A stretch of DNA of 64,000 bases from Leptolyngbya sp. FACHB-8. Its GTDB lineage: Bacteria; Cyanobacteriota; Cyanobacteriia; Elainellales; Elainellaceae. The stretch is from contig NZ_JACJOO010000015.1 of assembly GCF_014695575.1 (NCBI RefSeq), forward strand, positions 62,001 through 126,000, in the 5' to 3' direction. The position numbers and the translations under genes were made by a program. Shown here piece by piece: positions 1 through 64,000 of this stretch (its first letter is position 1; every line of letters starts with the position of its first letter). The notes below the pieces were generated by a model. It was not told the DNA's origin, made no database searches, and saw only the letters and a program-made list of their open reading frames with translations.

Positions 1-338
1 AGCGGCGATTGGAGGGTAGTGACCAGGAGTAGGAAAACCAGGCCGAAAATAATCAATAGCGTCAGGGGAATGTACCCTTTGCCCAGAGATGGGTTTACCA
101 CATTCCACTGATAGCCGTTCCAGCGCCATACCCGCTTGTAGGGGTAGTTGGTGGACAGTTGCTCAATACTATGGCCGTTGTCTTGGACGACAAATATCTG
201 CTGACAGCGGTTACACCCAAAGGCTTCAGTCAGCGCAATTGGAGTCAGCTGACCCCGCCGCCGACAGGGACAGGGGTATTCTTCGTTGAGATCAATCTTC
301 TGAGGTTTTTGCGCTTGCACAGGCAGCCACTTCAGCAA
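1..338 (-). CDS. Zinc-ribbon membrane protein, 3' end cut by window
   Basis: The minus strand is open from 338 to the window edge, giving 112 codons. The product has a CPC...CNRC cysteine pattern (about residues 23-45) typical of a small zinc ribbon, then a Trp/Tyr-rich stretch (YPYKRVWRWNGYQWN), then a hydrophobic segment that reads as a transmembrane helix (IPLTLLIIFGLVFLLLVTTL). No ATG or GTG lies upstream in frame before a stop, so the start is taken as the TTG at 338 (TTG CTG AAG TGG). This looks like a conserved cyanobacterial protein of unknown function. Frame and domain layout are well supported; the start is not. Confidence 0.6.
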   Translation of the reverse strand, partial: MLKWLPVQAQKPQKIDLNEEYPCPCRRRGQLTPIALTEAFGCNRCQQIFVVQDNGHSIEQLSTNYPYKRVWRWNGYQWNVVNPSLGKGYIPLTLLIIFGLVFLLLVTTLQSP

Positions 339-519
339 ATAAGGGGTTAATAACGGATAGATGAAAACTATCGATGAAAAAACGAACGCGGTCAGCTTTA
401 AGTCAGTTCGATTCTAACGATTCCCATCGAAAGGCTCAAGGGGATAGAGAAAAACTGGACAAAGCCGTTACATTTATCCCTGGAGTTCACGCTCTCCTGC
501 TACCTCAACGAATTAAAAG

Positions 520-548
520 AAAAGGGATGAGCAAGGCTCATCCCTTTT
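520..548 (-). terminator. Terminator of the tRNA-Gly array
   Basis: A perfect 12-bp stem (AAAAGGGATGAG / CTCATCCCTTTT) with a 5-nt loop begins 6 nt after the last tRNA. On the minus strand it runs into TTTTCTTTT. This is a classical intrinsic terminator for the three tRNA genes. Confidence 0.85.
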
Positions 549-553
549 CCCTA

Positions 554-625
554 AGCGGGTAACGCGATTCGAACGCGCGACATTCACCTTGGCAAGGTGA
601 CGCTCTACCGCTGAGCTATACCCGC
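554..625 (-). tRNA. tRNA-Gly (GCC), copy 3
   Basis: The 72-nt sequence folds into a full cloverleaf. The acceptor stem is GCGGGTA/TACCCGC with discriminator T, the D arm is GCTC/GAGC, the anticodon arm is TCACC-TTGCCAA-GGTGA with anticodon GCC, and the T loop is TTCGAAT. The terminal CCA is not encoded. It is identical to the copies at 705 and 856. Confidence 0.96.
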
Positions 626-704
626 ATCTATTTCAACTTTCACCGGTAGGCTCCTGGAGATACAAATATGCTTGACACACTTGTAATCCCACTTTGGGGA
701 ACCA

Positions 705-776
705 AGCGGGTAACGCGATTCGAACGCGCGACATTCACCTTGGCAAGGTGACGCTCTACCGCTGAGCTATACCCGC
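705..776 (-). tRNA. tRNA-Gly (GCC), copy 2
   Basis: Identical 72-nt copy lying exactly 151 bp from each neighbouring copy. The cloverleaf and GCC anticodon are intact and no CCA is encoded. The spacers on either side are related but diverged, sharing TCCTGGAG, ATGC.TGACA and GGGGAACCAA. Confidence 0.96.
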
Positions 777-855
777 ATTTATTCTTTAGTTTTCAAGCGG
801 TTCCTGGAGTGAAAGATGCATGACATACATCTCTAACCCCGTTTTGGGGGAACCA

Positions 856-927
856 AGCGGGTAACGCGATTCGAACGCGCGACATTCACCTTGGCAAGGT
901 GACGCTCTACCGCTGAGCTATACCCGC
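856..927 (-). tRNA. tRNA-Gly (GCC), copy 1
   Basis: Identical 72-nt copy and the first of the array in transcription order. The promoter should lie between here and the 3' end of ribH at 981, a gap of only 53 bp, so read-through from ribH is also possible. Confidence 0.96.
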
Positions 928-980
928 AAACTTCAGCTTTACTATCCTCCCAAACTGACCGTGCACTTGTCAAGGTTTTT

Positions 981-1541
981 TTAAGGAGAATCGGGGGCGA
1001 CAGCACTCTTCAAACTCGCAACAGGGTTGCTAGATGCGGCGATCGCAGGGTCATACCCAGGAAGCGAGCGCATCTGTCGCATCAGGCTAGCCATTTCTAG
1101 AGCATTCATGGCGTAATCCCAACCCTTATTGCTCTTGATGCCAGCCCGTTCCAAAGCCTGCTGCATTGTATCGGTCGTTAGAACGCCAAACACGACGGGT
1201 ACACCTGTCTGAAAGGAGGCTGCTGCGATACCTTTAGAAACTTCGGCCGCCACAAAATCAAAGTGGGGCGTTTGTCCTTTAATCACAGCACCCAGGCAGA
1301 TGATGGCATCATAACGAGCGCTCAGAGCCAGCTGCCGGGCCACTAGCGGAATTTCGAAACATCCAGGCACCCAGGCATAATCGACCTGTTGTCCCTGGGG
1401 ATCAGGGTCAACTCCATGTCGTTTCAGGCAGTCCTGACAACCCTCCAGCAATTTGTTGGTGATCAGGTCATTAAAACGACCAATGACCATCGCGAACCGC
1501 AGAGGCTCAGTCGAGGAAAAATTACCTTCAAAAACCGCCAT
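981..1541 (-). CDS. ribH: 6,7-dimethyl-8-ribityllumazine synthase
   Basis: Catalyses the penultimate step of riboflavin synthesis, joining 5-amino-6-ribitylaminouracil to 3,4-dihydroxy-2-butanone 4-phosphate; the family forms cytosolic icosahedral or pentameric assemblies. The 186-aa product shows the family blocks [14 protein letters not shown] near the N-terminus, [15 protein letters not shown] (about 58-72) and the catalytic block [14 protein letters not shown] with its histidine (about 85-98). A C-terminal tail of about 25 residues exceeds the usual length of roughly 155 and is low in conserved features. The start is supported by GGAGGAG ten bases upstream. psbZ lies upstream on the same strand. 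Confidence 0.95.
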
Positions 1542-1641
1542 GAATCGTTACTCCTCCAGAAACATAGTTGTTTCTTGTGACACTCAGTGAAACTGCACTG
1601 CGGCTCCACTTGGTGGGAGGCTCACACGCAGGGTCGCAAGC

Positions 1642-1694
1642 TTGGCAGAGAAAGGGTTGGAAGCCTAGTCAGGAATTTAACCCTTCCCTGCCAA
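1642..1694 (-). terminator. Hairpin downstream of psbZ
   Basis: Arms TTGGCAGAGAAAGGGTT and AACCCTTCCCTGCCAA pair almost completely around a 20-nt loop, 14 bp after the psbZ stop. No long T-run follows, so it may stabilise the mRNA 3' end or terminate weakly. Confidence 0.6.
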
Positions 1695-1707
1695 ACTGGG
1701 CCGATGA

Positions 1708-1899
1708 TTACACTACCAGATAATTCAACGCGCCCACTAGCAACACCAGCACCACCCAAATTCCAGAGCCAAGATAAAGCAAGCGCTTGGATTGTTCCCA
1801 GTTCCGGGGGCTGGCATAGGCCACTGGCACACCCACGATCATAATGAAGGACATGGCAACCAGTGCCGCCAAGGCAAGTTGAAACAGGATTGTAAACAT
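1708..1899 (-). CDS. psbZ: Photosystem II protein PsbZ (Ycf9)
   Basis: A 63-aa thylakoid protein with two transmembrane helices (residues 1-25 and about 40-61) joined by a short polar loop containing [18 protein letters not shown], which is characteristic of PsbZ. The family sits at the periphery of the photosystem II core near CP43 and affects antenna association. Length matches the family (about 62). The start has GGGAG upstream. It is monocistronic or co-transcribed with ribH; a hairpin follows its stop. Confidence 0.95.
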
Positions 1900-2223
1900 C
1901 AGCGGTTCTCCCAGCAGTTTCCCAACAAAGCAAATTTAGTCGGATCCGAATAGAGGCAAAGCCTATCTCTGCTCACCGTCCATCGCTCCACTAGTTAAGC
2001 TATCAAAAAACTGGCCTCTATACTCACATTCATTTTCGTTAAATAGATTGTCCCCAGTAAACGCAGCTAAGGCATGAGGGTTCCCCTGAGTGGAACCTCT
2101 ATTTTGGCCATGATGGTGGGGGCATTTTTACGATGGGTAAAACAGGCTCCAAAAATGCAGCCGTTAGGGTGAGCTTGCGTAAATTCGGGCTACGTTAAGG
2201 AGATTTCCAGTAATGAAATTACC
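1900..2223. other. Spacer upstream of psbZ
   Basis: No gene seen. It must hold the minus-strand psbZ promoter. A weak hairpin (GCATTTTT...AAAAATGC, about 2122-2158) is present. Confidence 0.4.
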
Positions 2224-2276
2224 CCCAGAATGTTGGTGCTTTGCCCGCTTCGCGGGCAAAGCACCAACATTCTGGG
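2224..2276. repeat. Perfect 25-bp-stem palindrome with imperfect outer inverted ends
   Basis: Two 25-bp arms (CCCAGAATGTTGGTGCTTTG...) pair without mismatch around a TTC loop. Outside them, GTTAAGGAGATTTC (2194-2207) and GAAACCTCCTAAC (2291-2303) form an imperfect inverted pair. The layout, hairpin inside inverted ends, resembles the other palindromic elements of this window, but no second copy was seen. Confidence 0.7.
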
Positions 2277-2372
2277 TAAATTCTTATGCAGAAACCTCCT
2301 AACTTAAAGGGTCAGGTATTGAAGAAAGGAGATGGGCAGCACAGCGTGGCGTCCATCTGCTGAAGAATGCAA

Positions 2373-2508
2373 TTGAATAACCTCAGTTCGGGTTAAGGAC
2401 GTTTTCGAGTGCCGCGCGTTGCGCGGCACTCGAAAACGCTCATTTTGGCGTGCGCAAAGCGCACGCCAAAATGAGCACTTCAGCTTATCCCGAACTGAGG
2501 TTGAATAA
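2373..2508. repeat. Palindromic element family A, copy A1, with 8-bp direct repeats
   Basis: The element (2381-2500, 120 bp) starts CCTCAGTTCGGG and ends CCCGAACTGAGG. Inside are two hairpins in series: one built on TTTTCGAGTGCCGCGCG (about 2401-2437) and one on CATTTTGGCGTGCGC (about 2439-2475). TTGAATAA flanks it on both sides (2373-2380 and 2501-2508), as expected for a target-site duplication. It contains no ORF of its own. Related copies are at 11516, 17921, 50264 and 56601. Confidence 0.85.
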
Positions 2509-2791
2509 GAGCCGGATTTTTTGTGGAAGGTGTGGCTAAACTGCACCCCTACAGAGAATTTTGGTTCTGATTCGGTATGAGATTCTCAGGAAAATGAATA
2601 CAGCTCTAACAATAGTGGGTTTTACCGGGTCGAAGAAGAAAGGTACCCTGGGGGCAATTCTCCCGTGAAAGAAGGCTTGGATTTTTGTTGCGATCGCCCC
2701 CGCAATCCTGGACAGAGTTTAGGGTGTGGGACATGGGAGCGCGATCGCCCGGGCCTAGGTCGGTTCTAAAACTTGCTGTAGATCTGGATAT

Positions 2792-5548
2792 ATGGATCTG
2801 ATTCTGTGCCACACGACCGCTGACTTTGACACCCTGGGGGCTGCTGTGGGCCTGTCCCGCCTGCGACCAGGGGCACGTATTGTGCTGACTGGGGGCTCCC
2901 ATCCGGGAGTAAAAAACTTTTTGGCGCTGCACCGGGATGAATATCCCTTGATTGAGCGGCGGGCCGTGAATCCGGATCAGATTCATTCCATCACGGTGGT
3001 GGATACCCAGTGGGGTGAACGCCTGGGTGTCGCCGCTGAGTGGCTGCAACTGCCCGATGTGCCCATCACCCTCTATGATCACCACTTGGAAGAGCCAGGA
3101 GATATTGTTGCTGCCGAGTCTTGCGTAGATACGGTGGGAGCCACGACCACGCTTGTGGTGGAGGAATTGCGTCAGGCTGAGCTAACGATCACACCGATTG
3201 AAGCAACCGTCATGGCTCTGGGGATCCATGTAGACACGGGCTCCCTGACCTATGACCACACAACGGTTCGGGATGCAGCTGCTCTGACCTGGTTGATGGA
3301 ACAAGGCGCAAACCTGCGAGCCATCGCTGAGTACGTAGAACCGGGATTGCCGCTGGATATGCAGGACATCCTCAGCACTGTGCTGGAGGATCTGCAAAGT
3401 GAAACGATTCACGGCTTTACCCTGTCTTATGTCATGTTGTCGTTGTCGGAGTTCGTCCCTGGTCTATCGAGCTTGGCCAGCTATGTTGCGAACCTGACAG
3501 AGAGCGATGTGCTGCTGTTGGGCGCGCGATATGGGCGAATGGAGAATGGTGAGGAACGGATGACGGTAATCGGGCGATCGCGCGGTTCTGCCCTGAACCC
3601 TGACATCAACCTTCACGACCTGTTCAGCCCTCTGGGAGGCGGAGGGCATCCAAGAGCGGCCTCGCTGACCTTGCGCACGGTTAATCCTGGCGAAATCTTG
3701 AGCCAACTGATCAAAGGCGTACGGGAGCAGGTTCCCCACCCCCCGACGGCACGTGAATTGATGTCGTCTCCGGTGCGCACAATTCGTCCCGACACCACTA
3801 TTGAAGAAGCTCAGCGGATTTTGCTACGTTACGGGCACTCAGGTCTGTCTGTGGTGGATGCCCACGGTGAGTTGTTGGGAATTATTTCCCGGCGGGATCT
3901 GGATATTGCTCTGCATCATGGTTTTAGCCATGCGCCTGTCAAAGGCTACATGACCAGTAATCTGAAGACGATTACCCCCGACACGACGCTGCCCGAGATT
4001 GAGTCTCTGATGGTGACCTATGACATTGGACGATTTCCAGTATTAGAGCAGGGGGAACTGGTTGGGATTGTGACCCGCACGGATGTGCTGCGGCAGTTGC
4101 ATCAGGAACTCTCCGATCGAGAGCCGGGGAATTGGACGAGTGCCCCAGCAGATTGCCCTATGCCAGTGGTGATGTGGGGGATGGTGCGCGATCGCCTCAA
4201 CCCAAATCTCTGGATGGTGTTGATGAAGGCAGCCCAACTGGCCGAGCAGCGAGGCTGGCAGCTGTATCTGGTGGGTGGTTCCGTCCGCGACTTGCTGTTG
4301 ATGGATCAAGAACGCATCAACGCTAGTCAACCCCTACTCTTCGACGACATTGATCTGGTCGTGGATGGGTTCCATCGTTCTGCCGATCAGGCTGCAGGCG
4401 TGGAATTGGCTCGGGCACTTCAAGAGTTTTACCCCAATGCAAAACTTCAGGTGCACGGGAAATTTCAGACGGCTGCCCTGCTTTGGCATCAAGACCCCGA
4501 GCTAGATTCCCTGTGGGTAGACATTGCCACAGCCCGCACAGAATTTTACCCTTACCCAGCCGCTAACCCGGAAGTGGAAGCCAGCTCAATTCGTCAGGAT
4601 TTGTACCGTCGCGACTTCACCATCAATGCTTTAGCAGTCAGGCTAACGACTCCCCGACGAGGCGAATTGCTGGATTATTTTGGTGGGGTGCTCGATCTAC
4701 GGGAACGGCGCATTCGGGTGCTTCATGCCAACAGCTTTATTGAAGATCCAACCCGGATTTATCGGGCTGTGCGCTTCGCCGTGCGGCTGGGCTTTTCTCT
4801 GGAGCCTCAGACAGAGAGCTATATTCACCATGCGATCGCCAGCGGTATCTATCGGCGCATTCAGGCTGAAATGGAGCATACCCCTGCCCTGCAAACCCGG
4901 CTCAAACGGGAACTGAAGCTGGTGCTGGAGGCTCCTTACTGGCGGGCTGCTTTGCGATCTTTAGCGGATTTAGACGCATTGCGTTGCCTGCATGACAGTC
5001 TTCAAATGACCCCTGATCTGTGGCGACAACTGCGACGGGCTGAGCGCTGGCTCAAACGGTTTGCCAGCCCTGAATTTCCAGACCCAGAAATTGCTGAACA
5101 CTGGCAGGTATTACTCGAAATTCTCATTGCTGCTCTGGAGTCGGCTGATCGGGCTATGGTCGCTGAAGGACTGCAACTTCCTACTGATAGTATTGAACGT
5201 CTGCGCAGCTTAGCTGACACAGAAGCTACGATTACCCAGGCTTTGCCGGAGTGCGATCGCCCCAGCCAAATCTTCCATACGCTCAGCCCCTACGACGCCC
5301 ATTCATTAGTGTTGGTGGCAGCCCGAAGCAGCCGTAGCATCCGGCAAACCCTCTGGCACTATCTGGTCGAGTGGCTACCGATGAAGCCTCTTTTGGATGG
5401 TAATGACTTGAAGCGTATGGGATATAAGCCCGGAAAGGACTTCAAAACCATTCTCGATACTGTGCGAGAGGCGGCTTTAGATGGGGCGATCGCCACTACA
5501 GATGAGGCTGAGGTATTGGTGCGATCGCGTTTTCCTCAAGAAAAGTGA
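2792..5548 (+). CDS. DHH / CBS-pair / tRNA nucleotidyltransferase fusion
   Basis: A 918-aa three-part protein. Residues 1-310 are a DHH-type phosphoesterase (HTTADFDTLGAAVGLSRL, VVDTQ, DHHLEE, then GGGGHPRAASLTL of the DHHA1 part). About 320-440 hold two CBS motifs, which usually bind adenine nucleotides. About 470-918 are a class II nucleotidyltransferase head (LVGGSVRDLLL, then DDIDLVVDG with the metal-binding aspartates) with RRDFTINALA and the RNA-binding neck (DPTRIYRAVRFAVRLGF). Established work on Synechocystis and Aquifex shows that CCA addition can be split between separate CC-adding and A-adding enzymes; which activity this protein has cannot be read from the sequence. The tRNAs of this window lack encoded CCA. 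It stands alone, with hairpins downstream. Confidence 0.9.
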   Translation: MDLILCHTTADFDTLGAAVGLSRLRPGARIVLTGGSHPGVKNFLALHRDEYPLIERRAVNPDQIHSITVVDTQWGERLGVAAEWLQLPDVPITLYDHHLEEPGDIVAAESCVDTVGATTTLVVEELRQAELTITPIEATVMALGIHVDTGSLTYDHTTVRDAAALTWLMEQGANLRAIAEYVEPGLPLDMQDILSTVLEDLQSETIHGFTLSYVMLSLSEFVPGLSSLASYVANLTESDVLLLGARYGRMENGEERMTVIGRSRGSALNPDINLHDLFSPLGGGGHPRAASLTLRTVNPGEILSQLIKGVREQVPHPPTARELMSSPVRTIRPDTTIEEAQRILLRYGHSGLSVVDAHGELLGIISRRDLDIALHHGFSHAPVKGYMTSNLKTITPDTTLPEIESLMVTYDIGRFPVLEQGELVGIVTRTDVLRQLHQELSDREPGNWTSAPADCPMPVVMWGMVRDRLNPNLWMVLMKAAQLAEQRGWQLYLVGGSVRDLLLMDQERINASQPLLFDDIDLVVDGFHRSADQAAGVELARALQEFYPNAKLQVHGKFQTAALLWHQDPELDSLWVDIATARTEFYPYPAANPEVEASSIRQDLYRRDFTINALAVRLTTPRRGELLDYFGGVLDLRERRIRVLHANSFIEDPTRIYRAVRFAVRLGFSLEPQTESYIHHAIASGIYRRIQAEMEHTPALQTRLKRELKLVLEAPYWRAALRSLADLDALRCLHDSLQMTPDLWRQLRRAERWLKRFASPEFPDPEIAEHWQVLLEILIAALESADRAMVAEGLQLPTDSIERLRSLADTEATITQALPECDRPSQIFHTLSPYDAHSLVLVAARSSRSIRQTLWHYLVEWLPMKPLLDGNDLKRMGYKPGKDFKTILDTVREAALDGAIATTDEAEVLVRSRFPQEK

Positions 5549-5573
5549 GGCAAGGACCTGATGTTGAGAAAAA

Positions 5574-5640
5574 AGGCATGTGATTGGAGGTTATGGAAGG
5601 GGCGCTTCGTGTTTCCTCCACGACACCCAATCACATGCCT
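5574..5640. repeat. Compound hairpin after the nucleotidyltransferase gene
   Basis: AGGCATGTGATTGG and CCAATCACATGCCT form a perfect 14-bp outer stem, and GGAGG/CCTCC pair further in. It lies 26 bp after the stop codon at 5548 and probably acts as the 3' end of that transcript, though a T-run is lacking. Confidence 0.6.
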
Positions 5641-5684
5641 AGAACATCGCTGGGCAAGATAGATGGAATCTTCAGAGCTTACGT

Positions 5685-5726
5685 ATTCTTGTTGTGTGTA
5701 GTGTGCGAAACACATACAACAAGAAT
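5685..5726. repeat. Hairpin in long spacer
   Basis: ATTCTTGTTGT and ACAACAAGAAT pair perfectly and continue inward through TGT/ACA and TGTG/CACA around a small loop. No other copy was seen in the window. Confidence 0.6.
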
Positions 5727-5995
5727 GAACTAAACATGATGAGTTTGTGTGAGTCCTACTATCTATAACGTTTCTAAAGTTCTGAGTCTTATTTCCTCAA
5801 CCCTTACTCTGATCTAGGTTTACTGAAGCCCCTGCTTTTGTATGAGCTTTGTCCATGTAAAAAGACTTTAGAAAACCTGATTGAATCAATAACGTTCTAA
5901 TGTAGAGCGCATCTTCATATTAAAAGATATGAGAGCCAAAATGATTGTTTTGAAAGGCTGCATCCTACTCAACTTGTCAAAACAATTTATCCTAA

Positions 5996-6093
5996 CTAGT
6001 AGGCTGCGGCCTAAGTTTGCAACCTATGTTTTTGTGTAGGGTGCGAAGCACCCTACACAAAAACATAGGTGATGGATTTCCGCCTCAGCGTAC
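5996..6093 (-). repeat. Palindromic element family B, copy B1
   Basis: A 98-bp element in reverse orientation. On the minus strand it runs from GTACGCTGAGGC to GGCCGCAGCCTACTAG, with a central hairpin of perfect 21-bp arms beginning CCTATGTTTTTGTG (6023-6068) and a GCGAAGC centre. It has the same length as the copies at 10598 and 63491. Short ORFs over it are artefacts of the palindrome. Confidence 0.85.
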
Positions 6094-6547
6094 ATAGGTC
6101 TATTTAGATCTATATTCAGTAGGGTTGTGCGAATGTTTCTATTGTTTTGATAGAAAAGCTTCATAAACCCTGTGGATGAAGCGCTCTGATCGGAAGAGAA
6201 AGGAAAAGATTTTGCTGCCAAAACTCCTTATGAAAGGAGTAGATTTATGGGTTCCCTAAAACACAATTTTTATAACCTTGGAGTGTACAAGATTCAATTT
6301 TTCCAGAGCTTTATGGGATGAAATGCTGAATAGCATTTTGAGGCAAAGCATCTAGCGGATAAGCTCGCTTTCTTAACAGTTTTTTACCTCTGATTATAAG
6401 TTTTCTAGAGCCTAACCCTATAGTTTTATAGCTTCATATCAATAAGTAAGCATTTGGAAAACAGACTGATCCATCTATTGAGCGATGAAGAATTAAAGGC
6501 TTTTTTGAAGAATGGGAGTTGTTGATGCCAAGAGGTAGAAGAACATT
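6094..6547. other. AT-rich spacer before the PRC-barrel gene
   Basis: No gene or clear repeat seen. The A/T richness against its neighbours suits a promoter and 5' leader for the gene at 6548. Confidence 0.4.
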
Positions 6548-7528
6548 ATGGCTCTCTACAGACTTAAAGAATATTATCCCAACTACAGTGAATCTACTGG
6601 GGATAACAGGCTGGATAAAATCGATTCCTTCTCTGTTTACACTGAACCCGGTCAAGAGAAAGTTGGGTCAGTTAAAGATTTGTTAGTCGATGAGTCCGGT
6701 CGTTTTCGATATGTTGTAGTTGACACTGGTCCTTGGATCTTCGGCAAAACTGTTTTGCTGCCCATTGGTCTTGCCAATTTTGATTACAACAATGAGCGTA
6801 TTTACGTTAATGGTTTGTCTAAAGAACAGGTAGAAAACCTGCCTGAATACAAAGACTACAAGAGCATTGACGAAAAATACGAAACCAATGTTCGGAACCA
6901 GTACCAGCCGATAGCATCTCAGCGTTCCAGTCGGCAGTTTATCAGCCGTCAAGACATGCCCATGCAGCCTCTAGAGGATCAATCTGCTACTCTGGGCAGC
7001 TCCAGTACTGCAATGCAAGGGCTGGAACAGCAGCGTAATACAAACGTGAATGCTGGCGCTAACGTAAATGCCGGTGCTAACGTAAATGCTAAGGCATACG
7101 ATTACGATCGTGAACCTGGCTTCTATGGTCTGAGCGAAGAAGACAACCATGGTCCGCTGCGGTTGTACGAAGAGCGCTTGATCACCCACCGCAATCGGTT
7201 TAAGGCTGGGGAAGTTAGCCTCGGTAAGCACGTTGAAACCAAAGCCGTGCAAACTGATGTTCCTGTTGAGCGGGAGCGCGTTGTAATTGAGCGCCGTGAC
7301 GTGGGCTCTCAACCCGTTGCTGCTGCTGATGTAGACTTCCGTGATCAGGAAATTGCTCGCGTTGACGTATACGGTGAAGAAGTCAACGTTGAAAAGCAAG
7401 CTGTCGTACGGGAAGAAGTATCGCTCCGTAAGGAAAAAGAGCAGGATACCGTTCACGTACAGGATCAGGTTCGCCGCGAAGAACTGGATGTGGATACCCA
7501 CGGTAATCCCGATATCCTGCGCCAGTAG
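6548..7528 (+). CDS. PRC-barrel and DUF2382 protein
   Basis: A soluble 326-aa protein. Residues about 20-105 form a PRC barrel (VGSVKDLLVDESGRFRYVVVDTG, then TVLLPIGLANFD). About 115-190 are a polar linker with a short tandem repeat (NVNAGA three times). About 200-310 are a DUF2382 domain (LRLYEERLITHRNRFKAGEV, then repeated charged segments with VPVERERVVIERR). These two domains commonly occur together in bacterial stress-associated proteins; no catalytic residues are apparent. The next gene also carries DUF2382, so the two form a pair. The ATG at 6548 gives the full barrel; its ribosome site is weak. Confidence 0.85.
   Translation: MALYRLKEYYPNYSESTGDNRLDKIDSFSVYTEPGQEKVGSVKDLLVDESGRFRYVVVDTGPWIFGKTVLLPIGLANFDYNNERIYVNGLSKEQVENLPEYKDYKSIDEKYETNVRNQYQPIASQRSSRQFISRQDMPMQPLEDQSATLGSSSTAMQGLEQQRNTNVNAGANVNAGANVNAKAYDYDREPGFYGLSEEDNHGPLRLYEERLITHRNRFKAGEVSLGKHVETKAVQTDVPVERERVVIERRDVGSQPVAAADVDFRDQEIARVDVYGEEVNVEKQAVVREEVSLRKEKEQDTVHVQDQVRREELDVDTHGNPDILRQ
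7043..7096 (+). repeat. 18-bp tandem repeat inside the PRC-barrel gene
   Basis: Three 18-bp units of the type AACGTAAATGCCGGTGCT lie in a row; the third is diverged at its 3' end. They keep frame and encode N-V-N-A-G-A units in the interdomain linker. Unit number may vary between strains. Confidence 0.8.
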
Positions 7529-7538
7529 GATGCTGACT

Positions 7539-7605
7539 CTTAAGGGTTTGATTACTAACCCTTAAGAAAGTAAATTTTCTGAGGGGGTTAACCCCCTCAG
7601 AAAAT
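7539..7605. terminator. Two tandem hairpins after the PRC-barrel gene
   Basis: First hairpin: CTTAAGGGTT/AACCCTTAAG (7539-7566). Second: a loopless perfect 32-bp palindrome centred on GGTTAACC (7574-7605). They begin 10 bp after the stop codon and are likely the transcript end. Confidence 0.65.
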
Positions 7606-7883
7606 AACAAGATTTGAAGCATTTTTTCATGCATCTCATGCATGGAGGTTGTTTACGTTCCAGGGCTTTTCAAATCTCATTTAGATAAGTCGTTGGAGAA
7701 GACAATTTTCATGCATAACTTACATGAAGAATTGGTTTCCTCCCAGTTAAAGAATATGCAACTTCTCTAGATTAAAACCGTTTCTGTTTACTGAATTTGG
7801 CGTTTTTCGTCGCGTTCAATAGGTGGAAATGTGTAAGTTCTAAATTGTTTTTAGATGGGCGATCGCAGCTACAAGGAGGAACT

Positions 7884-8696
7884 ATGCAAGCGAAGGATGG
7901 CCGCTTAAATTCAAGATCGGATTTGACAGGGAACCTGGTCTATGACCGCAATGGTTATCTCGTGGGTGAAGTTGTTGGTGTTAACGAGACAACCGCGGAT
8001 CAGTTTTCTCTTATCGTAGATCCTCCTCATACAGACCCGGGGCGAGGCCAAATTTCTATTGATGGCAGCCTACTATCCCAGGTTGATTCTGCAACACGGG
8101 AAGTCCGTACCAACTTTGATTACAATGAGCTGGTTTCACCCAGGGAACAATGTTTTCAGTTGCTTGAGGAACAGCTAGTTGTCAACCGGAAACGAGTAAA
8201 GCTGGGGGAAGTAGTCATTCGTAAGGTGATTGAAACCCAGATGGTTGAGATTCCGGTGCAGCGTGAAAAACTGGTAGTGCAAAAGATAGGGGAGAACCAG
8301 TCACTGTTTGAGTTGCCCTTGGGTGAAACAAACCTGCATGGTCAAGAATCAGCGCTTCAACGGCAATCCTCGGTCGATCCTTATATAGCTCGAGGCCAGT
8401 TGCAAACCATACAGGATGCAGTGCGGTGCCTCACGGTGCTGGCTCGCAGTGCCAGTGCAGGCTGTCGCCGAATTCGGGCTACTTTGTTCTTAAAGCCTAT
8501 CGATCGCCCATCTGGTGAAACCGTTCATCTGGAGTTTGAAACCCCCGGAACAGCCGCCAGTATTCTGGGGGCGATCGCTCCTCAAAGTGTTCAAGATGAT
8601 CAGCCTGTGACGTTAGACTTGGTGTTAGAAGACGAGACTGCTCAGAGCCGCTACCAACGATGGTTTGACGAGTACTCGCGCGTCATCACCCGTTAA
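7884..8696 (+). CDS. DUF2382 domain protein
   Basis: A 270-aa protein. The start is set at the ATG at 7884 because AAGGAGGA lies just upstream; the frame is open from 7797, but that extension has no ribosome site. Residues about 10-75 look like a degenerate PRC-barrel-like N-terminus (GNLVYDRNGYLVGEVVGVNE). About 90-150 are DUF2382-like (LLEEQLVVNRKRVKLGEVVIRK, then IPVQREKLVVQKI). About 180-270 are a separate domain of unknown kind. No signal peptide or membrane helix. It follows another DUF2382 gene and is closed by a strong terminator. Function unknown; a stress role is inferred from the family only. Confidence 0.8.
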   Translation: MQAKDGRLNSRSDLTGNLVYDRNGYLVGEVVGVNETTADQFSLIVDPPHTDPGRGQISIDGSLLSQVDSATREVRTNFDYNELVSPREQCFQLLEEQLVVNRKRVKLGEVVIRKVIETQMVEIPVQREKLVVQKIGENQSLFELPLGETNLHGQESALQRQSSVDPYIARGQLQTIQDAVRCLTVLARSASAGCRRIRATLFLKPIDRPSGETVHLEFETPGTAASILGAIAPQSVQDDQPVTLDLVLEDETAQSRYQRWFDEYSRVITR

Positions 8697-8710
8697 TTCT
8701 ACGCTCTCTT

Positions 8711-8759
8711 AAAAAAGTTGCTGCTCATGACCCAATACGTCATGAGCAGCAACTTTTTT
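8711..8759. terminator. Strong intrinsic terminator
   Basis: A 21-bp perfect stem (AAAAAAGTTGCTGCTCATGAC and its complement) encloses a 7-nt loop and ends in six T residues, 14 bp after the DUF2382 gene. It is symmetrical, so it would work from either strand. Confidence 0.9.
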
Positions 8760-9279
8760 GTATAACTACTTCTCCGTTCTAAAATCCTTGTTTCTATAAC
8801 GCATGTAAGTACGTTCAGTACAAAAGGAATGGGGTGTAGAAACACGCTACCCCCTAACCCTTCTGTACTGAATCAATTCACACAGTCCTGGGCTATGAAA
8901 CGTATACAGAATGCGGGATTCTATAGCCTCATGCTGTTTGAACTGGGAGGTTTAGTTTTAAAGGGACTCACGAAGCGGCTCTTTTCAAAACTAAACTCTA
9001 GTGGTGTAGGAGAGAGGAGTGTAGGATGAAGCCCCAGCCCCTCTCTCGTACCTCATTAGATCCGGAAGGGGGCGTAAGATAGCGTCTCGATATTCTTTTG
9101 GATAGAGTTAATCGTGTATGGAAAAACTGCCACAAAATTAACTTTATTCAAAAGCCTTCGGATGGTAATAAACACCCTTTGTATGGATTTAGGACTGTGG
9201 GTTGACTGTCTACTGTACCGAGCTGTTCCATCACAAACACGGTAGGATTAATGGGAATTTTAGGATTGGATATGGGCTT
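8760..9279. other. Spacer with imperfect hairpins
   Basis: No convincing gene. A 66-codon frame at 8829-9029 has no ribosome site and overlaps inverted sequence (AGTTTTAAAGGGACTC...GGCTCTTTTCAAAACT, about 8951-8995; GAGAGAGG...CCTCTCTC further on). The rest should hold the promoter for the gene at 9280. Confidence 0.4.
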
Positions 9280-10563
9280 ATGCTGTTAACCGCAGGCACC
9301 TTTCTCCAAGAGGGACGCTATTGGGTTGAGGGCATCCTAGAGCAGGATGAAACGGGGATCAGCTATCGTGCCCAGCACCGTAACCTGGATATCTCTGTTG
9401 TCATTCAAACTATAGCGCCAGCCCTAGGCGATCGCCCTGATGCTGCCCAAATCTTGCAGTCCTTTATGGTTGAGGTACGCCGCCAGAGCCTTGCCCCTTC
9501 TGACGGTCCATTTCGTGTTTTAGATTGCTTCATGGAATTCGGCCAGCCCTTCGTCGTGCTGGACATGGTCGCTGATGCAAAACCTCCCAGTGTTGCCCTA
9601 ACGTGGCTTCCAGATCTAAAGGAAACTCCTATTCAGGAAACTCCTATTCAGGAAACTCCTATTCAAGATCACCCTGTAACTGAGGCTGCTACAGCTCCAC
9701 CTAAACAACCGCAGCTGGTGACTATACCTCCCGTTCTGGAAACACCTTTAGGCGTTCCTACTAATGGCAACGCCTCCTCAAAGACTCAGAAGGATAGTGT
9801 GACAACAGTGACTCAGGTTGTATCTCCGACTTCTACTAAAAATGGCAGTAAACTGTCCACTACTCGTGTGGTTGTATCTACTCCACTGCGGCGATCGCCC
9901 TCCTGGTTGCCGATTTCTCTGGGGCTTACTGCTCTAATTGGAGGCTGTGCCGGAGCTGTCTTTGGTTGGCAGCTTCGGCAGGGCAAATCGCTATCTGAAG
10001 TCGTTCCGGTTGTCGGGCCTAAAGTTGATGTCGATCAGTCATTCCCGCCGATTGATGGATGGCCTGCTTCTAAAGCCTCTGATATTCCCGGCTCAGGAAC
10101 GGATTTGGATAAGGTATTGCAGCAACGTACCACTACCAATCGGCAAGAACGACGACGTCGTGCTGTAGAAGAGCCACCTATCGAACCCCGCCGGATTGAT
10201 TATGGGTCAGGTACTGCTGTCCGATCTGAGCCTCTTCCAGAACCCGACTATAGCTATAGTTCTTTAGATGAACCTGCACCTGTCAGGAATGCTCGGGAAG
10301 AAGCACCAGTGGTCGTCTCTGAGCCTGCTGCCGTTTCTGATCCAGAACCTATCCAGGATGAAGGAAGCGCTAATTCTTCTGCAGCGGTCGTTGAGACTGA
10401 ACCTGCTCCAATAACGAAACCCATGTCTCCACCCGTCGATATCCCGGCTCCACCTCCTGAAACGGCAGCTCCTCGCTCGTTCCGTACAAACCCCCGCCCT
10501 TCAGTTGTAGCGCCCAGTGTTGATAACGCTCCTGCTGAGCCTGAGGCTCCCCAACAACCATAA
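9280..10563 (+). CDS. Membrane protein with kinase-like N-terminus and proline-rich tail
   Basis: A 427-aa product from the ATG at 9280; the frame is open to a TTG at 9202. Residues about 5-90 resemble the start of a Hanks-type kinase N-lobe (GTFLQEGRYWVEGILEQDETGISYRAQ), but the Gly-rich loop is degraded and no catalytic loop or DFG follows, so kinase activity is unlikely. A linker with a threefold ETPIQ repeat leads to one transmembrane helix (about 205-230, LPISLGLTALIGGCAGAVFGW). The remaining 200 residues are proline- and acid-rich and probably disordered outside the membrane. Function unknown; a sensory or cell-surface scaffold role would be speculation. A family B element follows. Confidence 0.65.
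   Translation: MLLTAGTFLQEGRYWVEGILEQDETGISYRAQHRNLDISVVIQTIAPALGDRPDAAQILQSFMVEVRRQSLAPSDGPFRVLDCFMEFGQPFVVLDMVADAKPPSVALTWLPDLKETPIQETPIQETPIQDHPVTEAATAPPKQPQLVTIPPVLETPLGVPTNGNASSKTQKDSVTTVTQVVSPTSTKNGSKLSTTRVVVSTPLRRSPSWLPISLGLTALIGGCAGAVFGWQLRQGKSLSEVVPVVGPKVDVDQSFPPIDGWPASKASDIPGSGTDLDKVLQQRTTTNRQERRRRAVEEPPIEPRRIDYGSGTAVRSEPLPEPDYSYSSLDEPAPVRNAREEAPVVVSEPAAVSDPEPIQDEGSANSSAAVVETEPAPITKPMSPPVDIPAPPPETAAPRSFRTNPRPSVVAPSVDNAPAEPEAPQQP
9621..9665 (+). repeat. Three perfect 15-bp tandem repeats in coding sequence
   Basis: GGAAACTCCTATTCA occurs three times without a change, adding E-T-P-I-Q units. Perfect identity suggests recent slippage. Confidence 0.9.
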
Positions 10564-10597
10564 TTTTCGAGTCCCCTCGAGTCATGGGACCAGAGCT

Positions 10598-10695
10598 TAG
10601 TACGCTGAGGCGTAAATGGATCACCTATTTTTTGTGTGGGGTGCGAAGCACCCCACACAAAAAATAGGTGACGAACTTAGGCTGTGGCCTACTAG
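10598..10695 (+). repeat. Palindromic element family B, copy B2
   Basis: 98 bp from TAGTACGCTGAGGC to GGCCTACTAG. The central hairpin (about 10623-10667) has perfect arms CCTATTTTTTGTGTGGGGTG, and its stem differs from copies B1 and B3 while remaining fully paired. It lies 34 bp after a stop codon. Confidence 0.88.
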
Positions 10696-10943
10696 TCCGG
10701 GATGATGGATGCTCTGTATACCTTTGGGCTTTAGCCTTGATTAGGATTTGTAGGCTGAGGAGCTAACGCAGCTCACCCAGAGTTGCCTCAATGTTCATTT
10801 TGCTTCAAGTCATCGAAGTGCACTGAACTATAGAAAATTCAGCCGCTCGAGGAACTGTCATATAAATTCTGTGGTATCGATTTTGGCTCGTTAGGATTCA
10901 ACTATTAAGGAGTGTCCCAGTATACGGACGGAGTGGTGAGGTC

Positions 10944-11369
10944 ATGAAATGGAAGCAGCTTCTATCGAAGAAATGGGTTAGTGTTCCGGCATCTTTAGCC
11001 ATGATGTTAACCTTGGCGGGTGCCGTTTATGCTCAGGTGCAGACTCCCATCAACTCTACAGTGGTCGTGCGGGGCAACTCAGGTGGCTCCCAATCAAGTT
11101 CCTGTGGTTTCATTCCCGGTGCTCCCGTACAGACCGTACGTGTGTCCGAACAATTTGCTGCCTTACGTTTTGAGGTGCAGAGCCAAAATACCAGTACTCT
11201 GCTGATTACTGGTCCTGGTGGTCGTAGCCAATGTGCCCGAGCTAGTGATTTTTCCGGTGGCGCCATTGAAGTGACAGGTGTGTGGGAGCAGGGTACCTAC
11301 TCCTTGTTCGTTGGTGAGCGTAATCAGGGTGTTCGTAATCCGTTTACCCTCTCCGTCTTGCCTGAATAG
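10944..11369 (+). CDS. Small exported protein of unknown function
   Basis: A 141-aa protein with a clear Sec signal peptide (KK-rich start, hydrophobic core VPASLAMMLTLAGAVYA, cleavage likely after AYA-like VYA-Q at about residue 30). The mature part has two cysteines about 40 residues apart that could form a disulfide (SSCGFIPG and RSQCARAS), and a beta-rich look with many V, T, G and S residues, ending in FTLSVLPE. The start has GTGAGG upstream. No family was recognised. A terminator follows 36 bp after the stop. Confidence 0.75.
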   Translation: MKWKQLLSKKWVSVPASLAMMLTLAGAVYAQVQTPINSTVVVRGNSGGSQSSSCGFIPGAPVQTVRVSEQFAALRFEVQSQNTSTLLITGPGGRSQCARASDFSGGAIEVTGVWEQGTYSLFVGERNQGVRNPFTLSVLPE

Positions 11370-11405
11370 TGTTGACTGGCTTATAGTCGTGGCCTTTTTG
11401 TTGGG

Positions 11406-11447
11406 CCATAAGAAGGGCTGGTGCGAACACCAGCCCTTCTTCTATGG
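11406..11447 (+). terminator. Hairpin after the exported-protein gene
   Basis: AGAAGGGCTGGTG and CACCAGCCCTTCT pair around a CGAA tetraloop, extended by CCATA/TATGG. Very stable stem; only a short pyrimidine run follows. Confidence 0.75.
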
Positions 11448-11466
11448 TTATAGATTGCTGCGATCG

Positions 11467-11668
11467 CCCGATGGGTTAGGACATCAGAAGTTATTGAAAG
11501 CAATGCCTTCAATAACCTCAGTTCGGGTTAAGGGCTTTTTCGAGTGCCGCGCGCTTCGCGCGGCACTCGAAAAAAACATTATTGCGTGCGCGTCGCGCAC
11601 GCAATAATGGGCGGTTCGGCTTCTCCCGAACTGACGTTCAATAACTTCTAAAGTCCTAACCTATCGGG
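11467..11668. repeat. Large palindrome interrupted by a family A element
   Basis: Outer arms of 32 bp (11467-11498, CCCGATGGGTTAGGACATC..., and 11637-11668) match at 29 positions. Without the insertion they would form a 73-bp hairpin with a 9-nt loop. The interruption is family A copy A2 plus one copy of its 8-bp direct repeat. Confidence 0.85.
11508..11644. repeat. Palindromic element family A, copy A2, with 8-bp direct repeats
   Basis: The element spans 11516-11636 (121 bp), from CCTCAGTTCGGG to CCCGAACTGACG. Perfect TTCAATAA copies flank it (11508-11515, 11637-11644). The first hairpin is the GAGTGCCGCGCG type. The second is CATTATTGCGTGCGC rather than CATTTTGGCGTGCGC, changed on both arms so that pairing is kept. 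Confidence 0.9.
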
Positions 11669-11674
11669 CTAAGG

Positions 11675-11777
11675 CTATACAGCGCTTTGCGCTTGAATTA
11701 GTCACGGTTGTTTTTGTGGGAGCCGCGCTCCCACAAAAACAACCGGATTTTAAGCGTTTGAAAAGCGCCGTAAATAG
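11675..11777. repeat. Palindromic element family C, copy C1
   Basis: Inverted ends of the type CTATACAGCGCTTTGC surround a perfect hairpin with 19-bp arms starting CGGTTGTTTTTGTGG (11705-11745). Ends and ACGGT core resemble the element at 44129-44226. Confidence 0.65.
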
Positions 11778-11779
11778 CG

Positions 11780-11824
11780 AACTCTTATTTTTATCGTTGC
11801 TTGACTACGACAAAAATAAGAGTT
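11780..11824. terminator. Hairpin
   Basis: AACTCTTATTTTT and AAAAATAAGAGTT pair perfectly, followed inward by TCGT/ACGA around a 9-nt loop. Confidence 0.55.
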
Positions 11825-11866
11825 CTGAGCTGATGCTTTAGACAAGCGCAAGATGTGAACACACGT

Positions 11867-11910
11867 ATAAAAGGAGAGAATGGGGCTTGGTTTTCATGCC
11901 CTCCTTTTAT
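11867..11910. terminator. Hairpin between repeat cluster and response-regulator gene
   Basis: ATAAAAGGAG and CTCCTTTTAT form the stem, with GGGC/GCCC further in. It lies about 180 bp past the 3' end of the minus-strand regulator gene and could end either transcript. Confidence 0.5.
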
Positions 11911-12093
11911 TTAAGCTTTATGGCTACAGCGATCGCGGCTATGATTAGCAACCGCACCACACCTAGGTTTCAATATAAGCAGGTTAACCGCTATGGCTTG
12001 AAATCTTAGGTTCCATCCTGATGAGGCAGCTGCTGTCAGTCTAATGGGTTGTGAAAATGCCAGGGGAAATAACGGGGCTATGATGTCTTTACC

Positions 12094-12813
12094 TTAGCGA
12101 ACAGCCTCAACGGCTCCAGCTTCATCGGGGGCTTCAAATTTGTAGCCGACGCCGCGCACCGTCTGGATCAAGGCTGGCTGGCTTGTGTCAATCTCAATCT
12201 TTTTACGGATCTGGCCGATGTGAACATCTACAACACGCTGGTCTCCTACGTATTCATAATCCCAAACTTTCTGAATCAATTCGGCCCGCCGCCATACTCT
12301 TCCGGGGTGGCTCGCCAGGAAGTAAAGCAGATCAAACTCCAGTGCCGTCAAGACAACGGGGTCTTCCTTCAACATCACCTCGCGACGTACCGGATCTATG
12401 GATAGATCGTTAAACCGCAAACATTGCTGTTCTGCGGCCGTAACGGGACGTTGTCGCTTCAGGATAGCTTGAACGCGCACTTCCAATTCCCCTAAACTGA
12501 AGGGCTTGGTGAGATAGTCGTCAGCTCCCTGGGAGAACCCCCGGATTTTGTCGGCCTCATCAGCCCGACTTGTGAGCATAAGAACAAATACCCCAGTGCG
12601 GTTTTGCATCTCCTGACACAGGTTGTATCCTGTGGCATCAGGTAGATTGACGTCCAAAATGACCAGATCGGGGTTGAACTGGTCAAAGCTTGCCATGGCA
12701 GCCTTCCCATCCTCTGCTGACTCTACCTGATATTCATGGCGGGTGAGGAAGCGGTGGATCAGAGTACGGATGGCGGGGTCGTCATCAACTACGAGGATTT
12801 TGGCTGTAGCCAT
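12094..12813 (-). CDS. OmpR/PhoB-type response regulator
   Basis: A 239-aa two-component regulator. Residues 5-120 are a receiver domain with the acidic pocket DDD (10-12), the phosphoacceptor Asp in VILDVNLPDATG (about 54), Thr in MLTSRADE and Lys in YLTKPFSLGE. Residues about 135-230 are a winged-helix DNA-binding domain (LTALEFDLLYFLASHPGRVWRRAELI, then VVDVHIGQIRKKIE and TVRGVGYKFE). The sequence resembles the cyanobacterial NrrA/Rre37 group by my recollection, but this is not certain and no symbol is given. No kinase gene is adjacent. Start supported by GAGG upstream. Confidence 0.92.
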   Translation of the reverse strand: MATAKILVVDDDPAIRTLIHRFLTRHEYQVESAEDGKAAMASFDQFNPDLVILDVNLPDATGYNLCQEMQNRTGVFVLMLTSRADEADKIRGFSQGADDYLTKPFSLGELEVRVQAILKRQRPVTAAEQQCLRFNDLSIDPVRREVMLKEDPVVLTALEFDLLYFLASHPGRVWRRAELIQKVWDYEYVGDQRVVDVHIGQIRKKIEIDTSQPALIQTVRGVGYKFEAPDEAGAVEAVR

Positions 12814-13201
12814 AGTTAAGACTTACCTCAATCAGAAACGAGCAGATTCTCTAATTCAGCCAACACACATTCTAGCTTTGCTGCAAAATCACGATTGATT
12901 TCGCTCGATCTCGACAACAGGGTGCACCCTTAAGTTTTGCTAGGCATTAAATCAATTATCTTCACAATAAATCCCATTGCAAATAGTCTTAGCCTCATAA
13001 ATTACGTAAACCATCTTGCATTTGCCAGAAATCTTTAGGGGATCTTATTTTGCGAAACCCGTTGGGACGGTTACACTAAAGGCTAGTCGGTTTTGATGAA
13101 ATATTTCCTGCGATCGCAGAAATTTTCTGGCTTGCGTATCTCGGTATAAATCATAAGGACGTTGCTCCAGAGTAGGGCGGGGGTTCTTTTGGAGGCGGCA
13201 C
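12814..13201. promoter_or_regulatory. Divergent promoter region
   Basis: This region separates the minus-strand regulator from the plus-strand CPP1-like gene and must hold both promoters. A perfect 12-bp palindrome AGGGTGCACCCT (12920-12931) could be an operator; no partner site was seen. Confidence 0.4.
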
Positions 13202-13807
13202 ATGAGCGATCTAAGTCACTATGAACAACTAGGGGTTGAGGAAGGAGCTTCCTTTGAGGCTATTCAGGAAGCCCGGAATCAACTATTGCAGGAGCATGCG
13301 GGCGATCGCCGCCGGATCGAGGCTATTGAATCAGCCTACGATTCGATCCTGATGGATCGGCTGCGTCTCCGACAGGAAGGCAAGATTAAAGTACCTGATC
13401 GAATTCGTTTCCCTGAGCGGGCGGCAGAACCACCCCCAGATTTTGTGCCGAAGCCGGCGACAACCTCGCCCAATTGGTTGCAACGTATGATTGACACACC
13501 CAGCCGTAACGACATCTTGTTACCAGGTGGATTGCTTCTGGCGGCAGCATTCATCAGTTTAGCATCGCCCGCTGGGGCTCTTGCATTAGGCACAGGGCTT
13601 TGCTTCTACTTCCTGAACCGTAAAGAGAATAAGTTCGCGCGGGCTTTTCTGTTAACCCTGGTAGGGCTAACAGTGGGTATTACGGTTGGCTTGTGGATTG
13701 CGGGTCTGTTTTCAGCGCAATTGTTGGGCCTTGGGCTTACACAAGATACCTTTGCAGCGATCGTGACTTTTGTGCTGCTCTGGCTCATCTCAAGCTTCCT
13801 GCGCTAA
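13202..13807 (+). CDS. CPP1-like (DUF3353) J-like membrane protein
   Basis: A 201-aa protein. Residues 1-65 resemble a degenerate J domain (SHYEQLGVEEGASFEAIQEARNQLLQE) lacking the HPD motif, followed by a polar segment rich in proline. Residues about 100-200 contain three to four hydrophobic helices. The family includes the plant chloroplast protein CPP1, a chaperone-like factor for protochlorophyllide oxidoreductase; the cyanobacterial role is less settled. The start is preceded by GGAGGC. A strong hairpin follows the stop. Confidence 0.85.
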   Translation: MSDLSHYEQLGVEEGASFEAIQEARNQLLQEHAGDRRRIEAIESAYDSILMDRLRLRQEGKIKVPDRIRFPERAAEPPPDFVPKPATTSPNWLQRMIDTPSRNDILLPGGLLLAAAFISLASPAGALALGTGLCFYFLNRKENKFARAFLLTLVGLTVGITVGLWIAGLFSAQLLGLGLTQDTFAAIVTFVLLWLISSFLR

Positions 13808-13818
13808 CGACACTTGTA

Positions 13819-13866
13819 AATAGAGGTAAAAGGGGACTGGTGTATCAGGCCCCTTTTACCTCTATT
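13819..13866. terminator. Terminator hairpin after CPP1-like gene
   Basis: A perfect 17-bp stem (AATAGAGGTAAAAGGGG and its complement) with a 14-nt loop, 12 bp after the stop. Confidence 0.8.
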
Positions 13867-13873
13867 AGGTTCT

Positions 13874-13939
13874 GCTTTAAAACTCCCTCAAAGCCCATTC
13901 GCTCGTACGAGCGAATGGGCTTTGAGGGAGTTTTAAAGC
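13874..13939. repeat. Perfect loopless 66-bp palindrome
   Basis: Two 33-bp arms starting GCTTTAAAACTCCCTCAAAG meet at CGTACG without any loop or mismatch. It lies between two convergent genes (stops at 13807 and 13959) and could end both transcripts. A similar loopless palindrome is at 14925. Confidence 0.9.
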
Positions 13940-13958
13940 ATACTTGGCAAGCTTGATA

Positions 13959-14660
13959 TTATGCCGATACCTGGCCCAGGCCCATGTTCTCCAAAATAAT
14001 GTCCAGAGCTTCTACCAGGTTGCTGGCAATCCAGTCGGGCTCGTAATCAAGTAACTTCTGGCGATCGCGAATCCCTGAGAGTACGCCAATTACCGGAATC
14101 CCCGCGCTCTTGGCGGCTGCAATATCTGCTTCCGTATCTCCAACCATCCACGTTGGCGCTGGGGGAAGCTCTGCTTGAGCTTTTTGCATCAGTAAGGGCT
14201 TATCTTTCACGTCGACAGTTTTAACGTAGGTATCGCTCAGGCAAAACCGCCGCTCGGGTTTGAAAAAGCGGCCCAGATTACACCGCTCAAACGCCTCATC
14301 CAACTCTCGCACCCGACGCATAGTCATCACGGTTAGTTCAAATCCTAGCCTCTGTGCGCGCTCTAGCGTTTCAACAGCTCCAGGAACCGGCATATCGTAG
14401 CGTAGGTAGGGGATTGTGTGTACTGTTTCCTTCCGCAGTTTGGCGAAGGCTTTGGCCTGTTCCCGCTCTAAGCCAGAGAAGACCCCAATCTCGACTTCGG
14501 GAACTTGTGATCGCTTTAACCGCCAAAAATCTTTCTTACTTAAAGTTTGTACGGCCTGATCGGGTTGCCGAGTTGCTGCTAGACAATACTGGTAGACCCG
14601 ATAGTAACGTTCAGAGACGTCCATGATAGGGCCATCAAAATCTGTAATAAGTCTTATCAT
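13959..14660 (-). CDS. HAD-superfamily hydrolase
   Basis: A 233-aa cytosolic protein with the Rossmann-type HAD fold. Motif I is DFDGPIMD (residues 7-14), with the nucleophile Asp and DxDG pattern. Motif II is around TVMTMR, motif III is the Lys in DKPLL, and motif IV is MVGDTEADIAAAKSAG. A helical cap lies between about 20 and 100. Members of this group are mostly phosphatases (phosphoglycolate phosphatase and relatives), but the substrate cannot be told. No neighbour gives a hint. Confidence 0.88.
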   Translation of the reverse strand: MIRLITDFDGPIMDVSERYYRVYQYCLAATRQPDQAVQTLSKKDFWRLKRSQVPEVEIGVFSGLEREQAKAFAKLRKETVHTIPYLRYDMPVPGAVETLERAQRLGFELTVMTMRRVRELDEAFERCNLGRFFKPERRFCLSDTYVKTVDVKDKPLLMQKAQAELPPAPTWMVGDTEADIAAAKSAGIPVIGVLSGIRDRQKLLDYEPDWIASNLVEALDIILENMGLGQVSA

Positions 14661-14924
14661 TTGGCGATTGCAAAGGAATGCTTTTATAAACTTTTATAAC
14701 ACATTGACTTTTAATTTTGACTGTAAAATAAGCATTAATGCTCAATAATGAGACTTCTTGCAGGAAGTTCATCCTGAGGTAAGAATAGGCTTTATGGTGG
14801 TTCTTCTTTGGGCTGAGAGGTGGCTTTATAGGGTTACGCCATCTAGCAGGAACAGGTAGTGAAATAGGCATCTTGTCCGCCCAAAAGACACAAGATATGT
14901 ATCTCATAAGAGAACTGAATGAGC

Positions 14925-14988
14925 CTAAGCCTCAAAGCATGTGAGAGCGGCAGGTATACCTGCCGCTCTCACATGCTTTGAGGCTTAG
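14925..14988. repeat. Perfect loopless 64-bp palindrome
   Basis: Two 32-bp arms starting CTAAGCCTCAAAGCATGTG meet at GGTATACC with no mismatch. It lies 26 bp beyond the stop of the minus-strand DUF456 gene. It shares CCTCAAAGC with the palindrome at 13874. Confidence 0.9.
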
Positions 14989-15014
14989 AGGTTAGTGAAG
15001 TGTGTTGTTTGAAA

Positions 15015-15524
15015 TTAGTGAACAGTTGGTAGTGTTGTGGCGAGGAAGACAATGACCGTGGCGATCGCCAACAGCACATGAATCACAACCCCTACCAAGT
15101 TGCCAACCAAAATACCAACGGCTGCTTTCATTGCCAGCATCAAGTCACGTCGATAAAGAAACTCACCGACCATAGCTCCTAATAACGGGCCAATCAGGAG
15201 CCCCAACAGTGGGCCACCGACGGGTAAAGCAGGGAGTAAACCCAGGACTCCTAAAACTAGCCCTACCATCGAACCAATGACACCCCAGCGGCTCGCTCCC
15301 GCCTTTTTGGCACCCCAATAGGTCGCCAGAAAGTCTAAGCCGGTCGTGAAGACTAGAGCAACGATCGCAACGGTAAGGGGAATCCATAGGCCCGAGAAAC
15401 CCGCTGTAAAACCCCAAATTGCGATCGCAATTGCAATCAACCCCAGGCCTGGAATTCCAGGCACCACGGCCCCGATAATTCCAACCAGCATGACTAATAT
15501 GAGAATCCAATACAGCGCTATCAT
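15015..15524 (-). CDS. DUF456 membrane protein
   Basis: A 169-aa inner-membrane protein with about five hydrophobic segments. Glycine- and proline-rich motifs are typical of DUF456 (GAVVPGIPGLGLI near the N-terminus, ALPVGGPLLGLLIGPLLGAMVGE about 95-120). The family occurs in many bacteria without a known function. The gene stands 83 bp downstream of the CCB-like gene on the same strand, so co-transcription is possible. Confidence 0.88.
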   Translation of the reverse strand: MIALYWILILVMLVGIIGAVVPGIPGLGLIAIAIAIWGFTAGFSGLWIPLTVAIVALVFTTGLDFLATYWGAKKAGASRWGVIGSMVGLVLGVLGLLPALPVGGPLLGLLIGPLLGAMVGEFLYRRDLMLAMKAAVGILVGNLVGVVIHVLLAIATVIVFLATTLPTVH

Positions 15525-15607
15525 GGCGTCCCTTCTACGAAGCAGCGGGGTTTGTACCTACTCTTCGCATTATCTCGTGCAGAACCGTAATTGGGATGTG
15601 TCAGGAG

Positions 15608-16285
15608 TCAGGGTTCAGCGCTGACTTCTTTTGGGTTTAATGACAGGTGCGATCGCAATGAGTTATCCAACTTATCGGCAATACCCTCAATCCAAATCTC
15701 ATCCTGCCGGGTGTAACTGCGTGGGGCATTGGCTCCCAGAATGAGAATGCCGCGATCGCCTAAGGGCTGACAAATGATCCCCTGAGTATTCTCAGGCAAA
15801 TAGTCGAATTCAATTTTGCCGGGATAGAGTTGCAACTTCACCAGATAAATAGGTTTCTGTGTCTTTAAAGCCCGTTGTACTATCGCCCCAGGTTGAGTGA
15901 GCGATTTCGGCCCCAGAATGCCACGACGTAACAGAATACGATTGTCGTACCAGACAAGGAGCGATCGCGTTGCTGTATTTGTCAATAACAAGTGGGAAGC
16001 CCATGCCAATTCAGTCCGCACATCATCGGGTAATGCTTCATCCAGCTCAAAGCCTTCGGTACCCGTCAGAACAACAGCGTCAGGCGATCGCGGCTGAATT
16101 CGCTGCCACAGCAACCCCGTCAGAATCAGCAACGCACTCAAAATCACACCCAGCGCATCCGAGCGAGACTGTGACCCTGTTAAATCTGCTGTCATTAAAC
16201 GGTTAACCAGGAGCAACGTACCTGCCAGGATGCCGACAACAATGGGCATCTGGCGCAAAACTCGATTGGGATCAGCACTGGCCAT
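15608..16285 (-). CDS. Cofactor assembly of complex C subunit B (CCB2/CCB4-like)
   Basis: A 225-aa protein from the ATG at 16285. The frame is open to an ATG at 16354, which would add a hydrophobic 23-residue stretch not expected from the family. Two helices (about 12-35 and 45-62) precede a soluble domain with PQSPDAVVLTG-like start (RSPDAVVLTGTEGF), SLLVWYDNRILLRRGIL and ESIWIEGIADKL-like end (DEIWIEGIADKL). Related CCB proteins in algae and plants help attach haem c-i to cytochrome b6. That role here is inferred from similarity. Confidence 0.78.
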   Translation of the reverse strand: MASADPNRVLRQMPIVVGILAGTLLLVNRLMTADLTGSQSRSDALGVILSALLILTGLLWQRIQPRSPDAVVLTGTEGFELDEALPDDVRTELAWASHLLLTNTATRSLLVWYDNRILLRRGILGPKSLTQPGAIVQRALKTQKPIYLVKLQLYPGKIEFDYLPENTQGIICQPLGDRGILILGANAPRSYTRQDEIWIEGIADKLDNSLRSHLSLNPKEVSAEP

Positions 16286-16580
16286 AGGAGAAAGGAACGC
16301 AGCGGGCAGGGGGAATATGAAAGGCGAGAACATGACGGTAGAGAGTCCCGTCATCGCAAATCTTAAACACGAGGTTGAGGAGATGGGAGTAAAGGAAGGG
16401 CTACTCCGCCTTCTCCTGCTCCCTCTCCATTACTAGTCTAAAGTCCCTCTAACCCCTTTTTCCAATGGCCCTTCTTGCTCCCCGACTGCCTCGCTCCATC
16501 TCCGTTCCCGATTTCCCAAAAATCTCAAACCTTTTGTGTACCATAGCGATGGAGCGAATCCTCTGAGGGAGATAGACCCC

Positions 16581-17894
16581 GTGTTCGACTTGCTAGCCAT
16601 TGGCTTTTTAACGACATTACTGAATACCAAAAGCGAGGGTTTCACAGGAATGCGTGCGGTGGATTGGTCTCCCTGGTCTGAGAGCCGCTGGGTGCTGCCC
16701 GGACCGGAACCTGTCGATGCGCCCGATACAATCGCGATCGCTGCTCGCAATTACCATCTGCAAGCGCTAGCCGCAATGGGAATGCCTGCTGCTAATCAAG
16801 GCATCTGGATTCAATCTGGCAATGAGATTCTGGCTAGCCACCGGGGAACAGTACCAATTCCTGCTGCATCCCTCACGAAGATTGCGACTACTCTGGCTGC
16901 CTTCAGCACGTGGGGGCCAGACCACCAGTTTGATACGTTAGTCGGAATTCAAGGCTCTTTGCAACCGGGTGGAATCTTGCAGGGTAATTTGGTGGTCAAG
17001 GGAGGAGGCGATCCCCTGTTTGTGTGGGAGGAGGCGATCGCCCTCGCCAATGCCCTTCAACAAAGGGGAATTCGCCAAGTGACGGGCAATTTGATCATCA
17101 CAGGTGATTTTGCCATGAATTTCCAGGGTGATCCCCAGCGATCGGGTGAACTGCTGCGGCAAAGTTTTAATACTGACTTATGGACGTCAGAAATTTCTGA
17201 GCAGTTTGCCAAAATGCCCACGGGTACACCACGGCCCCGCCTCTCGATTACCGGAAATATTCAAGTTGCGCCTGAAGCTGAGGCGACGCCTTTCTTGCGC
17301 CATCGATCCCTATCCTTGACTCAAATCCTTAAGGCCATGAACATCTATAGCAATAACTTTATTGCGGATGATATGGCACGGAAATTGGGCGGTGGGCCAG
17401 CCGTCGCTCAACTGGCTGCGACTGCCGCCAACATTCCCGTCGCTGAGGTGCAATTGATCAACGGTTCAGGCTTAGGAGAAGAAAACCGCATTTCACCCCG
17501 TGGGGTAACAGCGATGCTGATTGCATTGCAGGAGCAGTTGCGATCCCATGAACTGACGGTGGCCGATTTCCTCCCCGTGGTAGGACGAGAGCGAGGTACG
17601 ATTGGTCGTCGTCAACTGACTCCGGGCTCAGCCGTAAAGACGGGGACACTGGATCGAGTCAGTTCCCTGGCGGGGGTCGTGCCAACGCGTGATCGCTCTC
17701 TCGTCTGGTTCACCTTGATCGACATTGGTGCCGGGGATTTGGCGATCTTGCATCAACAGCAAGATCGCGTGTTGCAAACTCTATCGGGACAGTGGGGAAT
17801 TCCTGATACCCTCCCAGCAGAGATTCGGCCGAGCGATCGCCTCCCCAGCTACCAGGCAGAATTAGGCAATCCTGCCCGTAATGAAGCACCTTAA
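16581..17894 (+). CDS. dacB: D-alanyl-D-alanine carboxypeptidase (PBP4, family S13)
   Basis: Low-molecular-mass class C penicillin-binding protein that trims or cleaves peptidoglycan peptides in the periplasm. The active-site motifs are all visible: SLTK in IPAASLTKIATTLA (about residue 95), SNN in NIYSNNFIADDMARKLGG, and KTG in GSAVKTGTLDRVSSLAG. The start is set at the GTG at 16581 with GAGGGA upstream; the frame extends to a GTG at 16536. The hydrophobic N-terminus (FDLLAIGFLTTLL) could serve as a signal. Length about 437, close to the family norm. It is convergent with the LptC-like gene. Confidence 0.9.
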   Translation: MFDLLAIGFLTTLLNTKSEGFTGMRAVDWSPWSESRWVLPGPEPVDAPDTIAIAARNYHLQALAAMGMPAANQGIWIQSGNEILASHRGTVPIPAASLTKIATTLAAFSTWGPDHQFDTLVGIQGSLQPGGILQGNLVVKGGGDPLFVWEEAIALANALQQRGIRQVTGNLIITGDFAMNFQGDPQRSGELLRQSFNTDLWTSEISEQFAKMPTGTPRPRLSITGNIQVAPEAEATPFLRHRSLSLTQILKAMNIYSNNFIADDMARKLGGGPAVAQLAATAANIPVAEVQLINGSGLGEENRISPRGVTAMLIALQEQLRSHELTVADFLPVVGRERGTIGRRQLTPGSAVKTGTLDRVSSLAGVVPTRDRSLVWFTLIDIGAGDLAILHQQQDRVLQTLSGQWGIPDTLPAEIRPSDRLPSYQAELGNPARNEAP

Positions 17895-17920
17895 AATCAC
17901 AAATAAAACACTTTTTGTGA

Positions 17921-17999
17921 GGGTGTTTTCGGGTGCCGCACAACGTGCGGCGCTCGAAAACACCCATTTTGGCAGGCGCTTCGCGCCCGCCAAAATGGG
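17921..17999. repeat. Family A remnant A4 (both hairpins, no inverted ends)
   Basis: The first hairpin pairs GGGTGTTTTCGGGTGCCGCA with its partner (17921-17965). The second is CATTTTGGC..GGCGC type (17963-17999). The CCTCAG ends of full copies are missing. It fills the gap between two convergent genes and probably serves as their shared terminator. Confidence 0.75.
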
Positions 18000-18012
18000 C
18001 ACTGAGATTAGT

Positions 18013-19170
18013 TTATTGGGGAATAAACTCTGACACGACTCGTCCACCACTCATCACAATGGTCTGATTCTCAAGACGGCCAACAGCCTGTGGGCCATTT
18101 GCAACCATCGGCGGGTTCGTCTGCCGCAAATTTACATTGCCATTAGCCCGAAACACTCGAGTATTAAGGTTCCAGTTTAGAGTGTCGGACTTTAAGGAGG
18201 ACTGATCGCGCTGAGCCAGAGCTTGCACATTGCCTGCTAAATCTACCAGGCGCGTGTTCAAATTCATGACACCCCGATTGGCTCTTAACGCAATCTGTTG
18301 TTGTGGTTGCAGCACAGTCAAAGGCACCTCTGACCGCAACAGCCCTTGTGCTGCTTCCCAAAATAGTTCGTTGCTGGTGACTTGCATGAGAGGATCTGAC
18401 GTAGCAATCTGGGCATTTTGCCGCAGGGTTACCAGCTGAGTTTTCAGGTTGACCTCGGCTTTCTGTCCAGTCGCGATGTCGGTGACGCGGTTTTGAATGA
18501 GGCGGCGAATTTGGGTGGGGCGATCGCTACTGACTCGTTCCTCCTTCATAAACCAGGTCAACGCATCTGTACGAACTGCCAGAACCGGATTTTGGGCCGT
18601 CACGGCAAGCACCTGGCCCTTCAACTCCATCCGCTGCTCCCGGTCATAGAGCCGTCCTTCCTGTGCAGTTATTTGTATTTGAGGATGGTTACCTCGAACA
18701 TTATTGCGAATGGTTAGAATTCCTTCTTGAGGTCGCCACTCTGCTTCTTCACCTCGTAAAACAGCCTTCGTGCGGAGATCGGTGGCTTCCACTTGGCCCT
18801 TCAAAAGAATTTTTTCGCCATCCTCAAACACCTGTCCTGTTTGAGATCTCACTCGATAAATGGCTTTGCCATCCTGAAACAGTTGCCCATTGGGCACACG
18901 GACGATTGCATACTGCTTGCTCTCGTTGTACGCGGCCTGTCGAGCGAAAACCTGCCATACAACTTGACCTTTCTCGTCAGCTTGCTCCAAGGTGATGTTG
19001 TTGAAGCTAAGGCTATTGTCGATCTGTTCAATGGCTGAGCTATCTTCTGCCAACCGATCAGAGCCTCGACTACTGGATCGACAAGCAGGAAGTGTCATCA
19101 GGCTCAGGAGAAACAAAGCCAAGATTCCCGGTCGAACGCAATGGTGCCACGGTTGAAATCTAGATCGCAT
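18013..19170 (-). CDS. lptC: LPS export ABC transporter periplasmic protein LptC-like
   Basis: A 385-aa predicted lipoprotein: signal sequence LALFLLSLMTL followed by the lipobox LPAC. The body is a repetitive beta structure typical of the LptC/OstA fold (VWQVFARQAAYNESKQYAIVR, then repeated G-rich strands such as LKGQVEATDLRTKAVLRGEEAEW and DLAGNVQALAQRDQSSLKSD). It is about twice the size of the E. coli protein, as in other cyanobacteria. LptC bridges the inner-membrane LptBFG transporter and periplasmic LptA during lipopolysaccharide export. The start is the ATG at 19170; a GTG at 19194 is possible. No other lpt gene is nearby. Confidence 0.85.
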   Translation of the reverse strand: MRSRFQPWHHCVRPGILALFLLSLMTLPACRSSSRGSDRLAEDSSAIEQIDNSLSFNNITLEQADEKGQVVWQVFARQAAYNESKQYAIVRVPNGQLFQDGKAIYRVRSQTGQVFEDGEKILLKGQVEATDLRTKAVLRGEEAEWRPQEGILTIRNNVRGNHPQIQITAQEGRLYDREQRMELKGQVLAVTAQNPVLAVRTDALTWFMKEERVSSDRPTQIRRLIQNRVTDIATGQKAEVNLKTQLVTLRQNAQIATSDPLMQVTSNELFWEAAQGLLRSEVPLTVLQPQQQIALRANRGVMNLNTRLVDLAGNVQALAQRDQSSLKSDTLNWNLNTRVFRANGNVNLRQTNPPMVANGPQAVGRLENQTIVMSGGRVVSEFIPQ

Positions 19171-19306
19171 TACATCCCCAGTAAACGAGAACACTCCCTC
19201 TTACCCGCTATCGAAGTGAGCGACAGGAGCCATGGGCACTACCTAGCTTAGACGAAAGCCAGACCAATTAGTTCTGCTGGATGTGAGTGCAGTTTAATAT
19301 GGAGAT

Positions 19307-19355
19307 GCGCCTAATGTTCAATGCCCGCCTGGGCGAGCCGTTGAACATTAAGCGC
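19307..19355. repeat. Imperfect hairpin
   Basis: GCGC.TAATGTTCAA pairs with TTGAACATTA.GCGC around a CCCGC/GGGCG inner stem. It lies next to the longer palindrome at 19377. Confidence 0.6.
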
Positions 19356-19376
19356 AATAATTTTAAGAAGAGATTA

Positions 19377-19452
19377 TGTTCAGTTTCATTGCGGTAAAAG
19401 AGGAGTATGGGGGCTGCCCCCCACTCCTCTTTTGTCGCAATGAAACTGAACA
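19377..19452. repeat. Long 76-bp hairpin downstream of labA
   Basis: Arms beginning TGTTCAGTTTCATTGCG pair over about 36 bp with one or two mismatches around a one-base centre (GGGGGC t GCCCCC). It begins 11 bp after the labA stop and could terminate it. Confidence 0.8.
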
Positions 19453-19462
19453 CAGCCATAAC

Positions 19463-20065
19463 TCATGGAGTCTCAGGATCTTCTACCGTGATCCCCGACA
19501 GGGGTCGATAGGTATAGCTCTGTCGTGGAGTCTTCATGATGTCTTCCTTGATGTTTTCCAGGTCAATGTAGCGATCCGCAACATTGATGAGGCTGTCACT
19601 TGTCATAGAGCGTAAGCTGACAACCTCGACCCGAACACCACGGTAGCTGACGGCGTCAACAGCATAAGCCAGGTCTCCATCCCCGCTTACTAAAACAGCC
19701 GTATCGTACGCCCCCACCAGAGCCATCATATCGACGGCAATTTCTACATCCAGATTGGCTTTCTTCGAACCATCCGGCAACTGCACCAGGTCTTTGGAAA
19801 TGACCCGATACCCGTTGCGTCGCATCCAGAGTAAAAAGCCTTGTTGCTTTTCATTGGTACGATCGACCCCTGTATAGAAGAAGGACCGTAGTAATCGAGA
19901 ACCAGCGGTTAAGCGGCAGAGCAGTTTGGTGTAATCAATTTCGATCCCCAGTTGCAATGCTGCATAGAACAAATTCGATCCATCGATAAAGATGGCGACA
20001 CGCCCTCGGTTCTCTAAAACCTGCTCGGGCGTGAACACCGCGTCACTATCTATGTGATTGAACAT
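19463..20065 (-). CDS. labA: LabA-type NYN domain protein
   Basis: A 200-aa protein. Residues about 22-180 are an NYN (PIN-like) domain: FIDGSNLFYA with the first acidic residue, KANLDVEIAVDMMALVG, VLVSGDGDLAYAVDAV with two aspartates, and the C-terminal DRYIDLENIKEDI. NYN proteins are predicted metal-dependent RNases. In Synechococcus elongatus LabA acts in negative feedback on clock-controlled (kaiBC) expression downstream of KaiC. The close match of the core suggests an ortholog. The N-terminal 20 residues are variable. Start supported by GAGG upstream. Confidence 0.85.
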   Translation of the reverse strand: MFNHIDSDAVFTPEQVLENRGRVAIFIDGSNLFYAALQLGIEIDYTKLLCRLTAGSRLLRSFFYTGVDRTNEKQQGFLLWMRRNGYRVISKDLVQLPDGSKKANLDVEIAVDMMALVGAYDTAVLVSGDGDLAYAVDAVSYRGVRVEVVSLRSMTSDSLINVADRYIDLENIKEDIMKTPRQSYTYRPLSGITVEDPETP

Positions 20066-20168
20066 TATTATCCTCGTTTGTTATGAAGTAAGGAATTATT
20101 GTCTCCATCGTCGCATGGGCAAAACAGTGTTTGGAGTGGGATTTAGGAGACGAAACAATGGCAAAAGC

Positions 20169-21767
20169 TCAGGCTGGAAGCTCTAAGCGCTGAAAAACAG
20201 GTTCAGGATCTCGTAAGGGTTGACTCCCGGCCAAAACTCCCCAGTTTGCATGATGTTGCAAGGATGCTAAGGAATCTGAAGAACCGTTAAAATCAACGTC
20301 GTAACCTAGTTGTTGGTAGATACGGGTACTTAAATTCGGAACGATTGGGGAGAGCAAGTAAGCGGCTAGTCGGACAGTTTCCAGCACGCTATACAAAACT
20401 GTCGCAGCCTTTTCAGTTTGGCCCTGTTTGTAGAGAGACCAGGGAGCCTGTTCGTCAACATACTTATTGCCCGCTCGCACCATGGCAAGAATCGGTTCGC
20501 AGGCTTGACTAAAAGCCAACTGACCATAGTGGCGGTGGACATCTGCCACAAGACTGATACCTAGAGATTTTAGCCCATCATTTGCAGCGATCGCCTCTCC
20601 CTCAACCGGAGGAACAGCGCGATCGCAATACTTATGGGCCAATTTCAACGTTCGGTTCAGCAAGTTCCCCAGATCATTTGCCAGATCAGCATTCAAGATA
20701 TTGATGAACCGGGTCTCGTTAAAGTCACCATCTCGCCCCAGCTCAATCTCTTTCATGAAGTAATACCGTACGGCATCAGAACCATAACGTTTCACCAAAT
20801 CAATGGGGTCGATTGTATTTCCGAGGCTCTTCCCCATCTTTTGCCCGTCCTTTGTGAGGAATCCGTGGCCGAAGACGCGATTGGGTACAGACACACCTGC
20901 CGACATCAGCATGGCAGGCCAGTACACGGCATGAAAGCGCAGAATATCTTTGCCAATCAAGTGGGTATTAATCGGCCACCACCGTGCCAACGCATTCTCT
21001 AACGTTGGCTCGTCGTCAGGCTCTAGCAGGGCTGTCACATAGCCCAGCAACGCGTCAAACCAAACATAAAGTGTATGTTTCGGATCGGTTGGTAACGGAA
21101 TACCCCAATTCAAGTTCACCCGCGAAATGGAAAAATCTTGCAGCCCCTGTCCGACAAAGCTCAAGACTTCGTTGCGGCGAATCTCGGGCTGAATGAAATC
21201 AGGCCGCTCCCGGTACAGGGTTTCTAATTTCTCTTGGTAAGCCGACAGCTTGAAAAAGTAGTTGGCTTCATCTCGCCACTCGGCTTCCCGATTGGTGTGA
21301 ATTGCGCAGCGGTGGCCTTCGATTAAGTCACGCTCTTCCTTGTACTCTTCACAGGCGACACAATACCAACCCTGCTGTTGGCCCAGGTAGATATCACCCC
21401 GTTCCCAACACCGCTGGAAAAATTCCTTGACGATGGCCTCATGTCGTGAGCTGGTAGTACGAATAAAGCGATCCAAGCGAATATCAAGGATTTTCCAAAG
21501 GGATTCAAACCCTTCCACAATCAGATCACAGTGCTCTTGGGGCGATCGCCCCTTCTCTTCCGCTGTACGCTGAATCTTCTGCCCGTGTTCATCTGTCCCT
21601 GTAATCATCAGGGTTGGGCGTCCTTGAAGTCGTTGATAGCGTGCCGCAACATCGGCAGCGATAGTCGTGTACGCGCTGCCAATATGGGGTACGTCATTGA
21701 CGTAGTACAGGGGCGTCGTAATGGCGAAGGGAGTGGATGCAGAGATATTTTCTAAAGAAGGATTCAT
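20169..21767 (-). CDS. metG: Methionyl-tRNA synthetase
   Basis: Class I aminoacyl-tRNA synthetase that charges tRNA-Met. From the ATG at 21767 it has 532 residues. The HIGH-type motif is in NDVPHIGSAYTT, and the KMSKS-type motif in DGQKMGKSLGNTIDP. The connective insert carries CVACEEYKEE and a later lone cysteine (EGHRCAIH), so only a partial zinc set is present. There is no C-terminal EMAP-like domain, as in the short MetG type. The frame extends upstream to 21827, but those 20 residues look unrelated. It is separated from labA by about 100 bp. Confidence 0.95.
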   Translation of the reverse strand: MNPSLENISASTPFAITTPLYYVNDVPHIGSAYTTIAADVAARYQRLQGRPTLMITGTDEHGQKIQRTAEEKGRSPQEHCDLIVEGFESLWKILDIRLDRFIRTTSSRHEAIVKEFFQRCWERGDIYLGQQQGWYCVACEEYKEERDLIEGHRCAIHTNREAEWRDEANYFFKLSAYQEKLETLYRERPDFIQPEIRRNEVLSFVGQGLQDFSISRVNLNWGIPLPTDPKHTLYVWFDALLGYVTALLEPDDEPTLENALARWWPINTHLIGKDILRFHAVYWPAMLMSAGVSVPNRVFGHGFLTKDGQKMGKSLGNTIDPIDLVKRYGSDAVRYYFMKEIELGRDGDFNETRFINILNADLANDLGNLLNRTLKLAHKYCDRAVPPVEGEAIAANDGLKSLGISLVADVHRHYGQLAFSQACEPILAMVRAGNKYVDEQAPWSLYKQGQTEKAATVLYSVLETVRLAAYLLSPIVPNLSTRIYQQLGYDVDFNGSSDSLASLQHHANWGVLAGSQPLRDPEPVFQRLELPA

Positions 21768-21874
21768 GGAGCACTCGATAGGCGTGCAATCCGCCAAAAG
21801 GGCGATCGCTGTGCAAAATGGGCTCAATTATTTTACTAATCTAACTGCATTGCAGAAATTCATGACAGCAAAGT

Positions 21875-21904
21875 CACGGAGTGTGTTCTAGAACGCTCTC
21901 CGTG
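21875..21904. repeat. Near-perfect 30-bp palindrome upstream of metG
   Basis: CACGGAG...CTCCGTG flank the central GTTCTAGAAC. It lies about 110 bp upstream of the metG start in the gap after ycf45 and could be an operator or a transcript end. Confidence 0.5.
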
Positions 21905-21985
21905 CGTTTACGGTGCTTCTCAGTCTAAACATGAAGAAAAGCCTGATTATTGCGTAATACAAGGGGTTTACAATGCTTCAACTGA

Positions 21986-22015
21986 AAACCCCACAGCCAA
22001 AAGACTGCGGGGTTT
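21986..22015 (-). terminator. Terminator of the ycf45 transcript
   Basis: AAACCCC.CAG and CTG.GGGGTTT pair around a 9-nt loop. On the minus strand the stem is followed by TTTTCAG. It lies 60 bp beyond the stop at 22075. Confidence 0.7.
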
Positions 22016-22074
22016 GAAAAGAAGAATGTAACGAAGCCGTTACACTCGATGATTGGGATTTGGGCTTGCCAGAC

Positions 22075-23985
22075 CTACGCTGGATAAATCCGAAGGCGGC
22101 GGTTGGGCTCTTCCCCAAAGCTGGACGACTTAAGTCGGTAGTGTTCAACCAACTCATGCTGCATTTTCCGCACCTTGGCCGAGCGCGGCAGCAATTCTAC
22201 CGGTTGTCCTTTCGGAATTACAATCTGCTCAACGGCCAGACGCGCTTCTTCCAACGCTTCTAGCTCATCCTCATCTCCAGTTCGCGAAAACAGGTTCAGG
22301 TTCAGGGCATCGCTCTCTTCCTCTTCATCCATCCGCAACATGCGCTGAAGCCCACGAATGATTTGGGGTACCGTGTTGGCTTTGATGGTGTAGATGGAGA
22401 GCTGCCGAGTTTTAGCCAGGTGACGCAATTTGGAGTGGTTTTTGATGTGCGATCGCAATGCCAACACCACATCCGCTTCATCCAGATCCTTTGTCACCAC
22501 CACAGGCAAATTCATTGTCTGAATCACCTGCTCCAACTGGTATCGGCTTACTGCGTAAGGATACACATGCAGTGGCAACTCCTCTCCATTCGGCCCGGTG
22601 GTCGGAATCTGACCGAACGCACTATCGGGGTTGAACATCACAGTGTTGTCCTGCATGGATTCATCCAGCAGCATCTCAAAGTCCGAGTGAACCGGACTCA
22701 ATGGTACACGTTCTGTACGCTCTGTCCGACTCTCCCAGCGGGACTCCCCATCCAACCGAGGCTGGGATGTTAAAGGAGCCGGAGTCATTTGTCCTGAAGA
22801 CCGCCAACCGCTCGGTCCTGGCCTCGACGGTTCTGGTCGCCCGGTTAATGCCCCAGAACCTAATGGCAAACTACGAATCCGATTGCGATCCGTCTCTGGA
22901 TTCTCCTGAGTAATGCGAACCTCACCTGAATCCATCACGGTCCGTACTTGGAATCCAGGTTGCCGTCCCCGCAGCAGCATATCGATGGTGACTGAGACAT
23001 CCTCATGCACGACCCAGCTCTGCCGTTCTAGCATTTCGATTGCAATATCGAACGTAGGTGGGGCCTTTCTCTCCAGCACGCTCTTCTGGCTGCCCCGACG
23101 GCGTGCTTCCTCGTCACCTAGCGTCACGGACTGAATACCCCCCACTAAATCCGAGAGGGTTGGGTTCTTCATCAGGTTTTCGATGCGGTTTCCGTGAGCA
23201 GTACCTACCAGTTGCACACCTCGTTCGGCGATCGTGCGGGCGGCCTGTGCCTCCAACTCGGTTCCAATCTCGTCAATAATGATGACCTCTGGCATATGGT
23301 TTTCCACGGCCTCAATCATCACCTGATGCTGCAACTCGGGTCGCGCCACCTGCATCCGTCGGGCCCGACCGATCGCTGGGTGAGGAATATCTCCATCCCC
23401 CGCAATCTCATTGGAGGTGTCAATAATAACGACTCGCTTGCCCAGCTCGTCGGCCAGAATTCGAGCGATTTCCCGTAGAGCCGTCGTTTTCCCAACCCCC
23501 GGACGGCCCAGCATTAAGATCGATTTTCCAGTCTCCACCAGGTCGCGGATCATCCCGATGGTGCCAAATACTGCGCGCCCGACCCGGCAGGTCAGGCCGA
23601 TAATATCTCCGCTGCGGTTCCGCATCGCGCTAATTCGATGCAGGGTACGCTCAATACCCGCCCGATTATCGCCACTAAAGAGCCCGACTTTGTCAACGCT
23701 AAATTGCAAATCCTCCCGCGTGATCGGCACCTCAGACAAATACTCGCTTTTGTCGGGGAACCGAGCTTCGGGAAGCCGTCCTAAATCCATGACCACTTCC
23801 ACTAAAATGCTGCGCTGCGGATGCTCGTCGAGACGCTGACGAATCGGCTCTGGCAGAATCGCTAATAATTTGTCGAGATCGTCAGTAATCTGCAGTGGCT
23901 GAACAGCCATTTCAGCTGCTTGTACTTCGCTGGAAGACTTGGATTGATCGGGCTGATGAACTAACGGACGAGGTTGAAACGTCAT
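22075..23985 (-). CDS. ycf45: R3H-domain AAA ATPase (Ycf45 type)
   Basis: A protein of about 636 aa from the ATG at 23985 (frame open to 24054). Residues about 80-340 are a SpoIIIAA-like ATPase with Walker [12 protein letters not shown] and Walker [12 protein letters not shown] middle region of about 200 residues is Pro- and Ser-rich. About 430-520 form a small domain ([19 protein letters not shown]). The C-terminus (about 570-636) is an R3H single-stranded nucleic acid binding domain ([18 protein letters not shown], with PNRRLRIYP at the end). Found throughout cyanobacteria and encoded as ycf45 in some algal plastids; function unproven. ldpA lies 84 bp upstream on the same strand. Confidence 0.88.
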
Positions 23986-24069
23986 GAGTAATTCAGCTAA
24001 TGGATGTCCACGGTAGAGTGCGGTGAAACCCCTGACGGCAGGGAACCGGGCCACGGGGTAACGGTCAGA

Positions 24070-25434
24070 TCAATCAGGCCCAGTCCGGATAACGTGGGCG
24101 GCAGGATTGTAGCAATCATGGCTCTGATGAGACGTAGAAGGAAGAGGAGAAACCTCTTTCAGTGGCCTCACAAGGGATGAGGCCAGTTGTATTGCTTGCT
24201 GAAGCAGCTCGGGAAAGGCCTCAAGCTGCTGAGATGGAAATTCAGGGTTGGAGACCTTCACCGTTGTACTCCCAACAACAGCAGCCTCAATTAAAGATTC
24301 GTGGTTCTTGGATGACAGAGAGGAGTGCTGGCTTCCTTCGCTAGCCACACTGTTTGATGCTAACGAAATAGAAGCAGACTGTGGGACAGCCTTGGCTCGC
24401 TCTTCAAGTTGCTCCAATACCGGGGTCAGTAATACTCGCGCTGCACTACCGTAGGCAACCCCGCTAATCGTGTCACGTGGTTGATAGAACTGGTCTGTGT
24501 GCGTCTGGTGTTGTGCTTCTGGCACCCGTCTGGCTCGCAGCAACCCTAATTCCTTTAGTTTCGGAACTGTGTAGAGGTTTGTCCCTCCCGCCAATTGCAC
24601 ATATCCGGGTAGGCCTATGGCTAGAACTTTTTGACCCAATTTGATGGCGGCATGGGTAACTCCTTTTCCAATATCACCGCTCATCGGTCTACCGTCCGTC
24701 TGCCAAATTATCGGGCAGCCCGACGGTGAGATTAATGTGTGAATAGCCCATAGATAATCAACAAGCCCCCCACCGTCAGGACAACTGACGGCGATCGCCC
24801 GCAATCCCTGACTGAATGGTTCGATCGCCCGCCATAACCGCTCAAAATCTTCCAACCGCCCTACCTGCGTGTGAATCTCCACCGCATCAACCAGCGGCAA
24901 CACCTGGGCCGCTATGGTATCTGGCGAAGACACGTAGGAATGTGCTCCAATGTGCTGAACTGGGCATATGGGTAAGCACCGACCGCAGCCGTAACAGCGC
25001 TCATTCAAAACCCCCTGAAACCCATCTGCCTGCCCCTCAAATACGATTGCGTGAGCAGGACAAATTGTTTCACAAGGACGATTGCAATCCGACGGGCAAA
25101 AAGCTGGGTCAAAGGCTGCTTTTCGAAAATGGGGATCCTCCCCATCATTCAAACTCACCATAAGCCAAGGGGAGCCCTGAACCCAGGGCTCCACGCCTAA
25201 CTTCTGTTTCCAGGCACGCGCCACCTGTAATCCTTCTCGGGCTGCCGCCACCACTGCTGGGTCAGCGGCAACATCCACACAATCTGCACCTACCAGCGCA
25301 TAAGCCAGCGCAAGATTCCGCACATCCGGAAGAGATTGAAAGCTAGCACCGCAGATCAGCTTAAACCAATGCCCTTCATCTAGGGATCGGAGGGGGTGAA
25401 TAGAATCAGATACCCTGGCGTCGAGTAGACTCAC
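24070..25434 (-). CDS. ldpA: LdpA, light-dependent period iron-sulfur protein
   Basis: A 454-aa protein starting at GTG. It has two ferredoxin-like cysteine clusters, CPSDCNRPCETICP and CYGCGRCLPICP (about residues 115-165), which fit two [4Fe-4S] centres. The N-terminal region (WFKLICGASFQSLPDVRNLALAYALVGADCVDVAADPAVV) and the later domain with AIGLPGYVQLAGGTNLYTV match the LdpA family. In Synechococcus elongatus LdpA senses redox state and adjusts the circadian period with light. The C-terminal 90 residues are Ser-rich and variable. It lies between ycf45 and ndhN, all on the minus strand, 84 bp beyond ndhN. Confidence 0.92.
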   Translation of the reverse strand: MSLLDARVSDSIHPLRSLDEGHWFKLICGASFQSLPDVRNLALAYALVGADCVDVAADPAVVAAAREGLQVARAWKQKLGVEPWVQGSPWLMVSLNDGEDPHFRKAAFDPAFCPSDCNRPCETICPAHAIVFEGQADGFQGVLNERCYGCGRCLPICPVQHIGAHSYVSSPDTIAAQVLPLVDAVEIHTQVGRLEDFERLWRAIEPFSQGLRAIAVSCPDGGGLVDYLWAIHTLISPSGCPIIWQTDGRPMSGDIGKGVTHAAIKLGQKVLAIGLPGYVQLAGGTNLYTVPKLKELGLLRARRVPEAQHQTHTDQFYQPRDTISGVAYGSAARVLLTPVLEQLEERAKAVPQSASISLASNSVASEGSQHSSLSSKNHESLIEAAVVGSTTVKVSNPEFPSQQLEAFPELLQQAIQLASSLVRPLKEVSPLPSTSHQSHDCYNPAAHVIRTGPD

Positions 25435-25518
25435 TCCGTTACGGAATTAATTAGCTGGGTGGGATCGTAATCTACCGCTAGTGTACCGCATTCCTCCCTA
25501 ATCCGGCGTGGGATCAGG

Positions 25519-25995
25519 TCAGGCAGCAGCAAGTAGAGTTTTCAGTGGCTTCCAACTCACTTGGCGATCGCCCCCCATCTCCACAATCACCTTAATCCGG
25601 GAATCGGTAGTAGGCAGCGAAGTCAAAAACTCCAACTCTTGCTGAGATAAGATGTTACCCTCGAGCAGCCACAATACCAGCCCTTTCGATTTTGCCGGTA
25701 GAGTATCTATGTGATAAGTCGCAATGGGCGGAACATAGTAGCGATAACCCACAGCACCTTCCCGCTCCAAATTCTTCTTACCCAGATGGGGCGGACGTAC
25801 ACCGTGTACTTGCAATAAATACGAGGCTAAATCTCCTAATCCACGAGATGATAGCGTCTCAACCTTATAACCTGCGGCCCGAACCCGACGCTGGTAGCGG
25901 CCTTCATAGCCACCCTCCAGAGGAACATAGACTCCCAGAGCCCCGTTCTGTTCTAAGTCTCGGATAAACGTTTTTCCCGTCACAATCAGAGCCAT
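25519..25995 (-). CDS. ndhN: NAD(P)H-quinone oxidoreductase subunit N
   Basis: A 158-aa subunit of the cyanobacterial NDH-1 complex, part of the ferredoxin-docking peripheral arm at the thylakoid membrane. Full family length with the typical blocks GALGVYVPLEGGYEGRYQRRVRAAGY, VHGVRPPHLGKKNLEREGAVGYRYYVPP and the C-terminal KVIVEMGGDRQVSWKPL. Start supported by GGGAG upstream. First gene of the ndhN-ldpA-ycf45 direction; the promoter lies in the gap to rplC. Confidence 0.95.
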   Translation of the reverse strand: MALIVTGKTFIRDLEQNGALGVYVPLEGGYEGRYQRRVRAAGYKVETLSSRGLGDLASYLLQVHGVRPPHLGKKNLEREGAVGYRYYVPPIATYHIDTLPAKSKGLVLWLLEGNILSQQELEFLTSLPTTDSRIKVIVEMGGDRQVSWKPLKTLLAAA

Positions 25996-26252
25996 AGCGA
26001 TCTCCCGAGTAAGCTGCGTCCTTAATACCTGGGCCTAGTGTGGCGCTCTCTGCGCTTTGCACTTGCGATCGCATCCTATCATTCCTGACGGCTGCATCAA
26101 CCCACTTTATATATAGAAGTCCTTTATTGCTGCTATCGTAAGAAACGGGTACATGACGTATCCAATTCTCGTATCAACGGCTGTCTAGCAAAAAACAAAT
26201 TTTTAGTAGACAAGCACTTACCGTTCAGCTACACTGTTATATTGTCGCCAAA

Positions 26253-26543
26253 CGGACTTCCGAACTTCTCGGGACGACTCCGAGACTTCGGTAGAAGGGT
26301 GATAAGTCCGTAAGGATACTGAGTGGGCGATCTGCTCAAGTCCTGGTGAAAAGCAGGCAGAGTTCGACCATCCGCTGTTACAGAGTCCTCAGAGTTAGGA
26401 TTCTGTCTCGGTTTGCCTGAGGTTTTGCAGAGTTGCTCTGCGTCCATTTGTCCACTGGTTCGTTGGATAGATTGGTTTCGAGTTTGTTGGCAGACATTGT
26501 GCTGCTAGCATTTCATGAGCTGAATCGTCGGTTCAGCTTTTTT
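26253..26543 (+). promoter_or_regulatory. Structured leader with terminator upstream of rplC
   Basis: The 578-bp gap before rplC holds a chain of stems on the plus strand: CGGACTT/AAGTCCG with inner CTTCT/AGAAG (26253-26310); ACAGAGTCCT/AGGATTCTGT, with one G-T pair (26380-26406); GCAGAG/CTCTGC (26427-26441); and a terminator-like hairpin AGCTGAA/TTCAGCT running into TTTTTT (26518-26543). The last ends 30 bp before the rplC start. This looks either like an attenuator controlling the ribosomal operon or like a small RNA ending in its own terminator. A possible -10 is TATATT at 26238-26243. No known leader class was recognised. Confidence 0.6.
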
Positions 26544-26573
26544 CGGTGTGTTGACTAAGGGAGACGTGTCACC

Positions 26574-27215
26574 GTGTCAGTCGGAATACTAGGCACCAAG
26601 CTGGGTATGACCCAGATTTTTGATGAGTCCGGAAAAGCGGTTCCGGTCACGATTGTGCAGGCTGGCCCCTGCCGGGTGACTCAGGTCAAGACCGTGGAAA
26701 CAGATGGCTATTCTGCGATTCAGGTGGGCTTTGGCGCTGTAGCTCAAAAAGCTCTGAGCAAGCCCGAACTGGGGCATTTGGCTAAGTCCGAGTCTGAGCC
26801 CGTGCGGCACCTGCAAGAGTATCGCCTCGATGCTACAGGTGATTACACGCTGGGTCAGGAGATTAATGTTGAGATGTTTTCTCCCAATCAGGTGGTGGAT
26901 GTCGTTGGCACCAGCATCGGTCGGGGCTTTGCAGGTTATCAAAAGCGCCACAACTTCAAGCGAGGTCCGATGGCTCACGGTTCTAAGAACCACCGCCTCC
27001 CCGGTTCGACGGGCGCTGGGACAACCCCCGGACGTGTTTATCCCGGTAAGCGGATGGCAGGTCGTTTGGGCGGTACTCGTACCACAGTTCGCAAGTTGAC
27101 CATTGTGCGGGTAGATAGTGAGCGCAATCTGTTGCTCGTAAAAGGAGCAGTGCCGGGTAAGCCGGGTGCTCTGGTCAGTATTGTCCCCGCCAAAGTGGTT
27201 GGACGGTCGAAGTAA
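26574..27215 (+). CDS. rplC: 50S ribosomal protein L3
   Basis: First gene of the ribosomal supercluster; no rpsJ precedes it, as is usual in cyanobacteria, where rpsJ lies with the str genes. The 213-aa product binds the 3' end of 23S rRNA early in 50S assembly. Diagnostic stretches are [17 protein letters not shown] at the N-terminus and [21 protein letters not shown] with [19 protein letters not shown] at about 125-160. Start GTG at 26574 with GGGAG upstream. The leader hairpin lies just before it. Confidence 0.97.
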
Positions 27216-27286
27216 GGGTTGTTGAGCATTAGTCCTGAGGTGGCCGCTCCGTTGCCGCCGGTTTGGAGGGGTTAGGAATAAAGATC

Positions 27287-27925
27287 ATGGTTGAATGCAA
27301 AGTCAAAAACTGGCAGGGTGAAGAGTCTGGAACCGCCACCCTTGACCTGAAAGTTGCTAAAGAAGAAAACGCTGCTCACATCGTGCACCGCGCCATGGTT
27401 CGCCAATTGGCCAATGCACGTCAGGGAAATGCCAGCACCAAGACCCGTGCTGAAGTCAGTGGGGGTGGCCGCAAGCCTTGGAGACAAAAGGGTACGGGTC
27501 GTGCTCGTGCCGGTTCGATTCGTTCTCCCCTGTGGCGGGGTGGCGGTGTCATCTTTGGCCCTAAGCCTCGGGATTACTCCGTCAAGATGAACCGCAAGGA
27601 GCGTCGTCTGGCTCTCCGTACCGCGTTTCAGGGTCGCTCTGAAGACATGATTGTGGTGCAGGACTTCACCTCTGAGCTGTCTCGTCCTAAGACCAAAGAG
27701 TTGACGACAGCTCTGTCCCGCTGGGGTGTCGAAAAGGACGAGAAGGTGTTGCTGATTGTCTCAGAACGGAGCGATACCGTTTATCTCTCCGCTCGTAACG
27801 TCGAAAACCTGCGTCTGATCTCGGCCAACAACTTGAATGTCTATGATTTGCTGGCGGCTGACCGCGTTGTCGTGACGGCCTCCGCTCTCGAAATGGTTAA
27901 GGAGGTGTACGGTGACGAAGCTTGA
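27287..27925 (+). CDS. rplD: 50S ribosomal protein L4
   Basis: A 212-aa protein from the ATG at 27287, chosen because family members start with MVECKVK-like sequence; the frame extends 8 codons upstream. The loop that reaches the exit tunnel is clear ([20 protein letters not shown], then [15 protein letters not shown]). In other bacteria L4 represses its own operon, which makes the leader before rplC interesting. Its 3' end overlaps rplW by 14 bp. Confidence 0.96.
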
Positions 27926-28214
27926 TACCCGCGATCTGATTGATTTGGTGCGCCGTCCTCTCATCAACGAAAAGGCCACCATGCTACTGGAGCAGAACAA
28001 GTACATCTTTGAAGTTGCTCCTAAAGCCACCAAGCCTGAAATCAAAGCTGCGATTGAAGCACTCTTTGATGTGAAGGTAACCGATGTCAATACCCAAAAC
28101 CCTCCTCGTAAGCAACGGCGGGTAGGTCGCTTCCAGGGGCATAAGCCAACCTATAAGCGTGCCATCATTACTTTGGCTGAGGGCAATTCCATCGGTCTCT
28201 TCCCCGAGGTTTAA
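27912..28214 (+). CDS. rplW: 50S ribosomal protein L23
   Basis: A 100-aa protein at the tunnel exit, where it docks SRP and trigger factor. Family features are [15 protein letters not shown] and the C-terminal [25 protein letters not shown]. It starts at GTG inside the end of rplD, preceded by AAGGAGG, which suggests translational coupling. Confidence 0.96.
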
Positions 28215-28292
28215 GGCTTCGAGATTTGCGTTGATTGAGTATTTGTACATTTGATGGCGATCGCCGTTTGGAACCGTAACCGAGAGTAAATC

Positions 28293-29156
28293 ATGGGTAT
28301 TCGTTCTTACCGACCATATACACCGGCAACTCGCGAACGCTCAGTATCTGACTTCGCGGAGATTACGAAGTCTGAGCCTGAGAAGTCCCTGGTTGTTTCT
28401 ATTCACCGGGTCAAGGGTCGCAATAATCGTGGGGTAATTACTACCCGTCACCGGGGCGGTGGCCACAAGCGGCTCTATCGCATCATTGATTTCCGCCGCG
28501 ACAAGCGCAACATCCCCGCCAAAGTTGTTGCAGTTGAGTACGACCCCAACCGTAACGCCCGGATTGCCCTGCTCTTTTATCAGGATGGTGAGAAGCGTTA
28601 TATCCTTCACCCCGCCAACTTGGCTATCGGCACCATTGTCACCGCTGGTCCTGATGCTCCCTTTGAAGTCGGTAATGCACTGCCTTTGGGCAACATGCCT
28701 CTGGGTACCCAGGTTCATAATGTTGAATTGGTTCCCGGTCGGGGTGGTCAAATTGTGCGCGCGGCGGGTACTTCCGCTCAAATTGTGGCGAAAGAGGGTA
28801 ACTATGTAACCTTGCGTCTGCCTTCTACGGAAGTTCGCATGATTCGTAAGGATTGCTACGCCACAATCGGTCAGGTGGGCAACGCTGATGCTCGTAACAT
28901 CAGCCTGGGTAAAGCGGGCCGTACCCGTTGGAAGGGCCGTCGTCCAGAAGTACGTGGTAGCGTAATGAACCCTGTGGATCACCCCCATGGTGGTGGTGAG
29001 GGACGGGCACCCATCGGTCGCTCTGGCCCTGTAACTCCCTGGGGTAAGCCAGCGCTGGGTATGAAGACCCGCAAGAAGAAAAAAGCTTCCAATTCCCTCA
29101 TTGTTCGTCGCCGTCGTCGCGCATCGAAGCGGGGACGGGGTGGACGGGAGGCCTAA
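28293..29156 (+). CDS. rplB: 50S ribosomal protein L2
   Basis: A 287-aa protein close to the peptidyl-transferase centre. Conserved parts are [13 protein letters not shown] at the N-terminus, [22 protein letters not shown], and the C-terminal [19 protein letters not shown] with the histidine important for activity. The basic tail [15 protein letters not shown] is intact. Ribosome site weak (CGAGAG). Confidence 0.97.
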
Positions 29157-29231
29157 GGCTTCGGCTTCTCATTGTTCGCTCACGTTTAAGACTACGACCC
29201 TCAAGAATTCAAAATTTCAAGGTTTAGACCT

Positions 29232-29510
29232 ATGGCTCGCTCTCTCAAGAAAGGCCCATTTGTTGCCGATCACCTGCTGAAAAAAGTCGAAGTGCTGAAT
29301 GCCAAGAACGAAAAGCAGGTAATCAAGACCTGGTCTCGGGCCTCTACCATCCTGCCTCAAATGATTGGCCACACCATCGCTGTTCATAACGGTCGTCAGC
29401 ATGTGCCAGTGTATGTGACAGAACAAATGGTGGGTCACAAGTTGGGCGAATTCGCCCCGACCCGTACTTTCCGGGGACACGCCAAGAGCGATAAAAAAGC
29501 ACGCCGATAA
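29232..29510 (+). CDS. rpsS: 30S ribosomal protein S19
   Basis: A 92-aa protein of the 30S head that contacts 16S rRNA with S13. Full length with [18 protein letters not shown] at the start and [16 protein letters not shown] near the end. AAGG lies about 10 bases upstream of the ATG; 19 bp separate it from rplV. Confidence 0.97.
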
Positions 29511-29529
29511 GGGGATCTAGGAGAAAACG

Positions 29530-29895
29530 ATGGCTGTCACAACCACTGGTAAAGATGTTAAGGCGATCGCCCGTTACATCCGCATGTCCCCGTTCAAAGT
29601 GCGGCGCGTGCTGGATCAAATTCGCGGTCGCTCCTACCGGGAAGCACTGATCATTCTGGAGTTCATGCCCTACCGTGCGTGCGAACCCATTCTGAAAGTG
29701 CTCCGTTCTGCGGTCGCCAATGCTGAGCACAACGAGGGTTATACCCCAGCAGATCTGGTGATCACTCAGGCTTATGCCGATATGGGTCCGGTGCTGAAGC
29801 GCTTCCGCCCTCGTGCTCAAGGTCGGGCTTACCAAATCCGCAAGCCGACTTGCCACATTACGATCGCTGTTGCACCTGCTGCTGACGACGAATAA
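29530..29895 (+). CDS. rplV: 50S ribosomal protein L22
   Basis: A 121-aa protein that lines the exit tunnel; its beta-hairpin is seen at [20 protein letters not shown]. The N-terminal half ([20 protein letters not shown]) binds several 23S rRNA domains. Start ATG with AGGAG six bases upstream. Confidence 0.97.
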
Positions 29896-29946
29896 TGAGC
29901 CTCATTCATCACTCGCTATCTCTGACAATCAACTAGGGGACGCACC

Positions 29947-30702
29947 GTGGGACAGAAGATACATCCAGTTGGCTTTCGCCTTGGCATCACGCAAGAGCAC
30001 CGCTCTCGCTGGTTTGCCGATTCCAATACCTATTCAAAACTGCTTCAGGAAGACCATGAAATCCGCAAGTTCTTCCAGAGCAACCCTCTAAAACTCAAGA
30101 GCCTGGAAAACCCCAGCATCTCTCAGATTCGGATTGAGCGCAAAGCCGATCAAGTGGATCTGGAAGTTCATACAGCCCGTCCCGGTGTGGTCGTAGGCCG
30201 TGGTGGTGAAGGGATTGAAAAGCTCCGTGAAGGGCTTCAAAAATCCCTGGGTAACAGCGAGCGTAAGATTCGTGTCAACGTGGTCGAAGTGCAGAAAGTT
30301 GACGCGGACGCTGCTCTGATTGCCGAGTATGTGCAGCAGCAGCTGGAGCGTCGGGTTTCCTTCCGTCGTGTGGTTCGTCAGGCAATTCAACGGGCACAGC
30401 GTGCTGGTGTTCAGGGAATCAAGATTCAGGTCAGCGGTCGTTTGAACGGTGCTGAAATTGCTCGGACGGAGTACACCCGCGAAGGTAAAGTACCTCTCCA
30501 CACCCTGCGCGCGGATATTGATTATCACTATCGCACCGCTCAAACTATCTACGGAATTCTGGGGATTAAAGTTTGGGTCTTCAAGGGTGAAATTATCCCC
30601 GGTCAGGAAGACACGACTCAGTCTGCTCCCAGTACTCAACCCCGCCGCCGTCAGCAACAGCGCCGTCGTCAGCAGTTTGAAGACCGTTCCAACGAAGGTT
30701 AA
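29947..30702 (+). CDS. rpsC: 30S ribosomal protein S3
   Basis: A 251-aa protein near the mRNA entry channel, beginning at GTG ([15 protein letters not shown]). The KH domain is visible around [18 protein letters not shown], followed by [28 protein letters not shown]. The C-terminal 30 residues are rich in Gln and Arg and variable. It ends 46 bp before rplP. Confidence 0.97.
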
Positions 30703-30748
30703 GGCCCTGAATCCATTGGATATCGATCCCAAGTCAAGGTAGTGAGAG

Positions 30749-31168
30749 ATGTTAAGTCCAAGAAGAACAAAATTTCGCAAACAACATCGGGGCCGGATGC
30801 GGGGACAGGCAACCCGTGGTAGTGACCTGAACTTCGGTGATTTTGCACTACAAGCATTAGAACCCTCCTGGATTACCTCCCGACAAATTGAAGCTAGTCG
30901 TCGTGCGATGACCCGTTACATTCGTCGGGGTGGAAAAATCTGGATTCGTATTTTCCCTGACAAGCCTGTTACTATGCGCCCTGCGGAAACCCGGATGGGT
31001 TCTGGTAAAGGTAACCCTGAGTTTTGGGTTGCTGTTGTAAAACCTGGTCGAATCTTGTTTGAGATCGGCGGGGTACCGGAAGCGACTGCACGGGAAGCGA
31101 TGCGCTTAGCATCTTACAAGCTGCCGATTAAGACCAAGTTCATTACGCGTGAAGCGGAGGAGTCCTAA
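30749..31168 (+). CDS. rplP: 50S ribosomal protein L16
   Basis: A 139-aa protein positioned near the A-site tRNA. Typical sequence [19 protein letters not shown] at the N-terminus and [19 protein letters not shown] in the middle (about 80-98). Its last codons carry the ribosome site (GGAGG) for rpmC, which starts 3 bp after its stop. Confidence 0.97.
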
Positions 31169-31171
31169 ACA

Positions 31172-31399
31172 ATGCCTCTTCCTAAGATTGCAGATATTCG
31201 AGATTTGAGCGATCAGGAACTGAGCGATCAGGTTCTGGAAGCTAAAAAGACACTGTTCGACTTGCGCTTCCAAAAGGCGACCCGTCGCCTTGAGAAACCC
31301 CACCTGTTCAAGCAAACGCGCCATCGTCTGGCCCAGTTGATGACGGTTGAGCGGGAGCGCCAGTTGGCAGCACAGGCCACTGAGTCAGGCAAGGAGTAA
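31172..31399 (+). CDS. rpmC: 50S ribosomal protein L29
   Basis: A 75-aa two-helix protein next to L23 at the tunnel exit. Helices are DIRDLSDQELSDQVLEAKKTL and the segment ending in QTRHRLAQLMTVERERQLA. Translationally linked to rplP by a 3-bp gap. Confidence 0.95.
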   Translation: MPLPKIADIRDLSDQELSDQVLEAKKTLFDLRFQKATRRLEKPHLFKQTRHRLAQLMTVERERQLAAQATESGKE

Positions 31400-31405
31400 G
31401 GTGCA

Positions 31406-31657
31406 ATGGCAGTAAAAGAGAGGGTTGGTGTCGTTGTCAGCGACAAAATGGACAAGACGGTTGTCGTAGCGGTCGAAAACCGAGCTCCTCACCCAAAATA
31501 TCGCAAGATTATGGTGCGAACCAAGCGATATAAGGTGCATGACGAGGAAAATCAATGCAAATCGGGCGATCGCGTCCGTATTCGTGAAACCCGTCCCCTG
31601 AGCCGCACGAAGCGCTGGACGGTGGTTGATATTTTGACCCAAACCGCAGAATCCTAA
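31406..31657 (+). CDS. rpsQ: 30S ribosomal protein S17
   Basis: An 83-aa OB-fold protein that binds 16S rRNA early in 30S assembly. Conserved parts are [17 protein letters not shown] and [18 protein letters not shown]. The start is preceded by AAGGAG lying over the rpmC stop. Confidence 0.96.
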
Positions 31658-31675
31658 CGCAACACGAGGTGAACC

Positions 31676-32041
31676 GTGATTCAACAAGAAACTTACCTCA
31701 ATGTGGCTGATAACAGCGGTGCCCGTAAGCTGATGTGCATTCGGGTTCTGGGTGGTAACCGCCGTTACGCCGGGGTCGGTGATGTCATCATCGCCGTTGT
31801 AAAAGATGCCCTGCCCAACATGGGTGTGAAGAAGTCTGATGTGGTTCGTGCTGTTGTCGTGCGCACCCGCAAAGGGCTCCGTCGAGATAGCGGTATGAGC
31901 ATTCGCTTCGATGACAACGCCGCCGTTATCATCAATGCCGACGGTAACCCCAAAGGCACACGCGTATTCGGGCCAGTTGCTCGGGAACTGCGTGACAAGA
32001 ACTTTACCAAGATCGTTTCACTGGCTCCGGAGGTGCTCTGA
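31676..32041 (+). CDS. rplN: 50S ribosomal protein L14
   Basis: A 121-aa protein at the subunit interface, starting at GTG with GAGGTG upstream. Conserved start [21 protein letters not shown] and end [21 protein letters not shown]. Its TGA overlaps the ATG of rplX by one base. Confidence 0.97.
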
Positions 32042-32388
32042 TGTCCTTAGCGACTCCCAAGCGGAAATTCAAAATGCATGTCAAGAAGGGAGACACCGTT
32101 CAGGTCATCTCCGGTAAAGAGAAAGGCAAAATCGGCGAAGTTACCAAGGTTTATCCCGAAACGAGCAAAGTAGTCGTCCAGGGCGTAAATGTGAAAACCC
32201 GCCACGTCAAGCCTCAGCAAGAAGGCGAGTCAGGTCAGATTCAAACCTTTGAAGGGCCCATCCACAGCTCCAAAGTGATGCTGTACTCGACCAAGCAGAA
32301 GGTTGCCAGCCGGGTTTGTTACACCTTCAACTCTGAAGGTCGCAAAGTACGGATGCTGAAAAAGACTGGCGAAGTGCTCGATAAATAG
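32041..32388 (+). CDS. rplX: 50S ribosomal protein L24
   Basis: A 115-aa KOW-motif protein that initiates 50S assembly. The KOW element is [20 protein letters not shown] (about 15-34), followed by [19 protein letters not shown]. Start ATG overlaps the rplN stop (TGATG), with GGAGG upstream. Confidence 0.96.
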
Positions 32389-32434
32389 ACTTCAGTGGTT
32401 CTGACCAAGCCCAGAACCCTAACAGGAGACAGAG

Positions 32435-32977
32435 ATGGCAAAGCTGAAAGAAACATATCAAGAGACGGTAGTGCCGAAACTGATGGAACAGTTTCAGTAC
32501 ACCAATATTCACCAGGTCCCCAAGGTTATCAAAATCACCGTAAACCGGGGTCTTGGAGAAGCGGCTCAGAACGCGAAGGCGCTGGAAGCTTCTCTTAATG
32601 AGATAGCTGTGATTACGGGTCAACGCCCTGTGGTGACTCGGGCAAAGAAGGCGATCGCCGGTTTCAAAATTCGCCAGGGAATGCCTGTTGGTATCATGGT
32701 CACCCTGCGTTCCGATCGCATGTATGCATTCTTGGATCGTCTGGTGAATCTGGTTCTGCCGCGTATTCGAGATTTCCGTGGTATTAGCCCCAAGAGCTTT
32801 GATGGTCGTGGTAACTACACCCTGGGGCTGCGGGAACAACTCATCTTCCCGGAAATCGAGTACGACAGCATTGACCAGATTCGAGGCATGGATATTTCCA
32901 TCATCACCACCGCAACCACCGATGAGGAAGGTCGCGCGCTGCTCAAGGAACTGGGGATGCCCTTCCGCGATAACTGA
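32435..32977 (+). CDS. rplE: 50S ribosomal protein L5
   Basis: A 180-aa protein of the central protuberance that binds 5S rRNA. Family blocks are [36 protein letters not shown] and [20 protein letters not shown]. Start ATG with AGGAG eight bases upstream. As usual in cyanobacteria, rpsN does not follow; rpsH comes next. Confidence 0.97.
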
Positions 32978-33000
32978 GGCATTTCGACAAAGAGGAAACT

Positions 33001-33402
33001 ATGGCGGTAAATGACACAATTGCAGATATGCTGACGCGCATTCGGAACGCGAATTTGGCGCGCCATCAGACAACTGAGATTCCCTCCACAAAGATGACGC
33101 GGAGTATTGCCCGTGTACTTCTGGAGGAAGGTTTCATTAGCGATATCAGTGAAACGGGCGAAGATCCCAAGAAGACCCTGGTTCTCTCGCTGAAGTACAA
33201 GGGCAAAGGTCGCCAGCCGATCATCAATCAGTTGCAGCGTGTCAGCAAGCCGGGTCTGCGGGTTTATTCGAACTCTCGAGAACTCCCCCGCGTCCTGGGC
33301 GGCATTGGCATCGCCATCCTCTCCACCTCGAAGGGCATCATGACAGATCGCGATGCTCGGCAGCAGAAGATTGGTGGCGAAGTCCTTTGTTACGTCTGGT
33401 AG
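33001..33402 (+). CDS. rpsH: 30S ribosomal protein S8
   Basis: A 133-aa protein that binds the central domain of 16S rRNA. Start [20 protein letters not shown] and end [34 protein letters not shown] are complete. In E. coli S8 represses the spc operon; nothing here shows that. Confidence 0.97.
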
Positions 33403-33487
33403 TGCAGAGCCTCTGACTTCGGGTTCTGTTGGCTATAAATCATTACTTTGAACCGTTTAACGGTCTTTTCAGTAGGAGCAATGAGCA

Positions 33488-34027
33488 ATGTCTCGGATTG
33501 GTAAACGTCCCATTAGCCTGCCACAGAAAGTCACTGTCGCTATTTCCGGGCAGGACATTACGGTAAAGGGACCAAAGGGTGAGCTCTCCCGCACATTACC
33601 GCCTGAGGTTGAAATCGTCCAGGAAGATGAAACTCTCCTGGTGAAGCGCCGGGATGATTCCCGCCCTGCCCGTGAGCGTCACGGTCTTTGCCGGACCCTC
33701 GTTGCCAACATGGTTGAAGGCGTTTCTCAGGGCTTTACGCGCCGCCTTGAAATTCAGGGAGTTGGTTACCGGGCTCAGGCTCAAGGTACTAACCTGACTC
33801 TGAACGTCGGGTATAGCAACCCCGTGCAAATTGCAGCGCCCAAAGGGATTCAATTTGCGGTGGAGAACAACACCAACATCATCGTCAGCGGCATCGATAA
33901 GGAAGAAGTGGGTAACATTTCTGCCAAGATCCGGGCGACCCGTCCTCCTGAGCCTTACAAAGGTAAGGGTATTCGGTATTCTGGCGAGTTTGTACGACGC
34001 AAGGCTGGTAAAGCAGGGAAGAAATAA
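33488..34027 (+). CDS. rplF: 50S ribosomal protein L6
   Basis: A 179-aa protein of two similar alpha-beta domains near the factor-binding site. Start [15 protein letters not shown]-terminal signature [25 protein letters not shown] lies upstream of the ATG. rplR follows 2 bp after its stop. Confidence 0.97.
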
Positions 34028-34029
34028 CG

Positions 34030-34392
34030 ATGAAACTTTCGCGCAAGGAATCGGTACGTCGTCGCCACAAGCGAATTCGCCGCCAGGTTTTTGGAACTTC
34101 CGAACGTCCCAGACTCAGTGTTTTTCGTTCCAATCAGCATATTTATGTGCAGCTGATTGACGATACCCAGCATCGCACGCTGGTCTCTGCCTCTACATTG
34201 GAGCCAGAAGTTCGCGAAAAGCTGAGCACTGGGTCTAACTGTGAAGCTTCTACGGAAGTCGGTAAGTTAATTGCCCAGCGCTCGATCGCTCAAGGAATTC
34301 AACAGGTCGTATTCGATCGCGGTGGTAACCTCTACCATGGTCGTGTTCAGGCTCTGGCTGATGCCGCTCGGGAGGCGGGTCTGGAATTCTAA
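34030..34392 (+). CDS. rplR: 50S ribosomal protein L18
   Basis: A 120-aa 5S rRNA-binding protein. N-terminal basic stretch [18 protein letters not shown] and middle [20 protein letters not shown] fit the family; the C-terminus [24 protein letters not shown] is complete. The 2-bp gap to rplF suggests coupled translation. Confidence 0.97.
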
Positions 34393-34461
34393 GGTGAACG
34401 CCCTCCATGTGGGGTCACCGCTTTCGATAATTTCAAAGGAGATCATCTCAAGGACTGGACC

Positions 34462-34977
34462 ATGGCGAGAAAAGGCGGTCGGGTTAAAGAAAAAGAAACC
34501 GATTGGAAAGAGCGGGTTGTACAAATCCGCCGGGTAACCAAGGTCGTCAAGGGAGGTAAAAAACTGAGCTTCCGGGCGATCGTTATTGTGGGTAACGAGC
34601 GAGGGCAGGTTGGCGTTGGTGTTGGCAAAGCTAGCGACGTAATCGGCGCTGTGAAAAAAGGCGTTGCTGATGGCAAGAAGCACCTGATCGAGGTGCCTCT
34701 GACCAAAGCGAACTCGATCCCCCATCCCACCCAGGGTGACAGTGGCGGTGCACGGGTGTTCATGCGTCCCGCGGCTCCTGGTACTGGGGTAATTGCTGGG
34801 GGTGCAGTACGAACCGTGCTGGAACTGGCCGGAGTTAAGAATATTCTGGCGAAGCGTTTGGGCTCGGGTAACCCCTTGAACAATGCGCGTGCGGCAACGG
34901 AAGCGCTGTCTGTTCTGCGGACCTTTTCCGATGTTGCGGAAGAGCGTGGCGTTCCCCTTGAGCGTATTTATTCTTAA
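34462..34977 (+). CDS. rpsE: 30S ribosomal protein S5
   Basis: A 171-aa protein with the S5 double-stranded RNA-binding fold ([20 protein letters not shown], about 13-32) and the C-terminal [25 protein letters not shown]. It takes part in decoding accuracy and mRNA unwinding at the entry site. Confidence 0.97.
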
Positions 34978-35044
34978 TTCCTTGTAAGTTCTGCTTCTGG
35001 AATTGAGTTTATTCCCACGAGTTCTCTATTACCTCTAAAGCATT

Positions 35045-35491
35045 ATGAGACTTGAAGATGTAGCCCCTAAAAAAGGCTCTAAAAAGCGCAAACGCCGTAT
35101 CGGCCGGGGTATCGCGGCTGGCCAAGGGGCGAGCGGTGGTTTCGGGATGCGGGGTCAGAAGTCCCGTTCGGGCCGTCCTACCCGGCCTGGTTTTGAAGGG
35201 GGCCAAATGCCCCTGTACCGTCGATTACCCAAGTTAAAGCACTTCCCACTGGTCAATCGGATTCAGTACACCATTGTTAATGTAGAAGATCTGAAAGATC
35301 TTTCCGCTAACTCTGAGGTAACTCTGGCTTCTTTGTTGGAAGCAGGCATTCTGACCCAAGATGATGGTCCTTTGAAAGTGCTGGGTAATGGCGAATTGCC
35401 GGTGGCTTTGAATGTAAAGGCTGCTGCATTCACCTCTGGTGCCCGTACCAAAATCGAGGCTGCTGGCGGCACCTGTGAACTGCTAGATTAA
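35045..35491 (+). CDS. rplO: 50S ribosomal protein L15
   Basis: A 148-aa protein with the extended Gly/Arg-rich arm [20 protein letters not shown] and [27 protein letters not shown]. rpmD (L30) does not occur between rpsE and rplO, as in other cyanobacteria. The 98-bp gap to secY holds a hairpin. Confidence 0.97.
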
Positions 35492-35530
35492 ACTGAAGAG
35501 GGGTGACTTAACCTTCACTTCTTGTTTCTT

Positions 35531-35559
35531 TTGCCCCAGGGAGGCGATCGCTGGGGCAA
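35531..35559 (+). promoter_or_regulatory. Hairpin between rplO and secY
   Basis: TTGCCCCAG and CTGGGGCAA form a perfect 9-bp stem whose loop contains the HIP1-like GGCGATCG. It lies 30 bp before the secY start and may act as a pause, processing or partial attenuation site. Confidence 0.5.
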
Positions 35560-35589
35560 TCATGATGGTCTGACAGCGAGGTTTTCTGA

Positions 35590-36894
35590 ATGGTTCGAGA
35601 TAAGACTCCAACGGCCCAGGAAACATTTATCCAAATGGCCCAGGCTGCTGGTTTGCGGCAGCGCTTGCTGGTCACCTTAGGAATGTTGATTCTGGTGCGC
35701 CTGGGCATTTTCATTCCAGTGCCGGGGATTGACCGGGCCGCATTTCAGGCCGGGATTGCCTCCGCGGGACTGTCAAATCTAATTGGTTTTCTGGACTACT
35801 TTACAGGTCGGGGTTTATCAACCCTGGGCATTTTTGCGTTAGGCATCGTGCCGTATATTAACGCGTCCATTATTATCCAGTTGCTTACAGCTGCGCTGCC
35901 CAGCTTGGAAAACCTTCAAAAAAATGAAGGCGAAGTTGGCCGCCGTAAGCTGGCTCAGATCACGCGGTACGTCACCCTTGGTTTGGCTTTGCTGCAGAGC
36001 ACAGGTATCTCAATTCTGGTTAACAACTATGCATTGAGTCCTGGCCCTTGGTTCATTGCTCAAACAGCTTTAGCTCTAACGGCTGGTTCTCTTTTTGTAA
36101 TGTGGGCTGGTGAACTGATTACAGAGCGTGGTGTAGGAAACGGCGCATCGTTGTTAATTTTCCTTAGCATCGTATCTGTTCTTCCTCGGGACTTAAACCT
36201 GACGATCCAACAAGCTCAGAGTGGCGATCGCAGCTTTGTTGCTGGCGTCATCATGTTAACTCTGGTTTTCCTGGTGATGATTGTTGGTATCGTCTTCGTT
36301 CAAGAAGGTCAGCGCCGGATTCCTATTATTTCGGCTCGTCGCCAGGTTGGGCGTCGGCTCTATCTGGAAAAGAGTAGTTACTTACCCCTCCGCCTGAACC
36401 AAGGCGGGGTAATGCCAATCATTTTTGCCTCGACTGTATTTCTGCTTCCAGTTTTCCTGAGCAATTTGCTGCCGGGTAACGGTGTTTTGATTGCGGTGTC
36501 TACCTATCTGCGTCCGGGTACCTGGTCTTATATTCTGGTTTATTTCTTACTCATTTTGTTCTTCAGCTATTTCTACGCTTCTATCATCGTGAACCCCGTT
36601 GATATGTCGCAGAACCTGAAGAAAATGGGAGCTAGTATTCCGGGTATTCGTCCAGGTAAAGCCACCAGCGACTACATTGAACGGGTTTTGAATCGTCTAA
36701 CATTCCTGGGTGCTATTTTCTTGGGCCTGGTTGCGATTGTTCCAACTGCTGTTGAAGGGGCGACGCAGGTGCGTACTTTCCAGGGATTAGGTGCAACGTC
36801 ACTGCTGATTCTGGTAGGTGTGGCAATTGACACGGCAAAGCAAATTCAGACCTACGTTATTTCTCAACGTTACGAAGGGATGGTCAAGCAATAG
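35590..36894 (+). CDS. secY: Protein translocase subunit SecY
   Basis: A 434-aa integral membrane protein with ten predicted helices that forms the Sec channel in plasma and thylakoid membranes. Recognisable parts are [16 protein letters not shown] near the first helix, [21 protein letters not shown] (plug and helix 2-3 region), and the cytosolic loop [17 protein letters not shown] used for SecA and ribosome contact. Length normal for cyanobacteria. Its TAG stop shares one base with the adk GTG start. Confidence 0.97.
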
Positions 36895-37448
36895 TGGTAC
36901 GTCTAATCTTCTTGGGGCCGCCTGGTGCAGGCAAAGGCACACAGGCTAAAGTTCTGGCTGATCGGTGTTCAGTTCCCCACATCTCAACCGGTGATATTTT
37001 GCGGGGAGCTGTTTCCGCCGAGACGGAATTAGGCCTGAAGGCAAAAGGCTTCATGGACAGAGGGGAACTTGTTCCCGATGACCTGATTCTTGACCTCGTA
37101 GGAAGCCGTCTCGATAACGATGACGCAAAGTCTGGCTGGATCTTGGATGGTTTCCCCCGCAACGTATCTCAGGCTAAGTTCCTGGATGTCCTGTTGGAAC
37201 AAATTAATCATCAGTATGACTGTGTGGTTAATCTGGATGTGCCTGACGACATCATCGTTACGCGCCTTCTAGAACGTGGGCGTTCTGATGATAATGAAGA
37301 GGTGATTCGTCATCGTTTGTCGGTATACCGCGAACAAACTTCCCCCCTCATTGATTTTTATCGGGAACGCCAGCTTCTGGTTTCTGTGGATGGCAATCAA
37401 CCGATTGATGATGTTTCAGCAGCCTTAGAACAAATTGTGGCAGCGTGA
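36894..37448 (+). CDS. adk: Adenylate kinase
   Basis: A 184-aa enzyme converting ATP and AMP to two ADP. P-loop [10 protein letters not shown] (about 7-16), AMP-binding HISTGDILR and [10 protein letters not shown] are present; the LID is the short form lacking the zinc cysteines. It starts at GTG overlapping the secY stop, the common secY-adk arrangement. Confidence 0.96.
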
Positions 37449-37635
37449 TTGATGATTCGGATTTGCAAATCCCAGCCAGGAAGCTTGATTTTTATGTCAC
37501 AACCTGATCTATGAGAGATTTGCTACGCTTAAGAATGGAGCATTTGTAAAAACTTATAGCTTCATTCTTAGGTGTCCGGATTTTCTAGTTTCGCTTAACT
37601 ATTTTGTTGTTGAACATCCTTAGGAGGATATTGGT

Positions 37636-37860
37636 TTGTCTAAGCAGGACTTGATTGAGATGGAAGGAACGGTCACCGATTCCCTTCCTAACGCTATGTT
37701 CCGAGTTGATTTGGATAATGGCTTCAATGTGCTAGCCCACATCTCTGGGAAGATTCGTCGGAACTACATCAAAATCTTGCCAGGCGATCGCGTCAAAGTG
37801 GAGCTAACACCCTACGACCTTACAAAGGGACGCATTACCTATCGCCTGCGTAAGAAGTAA
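37636..37860 (+). CDS. infA: Translation initiation factor IF-1
   Basis: A 74-aa OB-fold factor that occupies the A site during initiation. Full family sequence: [41 protein letters not shown] and [14 protein letters not shown]. It starts at TTG, chosen because a strong TAGGAGGAT lies upstream and no ATG exists before the conserved part. 187 bp separate it from adk, so it may have its own promoter. Confidence 0.96.
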
Positions 37861-37912
37861 TTCAGTATCGGGGCGATGATGAGCCGATGTTTAGGAAAGC
37901 TTTAGATATTCC

Positions 37913-37942
37913 TTGACAAAGGCGCTTCTGAGTTGATACTAT
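37913..37942 (+). promoter_or_regulatory. Internal promoter before rpmJ
   Basis: A consensus-like -35 TTGACA (37913-37918) stands 18 bp from TACTAT (37937-37942). Transcription would begin about 25 bp before the rpmJ ATG and drive rpmJ-rpsM-rpsK-rpoA. Not part of any coding sequence. Confidence 0.65.
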
Positions 37943-37972
37943 GTTGAGTTTGTAATAGCTAGGTATTTTAGG

Positions 37973-38086
37973 ATGAAAGTCCGGGCATCCGTCAAGAAAA
38001 TCTGCGATAAATGCAGTGTCATCCGCCGTCATGGCAAAGTAATGGTGATTTGTTCTAATCCCAAGCATAAGCAGCGTCAGGGTTAA
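37973..38086 (+). CDS. rpmJ: 50S ribosomal protein L36
   Basis: A 37-aa zinc-binding protein of the 50S subunit. The sequence has [20 protein letters not shown] followed by NPKHKQRQG, giving the C-x2-C...C...H zinc set. Start ATG with TAGGATG context; it follows the promoter at 37913. It sits between infA and rpsM as in other cyanobacteria. Confidence 0.97.
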
Positions 38087-38174
38087 TTGCCAAGTTTCTG
38101 GAGAGATTGCTCGTCAGAACGTTGGTTGGGTAACGAAATCAGGTTGAAGAGTGGGTTATTTAGGAGCATAGAGC

Positions 38175-38558
38175 GTGGCACGAATTGCCGGAGTGGACCT
38201 ACCGCGCGATAAGCGGATTGAGATTGGTCTGACCTATATCTATGGAATTGGCTTGACGCGGTCCAAGCAAATCTTGGCCTCTACGGGTGTCAATCCCGAT
38301 ATCCGTGTCAAAGATCTGAATGATTCGGATGTGGCATCCCTGCGTGAAGCTGTTGAGACGAATTTCGAAGTTGAAGGGGATCTGCGTCGTCTTGAAGCGC
38401 TCAATATTAAGCGCTTGATGGACATTGGCACCTACCGTGGTCGGCGCCACCGGATGGGACTCCCTGTTCGTGGGCAACGTACCCGCACTAATGCACGGAC
38501 ACGTCGAGGCGCTCGTCGCACCGTTGCTGGTAAGAAGAAGGCTCCTGGTAAGAAGTAG
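38175..38558 (+). CDS. rpsM: 30S ribosomal protein S13
   Basis: A 127-aa head protein contacting the P-site tRNA and bridging to the 50S. Start [20 protein letters not shown] and the basic end [20 protein letters not shown] are typical. It begins at GTG with AGGAG nine bases upstream. Confidence 0.97.
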
Positions 38559-38709
38559 GGAGTACGCCATTCGAGGTTGTGACGGCTCGTCTGGCCTCGA
38601 TTTTTGGCGTTTACTTCTAGCCAGGTCAGTCGTTCTTAAATTAGAACCCGCCTTCCCTGGATCCGTAGCACTACATCGTTGATCTCAAAAGTAAGTTGGA
38701 CTATTAAAC

Positions 38710-39105
38710 ATGGCGCGGCAGACTGGAAAAAAGACTGGACCGAAGAAGCAAAAGAAAAATGTTCCCAGCGGGGTTGCTCATATCCAGTCAACTTTCAATA
38801 ACACCATCGTCACTATTACTGATGTAAATGGTGAAGCGATTTCCTGGGCCTCAGCGGGTTCAAGCGGCTTTAAAGGTGCCAAAAAAGGAACCCCTTATGC
38901 GGCTCAAACGGCGGCAGATAATGCTGCGCGTCGGGCAATGGATCAAGGCATGCGACAACTGGAAGTTATGGTAAGCGGTCCTGGCTCTGGCCGGGAAACT
39001 GCCATCCGGGCACTTCAAGCTTCGGGTCTGGAAATTACTCTGATTCGTGACGTTACACCCATTCCCCACAACGGTTGCCGCCCTCCCAAGCGTCGTCGCG
39101 TTTAG
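38710..39105 (+). CDS. rpsK: 30S ribosomal protein S11
   Basis: A 131-aa platform protein. Conserved parts [21 protein letters not shown] and [26 protein letters not shown] are complete. rpsD does not follow; as in other cyanobacteria, rpoA comes next. Confidence 0.97.
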
Positions 39106-39264
39106 TCTGGGCAATTTCTGGCCCTGCTAGCCAGATTGGAAATTGTTGATAGGCAGAAACAATCATTTGGCAAGGCATGGGTTTTGTTCCTGACGAATTG
39201 CCAGTTCTAGAGAATTGCCTCAGAGAGCTGGAATGATCTGAAGCCAAGGAGAAGGGAGGCTGGT

Positions 39265-40215
39265 ATGGCACAGTTCAAGGTTGAGTGCATTGAAACAGAT
39301 TCAGAAAATGAACATGGCGTCTATAGTCGCTTTGTTCTGGAACCCTTAGAACGGGGCCAAGGGATCACCGTTGGTAACGCCTTGCGTCGGGTTTTGCTGT
39401 CGAACCTGGAAGGAGCCGCTGTAACTGCTGTACGGCTCGCGGGGGTAACCCACGAATTTATGACCGTGCCGGGTGTGAAGGAGGATGTCTTGGACATTCT
39501 CTTGAACATGAAAGAAGTGGTTCTCAAGAGCTATACCTCTCATCCTCAGATTGGTCGGTTGCGGGTAGAAGGTCCGGCAGTCGTTACAGCCGCTGACTTC
39601 GATTTACCTTCGGAAGTGGCCGTAATTGATGAAGACCACTATATTGCTACGGTATCGGCAGGCTCTGTCCTGGAGATGGAATTCCGGGTTGAGAAAGGGG
39701 TAGGTTATCGGGCGATTGAGCGGGGTCGTGATGATACCTCTGCTCTCGATTTTCTTCAGATTGATGCAATTTTCATGCCGGTTCGTAAGGTGAACTACAC
39801 CATTGAGGATGCTCGGGTAGGTGGTTCACTAGAGCGTGATCGCTTGATTATGGAGATCTGGACAAATGGTAGCTTGACTCCTCAAGATGCCTTGAGCCAA
39901 GCTGCTGCAATCCTAGTGGATCTCTTTAATCCCTTGAAGGACATCACCATTGAGGATCTGAAGAGTATCTTCCCTGAAGAGGAAGATCCCCATAGCCAGA
40001 TTCCGATTGAAGAACTCAATCTGTCTGTTCGTGCTTATAACTGCTTGAAGCGCGCTCAGATCAATACGGTGGCTGACCTCTTGGACTTCAGCGAAGAAGA
40101 TCTGCTTGAGATAAAGAATTTCGGGCAGAAGTCTGCAGAAGAGGTAATTGAAGCGTTGCAAACCCGTTTGGGAATTACCTTGCCTCGTGAGAAGTCTGCT
40201 AAGCCAACCCCGTAG
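39265..40215 (+). CDS. rpoA: RNA polymerase subunit alpha
   Basis: A 316-aa subunit. The N-terminal dimerisation and assembly domain (about 1-230) shows LEPLERGQGITVGNALRRVLL; the C-terminal domain (about 245-305) shows EELNLSVRAYNCLKRAQINTV and the helix-hairpin-helix part used for UP elements and activators. A strong AAGGAG.AGGGAGG stretch precedes the ATG. Confidence 0.98.
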   Translation: MAQFKVECIETDSENEHGVYSRFVLEPLERGQGITVGNALRRVLLSNLEGAAVTAVRLAGVTHEFMTVPGVKEDVLDILLNMKEVVLKSYTSHPQIGRLRVEGPAVVTAADFDLPSEVAVIDEDHYIATVSAGSVLEMEFRVEKGVGYRAIERGRDDTSALDFLQIDAIFMPVRKVNYTIEDARVGGSLERDRLIMEIWTNGSLTPQDALSQAAAILVDLFNPLKDITIEDLKSIFPEEEDPHSQIPIEELNLSVRAYNCLKRAQINTVADLLDFSEEDLLEIKNFGQKSAEEVIEALQTRLGITLPREKSAKPTP

Positions 40216-40305
40216 GTTTGTTTCAGTCTTGAGTCTATCGAGCAAGTCTCTCACGCTTGCAATGTCTTGAGTGTCGTTTTATTCCTGACCGTAGAGAGTA
40301 GAGTT

Positions 40306-40656
40306 ATGCGTCATCGGTGTCGTGTCCCCCAATTAGGCAAGCCAGCGGATCAGCGGCGCGCTCTCCTCAGAGCGTTAACCACAGAGTTGATTCGCTATGG
40401 CCGCATCACCACCACTAAAGTACGGGCCAAAGCGGTTCGTTCTGAAGCGGATCGGATGATTACTCTGGCTAAGGATGGGTCTCTGGCTGCCCGTCGTCAA
40501 GCGATGGGTTTTATTTACGACAAGCAACTGGTTCATGCGCTGTTTGAGCAGGCTCAAGAGCGTTATGGCAATCGTAATGGTGGCTATACCCGTGTGGTAC
40601 GCACGGTAAGCCGTCGTGGTGATAATGCCGAAATGGCCATTATCGAATTGACCTGA
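40306..40656 (+). CDS. rplQ: 50S ribosomal protein L17
   Basis: A 116-aa protein from the ATG at 40306, which gives the conserved start [22 protein letters not shown]; the frame extends upstream to 40267 without support. The C-terminus [26 protein letters not shown] is complete. It ends 20 bp before truA. Confidence 0.97.
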
Positions 40657-40676
40657 TCGGATTCCTCCTGTTAACC

Positions 40677-41588
40677 ATGACCGTTATCGTGCCCAGCTCA
40701 TCTGATCCCTCTGACGCGGCTCCCGTATCGATAACATCGACGCGGGTAGTTCTGGTGATTCAATATCTGGGCACGGACTACCATGGTTGGCAGCGTCAGG
40801 CGAATCATCGCAGTGTTCAGGAAGTGATAGAAAGTGTGATCCGGGATGTGGTGGGTTATCCCGTGGTTGTGCATGCAGCTGGCCGAACGGATGCTGGTGT
40901 TCACGCAGCGGCTCAGGTAGCACACTTCGATGTGGTAACTCGTATTCCTCCCCATCGCTGGGCGGATATCCTTAACCATCGTCTTCCTGACGGCATTGTG
41001 ATTCGTGGTTCGGCGGCAGTGCCCTCCAGTTGGCATGCCCGGTTCTCGGCATTGTGGCGGCGCTACCGCTACACCCTGTATACAGACCCTCGCCCGAATC
41101 TGTTTGTCCGTCCCTTCTCCTGGCATTATTACTATGCTCCCCTGGATACAGTACGGATGCAGGCTGCCTTATCCCCCTTAGTTGGGCGGCATCATTTGGC
41201 GGCATTCCATCGGGCTGGTTCTCGTCGTGCTCATTCATGGGTCGATGTACATGAGGCTGAATGCATTCAGCGTGGGCCTTTTGTTCAGATCGAGATTCAG
41301 GCCAGTGGCTTTCTGTATGGAATGGTACGGTTATTGGTCGGGATGCTGGTGGAAGTAGGTCGAGGCGTGCGATCGCCTGACGACTTTACGCGCCTTTGGC
41401 AGGAGCAACGGCGTAATGAGGTACAATACGCTGCTCCTCCCCAGGGGTTGTGCCTGTTGCGGATTGGGTATGAAGACGATTTTCCCTTTTCCCGCAGTCT
41501 CTGGTTTGATAGCCAGCCTCAGTTCCTTTTGCCTTCAATGTTCGATTCCGGTTCAGTGGATTCTCAGGCCATTCCCGTCTTGGGATAG
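40677..41588 (+). CDS. truA: tRNA pseudouridine synthase TruA
   Basis: A 303-aa enzyme that makes pseudouridine at tRNA positions 38-40. The catalytic Asp is in the motif [11 protein letters not shown] (about residues 64-74); other family parts are [11 protein letters not shown] and [19 protein letters not shown]. The N-terminal 20 residues and the C-terminal 30 exceed the core. It sits between rplQ and rplM as in other cyanobacteria. Confidence 0.95.
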
Positions 41589-41632
41589 TGCTCTTTTCCT
41601 ATCCTTACAATTTTGTTTCCATTAACGCTGTC

Positions 41633-42085
41633 ATGACTAAGACCTACCTCCCAACGCAAGAAACAGCTGACCGCAAATGGTATGTGGTTGATGCTGAAGG
41701 CCAACGCCTGGGCCGTTTGGCTTCCGAAGTTGCTTCCATCCTGCGGGGCAAGAATAAGCCAATTTTTACTCCTCACCTGGATGCTGGAGATTTCGTCATT
41801 GTGATCAATGCCGAAAAGATTGAAGTGACGGGGCGCAAACGTACTCAGAAGCTCTACCGTCGCCACTCCGGTCGTCCCGGTGGGATGAAGGTAGAAACCT
41901 TTGACAAGCTACAGGCTCGGATTCCTGAGCGGATCATTGAGACTGCTGTGAAAGGTATGCTGCCCAAGAATTCTTTGGGTCGCCAACAGTTTACCAAGCT
42001 GAAGGTATACGCAGGTACTGAGCATCCCCATCAGGCTCAACAACCTGAAGTTCTGACTATTCAAACCATTCCTGGAGGTAAGTAA
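41633..42085 (+). CDS. rplM: 50S ribosomal protein L13
   Basis: A 150-aa early-assembly protein. The ATG at 41633 gives the usual MTKTYLPTQ start; the frame extends 15 codons upstream. Conserved parts are [20 protein letters not shown] and the block ending in [14 protein letters not shown]. Its TAA shares one base with the rpsI start. Confidence 0.97.
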
Positions 42086-42498
42086 TGCAAGCTACTGAGA
42101 AATCGGGTCGTGCAGTTTATTGGGGAACGGGTCGCCGCAAGACTGCCGTTGCTCGAGTTCGTCTAGTGCCAGGTTCTGGCAAATTGACGATCAACGGTAA
42201 GCCTGGAGAAGAGTATCTTCAGTTCAACCCCTCCTACCTTGTAGCTGCTAAGGCTCCTTTAGAAGCTCTGGGCCTGGAAAATGAGTATGACATTCTGGTT
42301 AATGCTCACGGTGGTGGTTTGACTGGGCAAGCAGATTCCATCCGTATGGGTGTGGCTCGTGCGTTGTGCGAACTGGATCCTGAGAACCGTAAGCCCCTTA
42401 AAGTTGAAGGTTATCTGCGTCGGGATGCTCGCGCTAAAGAGCGTAAGAAGTACGGTTTGCATAAAGCTCGTAAGGCACCTCAGTACTCCAAGCGTTAA
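42085..42498 (+). CDS. rpsI: 30S ribosomal protein S9
   Basis: A 137-aa protein whose C-terminal tail ([17 protein letters not shown]) reaches the P-site tRNA. N-terminal part [19 protein letters not shown] is typical. The ATG overlaps the rplM stop, with GGAGG upstream, so the pair is coupled. Confidence 0.97.
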
Positions 42499-42588
42499 TT
42501 CTTGGTTGCTACCTTGATTTAGGCAATGGGCTTTTTATCCCAATTGTCTAGAATAGTAATAATGACATTTTGCAGTTGAGACAAACCT

Positions 42589-42837
42589 ATGGCGAAGCCT
42601 GGTATTCATCCGGAGTGGTATCCCGAAGCTAAGGTCTATTGCAACGGAGAAGTTGTAGCGATTGTAGGCTCTACAAAGCCTGAGCTACACGTTGACGTGT
42701 GGTCTGGTAACCACCCTTTCTACACTGGAACTCAGAAGATTATTGATACCGAAGGTCGTGTGGAACGCTTCTTGCGGAAGTACGGTATGACCGATACGCG
42801 GCAGGGTGCAGCCGACTCTGGGAAAGCAGACAACTAG
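42589..42837 (+). CDS. rpmE: 50S ribosomal protein L31
   Basis: An 82-aa protein bridging the two subunits. Sequence KPGIHPEWYPEAKVYCNGEV and WSGNHPFYTGTQKIIDTEGRVERFLRKYG fit the family. Only one cysteine is present, so this is the zinc-free form. A hairpin follows. Confidence 0.95.
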   Translation: MAKPGIHPEWYPEAKVYCNGEVVAIVGSTKPELHVDVWSGNHPFYTGTQKIIDTEGRVERFLRKYGMTDTRQGAADSGKADN

Positions 42838-42851
42838 CGGATAGAGTGATT

Positions 42852-42882
42852 CATCTGGTTATCCCATTGGGGTAGCCAGATG
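42852..42882 (+). terminator. Hairpin between rpmE and prfA
   Basis: CATCTGG and CCAGATG pair, continuing inward with TA and CCC/GGG around a short loop; the run after it includes TTGT but no long T-tract. It may partly terminate the ribosomal transcript before prfA. Confidence 0.55.
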
Positions 42883-42924
42883 TGTTGTCTCTGTCCGTTT
42901 TTGTTTTTTACCTGGTAAAGTTCC

Positions 42925-44028
42925 ATGGCGGAAGCCTACCTGCTTAATAAGTTGAAGTCCGTTGAACAGACCTTTGATGAACTGACGCGACGCTTGGCTG
43001 ATCCTGACATTGCGAAGGATCCGGGTGAGTTTCAGAGAGTGGCGAAGGCTCGCTCCTCCCTAGAAGAGACGGTCGCAACCTATGGAGATTGGAAAAAAGC
43101 GCAGTCTGATTTAGCCGAAGCCCGCCAAGTCCTTAAGGAGGCAGGTGGTGATGATGAGCTGCGGGAGATGGCTGCTCTGGAGATTGAGGAGCTGGACACC
43201 CGTATTGAGGAACTGGAGCAACGGCTGAAGATTCTGTTGCTGCCTCGTGACCCCAACGATGATAAGAACATCATGTTGGAAATCCGGGCGGGTGCTGGTG
43301 GTGATGAAGCCGGCATCTGGGCGGGTGATTTGTTGCGGATGTACTCGCGCTATGCAGAGACGCAGGGGTGGCGAGTCAAGATGGTGAGTGAGTCTCCGGC
43401 AGATATGGGAGGCTTTAAGGAAGCCATTTTAGAAATTCAGGGCGGTCAGGTCTACAGCAAACTGAAGTACGAAGCTGGGGTCCACCGAGTCCAGCGGGTG
43501 CCTGCTACGGAGGCGGGTGGCCGAGTCCATACTTCGACTGCAACAGTGGCGGTGATGCCCGAAGTGGATGATGTGGAAATTGAGATTGACCCGAAAGATA
43601 TTGAGCTAAAGACAGCTCGATCTGGCGGTGCTGGTGGTCAGAACGTAAACAAGGTGGAGACGGCCGTAGATTTGCTGCACAAGCCTACTGGGATTCGTGT
43701 GTTCTGCACAGAGGAGCGATCGCAGCTCCAGAACCGTGAGCGGGCTATGCAAATCTTGCGGGCGAAGCTTTATGAGATTAAGTTGCGGGAGCAGCAGGAA
43801 GAAGTATCTTCTAGGCGGCGATCGCAAGTGGGTTCCGGCGAACGTTCTGAGAAAATCCGCACTTACAACTACAAGGACAATCGGGTGACGGACCATCGTC
43901 TGGGGCAGAACTTCTCCCTAGCGCCTGCTTTGGAAGGGGATATTGAAACCATGATTCAGTCCTGTATTACTCAGGATCAGCAGGAGCGATTGGAGGAACT
44001 GGCCGCTTCGACTACAGTTTCGATTTAA
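42925..44028 (+). CDS. prfA: Peptide chain release factor 1
   Basis: A 367-aa class I release factor for UAA and UAG. The GGQ motif is in [19 protein letters not shown] (about 235), and the tripeptide anticodon region PAT is in [20 protein letters not shown], which marks RF1 rather than RF2. N-terminal coiled region about 1-110. Last gene of the ribosomal supercluster; a strong hairpin ends it. RF3 (prfC) begins at the right edge of the window. Confidence 0.97.
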
Positions 44029-44044
44029 TATTGACTCCCTTGAA

Positions 44045-44099
44045 TTTGCATAAAAATAAGCGTGCTAGGAATTGTCCAGCACGCTTATTTTTATGCAAA
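44045..44099 (+). terminator. Terminator of prfA / ribosomal supercluster
   Basis: A perfect 22-bp stem beginning TTTGCATAAAAATAAGCG encloses an 11-nt loop and is followed by ATTTTT, 16 bp after the prfA stop. Confidence 0.88.
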
Positions 44100-44128
44100 A
44101 TTTTTAGAGTGCCCTTAAAGATATAGGC

Positions 44129-44226
44129 ATATAGCAATGTGCAAGTGCGTTAAGTGCAGCAACGGTGATGTGGGGCACGAAGTGCCCCACATCACCGTAC
44201 TTAACCAACGTGCACAGCGCTATAGG
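44129..44226. repeat. Palindromic element family C, copy C2
   Basis: Imperfect inverted ends (ATAGCAATGTGC... and GTGCACAGCGCTATAG) surround a hairpin with 15-bp perfect arms ACGGTGATGTGGGGC (44162-44198). The ends and the ACGGT core match copy C1 at 11675; the stem differs. It lies past the DUF92 gene's stop and between convergent genes. Confidence 0.65.
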
Positions 44227-44272
44227 TAACCGGATTAGTAGGGTAAGAGGGATATGGTAGTACTGTATCTGG

Positions 44273-45031
44273 TTACTTGAGCATAAAAATCGCAGCAATT
44301 AAAATTGCTGCGATCGCCCCTAACATCGTGTTGATAATATTGACCATCTCATTCGTTAACCATCGATATCTGGATTGAAGAGTAGCTCCAATAAGGCTTT
44401 CCAGGTTAGTGGCGATAAATGCTGCGATGACAGAAGTGAGAATATGGATAGGGGGAATGATGCCTAAGGCCCAGGCCACTGTGGCGATCGCTGCTCCACC
44501 TACCAAGCCTGCCAGCGTTCCTTCCAAACTGACTGCCCCTTCCGTTCCAGGTGGCACCGGACTCAGGTTTGTGATGAGGAATGTACGCTTACCATAAGCT
44601 TTACCCACTTCACTGGCGGACGTGTCTGCTAACTTGGTGCTGAGACTTGCTACATATCCCAAAACTAAGAGCTGCGCAATGGGAGGCTCCATGCCGGGAC
44701 TGCTAAAGAGATAAGCTCCTAAAGCACAGAGGGCTCCCGTCAGGGCCGAGCCCCACACGTTCTCCGGCCCACGAACACCTGAGCGCTTTTCAGCGATCCC
44801 TGCTGCTTCCTTACGAGCCATGCCCAGCCGTGTTACCAATGTTCCTACCAGGAAGTAGAACAGCATAACGCTGTATCCCCTCCAGCCCAAAGTACCCCAA
44901 ATGATCACCCCCAGGAACCAAGCATGGATTAGTCCAGCCGGTGTAAGAAGTTTTTTGGGAGAAAACCAGGCGATCGCCAGCAGCACCGTATTGAGGGCAA
45001 TTGCCACCAACCAGGGCATTAACGTTTCCAT
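44273..45031 (-). CDS. DUF92 membrane protein, phytyl-phosphate kinase (VTE6)-like
   Basis: A 252-aa protein with about six hydrophobic helices. Family features include KLLTPAGLIHAWFLGVIIWGTLGWRGY, LADTSASEVGKAYGKRTFLITNL with the conserved DT.SSE-like stretch, and GTEGAVSLEGTLAGLVGG. The DUF92 family includes plant VTE6, which phosphorylates phytyl phosphate for tocopherol and phylloquinone synthesis; cyanobacterial members are thought to act likewise. Substrate is inferred. It lies convergent to prfA. Confidence 0.83.
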   Translation of the reverse strand: METLMPWLVAIALNTVLLAIAWFSPKKLLTPAGLIHAWFLGVIIWGTLGWRGYSVMLFYFLVGTLVTRLGMARKEAAGIAEKRSGVRGPENVWGSALTGALCALGAYLFSSPGMEPPIAQLLVLGYVASLSTKLADTSASEVGKAYGKRTFLITNLSPVPPGTEGAVSLEGTLAGLVGGAAIATVAWALGIIPPIHILTSVIAAFIATNLESLIGATLQSRYRWLTNEMVNIINTMLGAIAAILIAAIFMLK

Positions 45032-45174
45032 GCCGAAAAATCTCTATGAAGTACAAAAGCGCACAGGCTGAGTAACACGCCCTATGGTAGAAAGCAGATT
45101 AATCATTTTGCCTTCACCTGACCTTTACGTTAACACCTCTCGCTTTTTTCTTCGTCTCTTCATGTGCTCTGACT

Positions 45175-45612
45175 ATGCAACCTACGATTTTTCATCTGGC
45201 TTTTCCGATTAACAACATTGCTAAAGCTAAACAATTCTATGTATTAGGCCTGGGATGCCAAGTGGGACGTGAAAACTCCCACTCCATCATCCTCAACCTC
45301 CGGGGGCATCAGATTGTTGGCCACATGACCAAAGATCCTCTAACCCCGCAACGAGGAATTTATCCCCGCCACTTTGGCCTAATTTTTACTGTTGAAGAAG
45401 ACTGGGAAGCACTATTAGAGCGATCTCAGCAACAGAACCTAACCTTTTACGAAACCTCTAAGGAACGATTCGTCGGCTCGCCCCTGGAGCACCGAACCTT
45501 TTTCCTGGAAGACCCATTTCACAACTTGCTGGAATTCAAGTTCTACCGCTACCCAGCCGCTATTTTTGGAGAGGCCGAGTTTGCTCAAGTGGGCGATCGC
45601 ACGCACGCATAA
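45175..45612 (+). CDS. VOC family (glyoxalase-fold) protein
   Basis: A 145-aa protein with the paired beta-alpha-beta-beta-beta units of the VOC superfamily: FHLAFPINNIAKAKQFYVLGLG (first unit, with His) and RHFGLIFTVEEDWEALLERS, then FFLEDPFHNLLEFKFY with the metal-ligand Glu. The metal set H...H...E fits a metal-dependent member such as a dioxygenase-like protein. The reaction is unknown. It is divergent from the DUF92 gene. Confidence 0.85.
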   Translation: MQPTIFHLAFPINNIAKAKQFYVLGLGCQVGRENSHSIILNLRGHQIVGHMTKDPLTPQRGIYPRHFGLIFTVEEDWEALLERSQQQNLTFYETSKERFVGSPLEHRTFFLEDPFHNLLEFKFYRYPAAIFGEAEFAQVGDRTHA

Positions 45613-45694
45613 GCTCTACTGGAACGACTCATTGCATGGGTGAAGCGAACGCCGAATCCAATGGCTTCAATGCAAAACTGTTTGAGGAAATAAG

Positions 45695-46351
45695 CTATTG
45701 AGCTGAGTGGATGGCAGTCAGATCAGATCCAGCGGTCGCTGCTGTATGTCTGGAACTGAAACCGGCGTCACTGAGGGCAATAGCCACCTGATTCATCACC
45801 CGCAGGTCCGTGACCATCCAGGCATGCGCGGCTACATTGACTACAACTTCATTCCCAACAGGCAGCTGAGAACTTTGGGGTGGCAGGATCATGGCATCTA
45901 ATGGTGTCCAGATCGAAGTGACGTTGATGCAACCTAATGTCTCAGCTACATCTTGGTTCAGATCGTTGAGGAACGCAGAGTCAGGCCGCATCTGGCTGGC
46001 TCCACGATTCCAACGCAGGTAAGCGGTCCAGGTTCCCTGATTGGGGGAGGCGATCGTCACAAAACGCTCTACTCGCTGATGTCCTCCTAACCGTTGCAAA
46101 TAGTAACGGCTGATAATGCCTCCCATGCTAAACCCCACTAAATCGAACGGCTGATCAGGAGTAAAGGTACAGTTCACATAGTTTGCAACCTGTTGCGCCA
46201 GTACCTCAAGACCATAGGTTCCATCGTTGGGTATTAGGTCAAGACTGTGTGTTTGCCAGCCTCGTGCTTCAAGGTAAGGAGCCATGGTCGAAAACAAAGT
46301 AGCGGTATCATCAATGCCATGGATCAGGAGGACGGGATTTCGAGTCTGCAT
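45695..46351 (-). CDS. Lipase/esterase of the alpha/beta-hydrolase fold
   Basis: A 218-aa protein. The oxyanion region is VLLIHGIDDTATLF (HG motif) and the nucleophile elbow is LVGFSMGGIISRYYLQR with Ser about 96. An acidic residue and the histidine in VAAHAWMVTDLRVM complete a plausible triad. ASPNQGTWTAYLRW matches bacterial triacylglycerol lipases of the LipA/EstA type. There is no signal peptide, so it is probably cytosolic. Neighbours give no pathway. Confidence 0.85.
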   Translation of the reverse strand: MQTRNPVLLIHGIDDTATLFSTMAPYLEARGWQTHSLDLIPNDGTYGLEVLAQQVANYVNCTFTPDQPFDLVGFSMGGIISRYYLQRLGGHQRVERFVTIASPNQGTWTAYLRWNRGASQMRPDSAFLNDLNQDVAETLGCINVTSIWTPLDAMILPPQSSQLPVGNEVVVNVAAHAWMVTDLRVMNQVAIALSDAGFSSRHTAATAGSDLTAIHSAQ

Positions 46352-46936
46352 AGAGAGTATTTGTGGGAAGTTTTTCCTAAAATATTGGATGAGTTTGCCA
46401 GTTACTCTTAAGCGTGGGCCGCTTTATCAAATGTCCAGTGCTATAAATCCCATATCTTGAGGTAAGTGAACAGTGGAATAAGCGAACAGAACATTGCTCC
46501 TGAAAGGCTTGATTTTATAAGTCAAAAGCATTCGAAATAAAAAATTTCTAGCAAACTTTAGTGAATCCGAACTCCTCAAGAATTTATTTGGCTTCTCATT
46601 TCTGTTAAGAAGGAATAGAACACAATTTTCTCGAATGAAGCTTTAAAAAAAGTTGCTTAATAATAAACAAGTTTGAGCAATCTTCCATTAAATCTTTACT
46701 TATCTATAAGACTCTTAAATCCTCAGGAATTTCCCTGATTCTTCCATACACATTTTTATCAGATACTAGGTTAGTGTTCTACGAGAACAGGCAAATTCAC
46801 GGTCGTTCCTGCTAGCACGGATTACTAAGCTAGGTCTATCTATTGCTCTCACCCCCGTAAGAGAATGAGGATATGCAATGCTGTACCTTACCCCTCTTCC
46901 TGACGGTACACTTGCTCGCTACCCTTAACAGGTGTA
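46352..46936. other. AT-rich spacer
   Basis: This divergent spacer between the lipase and roadblock-like genes holds both promoters. A small palindrome TGTTCTACGAGAACA (about 46775-46789) could be a regulator site. No gene seen. Confidence 0.4.
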
Positions 46937-47413
46937 ATGCCATTCAGAACTTGGGTAACCTTACCTTGGCACGACCGCTCAGGATTTACTGCCACTATGC
47001 CTTCCCCTGTAGACTCTCAATCAAGTCCCACTGTAATGGCAACCCTACCTGAACAGGATGCTCGCGTGTCTTATTCCAATTCCATTGTGGGTGCTGCCAT
47101 TTTTGATTTGAGTGGTTTACCCAAGGAGTACTTCACTACGAGCGAAAGTAGTGATGTGAGTTGGGTACAGACAATCTTTCAAGCTTTGGGCTTACAATCG
47201 CTCCTCATTTCCTCCCTTCGTTTAGAAGGGTTTCGGCACGCTGTTATCCATGGTCAAGACTATCTAGCAGTTGTAGTGCGGCAACGGGTTCGATACATGG
47301 CCCTTCTGGTGCGGAAGGAGGAACTGCAAGTAATCTCTGAGGGTTTCCTGGCCTGGTCTCTAGATTTTGAACCCTCTATTCTCCGCACACACCCTCGGTT
47401 TAGTGCTGTATAA
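46937..47413 (+). CDS. Roadblock/LC7-like protein
   Basis: A 158-aa protein. Residues about 45-135 have the alternating strand-helix pattern of the roadblock/LC7 (longin-like) fold (SIVGAAIFDLSGLPKEYFTTSE, then WVQTIFQALGLQSLLISSLRL and YLAVVVRQRVRYMALLVRKE). Such proteins often bind small Ras-like GTPases as activators or scaffolds; cyanobacterial ones are little studied. The first 40 residues are variable, so the true start may be the ATG at 46997 or 47036. A bidirectional terminator lies downstream. Confidence 0.65.
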   Translation: MPFRTWVTLPWHDRSGFTATMPSPVDSQSSPTVMATLPEQDARVSYSNSIVGAAIFDLSGLPKEYFTTSESSDVSWVQTIFQALGLQSLLISSLRLEGFRHAVIHGQDYLAVVVRQRVRYMALLVRKEELQVISEGFLAWSLDFEPSILRTHPRFSAV

Positions 47414-47703
47414 GTAACTCAAACTGATATTTGAGCTGCAATGTGTCCTTCTGGAAATGGGAACATCTCGTAGCCTAATGATTTGAGTTCTTATAGAAGC
47501 TCGCACATCAAGTTCAGTTCAGTGCATTTTCGTTGAAGGTGAAGGAGAGTGGCGTGGTAGAGCACTGCCTTTCTCCTTTTTTTGTATGAGCCTTGCTTAT
47601 AGCCTTTATATAGGCTATTCAACGATCGCTACATTTCTCTTAGGGAGAATGCACCTGTTCTAAGTCTTTTGGATTCAAAGTTTGTGTCGAGACGTGACCT
47701 ACA

Positions 47704-47747
47704 CCATTAGAAGAGGGTGGGGATGTTTCCCTACCCTCTTCTAATGG
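47704..47747. terminator. Bidirectional terminator
   Basis: Arms beginning CCATTAGAAGAGGGT pair over 20 bp with one mismatch around a 4-nt loop. It lies between convergent genes (stops at 47413 and 47774). Confidence 0.75.
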
Positions 47748-47773
47748 AAGCTGCTGGCGATCGCTATATCTTC

Positions 47774-48343
47774 TTAATTCTGCTCTTGTAACAGAACCAT
47801 ATAACGATTTGGTCCTCGGTTCGCTTGGCTTCTGAGCTCAGAGGGCAAATCTTCCATAGGAACCATCATAAAGTCCAGGTTTCTATAAAATTCGACAGTT
47901 CTGCGAGGAGATTGCACATAGATAGGGGTTCGCTCTTCTCGGGAAAGCCTACGAACTAAGGAGGAGCCAATTTTCTGTCTACGAAAATCAGGAGCAACGT
48001 ATAACGTTTCTAGAAGAGAATAGCCTCGCTTCTGACGAATATCTGCTCGGGCAATAATTTTACCTTGGCGCTTTGCAACCCAAGTTTGCATATCGCTGGG
48101 CTGACTTGGAAAGAAACCCCATAAGCGACCCAGATTGTACGTGGTTCCGGCAATACCAATGAGCCAAAATGGAACCATGGCGACGGTCAGTAATAGCAGA
48201 TCCTTTAAGCCACTGAAGGCGATCGCAACCATATTTCCAACGATTGGAATTAACAGAAAGACCGAGCTCAGCAGAAGCCCCTGGCCAATCAAACTCCTGA
48301 TATCACGTCGGGTTGCGCGGTCAATCCAGTAGGTGAGTGCCAT
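47774..48343 (-). CDS. GNAT acetyltransferase with N-terminal membrane helices
   Basis: A 189-aa protein from the ATG at 48343 (a GTG lies 6 codons upstream). Residues about 20-85 form two hydrophobic helices (LLLSSVFLLIPIVGNMVAIAF and LLLLTVAMVPFWLIGIAG). The C-terminal half is a GNAT domain: TWVAKRQGKIIARADI, LETLYVAPDFRRQKIGSSLVRRL with the acetyl-CoA loop (RRQKIG), and PRRTVEFYRNLDFMMV. A membrane-anchored acetyltransferase with unknown substrate is inferred; helix placement of the active site would be on the cytosolic face. Confidence 0.78.
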   Translation of the reverse strand: MALTYWIDRATRRDIRSLIGQGLLLSSVFLLIPIVGNMVAIAFSGLKDLLLLTVAMVPFWLIGIAGTTYNLGRLWGFFPSQPSDMQTWVAKRQGKIIARADIRQKRGYSLLETLYVAPDFRRQKIGSSLVRRLSREERTPIYVQSPRRTVEFYRNLDFMMVPMEDLPSELRSQANRGPNRYMVLLQEQN

Positions 48344-48896
48344 AATCAGGTGTTCTCTCACAGCCTACTTATCATGCCCAATTCTGTGCACTATTTCACA
48401 CTAAAGAGAGATGACAATACTATCTTGGTGCTAAATAAACTTGCTCTATTCTTTCCAAAGCATTATACAAACCTTATTTGCATAGCTACTGCAGTATGGG
48501 GAGTGCCTTAAGATCTCTCATTTTTTAGGCTTTGTATCGATAGAAGCTATGAGTTTTATGTTTTGAGTCTAAGAAACTATTTGAAAGAGTATTGAAGAGC
48601 TTGGCATATTGTTCTGGAATGTACAGAGCATAAGCTTTTTAGTGGTTTTTAAGAGTTAAAGTGAAACGGTAACTTCTCCATTTGGAGAAAGATAAATTAA
48701 GGTCAATGCTGCTCAATTAGATACGAGTTTTGCTACCACTTCTTCCATCAATCCAAATCTCCGAGCTGCTGCAATGTAAGAGCAGTAGATGAAGGGACTC
48801 AAGCTTGATTTTGTAATAGCCTTTATGGTGGAGCAGCCGGCATAAACCTCATGCCTTATGGTTGAAATAGTGGCTCTTTTGTAAAAACGCCGAGTT
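48344..48896. other. AT-rich divergent spacer
   Basis: Holds promoters for the GNAT and M24 genes. No gene or repeat seen; one region with T-rich runs near 48520. Confidence 0.4.
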
Positions 48897-50258
48897 ATGA
48901 AAGATATCCTGTTACAGCGACGGCAGAAACTGGCGGAACGGGTTGCGTTCCCCGTAGTGCTGTGGTCAGGGCTAAGTGTATCCCGTAACTATCCGGCCAA
49001 TACCTATCCCTTCCGGGCCAGTAGCCATTTCTTATACTTTGTAGGAATGCCTTTGGCTAATGCTGCTGTTCGGATGGAACAGGGACGTCTGGAGTTGTTC
49101 ATGGACAATCCGACTCCAGCAGATATTTTGTGGCATGGGCCGATGCCAACGCGATCGCAAATTGCTGAGACTATCGGAGCCGATGCGGCCTATCCTTTAG
49201 AGCAGCTCCCTTCCAATGTCGCAGGTGCAGCAAGTGTAGCTGTGCAGGATGCTGCTACCCGCCATACACAAACCCATCTCTTACAGCGGGAGTTAACTCC
49301 TGCTCATCAATCTCAAGGGGTTGATCGGGAACTGGCCTTAGCCCTGGTTCAACTACGGCTCTGCCATGACGAATTAGCTGTAACAGAAATGCGTCGGGCG
49401 GCTGCGATCACAGTGGAAGCTCACAAAGCAGGTATGGTCAGCACCGCTTGTGCCAAGCGTGAAGCCCAGGTGCGAGCTGCTATTGAGGCGGTGATGACTG
49501 CTCATGAAGCAGTTCCAGCCTACACGAGTATTGTTTCTGTGCATGGGGAGGTACTCCACAACGATCGCTCTCCCCACCCTTTACAGGCTGGTGACCTGAT
49601 GCTTGTTGATGCAGGGGCCGAGACCAACACCGGATGGGCTTCTGATGTAACTCGTACCTGGCCCGTCTCGGGCCACTTTTCCCCTACACAGCGCGACATA
49701 TACGACCTGGTGCTTGCTGCCCATGATCGCTGCATTGCCCAAATCCGCCCGGGTGTGGAGTATCAAGACCTACATCTACTGGGTGCTCTAACCATAGCCG
49801 AAGGCCTAGTCGATCTTGGCATCTTACGCGGCAATCCCTCCAGCCTGGTGGAGCAGGATGCCCATGCTCTCTTCTTCCCTCATGGTTTAGGGCACTTGTT
49901 GGGTCTGGATGTCCATGACATGGAGGACTTCGGAGATCTGGCAGGATATGCTCCTGGGCGCAAACGGAGCGATCGCTTTGGCCTTGGTTACTTACGCCTC
50001 AACCGCCCCCTCCAGCAGGGTATGGCCGTTACGATTGAACCAGGCTTTTACCAAGTTAGTGCTATTTTGGAGGACCCTGAGCGGCGCGATCGCTACCATG
50101 AGGTCGTGAACTGGGAGCGCCTGTCTACCTTCTCGGACGTTCGTGGCATCCGTATTGAAGACGATGTTCTCGTCACAGAAACAGGGCACGATGTACTGAC
50201 CGATGCTTTGCCTACCGATGCCCACGCCATCGAAGCGCTGGTGCAAAGTGGAGCCTGA
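48897..50258 (+). CDS. Xaa-Pro aminopeptidase-like metallopeptidase (M24B)
   Basis: A 453-aa protein. Residues 1-150 are an aminopeptidase P N-terminal domain (NYPANTYPFRASSHFLYFVGM). The pita-bread catalytic domain shows the five metal ligands: Asp in VDAGAETNTGWASDVTRTW (two), His in HGLGHLLGLDVHD, Glu in VTIEPGFYQ and Glu in IRIEDDVLVTE. The family removes an N-terminal residue before proline using two Mn ions. A family A element begins 5 bp after its TGA. Confidence 0.9.
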   Translation: MKDILLQRRQKLAERVAFPVVLWSGLSVSRNYPANTYPFRASSHFLYFVGMPLANAAVRMEQGRLELFMDNPTPADILWHGPMPTRSQIAETIGADAAYPLEQLPSNVAGAASVAVQDAATRHTQTHLLQRELTPAHQSQGVDRELALALVQLRLCHDELAVTEMRRAAAITVEAHKAGMVSTACAKREAQVRAAIEAVMTAHEAVPAYTSIVSVHGEVLHNDRSPHPLQAGDLMLVDAGAETNTGWASDVTRTWPVSGHFSPTQRDIYDLVLAAHDRCIAQIRPGVEYQDLHLLGALTIAEGLVDLGILRGNPSSLVEQDAHALFFPHGLGHLLGLDVHDMEDFGDLAGYAPGRKRSDRFGLGYLRLNRPLQQGMAVTIEPGFYQVSAILEDPERRDRYHEVVNWERLSTFSDVRGIRIEDDVLVTETGHDVLTDALPTDAHAIEALVQSGA

Positions 50259-50263
50259 AATAA

Positions 50264-50383
50264 CCTCAGTTCAGGATAAGCTGAAGTGCTCATTTTGGCG
50301 TGCGCTTTGCGCACGCCAAAATGAGCGTTTTCGAGTGCTGCGCAACGCGCGGCACTCGAAAACGCCCTTAACCCGAACTCAGG
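50264..50383 (-). repeat. Palindromic element family A, copy A3 (inverted)
   Basis: 120 bp from CCTCAGTTCAGG to CCCGAACTCAGG, in the reverse internal order: the CATTTTGGCGTGCGC hairpin comes first, the TTTTCGAGTGC hairpin second. Flanks TGAAATAA and TTATCAAA do not match, so no duplication is seen. It lies between the convergent M24 peptidase and ndhB genes. Confidence 0.85.
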
Positions 50384-50417
50384 TTATCAAAAGTGCTGAA
50401 CAAGCCTCATAACGAAA

Positions 50418-50439
50418 AGGGCTGGCATTTGCCAGCCCT
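50418..50439 (-). terminator. Terminator of ndhB
   Basis: AGGGCTGGC and GCCAGCCCT form a perfect 9-bp stem around a 4-nt loop. On the minus strand it is followed by TTTTCG. It lies 41 bp after the ndhB stop. Confidence 0.75.
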
Positions 50440-50480
50440 ACATAATATTCGAGGTTACAAACAAGACCGGTCTACTGTTA

Positions 50481-52049
50481 TTACAGCGCCATATCTGTTG
50501 GATTAACATCCACCGGACGGCTAACAACGGGAATTGATGTAGTTGATGCATTCAGCATCGGAGTCTTTGCTACGGAACCATCTGCCAGGGTAAAGAGTGG
50601 ATTGGATAGAATTCCTGCTAAAGACGTAAAAATCAGAGCAATCACAATGGTGATTTGCAAAGGCCGCATCCCTGTCAAGTTCCAGCGGATTGGTGGGTAG
50701 TTCTTAACGGCTTCGGACATTTCATCCGGTTCTTTCACCACCATCATCTTCACCACACGGATGTAGTAGTAGATAGAAACCACGCTGGTAATTAGACCCA
50801 CTAGGACGAGACCATAGGCACCCGATTGCCAACCCGCCCAGAACAGGTACAGCTTTCCAAAGAAACCAGCCAGGGGAGGAATACCCCCCAGAGATAGTAG
50901 ACAGAGGCTCAGTGCCAAAGTCAACAGAGGGTCTTTCTGATAAAGGCCGCTGTACTCATTAATTTCATCTGTTCCAGTTCGCAGACTGAACAGAATCACA
51001 CAAGCAAAGCCGCCCAGGTTCATGAACAGGTACACCAGCAGGTAGAACACCATGCTGGAGTAGCCAGCCTCGGTTCCCAGCACCAATCCAATCATTACGA
51101 ATCCGGCCTGGGCAATTGAGGAGTAGGCCAACAGACGTTTCATGCTGGTTTGAGCCAGTGCCACCACATTCCCCAACACCATGCTGAGGATAGCCAGCGC
51201 CGTCAATACAAAATGCCATTGTTCCGCAACCAGCGGGAAGGCGTTTACCAACAGCCGGATCGCCAGAGCAAAACCTGCCGCTTTAGAACCTACAGATAAG
51301 AAAGCTACTACTGGGGTAGGAGACCCTTCGTAAACGTCAGGAGTCCACTGATGGAAAGGCACTGCTGCGATTTTAAAGGCGATCCCAGCAATTACAAAAA
51401 CTAGCGCGACTACTAGACCCAGAGAATCTTGGACGCCGTTCTCAACAATGCTGGCCGTAATAGAGCTCAGACGGGTTTCACCACCAGACAAGCCATACAG
51501 CAAGGAGATACCGTACAGGAAGATCGCCGAGCTGGCAGCACCAATCAACAAATACTTCAGGGCTGCCTCATTCGAGCGGGGATCTCGCTTCATGTAGCCC
51601 GTCAGTAAATAGGAGGAGATACTGAGAGTCTCCAGTGAAACGAAGACCATCACCAACTCATCGGCTCCCGAGAGGAACATGCCGCCGATAGTGGCCGTAA
51701 GCAGAATCGTGATGAATTCCGCAAGGGAGGTGCCAGATTGTTCGACGTAACGAATCGACATGGGGATGGTGACTGCCGCAGAGAGCGCCACGATTCCCCG
51801 GAAAACTACGCTGATAGCATCGCCGTTGAAACTGCCCAGGAAGGAGATGGGGGCGGTGGTATCCCACTGATAGTAGAGGGAACCGACCGCTGCCAAAAGG
51901 CCGGCGATCGCCACATAGGGCGTCCATTTCGTCGAACTGCGACCAACAATTAAATCACCCACAAGGGTCACCATCAGAGTAATGATGACGATGCCCTCGG
52001 GCAGGATAGCTCCTGCGTTGAGTTGGGCTGAAAGGTTTGCGAAATCCAT
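50481..52049 (-). CDS. ndhB: NAD(P)H-quinone oxidoreductase subunit 2
   Basis: A 522-aa proton-pumping subunit of NDH-1 with about 14 helices, homologous to bacterial NuoN. Recognisable parts are [36 protein letters not shown]-like region ([25 protein letters not shown] with a key Lys), [22 protein letters not shown] and the broken-helix region [15 protein letters not shown]. It serves respiration, cyclic electron flow and CO2 uptake in thylakoids. It stands alone on the minus strand, divergent from topA. Confidence 0.96.
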
Positions 52050-52494
52050 ACAGGTTGCGGGATCAAACGGGTGAGCACAGAATTAGGCAGTTGAGGAAGA
52101 CGGATCAGACGTATTATCTGAGAACCCAGACCAGAACTCCGACAGATCAGGTCAGAATCGAGCTGGCACCGTGTCCTTGTCCCCTCGTCTCACAACGGCA
52201 ATACCGTCACAAGTGCATCATACCTTGCTATATCGGTAGAAAAGGGGTTTTGAATTGTGATGAACTTTTGTTATTCACATACGTTCCATAAGGACATGTC
52301 TATTATGGAAAAAACAATCGCCGTGTTGTTGCACTCTGGCACGATTCATGGCTAGGTTGGAAGCAACCTGGGTTAGGCTTCAGAAGGCACTCGCTTCATC
52401 CCTAACCTTTCTTGCCTCACCCAAAGCCAGCCCCCGGGCCCTGCCCCGCTGCTTCTTAACCCCTGCCTCGTATCTTTGAACTGCATCCAAGCTC
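52050..52494. promoter_or_regulatory. Divergent promoter region ndhB/topA
   Basis: This 445-bp gap holds both promoters. No repeat or gene seen. The half next to ndhB contains AT-rich tracts (around 52250-52310); the half next to topA is C-rich. Confidence 0.4.
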
Positions 52495-55209
52495 ATGTCT
52501 AAGCTCGTTATTGTTGAATCTCCCACAAAAGCAAAAACCATCCGCAACTACTTACCGCCGGGGTACCGGGTGGAAGCTTCTATGGGGCACGTACGAGACT
52601 TGCCCCAGTCGGCAAGCGACATTCCCACCAACCTCAAAGGCGAAGAGTGGGCAAAGATTGGCGTCAATGTAGGGGATGATTTCGACCCCCTCTATATCAT
52701 TCCACAAGACAAAAAGAAGGTTGTTAAGAGCCTGAAAGACGCCCTGAAAGAGGCGGATGAGTTGGTACTGGCAACTGACGAAGACCGCGAGGGAGAGAGC
52801 ATTAGCTGGCACCTGCTACAGGTGCTACAGCCTAAGGTGCCTATCAAGCGAATGGTCTTCCACGAGATTACTGAAGAGGCCATTCAAGGCGCTCTAGAAA
52901 ATTGTCGCAACGTTGATGAGCAATTGGTTCGGGCTCAGGAAACCCGACGAATTCTCGATCGCTTGGTAGGTTACACACTGTCGCCCCTGCTTTGGAAAAA
53001 GATTGCCTGGGGCCTGTCCGCTGGCCGGGTACAGTCCGTCGCGGTGCGCCTACTGGTACAACGGGAGCGGGAGCGGCGTGCCTTCCGGAAAGGTAGCTAT
53101 TGGGACTTAAAAGCTCTACTGGCTCAGGAAAAAGTTCCCTTTGAAGCGAAGCTCGTTTCGGTAGGTGGGACCCGGGTTGCCACCGGTGCTGACTTTGATG
53201 AAGCCACCGGCCACGTCATTGAAGGCCGCAACGTCCTTTTATTAGATGAAGCTGCTGCCTACGCCCTTCAGGAGCGCTTACAAACAAGCACTTGGACGGT
53301 CACAAACCTGGAGGAACGCCCCTCCACCCGTAAACCCGCTCCTCCCTTTACCACCTCCACTTTGCAACAGGAGGCTAACCGAAAGCTGCGGCTCTCTGCT
53401 CGGGACACGATGCGTACCGCTCAGAGCTTGTACGAGCAGGGCTACATTACCTATATGCGTACGGATTCGGTACACCTATCGCAACAGGCGATCGCTGCTG
53501 CCCGTTCCTGTGTTGAAGCTATGTACGGTGCTGAGTACCTCAGCCCCCAAGAGCGTCAGTACACCACCAAGAGCAAAGGCGCTCAGGAAGCTCACGAAGC
53601 CATCCGTCCGGCTGGAACCACCTTCCGTACTCCCCAGCAAACAGGGCTAAGTGGCCGCGACCTGCAACTCTACGACCTGATCTGGAAGCGTACCGTCGCA
53701 ACCCAGATGGCCGAAGTGCGTCAAACGCATATTACCGTTCAGATTGAAGTCGAAGACGCTGGATTCCGCGCCTCTGGTAAGCGGATTGACTTCCCCGGCT
53801 TCTTCCGGGCCTATGTGGAGGGATCAGATGATCCTGATGCAGCGATCGAGAGTCAAGAGGTCATTTTGCCGACTCTGCGGCAGGGGGATCACCCAGAGTG
53901 TCGGGAATTGGAGGCGATCGCCCACGAAACCCAACCCCCTGCCCGCTACACTGAAGCAACTTTGGTGAAAACCCTGGAAAGTGAAGGTATTGGTCGTCCC
54001 AGTACCTACGCCAGCATTATTGGGACCATTCAGGATCGGGGCTATGCCCAGATGGTGAACAATAGCCTGATCCCCACATTCACAGCCTTCGCGGTGACGA
54101 ACTTACTGGAGCAGCACTTCCCCGATCTGGTGGATACCAGTTTCACCGCTCGTATGGAGCGCACCCTTGATGAAATTTCTACGGGGGAAGCTGAGTGGTT
54201 GCCCTACCTGCGGGAATTCTACCTGGGACAAACAGGATTAGAAACTCTGGTCAAAGAGCGGGAAAACCAGATCGACCCCAGCGAAGCTCGCACTATTGAT
54301 CTTGAAGGGCTGGAGGCCAGAGTTCGAATTGGCCGTTACGGAGCCTATTTAGAAACTGAGAATGGCGAAGAGGCCGTCAAAGCTTCTATTCCCCAAGACC
54401 TGACCCCGGCGGACTTGGATCCCCAACAGGTCGAGGTGATCCTGCGGCAGAAAACCGAAGGACCAGACAAAGTTGGCCTCTATCCGGAAACAGGCGAACC
54501 GATTTACATGCGCATTGGTCCCTATGGCCCCTATGTCCAGCTGGGGGATGAGTCGGAGGCTAATCCCAAGCCGAAGCGTACGTCTCTCCCGAAAGGGGTC
54601 AAGCCTGAGAACGTGACGTTGGAGATGGCTGTTGGTCTCCTCTCGCTGCCACGCAATCTGGGTACCCATCCTGAGACCGGGGCCAAAATTCAGGCAAACT
54701 TGGGGCGGTTTGGCCCTTACGTTATGCATTCTAAAGGGGCGGAGGGCAAGCCAGAATACCGTTCCCTCAAAGCTGGGGATGATGTCCTGACTGTAACTCT
54801 AGATCGGGCACTCGAATTATTAGCCGAGCCAAAAGGAACCCGTGGCCGTTCTTCTACACCTCTACGGGAATTAGGCCCGCACCCGGCGGATGGAGAGTCC
54901 GTAAACGTGTACAAGGGACCTTACGGGATCTATGTCAAACACGGTAAGGTTAACGCGACCTTACCTGAAGGGGAAACAGTGGAATCTATCACGATGGAGA
55001 AAGCACTGGAGCTAATTAACGCTAAAGCAGGCACTAAGAAGTCGAGTGGTCGTACATCTCGGGCCGCAGCTGGTAAAACCACCACAGCAAAAGGTAGTAC
55101 CGGTAAAACCACCACAAAGAAGAGCACGACGAAGAGCACCCGTGCAGCGGCGAAATCTACAAGTACGGGTAAAAGCACCCGCACCAGCAACCGTAAACAG
55201 ACAACATAG
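52495..55209 (+). CDS. topA: DNA topoisomerase I
   Basis: A 904-aa type IA enzyme that relaxes negative supercoils. The TOPRIM domain starts at [14 protein letters not shown] and includes [13 protein letters not shown]. The active-site tyrosine is in [15 protein letters not shown] (about residue 320). The C-terminal third has repeated small domains with the pattern G..YG.YV (for example [47 protein letters not shown]) in place of zinc fingers, then a 55-residue Lys/Thr/Ser tail suited to DNA binding. Full length for cyanobacteria. Confidence 0.96.
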
Positions 55210-55539
55210 TGGCTTACTTTATAAGGGCCTGCTGTTGTTTGGTGTTTATCTTTGCGTGAAGGGATACGCGAAATAGACCGGTGTAGGGTTGTTGTAGAAA
55301 GGTCACCCTGGCCCCTGCAGCAACCTTATATAGCTTTGAAATAGAATTCTGAAACTGAAAAGATTGGAAATGTTTTTAATTTCTTGACGGAGCCCTCGTG
55401 GTTGGTCAATTGTAGTGTTTGTGTGGTGTGTATACTTCGCACGTTAAACCATCCGAAAGGCTAGTAGACCCCCGTTAGCCCGTCGTAGTCTGAGTCAGCC
55501 GTGTCAGAATGGCAAGAGTGCAGAACGTGAGAAAGCAGC
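55210..55539. other. Spacer topA-cysK
   Basis: No gene or strong terminator seen. TATACT at about 55431 within TGTGTATACTTCGC could be a -10 for cysK, though no clear -35 is spaced correctly. Confidence 0.35.
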
Positions 55540-56514
55540 ATGGACATTAAAGACGGCTTTGTGAGCACCGTCGGAAATACGCCTTTAATCCGGCTTACAA
55601 GCTTTTGTGAAGAAACGGGTTGTGAAATTTTGGGCAAGGCCGAGTTCCTCAATCCTGGCGGTTCCGTGAAGGATCGTGCGGCCCTTTATATTATTGAAGA
55701 TGCCGAAAAGAGGGGGCTGCTGAAGCCTGGGGGTACTGTCGTTGAGGGTACGGCGGGCAATACTGGGATCGGGTTGGCCCACATTTGTAATGCCAAGGGC
55801 TACCGTTGTCTGATCGTCATTCCGGAAACCCAGTCTCAGGAAAAGATGGATCTGCTGCGGACTCTGGGAGCCGAAGTACGTCCTGTACCTGCAGTGCCCT
55901 ACAAGGATCCCAACAACTACGTGAGATTGTCGGGCCGGATCGCCGGGGAAATGGAGAACGCTATCTGGGCTAACCAGTTTGATAATCTGGCTAATCGGCG
56001 ATCCCACTATGAGACAACAGGCCCCGAAATTTGGGCTCAAACGGAAGGCAAAGTGGATGCTTGGGTTACAGCTACAGGTACAGGTGGTACCTACGCCGGG
56101 GTTGCCATGTTCCTTAAAGAGAAGAACCCACACATTCGTTGTGTTGTAGCCGATCCAATGGGGAGTGGTATCTACAGCCACTTCAAAACTGGGGAAATTC
56201 AGGTGCAGGGCAGTTCTGTTACCGAAGGCATTGGCAGTAGCCGCATTACGGCTAATTTGGAGGGAGCGCCTGTAGACGATGCAATTCAGGTAGAGGACCC
56301 GGAGGCTATCCGCGTCATTTACCAACTACTCCGAAAGGAAGGCTTGTTTATGGGTGGCTCTGTGGGAATTAATGTGGGAGCGGCGGTGGCCCTGGCAAAA
56401 CAAATGGGACCGGGGCATACCATCGTGACTGTCCTATGCGATGGGGGTACTCGCTACCAATCGCGCCTGTATAACTCCCAGTGGCTTGCTGAGAAGGGGC
56501 TGACACCTGCTTAG
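55540..56514 (+). CDS. cysK: Cysteine synthase A (O-acetylserine sulfhydrylase)
   Basis: A 324-aa PLP enzyme making cysteine from O-acetylserine and sulfide. The PLP lysine is K44 in NPGGSVKDRAALY. TAGNTGIGLAHI is the substrate loop and GTGGTYAGVAMFLKEKNP the phosphate-binding region. FMGGSVGINVGAAVALAK and VTVLCDGGTRYQSRLYN are also typical. It is 10-20 residues longer in mid-part than E. coli CysK, but fits the group of cyanobacterial OASS-A proteins; cystathionine beta-synthase-like activity is not excluded. Confidence 0.9.
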   Translation: MDIKDGFVSTVGNTPLIRLTSFCEETGCEILGKAEFLNPGGSVKDRAALYIIEDAEKRGLLKPGGTVVEGTAGNTGIGLAHICNAKGYRCLIVIPETQSQEKMDLLRTLGAEVRPVPAVPYKDPNNYVRLSGRIAGEMENAIWANQFDNLANRRSHYETTGPEIWAQTEGKVDAWVTATGTGGTYAGVAMFLKEKNPHIRCVVADPMGSGIYSHFKTGEIQVQGSSVTEGIGSSRITANLEGAPVDDAIQVEDPEAIRVIYQLLRKEGLFMGGSVGINVGAAVALAKQMGPGHTIVTVLCDGGTRYQSRLYNSQWLAEKGLTPA

Positions 56515-56538
56515 CGAACGTTTGAGAAATAGCATTCC

Positions 56539-56581
56539 AAGAGAAAGAAGTAGAGACCGTGTGTCTCTACTTCTTTTTCTT
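56539..56581 (+). terminator. Terminator after cysK
   Basis: AAGAGAAAGAAGTAGAGAC and GTCTCTACTTCTTTTTCTT pair with one mismatch around a 5-nt loop, 24 bp after the stop. The 3' arm is itself T-rich. Confidence 0.8.
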
Positions 56582-56600
56582 GAAGAGTGCCAAGCAATGA

Positions 56601-56690
56601 TAGCCACGCGCTTCGCGCATGCCAAAAGGGGCATTTTTGAGTGCTGCGCAACGCATACCACTCGAAAATGCCCCAACCCGAACTCAAGTT
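56601..56690 (-). repeat. Family A remnant A5
   Basis: It has a worn CCACGCGCTTCGCGCATGCC hairpin, a GGGGCATTTTTGAGTGC hairpin with mismatches, and a right end ACCCGAACTCAAGTT. The left end is lost. It fills the gap between convergent cysK and SDR genes; the SDR stop is 2 bp away. Confidence 0.7.
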
Positions 56691-56692
56691 TA

Positions 56693-58255
56693 TTAGATTG
56701 CCTTGGGAGCGTAGTGACGAGACACCAAGTCAACGCAACGATTCAACGTGTTGTTCAATCCTTGATTGAGACCCTGAATCATCGCATTAACAATATTTTG
56801 CAGCACGTCAGGCGGAATCTTTTCCTCCTGGAAGTACTGGGGATTCATGCCCCACTTGAGGATTTTGATAATGACTTCAGGGGGAACATTGGCAAAGGAA
56901 GTGGTGGCGATCGCCAACACAGCCTCTCCCGTTACCTTTTTAATTTCTGCTTGGGGCAGTGCTGGATCCAGGGTAGACGCTTCAATCTGCGCCAACTGAT
57001 CGAACAGCGTGTCGTAGCAGAAGGGCGTCAGCTCAGCGACCAGCATGTGACCGACCGGATCATAATGGCGAGACAGGATCTCAGCAGCATTAATCAAGGT
57101 GTTGAGTTCGGAGGGATTGTCCCAGTCGATTTGTCCCCGGAAGAGGGGTTCCTCATAACCTGGCAAAATTCCCTGAAAGTAAATGCATAGATCCTTGCCC
57201 GACTCCAGAATCTTGTGAAGGGCCACTTCAAGGGTTTCTGTTGGCCATCCCAGGTTGCGGCACAGGACAAACTTCAGTTTTTTCGGCTCGGCAAAGACCA
57301 GAGCGTTCAGTAGCAGATGAACGGCCTCCCCAATGTTCTGGCCCACAATAAAACGATTCGGGGCATGGACATTGATGGGCCGATTCTGAGAGATTTTAGT
57401 GTCGAACTGTTCACAGAAGGAACTGTTGTTCAGCATGTGAGTGAAGCGGACCATGGCATAGGTGACGGTACCATGCTCAGAAGCGTGGGCAAACTGCCAT
57501 TCACAGAGCTTCTTGGATGCCGCATAAACCTCTGCGGTGTAATAGCGAGACGCTTTACCCGTGGAGGAGAAGACGCACTTCTTGACGCCATAGGCCTCAC
57601 ACATGCGAATCAGATTGCGCGTACCAAAGATATTGCTGGTAACAGTCTCGTGGATCTGTACCTCGGCCAACCCGGGTAGGCGTTGAGCTGCCAAATGAAA
57701 AACCACTTCGGGCTTTTCTGCCGCAAACACCTGTTCGAGAGATGTAGCGTCACGCATATCGACGGCGTAGTGGGCGATCGCTGTATCCCCCATGACCCCT
57801 TCATCTAGAGGTTTTACCTCAGTAGTCGCATCACTACATCGTTCTTTATCGACGGAGACAATGCGGGCAGCACCCAACCGGGCTACGGCTTCCAACAAAT
57901 GACGCCCAACATATCCCTCTCCTCCCGTAATTAGTACCCGCTTGTCTTTCAGTTCCAAACGGGCATCGTCTTCATAGAGGTGAATGTTACGTGTCCAAGC
58001 ATCGTAGAAGGGATCGCCTTGAAGACACCCCTCATTCTTGTAGGCACGAATCAGCCGTTGGGTCAAATCTCGTAATTGTTGCAATAGATCGGGGTCAGTT
58101 GGTTCGGGAGCCCCAATGGGAACCAATGCCTGAATTTTGGCGATTACATCCGCCTTCCGCTCTATTGGGTCGGAAGCACCAACCGCTAGCCCATTTGAAG
58201 AGGAGGACTGAAAATTAGATGCCGTGCTAGAGCGGTCAAGGTCTGGACTATACAT
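56693..58255 (-). CDS. NAD-dependent epimerase/dehydratase (extended SDR) with extra terminal domains
   Basis: A 520-aa protein. Residues about 30-100 are an N-terminal helical segment. About 103-400 form a Rossmann SDR domain: the NAD-binding GGEGYVGRHLLEA, DKERCS, and YAVDMRDATSL. The usual YxxxK catalytic pair is seen as YAASKKLCEW (Tyr-x3-Lys). About 400-520 form a C-terminal domain of helices (NAAEILSRHYDPVGHMLVAELTPF, and PPEVIIKILKWGMNPQYF). It resembles polysaccharide-biosynthesis CapD/RmlD-like enzymes, but the flanking domains are unusual. A sugar-nucleotide substrate is inferred only. Confidence 0.78.
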   Translation of the reverse strand: MYSPDLDRSSTASNFQSSSSNGLAVGASDPIERKADVIAKIQALVPIGAPEPTDPDLLQQLRDLTQRLIRAYKNEGCLQGDPFYDAWTRNIHLYEDDARLELKDKRVLITGGEGYVGRHLLEAVARLGAARIVSVDKERCSDATTEVKPLDEGVMGDTAIAHYAVDMRDATSLEQVFAAEKPEVVFHLAAQRLPGLAEVQIHETVTSNIFGTRNLIRMCEAYGVKKCVFSSTGKASRYYTAEVYAASKKLCEWQFAHASEHGTVTYAMVRFTHMLNNSSFCEQFDTKISQNRPINVHAPNRFIVGQNIGEAVHLLLNALVFAEPKKLKFVLCRNLGWPTETLEVALHKILESGKDLCIYFQGILPGYEEPLFRGQIDWDNPSELNTLINAAEILSRHYDPVGHMLVAELTPFCYDTLFDQLAQIEASTLDPALPQAEIKKVTGEAVLAIATTSFANVPPEVIIKILKWGMNPQYFQEEKIPPDVLQNIVNAMIQGLNQGLNNTLNRCVDLVSRHYAPKAI

Positions 58256-58684
58256 GCTCAGCTCCCAGTTATAAGGACAGTAAATCTCAAGCCTTACTAA
58301 GTGCGTTTAAAGTTCACTGTGATTTGAGAATGAAAATAAATACATGATTCTTTTACTGAACCAACCCCAGGAATTGTAAAGGCTTCATAAAGCCTGTTTC
58401 CAGGAGTTGCCTAAGCCACTTGAAATTTAGCAGAAGCACGAAAAAATCCCTTATGGGTAAATCTTCAACCGTGCAATCTCTTTAAAAAATTCATTGCTAC
58501 TTTAAAGACTTGATAAACAGCAGACTCAGCTTCTTGGGGCGGTAAAGAGAATTACATCCTTAACAAAACTTATAAAACCCGCTGTTAAACTAGGCCATTT
58601 CTAAGCAGCTTGGGCAGTGCTTTTAGGAATGGAGTGAGTGTATCCATCCCAGCTGATTAAATGAAGACCATTGGGTTTTCTTTA
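58256..58684. other. AT-rich spacer
   Basis: No gene or repeat seen. It holds the minus-strand promoter of the SDR gene and the 3' end of the FkbM-type gene's transcript. Confidence 0.35.
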
Positions 58685-59950
58685 TCAATTAGCTCTGGGC
58701 TCCGAAGAAATGGGATATTGAGCATTCTCTAAATCCTTTAAGGAGGTAAACGGAACAGCTTCAACGCCTTCGTGAAGTGGGCGATCGCACTCCAATAGAA
58801 CTTGGGCGGTAATACGAGGAGTGATTGATTCTAGTTGTGACATTTGCTCGGGGGTGAGCAGGATAAAATCTGGTTCGCCTTCCGATTCATCCACCTCAGT
58901 TTCCTCTAAAACCGACATCATGAGGCTTGCCAGGAGTAGGTTGGCAGCTTCAGACTCTACATCTTCTGCTGTAATTAGCATGGTCATCATGTGCTTTTGA
59001 GGGTGCGTCAGCACAGTCTTTAACAGCTGGATAAGTTTTTGATTCAATACGGTTTCATCTATCTCCCAATTTGGCCGAACCAGCAAATTAATTGCTCTTA
59101 AGTTGAATAGTTCTCCACAATCAGATTTGATTTGTTCAAACGCTTCTGTTTCTAAGCCAGATGGAGAGCAATACTCGTCGAGCGAAAGTTCCTCAATGGC
59201 TTTAATGTATTCGTCGCGCCACGCTCTAAGGTGGACATTCAAGTTTTCTTGATGCGCCTCAGGGACGAAGCTTTTACTCTGCCTAAACAGTCCTTCTTCT
59301 TTAACGAATGCCATGTCAGCTTGCCAGAGGGCCCCATCAGTAGGCCGGTATACTAAGTCGACAATGTCATAGATAACAAATCCTTGCGATCGCATCACAT
59401 CTATCACGTCATGAATTTGCCCAAAGAGGCTAACCTCAATAATCAGATACTCCGTATCTTTTAGCGCTTGAGTTGCTCCTAGTAGTACATCGGGTTCATT
59501 ACCATCTACGTCTAGCTTTATTAGGTAGGGCGGTTCTAACTCATACTGCTGGCAAATTTCATCCACGGTAATGGCTGGAACCTTACGAAGATAAGGATCA
59601 GCAACAGGTTCTGGAGGCGAAGTTTGGCTTTGAGTTTGATGTACGTTGGTAACAGAGGAGTGAGCAAGCTCGGGGCTGATGTGCAATTCTGCTATGCCTG
59701 ACTGACTTGCCGCGGCCGCAATAATATATTCTGCATTGGGTAATTTGGAACAGAGCGTTGCCAGATAGGGTTCGTTTTCACTGACTGGCTCAATCATGAA
59801 ATGTCTGGCGCGGGGAAAAGCATCATATAGCTCAAAGGTTCCCAGGGCTGCACCAACATCAATCACCGTTTTGGGTTCAAAGCCTTTGTTTTGTTTAAGA
59901 TGCAGCAATCCGCTGAATATTCTGGATCTTGACATCGTTGAGTTATTCAT
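58685..59950 (-). CDS. FkbM-family methyltransferase with C-terminal extension
   Basis: A 421-aa protein. Residues about 15-215 are a class I SAM methyltransferase of the FkbM type: the SAM loop VIDVGAALGTFELYDAFPRARHFMIEPVSE, and LIKLDVDGNEPDVLLGATQALKD, typical of the family. The remaining 200 residues (EAHQENLNVHLRAWRDEYIKAIEE onward) are acidic, helical and unrecognised. FkbM-type enzymes methylate hydroxyls on sugars or secondary metabolites. Neighbouring SDR and sulfotransferase genes suggest surface glycan work, but no operon is formed. Confidence 0.82.
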   Translation of the reverse strand: MNNSTMSRSRIFSGLLHLKQNKGFEPKTVIDVGAALGTFELYDAFPRARHFMIEPVSENEPYLATLCSKLPNAEYIIAAAASQSGIAELHISPELAHSSVTNVHQTQSQTSPPEPVADPYLRKVPAITVDEICQQYELEPPYLIKLDVDGNEPDVLLGATQALKDTEYLIIEVSLFGQIHDVIDVMRSQGFVIYDIVDLVYRPTDGALWQADMAFVKEEGLFRQSKSFVPEAHQENLNVHLRAWRDEYIKAIEELSLDEYCSPSGLETEAFEQIKSDCGELFNLRAINLLVRPNWEIDETVLNQKLIQLLKTVLTHPQKHMMTMLITAEDVESEAANLLLASLMMSVLEETEVDESEGEPDFILLTPEQMSQLESITPRITAQVLLECDRPLHEGVEAVPFTSLKDLENAQYPISSEPRAN

Positions 59951-60393
59951 GGCTCTGCTGGCAGGACTGCATCACTGAACAAAAATAGGTTGCCCAAAAA
60001 ACGAAAAATTCGCTCTGTTTTATAGCTTGTAATGCTACGAAAGTTTGCAGGTGCTGTCCTGACAACATGAGCTAGATACGCTATGACTGAAAACACAGAT
60101 CAGATTTGACTGCAAATGGTTCAGACCAACTTAGAAGCTCTTTGAAAACTCTTTGAAAAGCTATTGAAAAGGCTCATGCTCCACACTATTTAGATAGGAA
60201 ACATCAACCTTTTCTAATAGCTTTTTAAGCTCTTTTGACGAATCAGGACTAAGATTTTGCTCCTTCACAATGTAGTTTTCGGCCTTGAATGGTGAAATGG
60301 AGCAGCTCCCGCAAAAGTATGTAGCCGATTCAGAAATTACGGTTCAAGTTCTACTGACAGCCCGCCAATTTTCTATCATTCACTCCTTTTTCT
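59951..60393. promoter_or_regulatory. Divergent spacer with short repeats
   Basis: CTCTTTGAAAA occurs twice in tandem (about 60137-60158), with a third similar CTATTGAAAA just after, all in an AT-rich promoter-like stretch. No gene seen. Confidence 0.4.
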
Positions 60394-61824
60394 ATGGCCA
60401 AGCCTCTTTCTGTGCAGCCCCCGCTGGAGTTCATTCCTCCCAACTTTCAAACCTGGGTTTGGTGGGGGGCGCGATCGCTCCTCCCCTACCGCCTGCGCTA
60501 CAGCCATAACATTGCCGACGTCCAGGTTCAGCATATTGAGCGGTTGGTGGATCTGTATCACCAGTTTGAACAGGGCAAAGCACGCTTTCTCCTGGCCTTT
60601 CGCCATCCCAGCACGAGCGATCCTGAGTGCCTGCTGCACTTGAGCTCTTACGTATTACCCGCTGCTGCTCGACAACAGGGTGTGTCCTTATCGAATCCGA
60701 CCCATTTTCACTTCATTTACGACCGTGGCATTCCTCTCTGGGCCGGGCAGTATGTGGGTTGGCTTTATTCACGGCTAGGAGGAATTCCCATCCGACGAGG
60801 AAAGGTTGATACCACAGGGTTACGGACGATTCGGCAGTTGTTTGTAGAGGGCCGCTTTCCGATCGCCGCCGCTCCTGAAGGGGCGACGAATGGACATAAC
60901 GAGCTGGTCAGCCCTATTGAACCAGGAATTGCCCAATTTGGATTCTGGTGCGCTGAGGATTTGAAGAAGGGCGATCGCTCTGAATTGGTCTATATCTTGC
61001 CTGTGGGATTGCAGTATGACTTCATCAGTCCTCCCTGGCACCGCATGGCCCAACTTCTTCATCAGCTAGAGGTGGATAGTGGTCTAGTTCCAGAATCTGA
61101 TTTCCTCTCGGTTTCTGCTGTGCAGGATGGTGTAACGCCTACTTCCGAACAGCAAACCCAACTCTATCAACGGCTTTTCCGTCTGGGAGTTTATTTGCTG
61201 GGCCTGATGGAAGAGTATTACTCCCGGTTTTATCGACAACCGGTAGCGACCTTGCAAGCCTCGGCTGGCACACGCTTGAGAGTTCCTGAAAATATTTCCA
61301 ACGAGGCTCTGGCCGAGCGGCTTCAAGCCCTACTCAATAGCGCCTTGGGAGTTGCTGAACAGTTTTTTGGATTACAACCCAAAGGGTCACTCGCAGACCG
61401 TTGCCGTCGGCTTGAGCAGGCCGCTTGGGATCGTATCTTTCGTGAAGATATTAAGGACCTGGATGCCTTACCTGCTGTTGAGCGCGGGTTGGCTGATCGC
61501 ATTGCCGAGGAATCTGACTTTCACATCTGGCACATGCGACTGGTGGAAACTTTTGTCAGCGTGACAGGCAACTATGTGCGAGAAAAGCCCTCGGCCGAGC
61601 GTTTCGGAGAAACTCTAACTCTCCTCTGGGATATGGTGTCCCGCTTAAAGGGACAGCACTCCTTTCCTTATCCTATGCTGGGGCAGCGTCGGGCCCGTCT
61701 TAGTATTGGGGAGCCCTTGTCGGTGAGCGATCGCATGCCCGACTACCACGCTAACCGTCGCCAAGCTGTTGCAGCCCTCACTCAAGACCTTCAAACTGCT
61801 CTAGAAGCCATGATTCAGGCATAG
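60394..61824 (+). CDS. PlsC-like acyltransferase domain protein
   Basis: A 476-aa protein. The glycerolipid acyltransferase motif I (H-x4-D) is in LAFRHPSTSDPECL (about 70-82). Motif II is RGIPLWAGQ, then GIPIRRGKVDTTGLRTIRQL, and motif III is AAPEGATNGHNE. The C-terminal 230 residues (from about 245) are helical and of unknown kind, much longer than PlsC (about 240 aa). It has no clear transmembrane helix. It probably acylates a lipid or glycolipid at the membrane; substrate unknown. Confidence 0.82.
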   Translation: MAKPLSVQPPLEFIPPNFQTWVWWGARSLLPYRLRYSHNIADVQVQHIERLVDLYHQFEQGKARFLLAFRHPSTSDPECLLHLSSYVLPAAARQQGVSLSNPTHFHFIYDRGIPLWAGQYVGWLYSRLGGIPIRRGKVDTTGLRTIRQLFVEGRFPIAAAPEGATNGHNELVSPIEPGIAQFGFWCAEDLKKGDRSELVYILPVGLQYDFISPPWHRMAQLLHQLEVDSGLVPESDFLSVSAVQDGVTPTSEQQTQLYQRLFRLGVYLLGLMEEYYSRFYRQPVATLQASAGTRLRVPENISNEALAERLQALLNSALGVAEQFFGLQPKGSLADRCRRLEQAAWDRIFREDIKDLDALPAVERGLADRIAEESDFHIWHMRLVETFVSVTGNYVREKPSAERFGETLTLLWDMVSRLKGQHSFPYPMLGQRRARLSIGEPLSVSDRMPDYHANRRQAVAALTQDLQTALEAMIQA

Positions 61825-62031
61825 AAACATCCGCTTGCACCCATCTCTCTAGACATACTCGGCAATAAAACTTAATACCCGGAAACGCTGGAATCCTTTT
61901 CGGCTGCGCCCTTTCCCCCCATAATGGGGTTACTTCTTTGAGATAGTCCACCGGAACCCGGCGACCTCGCAGAGGGCGATCGCTCCGCTGGTTTTGGAAA
62001 CCTTAGATTCATACATTAAGGAAGAGCACTC

Positions 62032-62247
62032 ATGGTTCAACGTGGTTCTAAAGTACGCATCCTGCGTCCCGAATCCTACTGGTTCCAGGACACAGGTGTT
62101 GTGGCCTCCATTGACCAAAGCGGCATTAAGTACCCCGTGATCGTTCGTTTTGAAAAAGTCAATTATGCCGGTGTGAACACCAACAACTTTGCCCTCAGTG
62201 AAGTTGTTGAAGTGGAAGCACCTAAGAAAGCTCCTGCCAAGAGCTAA
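62032..62247 (+). CDS. psaE: Photosystem I subunit IV (PsaE)
   Basis: A 71-aa SH3-like stromal subunit of photosystem I that helps ferredoxin docking and cyclic electron flow. The sequence [48 protein letters not shown] is the whole family core, with a short Lys/Pro/Ala tail. Start supported by AAGGAAGAG upstream. It is separately transcribed, with a two-hairpin repeat about 100 bp downstream. Confidence 0.97.
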
Positions 62248-62350
62248 TCGGCTCGTTGTTTTTTCAATACAACTAACCAAGGGGGACAGAGCTGGGCTAA
62301 CCACTTCTGTGCCCCTTTGTTTTTGAAATGTGCTTATCCTAGCGTTAGAA

Positions 62351-62486
62351 CCCAGCAATTCTCGGTATGGAATCAGACCCGAAAACTGCTTGCCTTCGGC
62401 AAGCAGTTTTCGGGCTTCAAAGCCAAGATTGCGCGCCCGACAGGCGCGCAATCTTGGCTTTGAAGCTCATAATGAGAATTGCTGGG
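62351..62486. repeat. Two-hairpin palindromic element (family D)
   Basis: 13-bp inverted ends CCCAGCAATTCTC and GAGAATTGCTGGG enclose two hairpins: one with 16-bp arms CCCGAAAACTGCTTGC (62378-62414) and one with 22-bp arms starting CTTCAAAGCCAAGATTG (62415-62465). The same plan as family A (inverted ends plus two stems) but unrelated sequence. No second copy in the window. Confidence 0.85.
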
Positions 62487-62590
62487 AAGTCTACGGTTGG
62501 AATTAGGGTTAACGGCGGTGTGATATAGTTTGGGGAACATTGGGGCCAGTTGGCTAATCCATGTGATCTAATAGCTTTCCACGGTTTTTC

Positions 62591-63493
62591 ATGCACGATT
62601 CCTCAGCGCCGCCGTCCGGCCAACGCACAGAACCCATCATTTTTTTTGTGCACATTCCTAAAACGGCCGGAACTACGCTCGGATCCATTATGGTTCGGCA
62701 GTATGGTCGAAAAAATATCTTTGCCTGCCATCCGGACCCTAGCGTTGTTGGGAAAACCCCTGAAGATTTCAAGCAAATGCCTGCTGAGGAACGCCTGCGG
62801 TACCGGGTCGTACGGGGGCATTTTGGCTATGGCATGCATGAAACCATTGGTGAGCCTGCCATCTATGTGACCGTACTACGTGATCCTCTTGACCGCGCCG
62901 TGTCGCATTATCATTACGCGCGAAAGCGGAAGGATCACTACCTGCACAAGCAGATCATGTCCCAGAATCTCGGGCTCAAAGAGTATGTCGTTAATGGCAT
63001 TTCTCTGGAGATGGACAACGGTCAAACTCGTATGCTGGTTGGGCCGGAAGGCGATACAACGCCTTTTGGACAATGCCCTCCTGAGTTTTTAGAGCGGGCC
63101 AAGCAAAACCTGCGAGAACACTTCGCTGTGGTGGGTACCTCTGAGCGGTTTGACGAAACCCTCATTGTTGCCAAAGAAATTATGGGATGGTCGATGCCCC
63201 TCTACATGAGCTGGAACGTCAGCCATAACCGCATGAAACGGGAAGATGTGCCACTGGATGTGGCGGAGGCCATCTATAAGCACAATTCCATGGATGTGGA
63301 ACTTTACCGCTACGTCGATGAGTTGTTGGATGAGTTGATTGCTAAGCATGTGCCTTTCTTCAAGCTCAAACTCGCCTGGTTTCGCAGCTTGAATTGGCTG
63401 TATACTCGATTCTTCAAGTTCAGTCGCTCCTTTCCAAAAGACTGGCAGGAAAAACTCGATCGCAATTTCTTCAAACTCGTTTGGGAAGACTAG
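62591..63493 (+). CDS. Sulfotransferase family protein
   Basis: A 300-aa protein. The PAPS 5'-phosphosulfate loop is FFVHIPKTAGTTLGSIM (about 19-35), and the 3'-phosphate binding segment is VLRDPLDRAVSHYHYARKRKD (about 96-116). These mark the sulfotransferase-2 (heparan/carbohydrate-type) family. No transmembrane anchor is seen, so it is likely cytosolic, with a sugar or glycolipid acceptor inferred. The stop TAG overlaps by one base the edge of a family B element, so the C-terminus may have been set by that insertion. Confidence 0.85.
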   Translation: MHDSSAPPSGQRTEPIIFFVHIPKTAGTTLGSIMVRQYGRKNIFACHPDPSVVGKTPEDFKQMPAEERLRYRVVRGHFGYGMHETIGEPAIYVTVLRDPLDRAVSHYHYARKRKDHYLHKQIMSQNLGLKEYVVNGISLEMDNGQTRMLVGPEGDTTPFGQCPPEFLERAKQNLREHFAVVGTSERFDETLIVAKEIMGWSMPLYMSWNVSHNRMKREDVPLDVAEAIYKHNSMDVELYRYVDELLDELIAKHVPFFKLKLAWFRSLNWLYTRFFKFSRSFPKDWQEKLDRNFFKLVWED

Positions 63494-63588
63494 TACGCTG
63501 AGGCAGAAATCCATCACCTATGTTTTGCGTGGGGTGCTTCGCACCCCACGCAAAACATAGGTTGCGAACTTAGGCCGCAGCCTACTAG
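63491..63588 (+). repeat. Palindromic element family B, copy B3
   Basis: 98 bp, same ends as B1 and B2 (GTACGCTGAGGC ... GCCTACTAG). The central hairpin has arms CCTATGTTTTGCGTGGGGTG, with the loop GCTTCGC in place of GCGAAGC. The first conserved base is the last base of the sulfotransferase stop codon. Confidence 0.88.
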
Positions 63589-63602
63589 CCTTAATTGCTT
63601 GT

Positions 63603-63644
63603 GACAGAGCCTCTTGTAGAAAAATTTCTGCAAGAGGCTCTGTC
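63603..63644. terminator. Palindromic terminator before prfC
   Basis: GACAGAGCCTCTTG and CAAGAGGCTCTGTC pair perfectly, continuing inward through AGAAA/TTTCT to an AA centre. It lies 110 bp after the sulfotransferase stop. Confidence 0.7.
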
Positions 63645-63750
63645 TAATAAATTAATGGCAGATAAAGTCCATAACTGTCAGCAAATTCAGCCACTTCCTA
63701 TAATGTAGGGTGGAGTCTTAGCGTCTCCTTACTTTTTCACTGTCGTTACC

Positions 63751-64000
63751 ATGACCACCGAACTCCAGACTGAGATTGCCTCCGCCGTTGAGCAGCGTCG
63801 GAATTTTGCCATCATCTCTCACCCAGACGCTGGTAAAACAACCCTTACGGAAAAACTGCTGCTATACGGAGGGGCCATTCACGAAGCCGGAGCGGTGAAA
63901 GCTCGTCGGGCACAACGTCATGCCACTTCCGACTGGATGGAGATGGAGCAGCAACGGGGTATTTCGATTACCTCTACCGTGTTGCAGTTTGAGTATGGCG
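63751..64000 (+). CDS. prfC: Peptide chain release factor 3, 3' end cut by window
   Basis: The first 83 codons are visible. P-loop of a translational GTPase: [26 protein letters not shown] (about 23-48), then switch-region [25 protein letters not shown] typical of RF3 (EF-G has other residues at these sites). RF3 recycles class I release factors after termination. Start ATG at 63751. The window ends inside the gene. Confidence 0.93.

Follow-up and report, generated by a model that had tools for sequence, protein, structure and literature searches.

The locus examined here raises the question of how one palindromic repeat came to lie inside another, and which of the two was there first. The window, that is, the whole stretch of 64,000 nucleotides that was analysed (G000:C7:62001-126000), is part of a 6.93-Mb draft genome in 95 contigs. 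Its genes, and the named genomes in which the repeat ends recur, suggest that the source is a cyanobacterium. The window contains a copy of a host palindrome, which we refer to as H, interrupted by a short element of a second, unrelated repeat family, family A. The features of the structure are as follows.

11454..11465, + strand: left outer flank of H, family consensus close to TATTGCTATCGCC
11466..11501, + strand: left arm of H in the 36-pair reading of the restored stem, from the arm match and the intact copies
11502..11504, no strand: loop AAT of H, from comparison with the intact copies
11505..11514, + strand: inner right arm of H, left of the insertion, including the left target copy
11509..11514, no strand: target duplication TCAATA, left copy
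11515..11637, + strand: family A copy A2, a 123-bp MITE with ends ACCTCAGTTCGGGTTAAG / CTTCTCCCGAACTGACGT and two internal hairpins
11638..11643, no strand: target duplication TCAATA, right copy
11638..11669, + strand: outer right arm of H, right of the insertion, including the right target copy
11670..11679, + strand: right outer flank of H, family consensus close to CCAAGGCTATA

The inverted arms of the host palindrome (11466-11498 and 11637-11669) are now separated by 138 nt. The sequence-only reading had described 32-bp arms with 29 matches and a restored hairpin of 73 nt with a 9-nt loop, all of which agree with the sequence; one more pair on each side extends the arms to 33 nt with 30 of 33 positions matching (91% complementary) and the hairpin to 75 nt. 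The latter was obtained when 11508-11636, a length equal to the element plus one target copy, was deleted, and it folds at -50.1 kcal/mol with RNA parameters. Comparison with intact copies allows an alternative reading of the stem, with 36 pairs, 4 of them mismatched, and the 3-nt loop AAT. The target had been correctly located inside the host arm, but its extent was given as TTCAATAA, while it is the 6-bp TCAATA if the element starts with AC. The element boundaries 11515-11637 and the 6-bp duplication hold under this same assumption, which is what IS982 elements do. Since the outer T and A of TTCAATAA are common to the host and the element end, the restored sequence is unchanged by this correction.

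We can practically dismiss the idea that the arms match by chance and that there is no host palindrome. In 300 shuffles of longer flanks, which kept base composition but not dinucleotides, the best 33-base inverted match was 26 and the mean 19.8, and none reached the 30 of the real arms. Related intact hairpins are also present elsewhere in the source genome, and this idea is already refuted. When the joined site was used as a query, relatives at 73-80% identity were found there; nine of these were read, of which eight form long hairpins whose loop is 3 nt and one is a half copy. A covariance model built from the eight intact copies placed the H family at 41 distinct places of the source genome, window copy included (74 rows on both strands, from the best 150 of 1119 candidates scored), the weakest matches being less certain members. 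A stem of at least 20 pairs is kept in 34 of the 37 places read out of these 41; since the model favours intact stems, broken copies are under-counted. The sequence-only reading had looked to other copies of the host palindrome as a check, and intact ones are thus present in the source genome; a case in which the palindrome is found in interrupted form alone was not encountered.

In the congener G001, H was not found by the covariance model among the best 150 of 911 candidates scored, and H matches were present in 10 of the 36 genomes of the source's family. Five matches from other genomes were read, and they contain the core GTTAGGAC in three cases, GATTAGGAC in one and TTTAGGAC in one; TATAGC-like ends occur in four of the five, and their inner stems are unlike H. 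Regarding a connection of H with IS630, the outer flanks are close to TATTGCTATCGCC / GGCCAAGGCTATA, and no shared end was found in the three stretches inspected. Four IS630 matches are present in the source genome, one of them over the cut-off and three at contig ends.

We then considered the inserted element. Two further copies of family A lie in the window.

2380..2501, + strand: family A copy A1, some 83% similar to A2, flanked by the target duplication TGAATA
50263..50384, - strand: family A copy A3, some 81% similar to A2, for which no clean duplication was found

Elsewhere in the genome, 39 other places show 90-95% identity to A2 among the best 40 of 518 candidates scored. A 17-base pattern of the family A end, allowing up to 3 mismatches, gave 596 matches (292+304) against 31 (17+14) for the reversed control, and a 22-base pattern of the right end gave 207 against 0. 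From the matches listed, end pairs in fetched stretches provided a sample of 115 family A places, including a few pairings that count one right end with two left ends (C11, C38, C48). The length was 122 bp in 94 of these 115. When 102 copies were aligned, 49 formed the A2 subfamily, with a mean identity of 97.4% to their own consensus (94.4% for A2 itself), and the other 53 were mixed, with a mean of 82% to a consensus that differs by 14%. Three family A elements stand in tandem at one locus (L009, G000:C51:1674-2110), two of them diverged.

Target duplications of 6-8 bp were found at 88 of the 115 places (6 bp at 60, 7 bp at 24 and 8 bp at 4), and no duplication of at least 6 bp was found at the remaining 27, which were left out of the tests of hairpin preference, target consensus and H profile. 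All 60 of the 6-bp targets start with T and end with A, and among the 24 of 7 bp a T comes first in 23 and an A last in 22, so that the target is typically T-N4/5-A with a consensus near TANNTA. Family A is therefore shorter than 300 bp, contains no transposase gene, and has terminal inverted repeats, many copies and, at the 88 places, target duplications, as a MITE does. The window copy had been put forward as the best direct evidence that family A moves; this place now belongs to the duplications at 88 of the 115 copies and to four other H copies that were hit.

The order of events proposed from the sequence, host palindrome first and family A later, is supported, since the duplication lies in the host arm, intact H copies occur elsewhere and A is found at many unrelated sites. 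It is very improbable that the nested layout arose as an assembly artefact: the draft of 95 contigs is repeat-rich and some contigs end near A copies, but the junctions lie well inside a 213-kb contig and show a correct duplication, as in 87 other copies.

The A2-in-H case is not unique. Besides the window copy, a 122-bp family A element flanked by a clean duplication is present at 4 of the 37 H places that were read.

L043 and L223: family A in H at TAGTTA, an outer-stem site
L226: family A in H at TAACTA, the same outer-stem site as in L043 and L223
L158: family A at TATGGCTA, the left end of H

At 28 of the 37 places there is no A end within 160 bp, and at 5 an A-like end lies within 160 bp and H is not interrupted by a recognised full copy. 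One further candidate, L247, which had been picked by a pattern combining the H end and the A end, was rejected; it holds A at TAACTA, with no H hairpin around it. When the restored A sites were compared with an H profile, 5 of 88 matched at E<=0.01 against 0 of 115,590 control bases, although the match is weak for two of them (1e-6 and 9e-4) and H was discovered from the window copy itself. These results are suggestive of H as a hot spot for A, which we attribute to TAACTA/TAGTTA in its outer stem, a fit to the A target. A second host palindrome (CCCACTTTTGTAAGTGAAGCGGGC) was observed at L121 and L162, each copy being hit by A at the same TACAAA in opposite orientation.

Here, we need to consider that the interrupted structure might be one composite element that spreads as a unit, with the smaller palindromes derived from it. 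The shared palindrome and target of L121 and L162 would be in line with this, but their A copies are oppositely oriented, the A2 subfamily includes that of L121 only, and the two loci have different outer flanks, so that they look like separate insertions. The 28 H places without a nearby A end also argue against it, as do the 83 of 88 restored A sites that have no H match at E<=0.01. The intact H copies and the A copies at unrelated sites largely refute a composite origin, and we regard it as highly unlikely compared with insertion of A2 into an H copy.

It might also be that A recognises a hairpin or cruciform as its target, and not a sequence. Thirteen of the 88 A sites lie inside restored hairpins, and intergenic sites fall inside or at the edge of a hairpin in 18 of 81 cases against 356 of 3111 controls (p=0.007), or 30 of 81 against 636 of 3111 when sites within 15 bp are added (p=0.0007). 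However, the difference is not clear for sites strictly inside (10/81 against 252/3111, p=0.21), and with TANN(N)TA-matched controls the values were 4/37 against 14/287 inside (p=0.14), 6/37 against 19/287 with the edge (p=0.051) and 11/37 against 43/287 with the neighbourhood (p=0.033). Among intergenic bases the background is 11.0%, and the 13 of 88 sites are little above it (p=0.30); when intergenic sites alone are counted, 12 of 81 lie in hairpins against 8.2% of T-A matched bases (p=0.04). Moreover, the A targets follow a sequence consensus. There is thus no clear effect strictly inside hairpins and a moderate, about twofold excess at their edges and nearby, and we consider recognition of the hairpin itself unlikely.

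To which transposase does the insertion of A2 into H point? The terminal 13-21 bases of family A match those of IS982-family insertion sequences of about 1 kb in other genomes, and the end sequence was found in genome contigs of cyanobacteria and of MAGs from several other groups (at least 22 matches). Elements of about 1 kb with A-like ends and one long ORF are present in Amazonocrinis (L066), a Flammeovirgaceae MAG (L077) and a Deinococcales MAG (L062), and these ORFs scored 246.6, 274.6 and 251 bits, respectively, against the IS982 model, whose cut-off is 130 bits. One end of the IS982 copy of G022 (L102), AACGTCAGTTCGGGATAAG, is identical over 19 bases to the right end of the A consensus, and the IS982 of the congener G001 (L101) has A-like ends and the duplication TAGCTA. 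According to PMC7335449, IS982 elements are about 1 kb long, have AC ends and make duplications of variable length, 6 bp in the case of ISNsp1 of Nostoc; family A shares the AC ends and the variable-length duplications. When the A consensus was compared with seven loci that include L103 and L105 and carry IS982 transposase matches, the ends alone matched, over at most 21 bases, with nothing internal, and L105 gave no match. Since its ends match IS982 ends, we classify family A as an IS982-type MITE.

A transposase match of IS982 type was found in 18 of the 36 genomes of the source's family, some of them weak, and that of the congener G001 is free of stop codons. In the source draft genome, no match to the IS982 protein was found (7 candidates scored), and the sole match to the IS982 model is far below the cut-off (23.7 against 130 bits). 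Relatives of family A gave matches in 8 of the 36 genomes, mostly over part of the element, and among these eight only G026 and G005 contain many full-length relatives, at about 75% identity. No IS982 transposase match was seen in G005, and several, with stop codons, were seen in G026. Judging from the ends, an IS982 transposase probably did the moving; it would now be absent from the source genome, because it was lost, was never there, or escaped the draft assembly.

Based on these observations, we suggest that A2 was very probably moved in trans by an IS982 transposase into a pre-existing H copy, splitting its hairpin. The H copy would already have been in place as a member of a dispersed palindrome family. 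An IS982-family transposase would have acted in trans on the AC...GT terminal repeats of a family A copy, which would then have entered TCAATA in the right arm of H, so that the insertion would have duplicated 6 bp and split the H hairpin. The nested site gives the relative age of two palindromic repeats of a single genome and links a repeat without a name to a named transposase family. It also draws attention to a large MITE population in a genome where the likely transposase was not found.

The A2-in-H structure is instructive, but it exemplifies a kind of event that is already known, here the insertion of an IS982-type MITE into a member of another palindromic repeat family. PMC9769881 describes an IS982-derived MITE in Cardinium, MITECca01, and family A is likewise short, gene-less and present in many copies with IS982-like inverted repeats. 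In contrast, MITECca01 is about 240 bp long and has intact parent copies in the same genome, while family A is 122 bp long, has strong internal hairpins and has no parent found in its genome. It differs from IS982 insertion sequences such as ISNsp1, as presented in PMC7335449, in having no transposase and about one-eighth of the length. ISPpu9 and ISPsy8 (PMC1525189) are also mobile elements inside a dispersed extragenic palindrome, but they are described as REP-specific, whereas the target of family A is a short TANNTA-like sequence and most of the copies sampled lie outside palindromes. In literature searched by titles and the openings of abstracts, no IS982-type MITE of cyanobacteria was found, that of Cardinium being the nearest.

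The H copies differ from each other and yet have matching arms, and they could serve to test by what means a palindrome is maintained. When the eight copies were aligned, pairing was seen in 93.9% of 277 cells, and 16 of the 36 pairs are changed on both sides; by cells, 27 have two-sided changes, 4 have one-sided changes and 17 are unpaired, and none of 500 shuffles reached these values. Since the H structure was derived from the same sequences, these statistics show coupled arms, not function. Replication template switching is a process known elsewhere, and the scarcity of one-sided changes would fit such a copying of one arm onto the other in DNA, although it seems doubtful to us that this is what keeps the H arms self-complementary. 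Arm-to-arm copying has been proposed for RNA stems (PMC8794818). If it were true here, nested insertions like A2 would part the arms and stop the correction, serving as natural experiments. In two H copies (L084 and L087), each arm lacks four bases at positions that correspond between the arms, as if the two had changed together. We also considered decay of the interrupted hairpin, because 4 of the 36 pairs are mismatched in the window copy, compared with 0-2 mismatches in eight strong intact copies (for L085, the count covers 23 pairs only). On this number of cases decay is unsupported, since the host arms of L121 are perfect (32/32) though its A copy is as diverged (0.943).

The intergenic stretch around H is a pile of palindromes, and nothing was found at the Rfam gathering score across 10900-12150. 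The search for an empty orthologous site ended at a break in synteny: the neighbouring response-regulator gene is matched at 88% in the sole congener compared, with no similarity on its 3' side there, and no relative of the upstream 141-aa protein was found in the genome contigs searched. A terminator-like hairpin follows this 141-aa ORF at 11410-11441. Directly to the right of H, another palindromic repeat, TACAGCGCTTTGCGCTTGAATTAG...CGCCGTAA, occupies 11678-11773; elsewhere it measures about 106 bp, and a similar copy was seen at 20 further places within the loci examined, 8 of which were chosen by matching it. A further palindrome, AACTCTTATTTTT...AAAAATAAGAGTT, lies beside H at 11785-11828.
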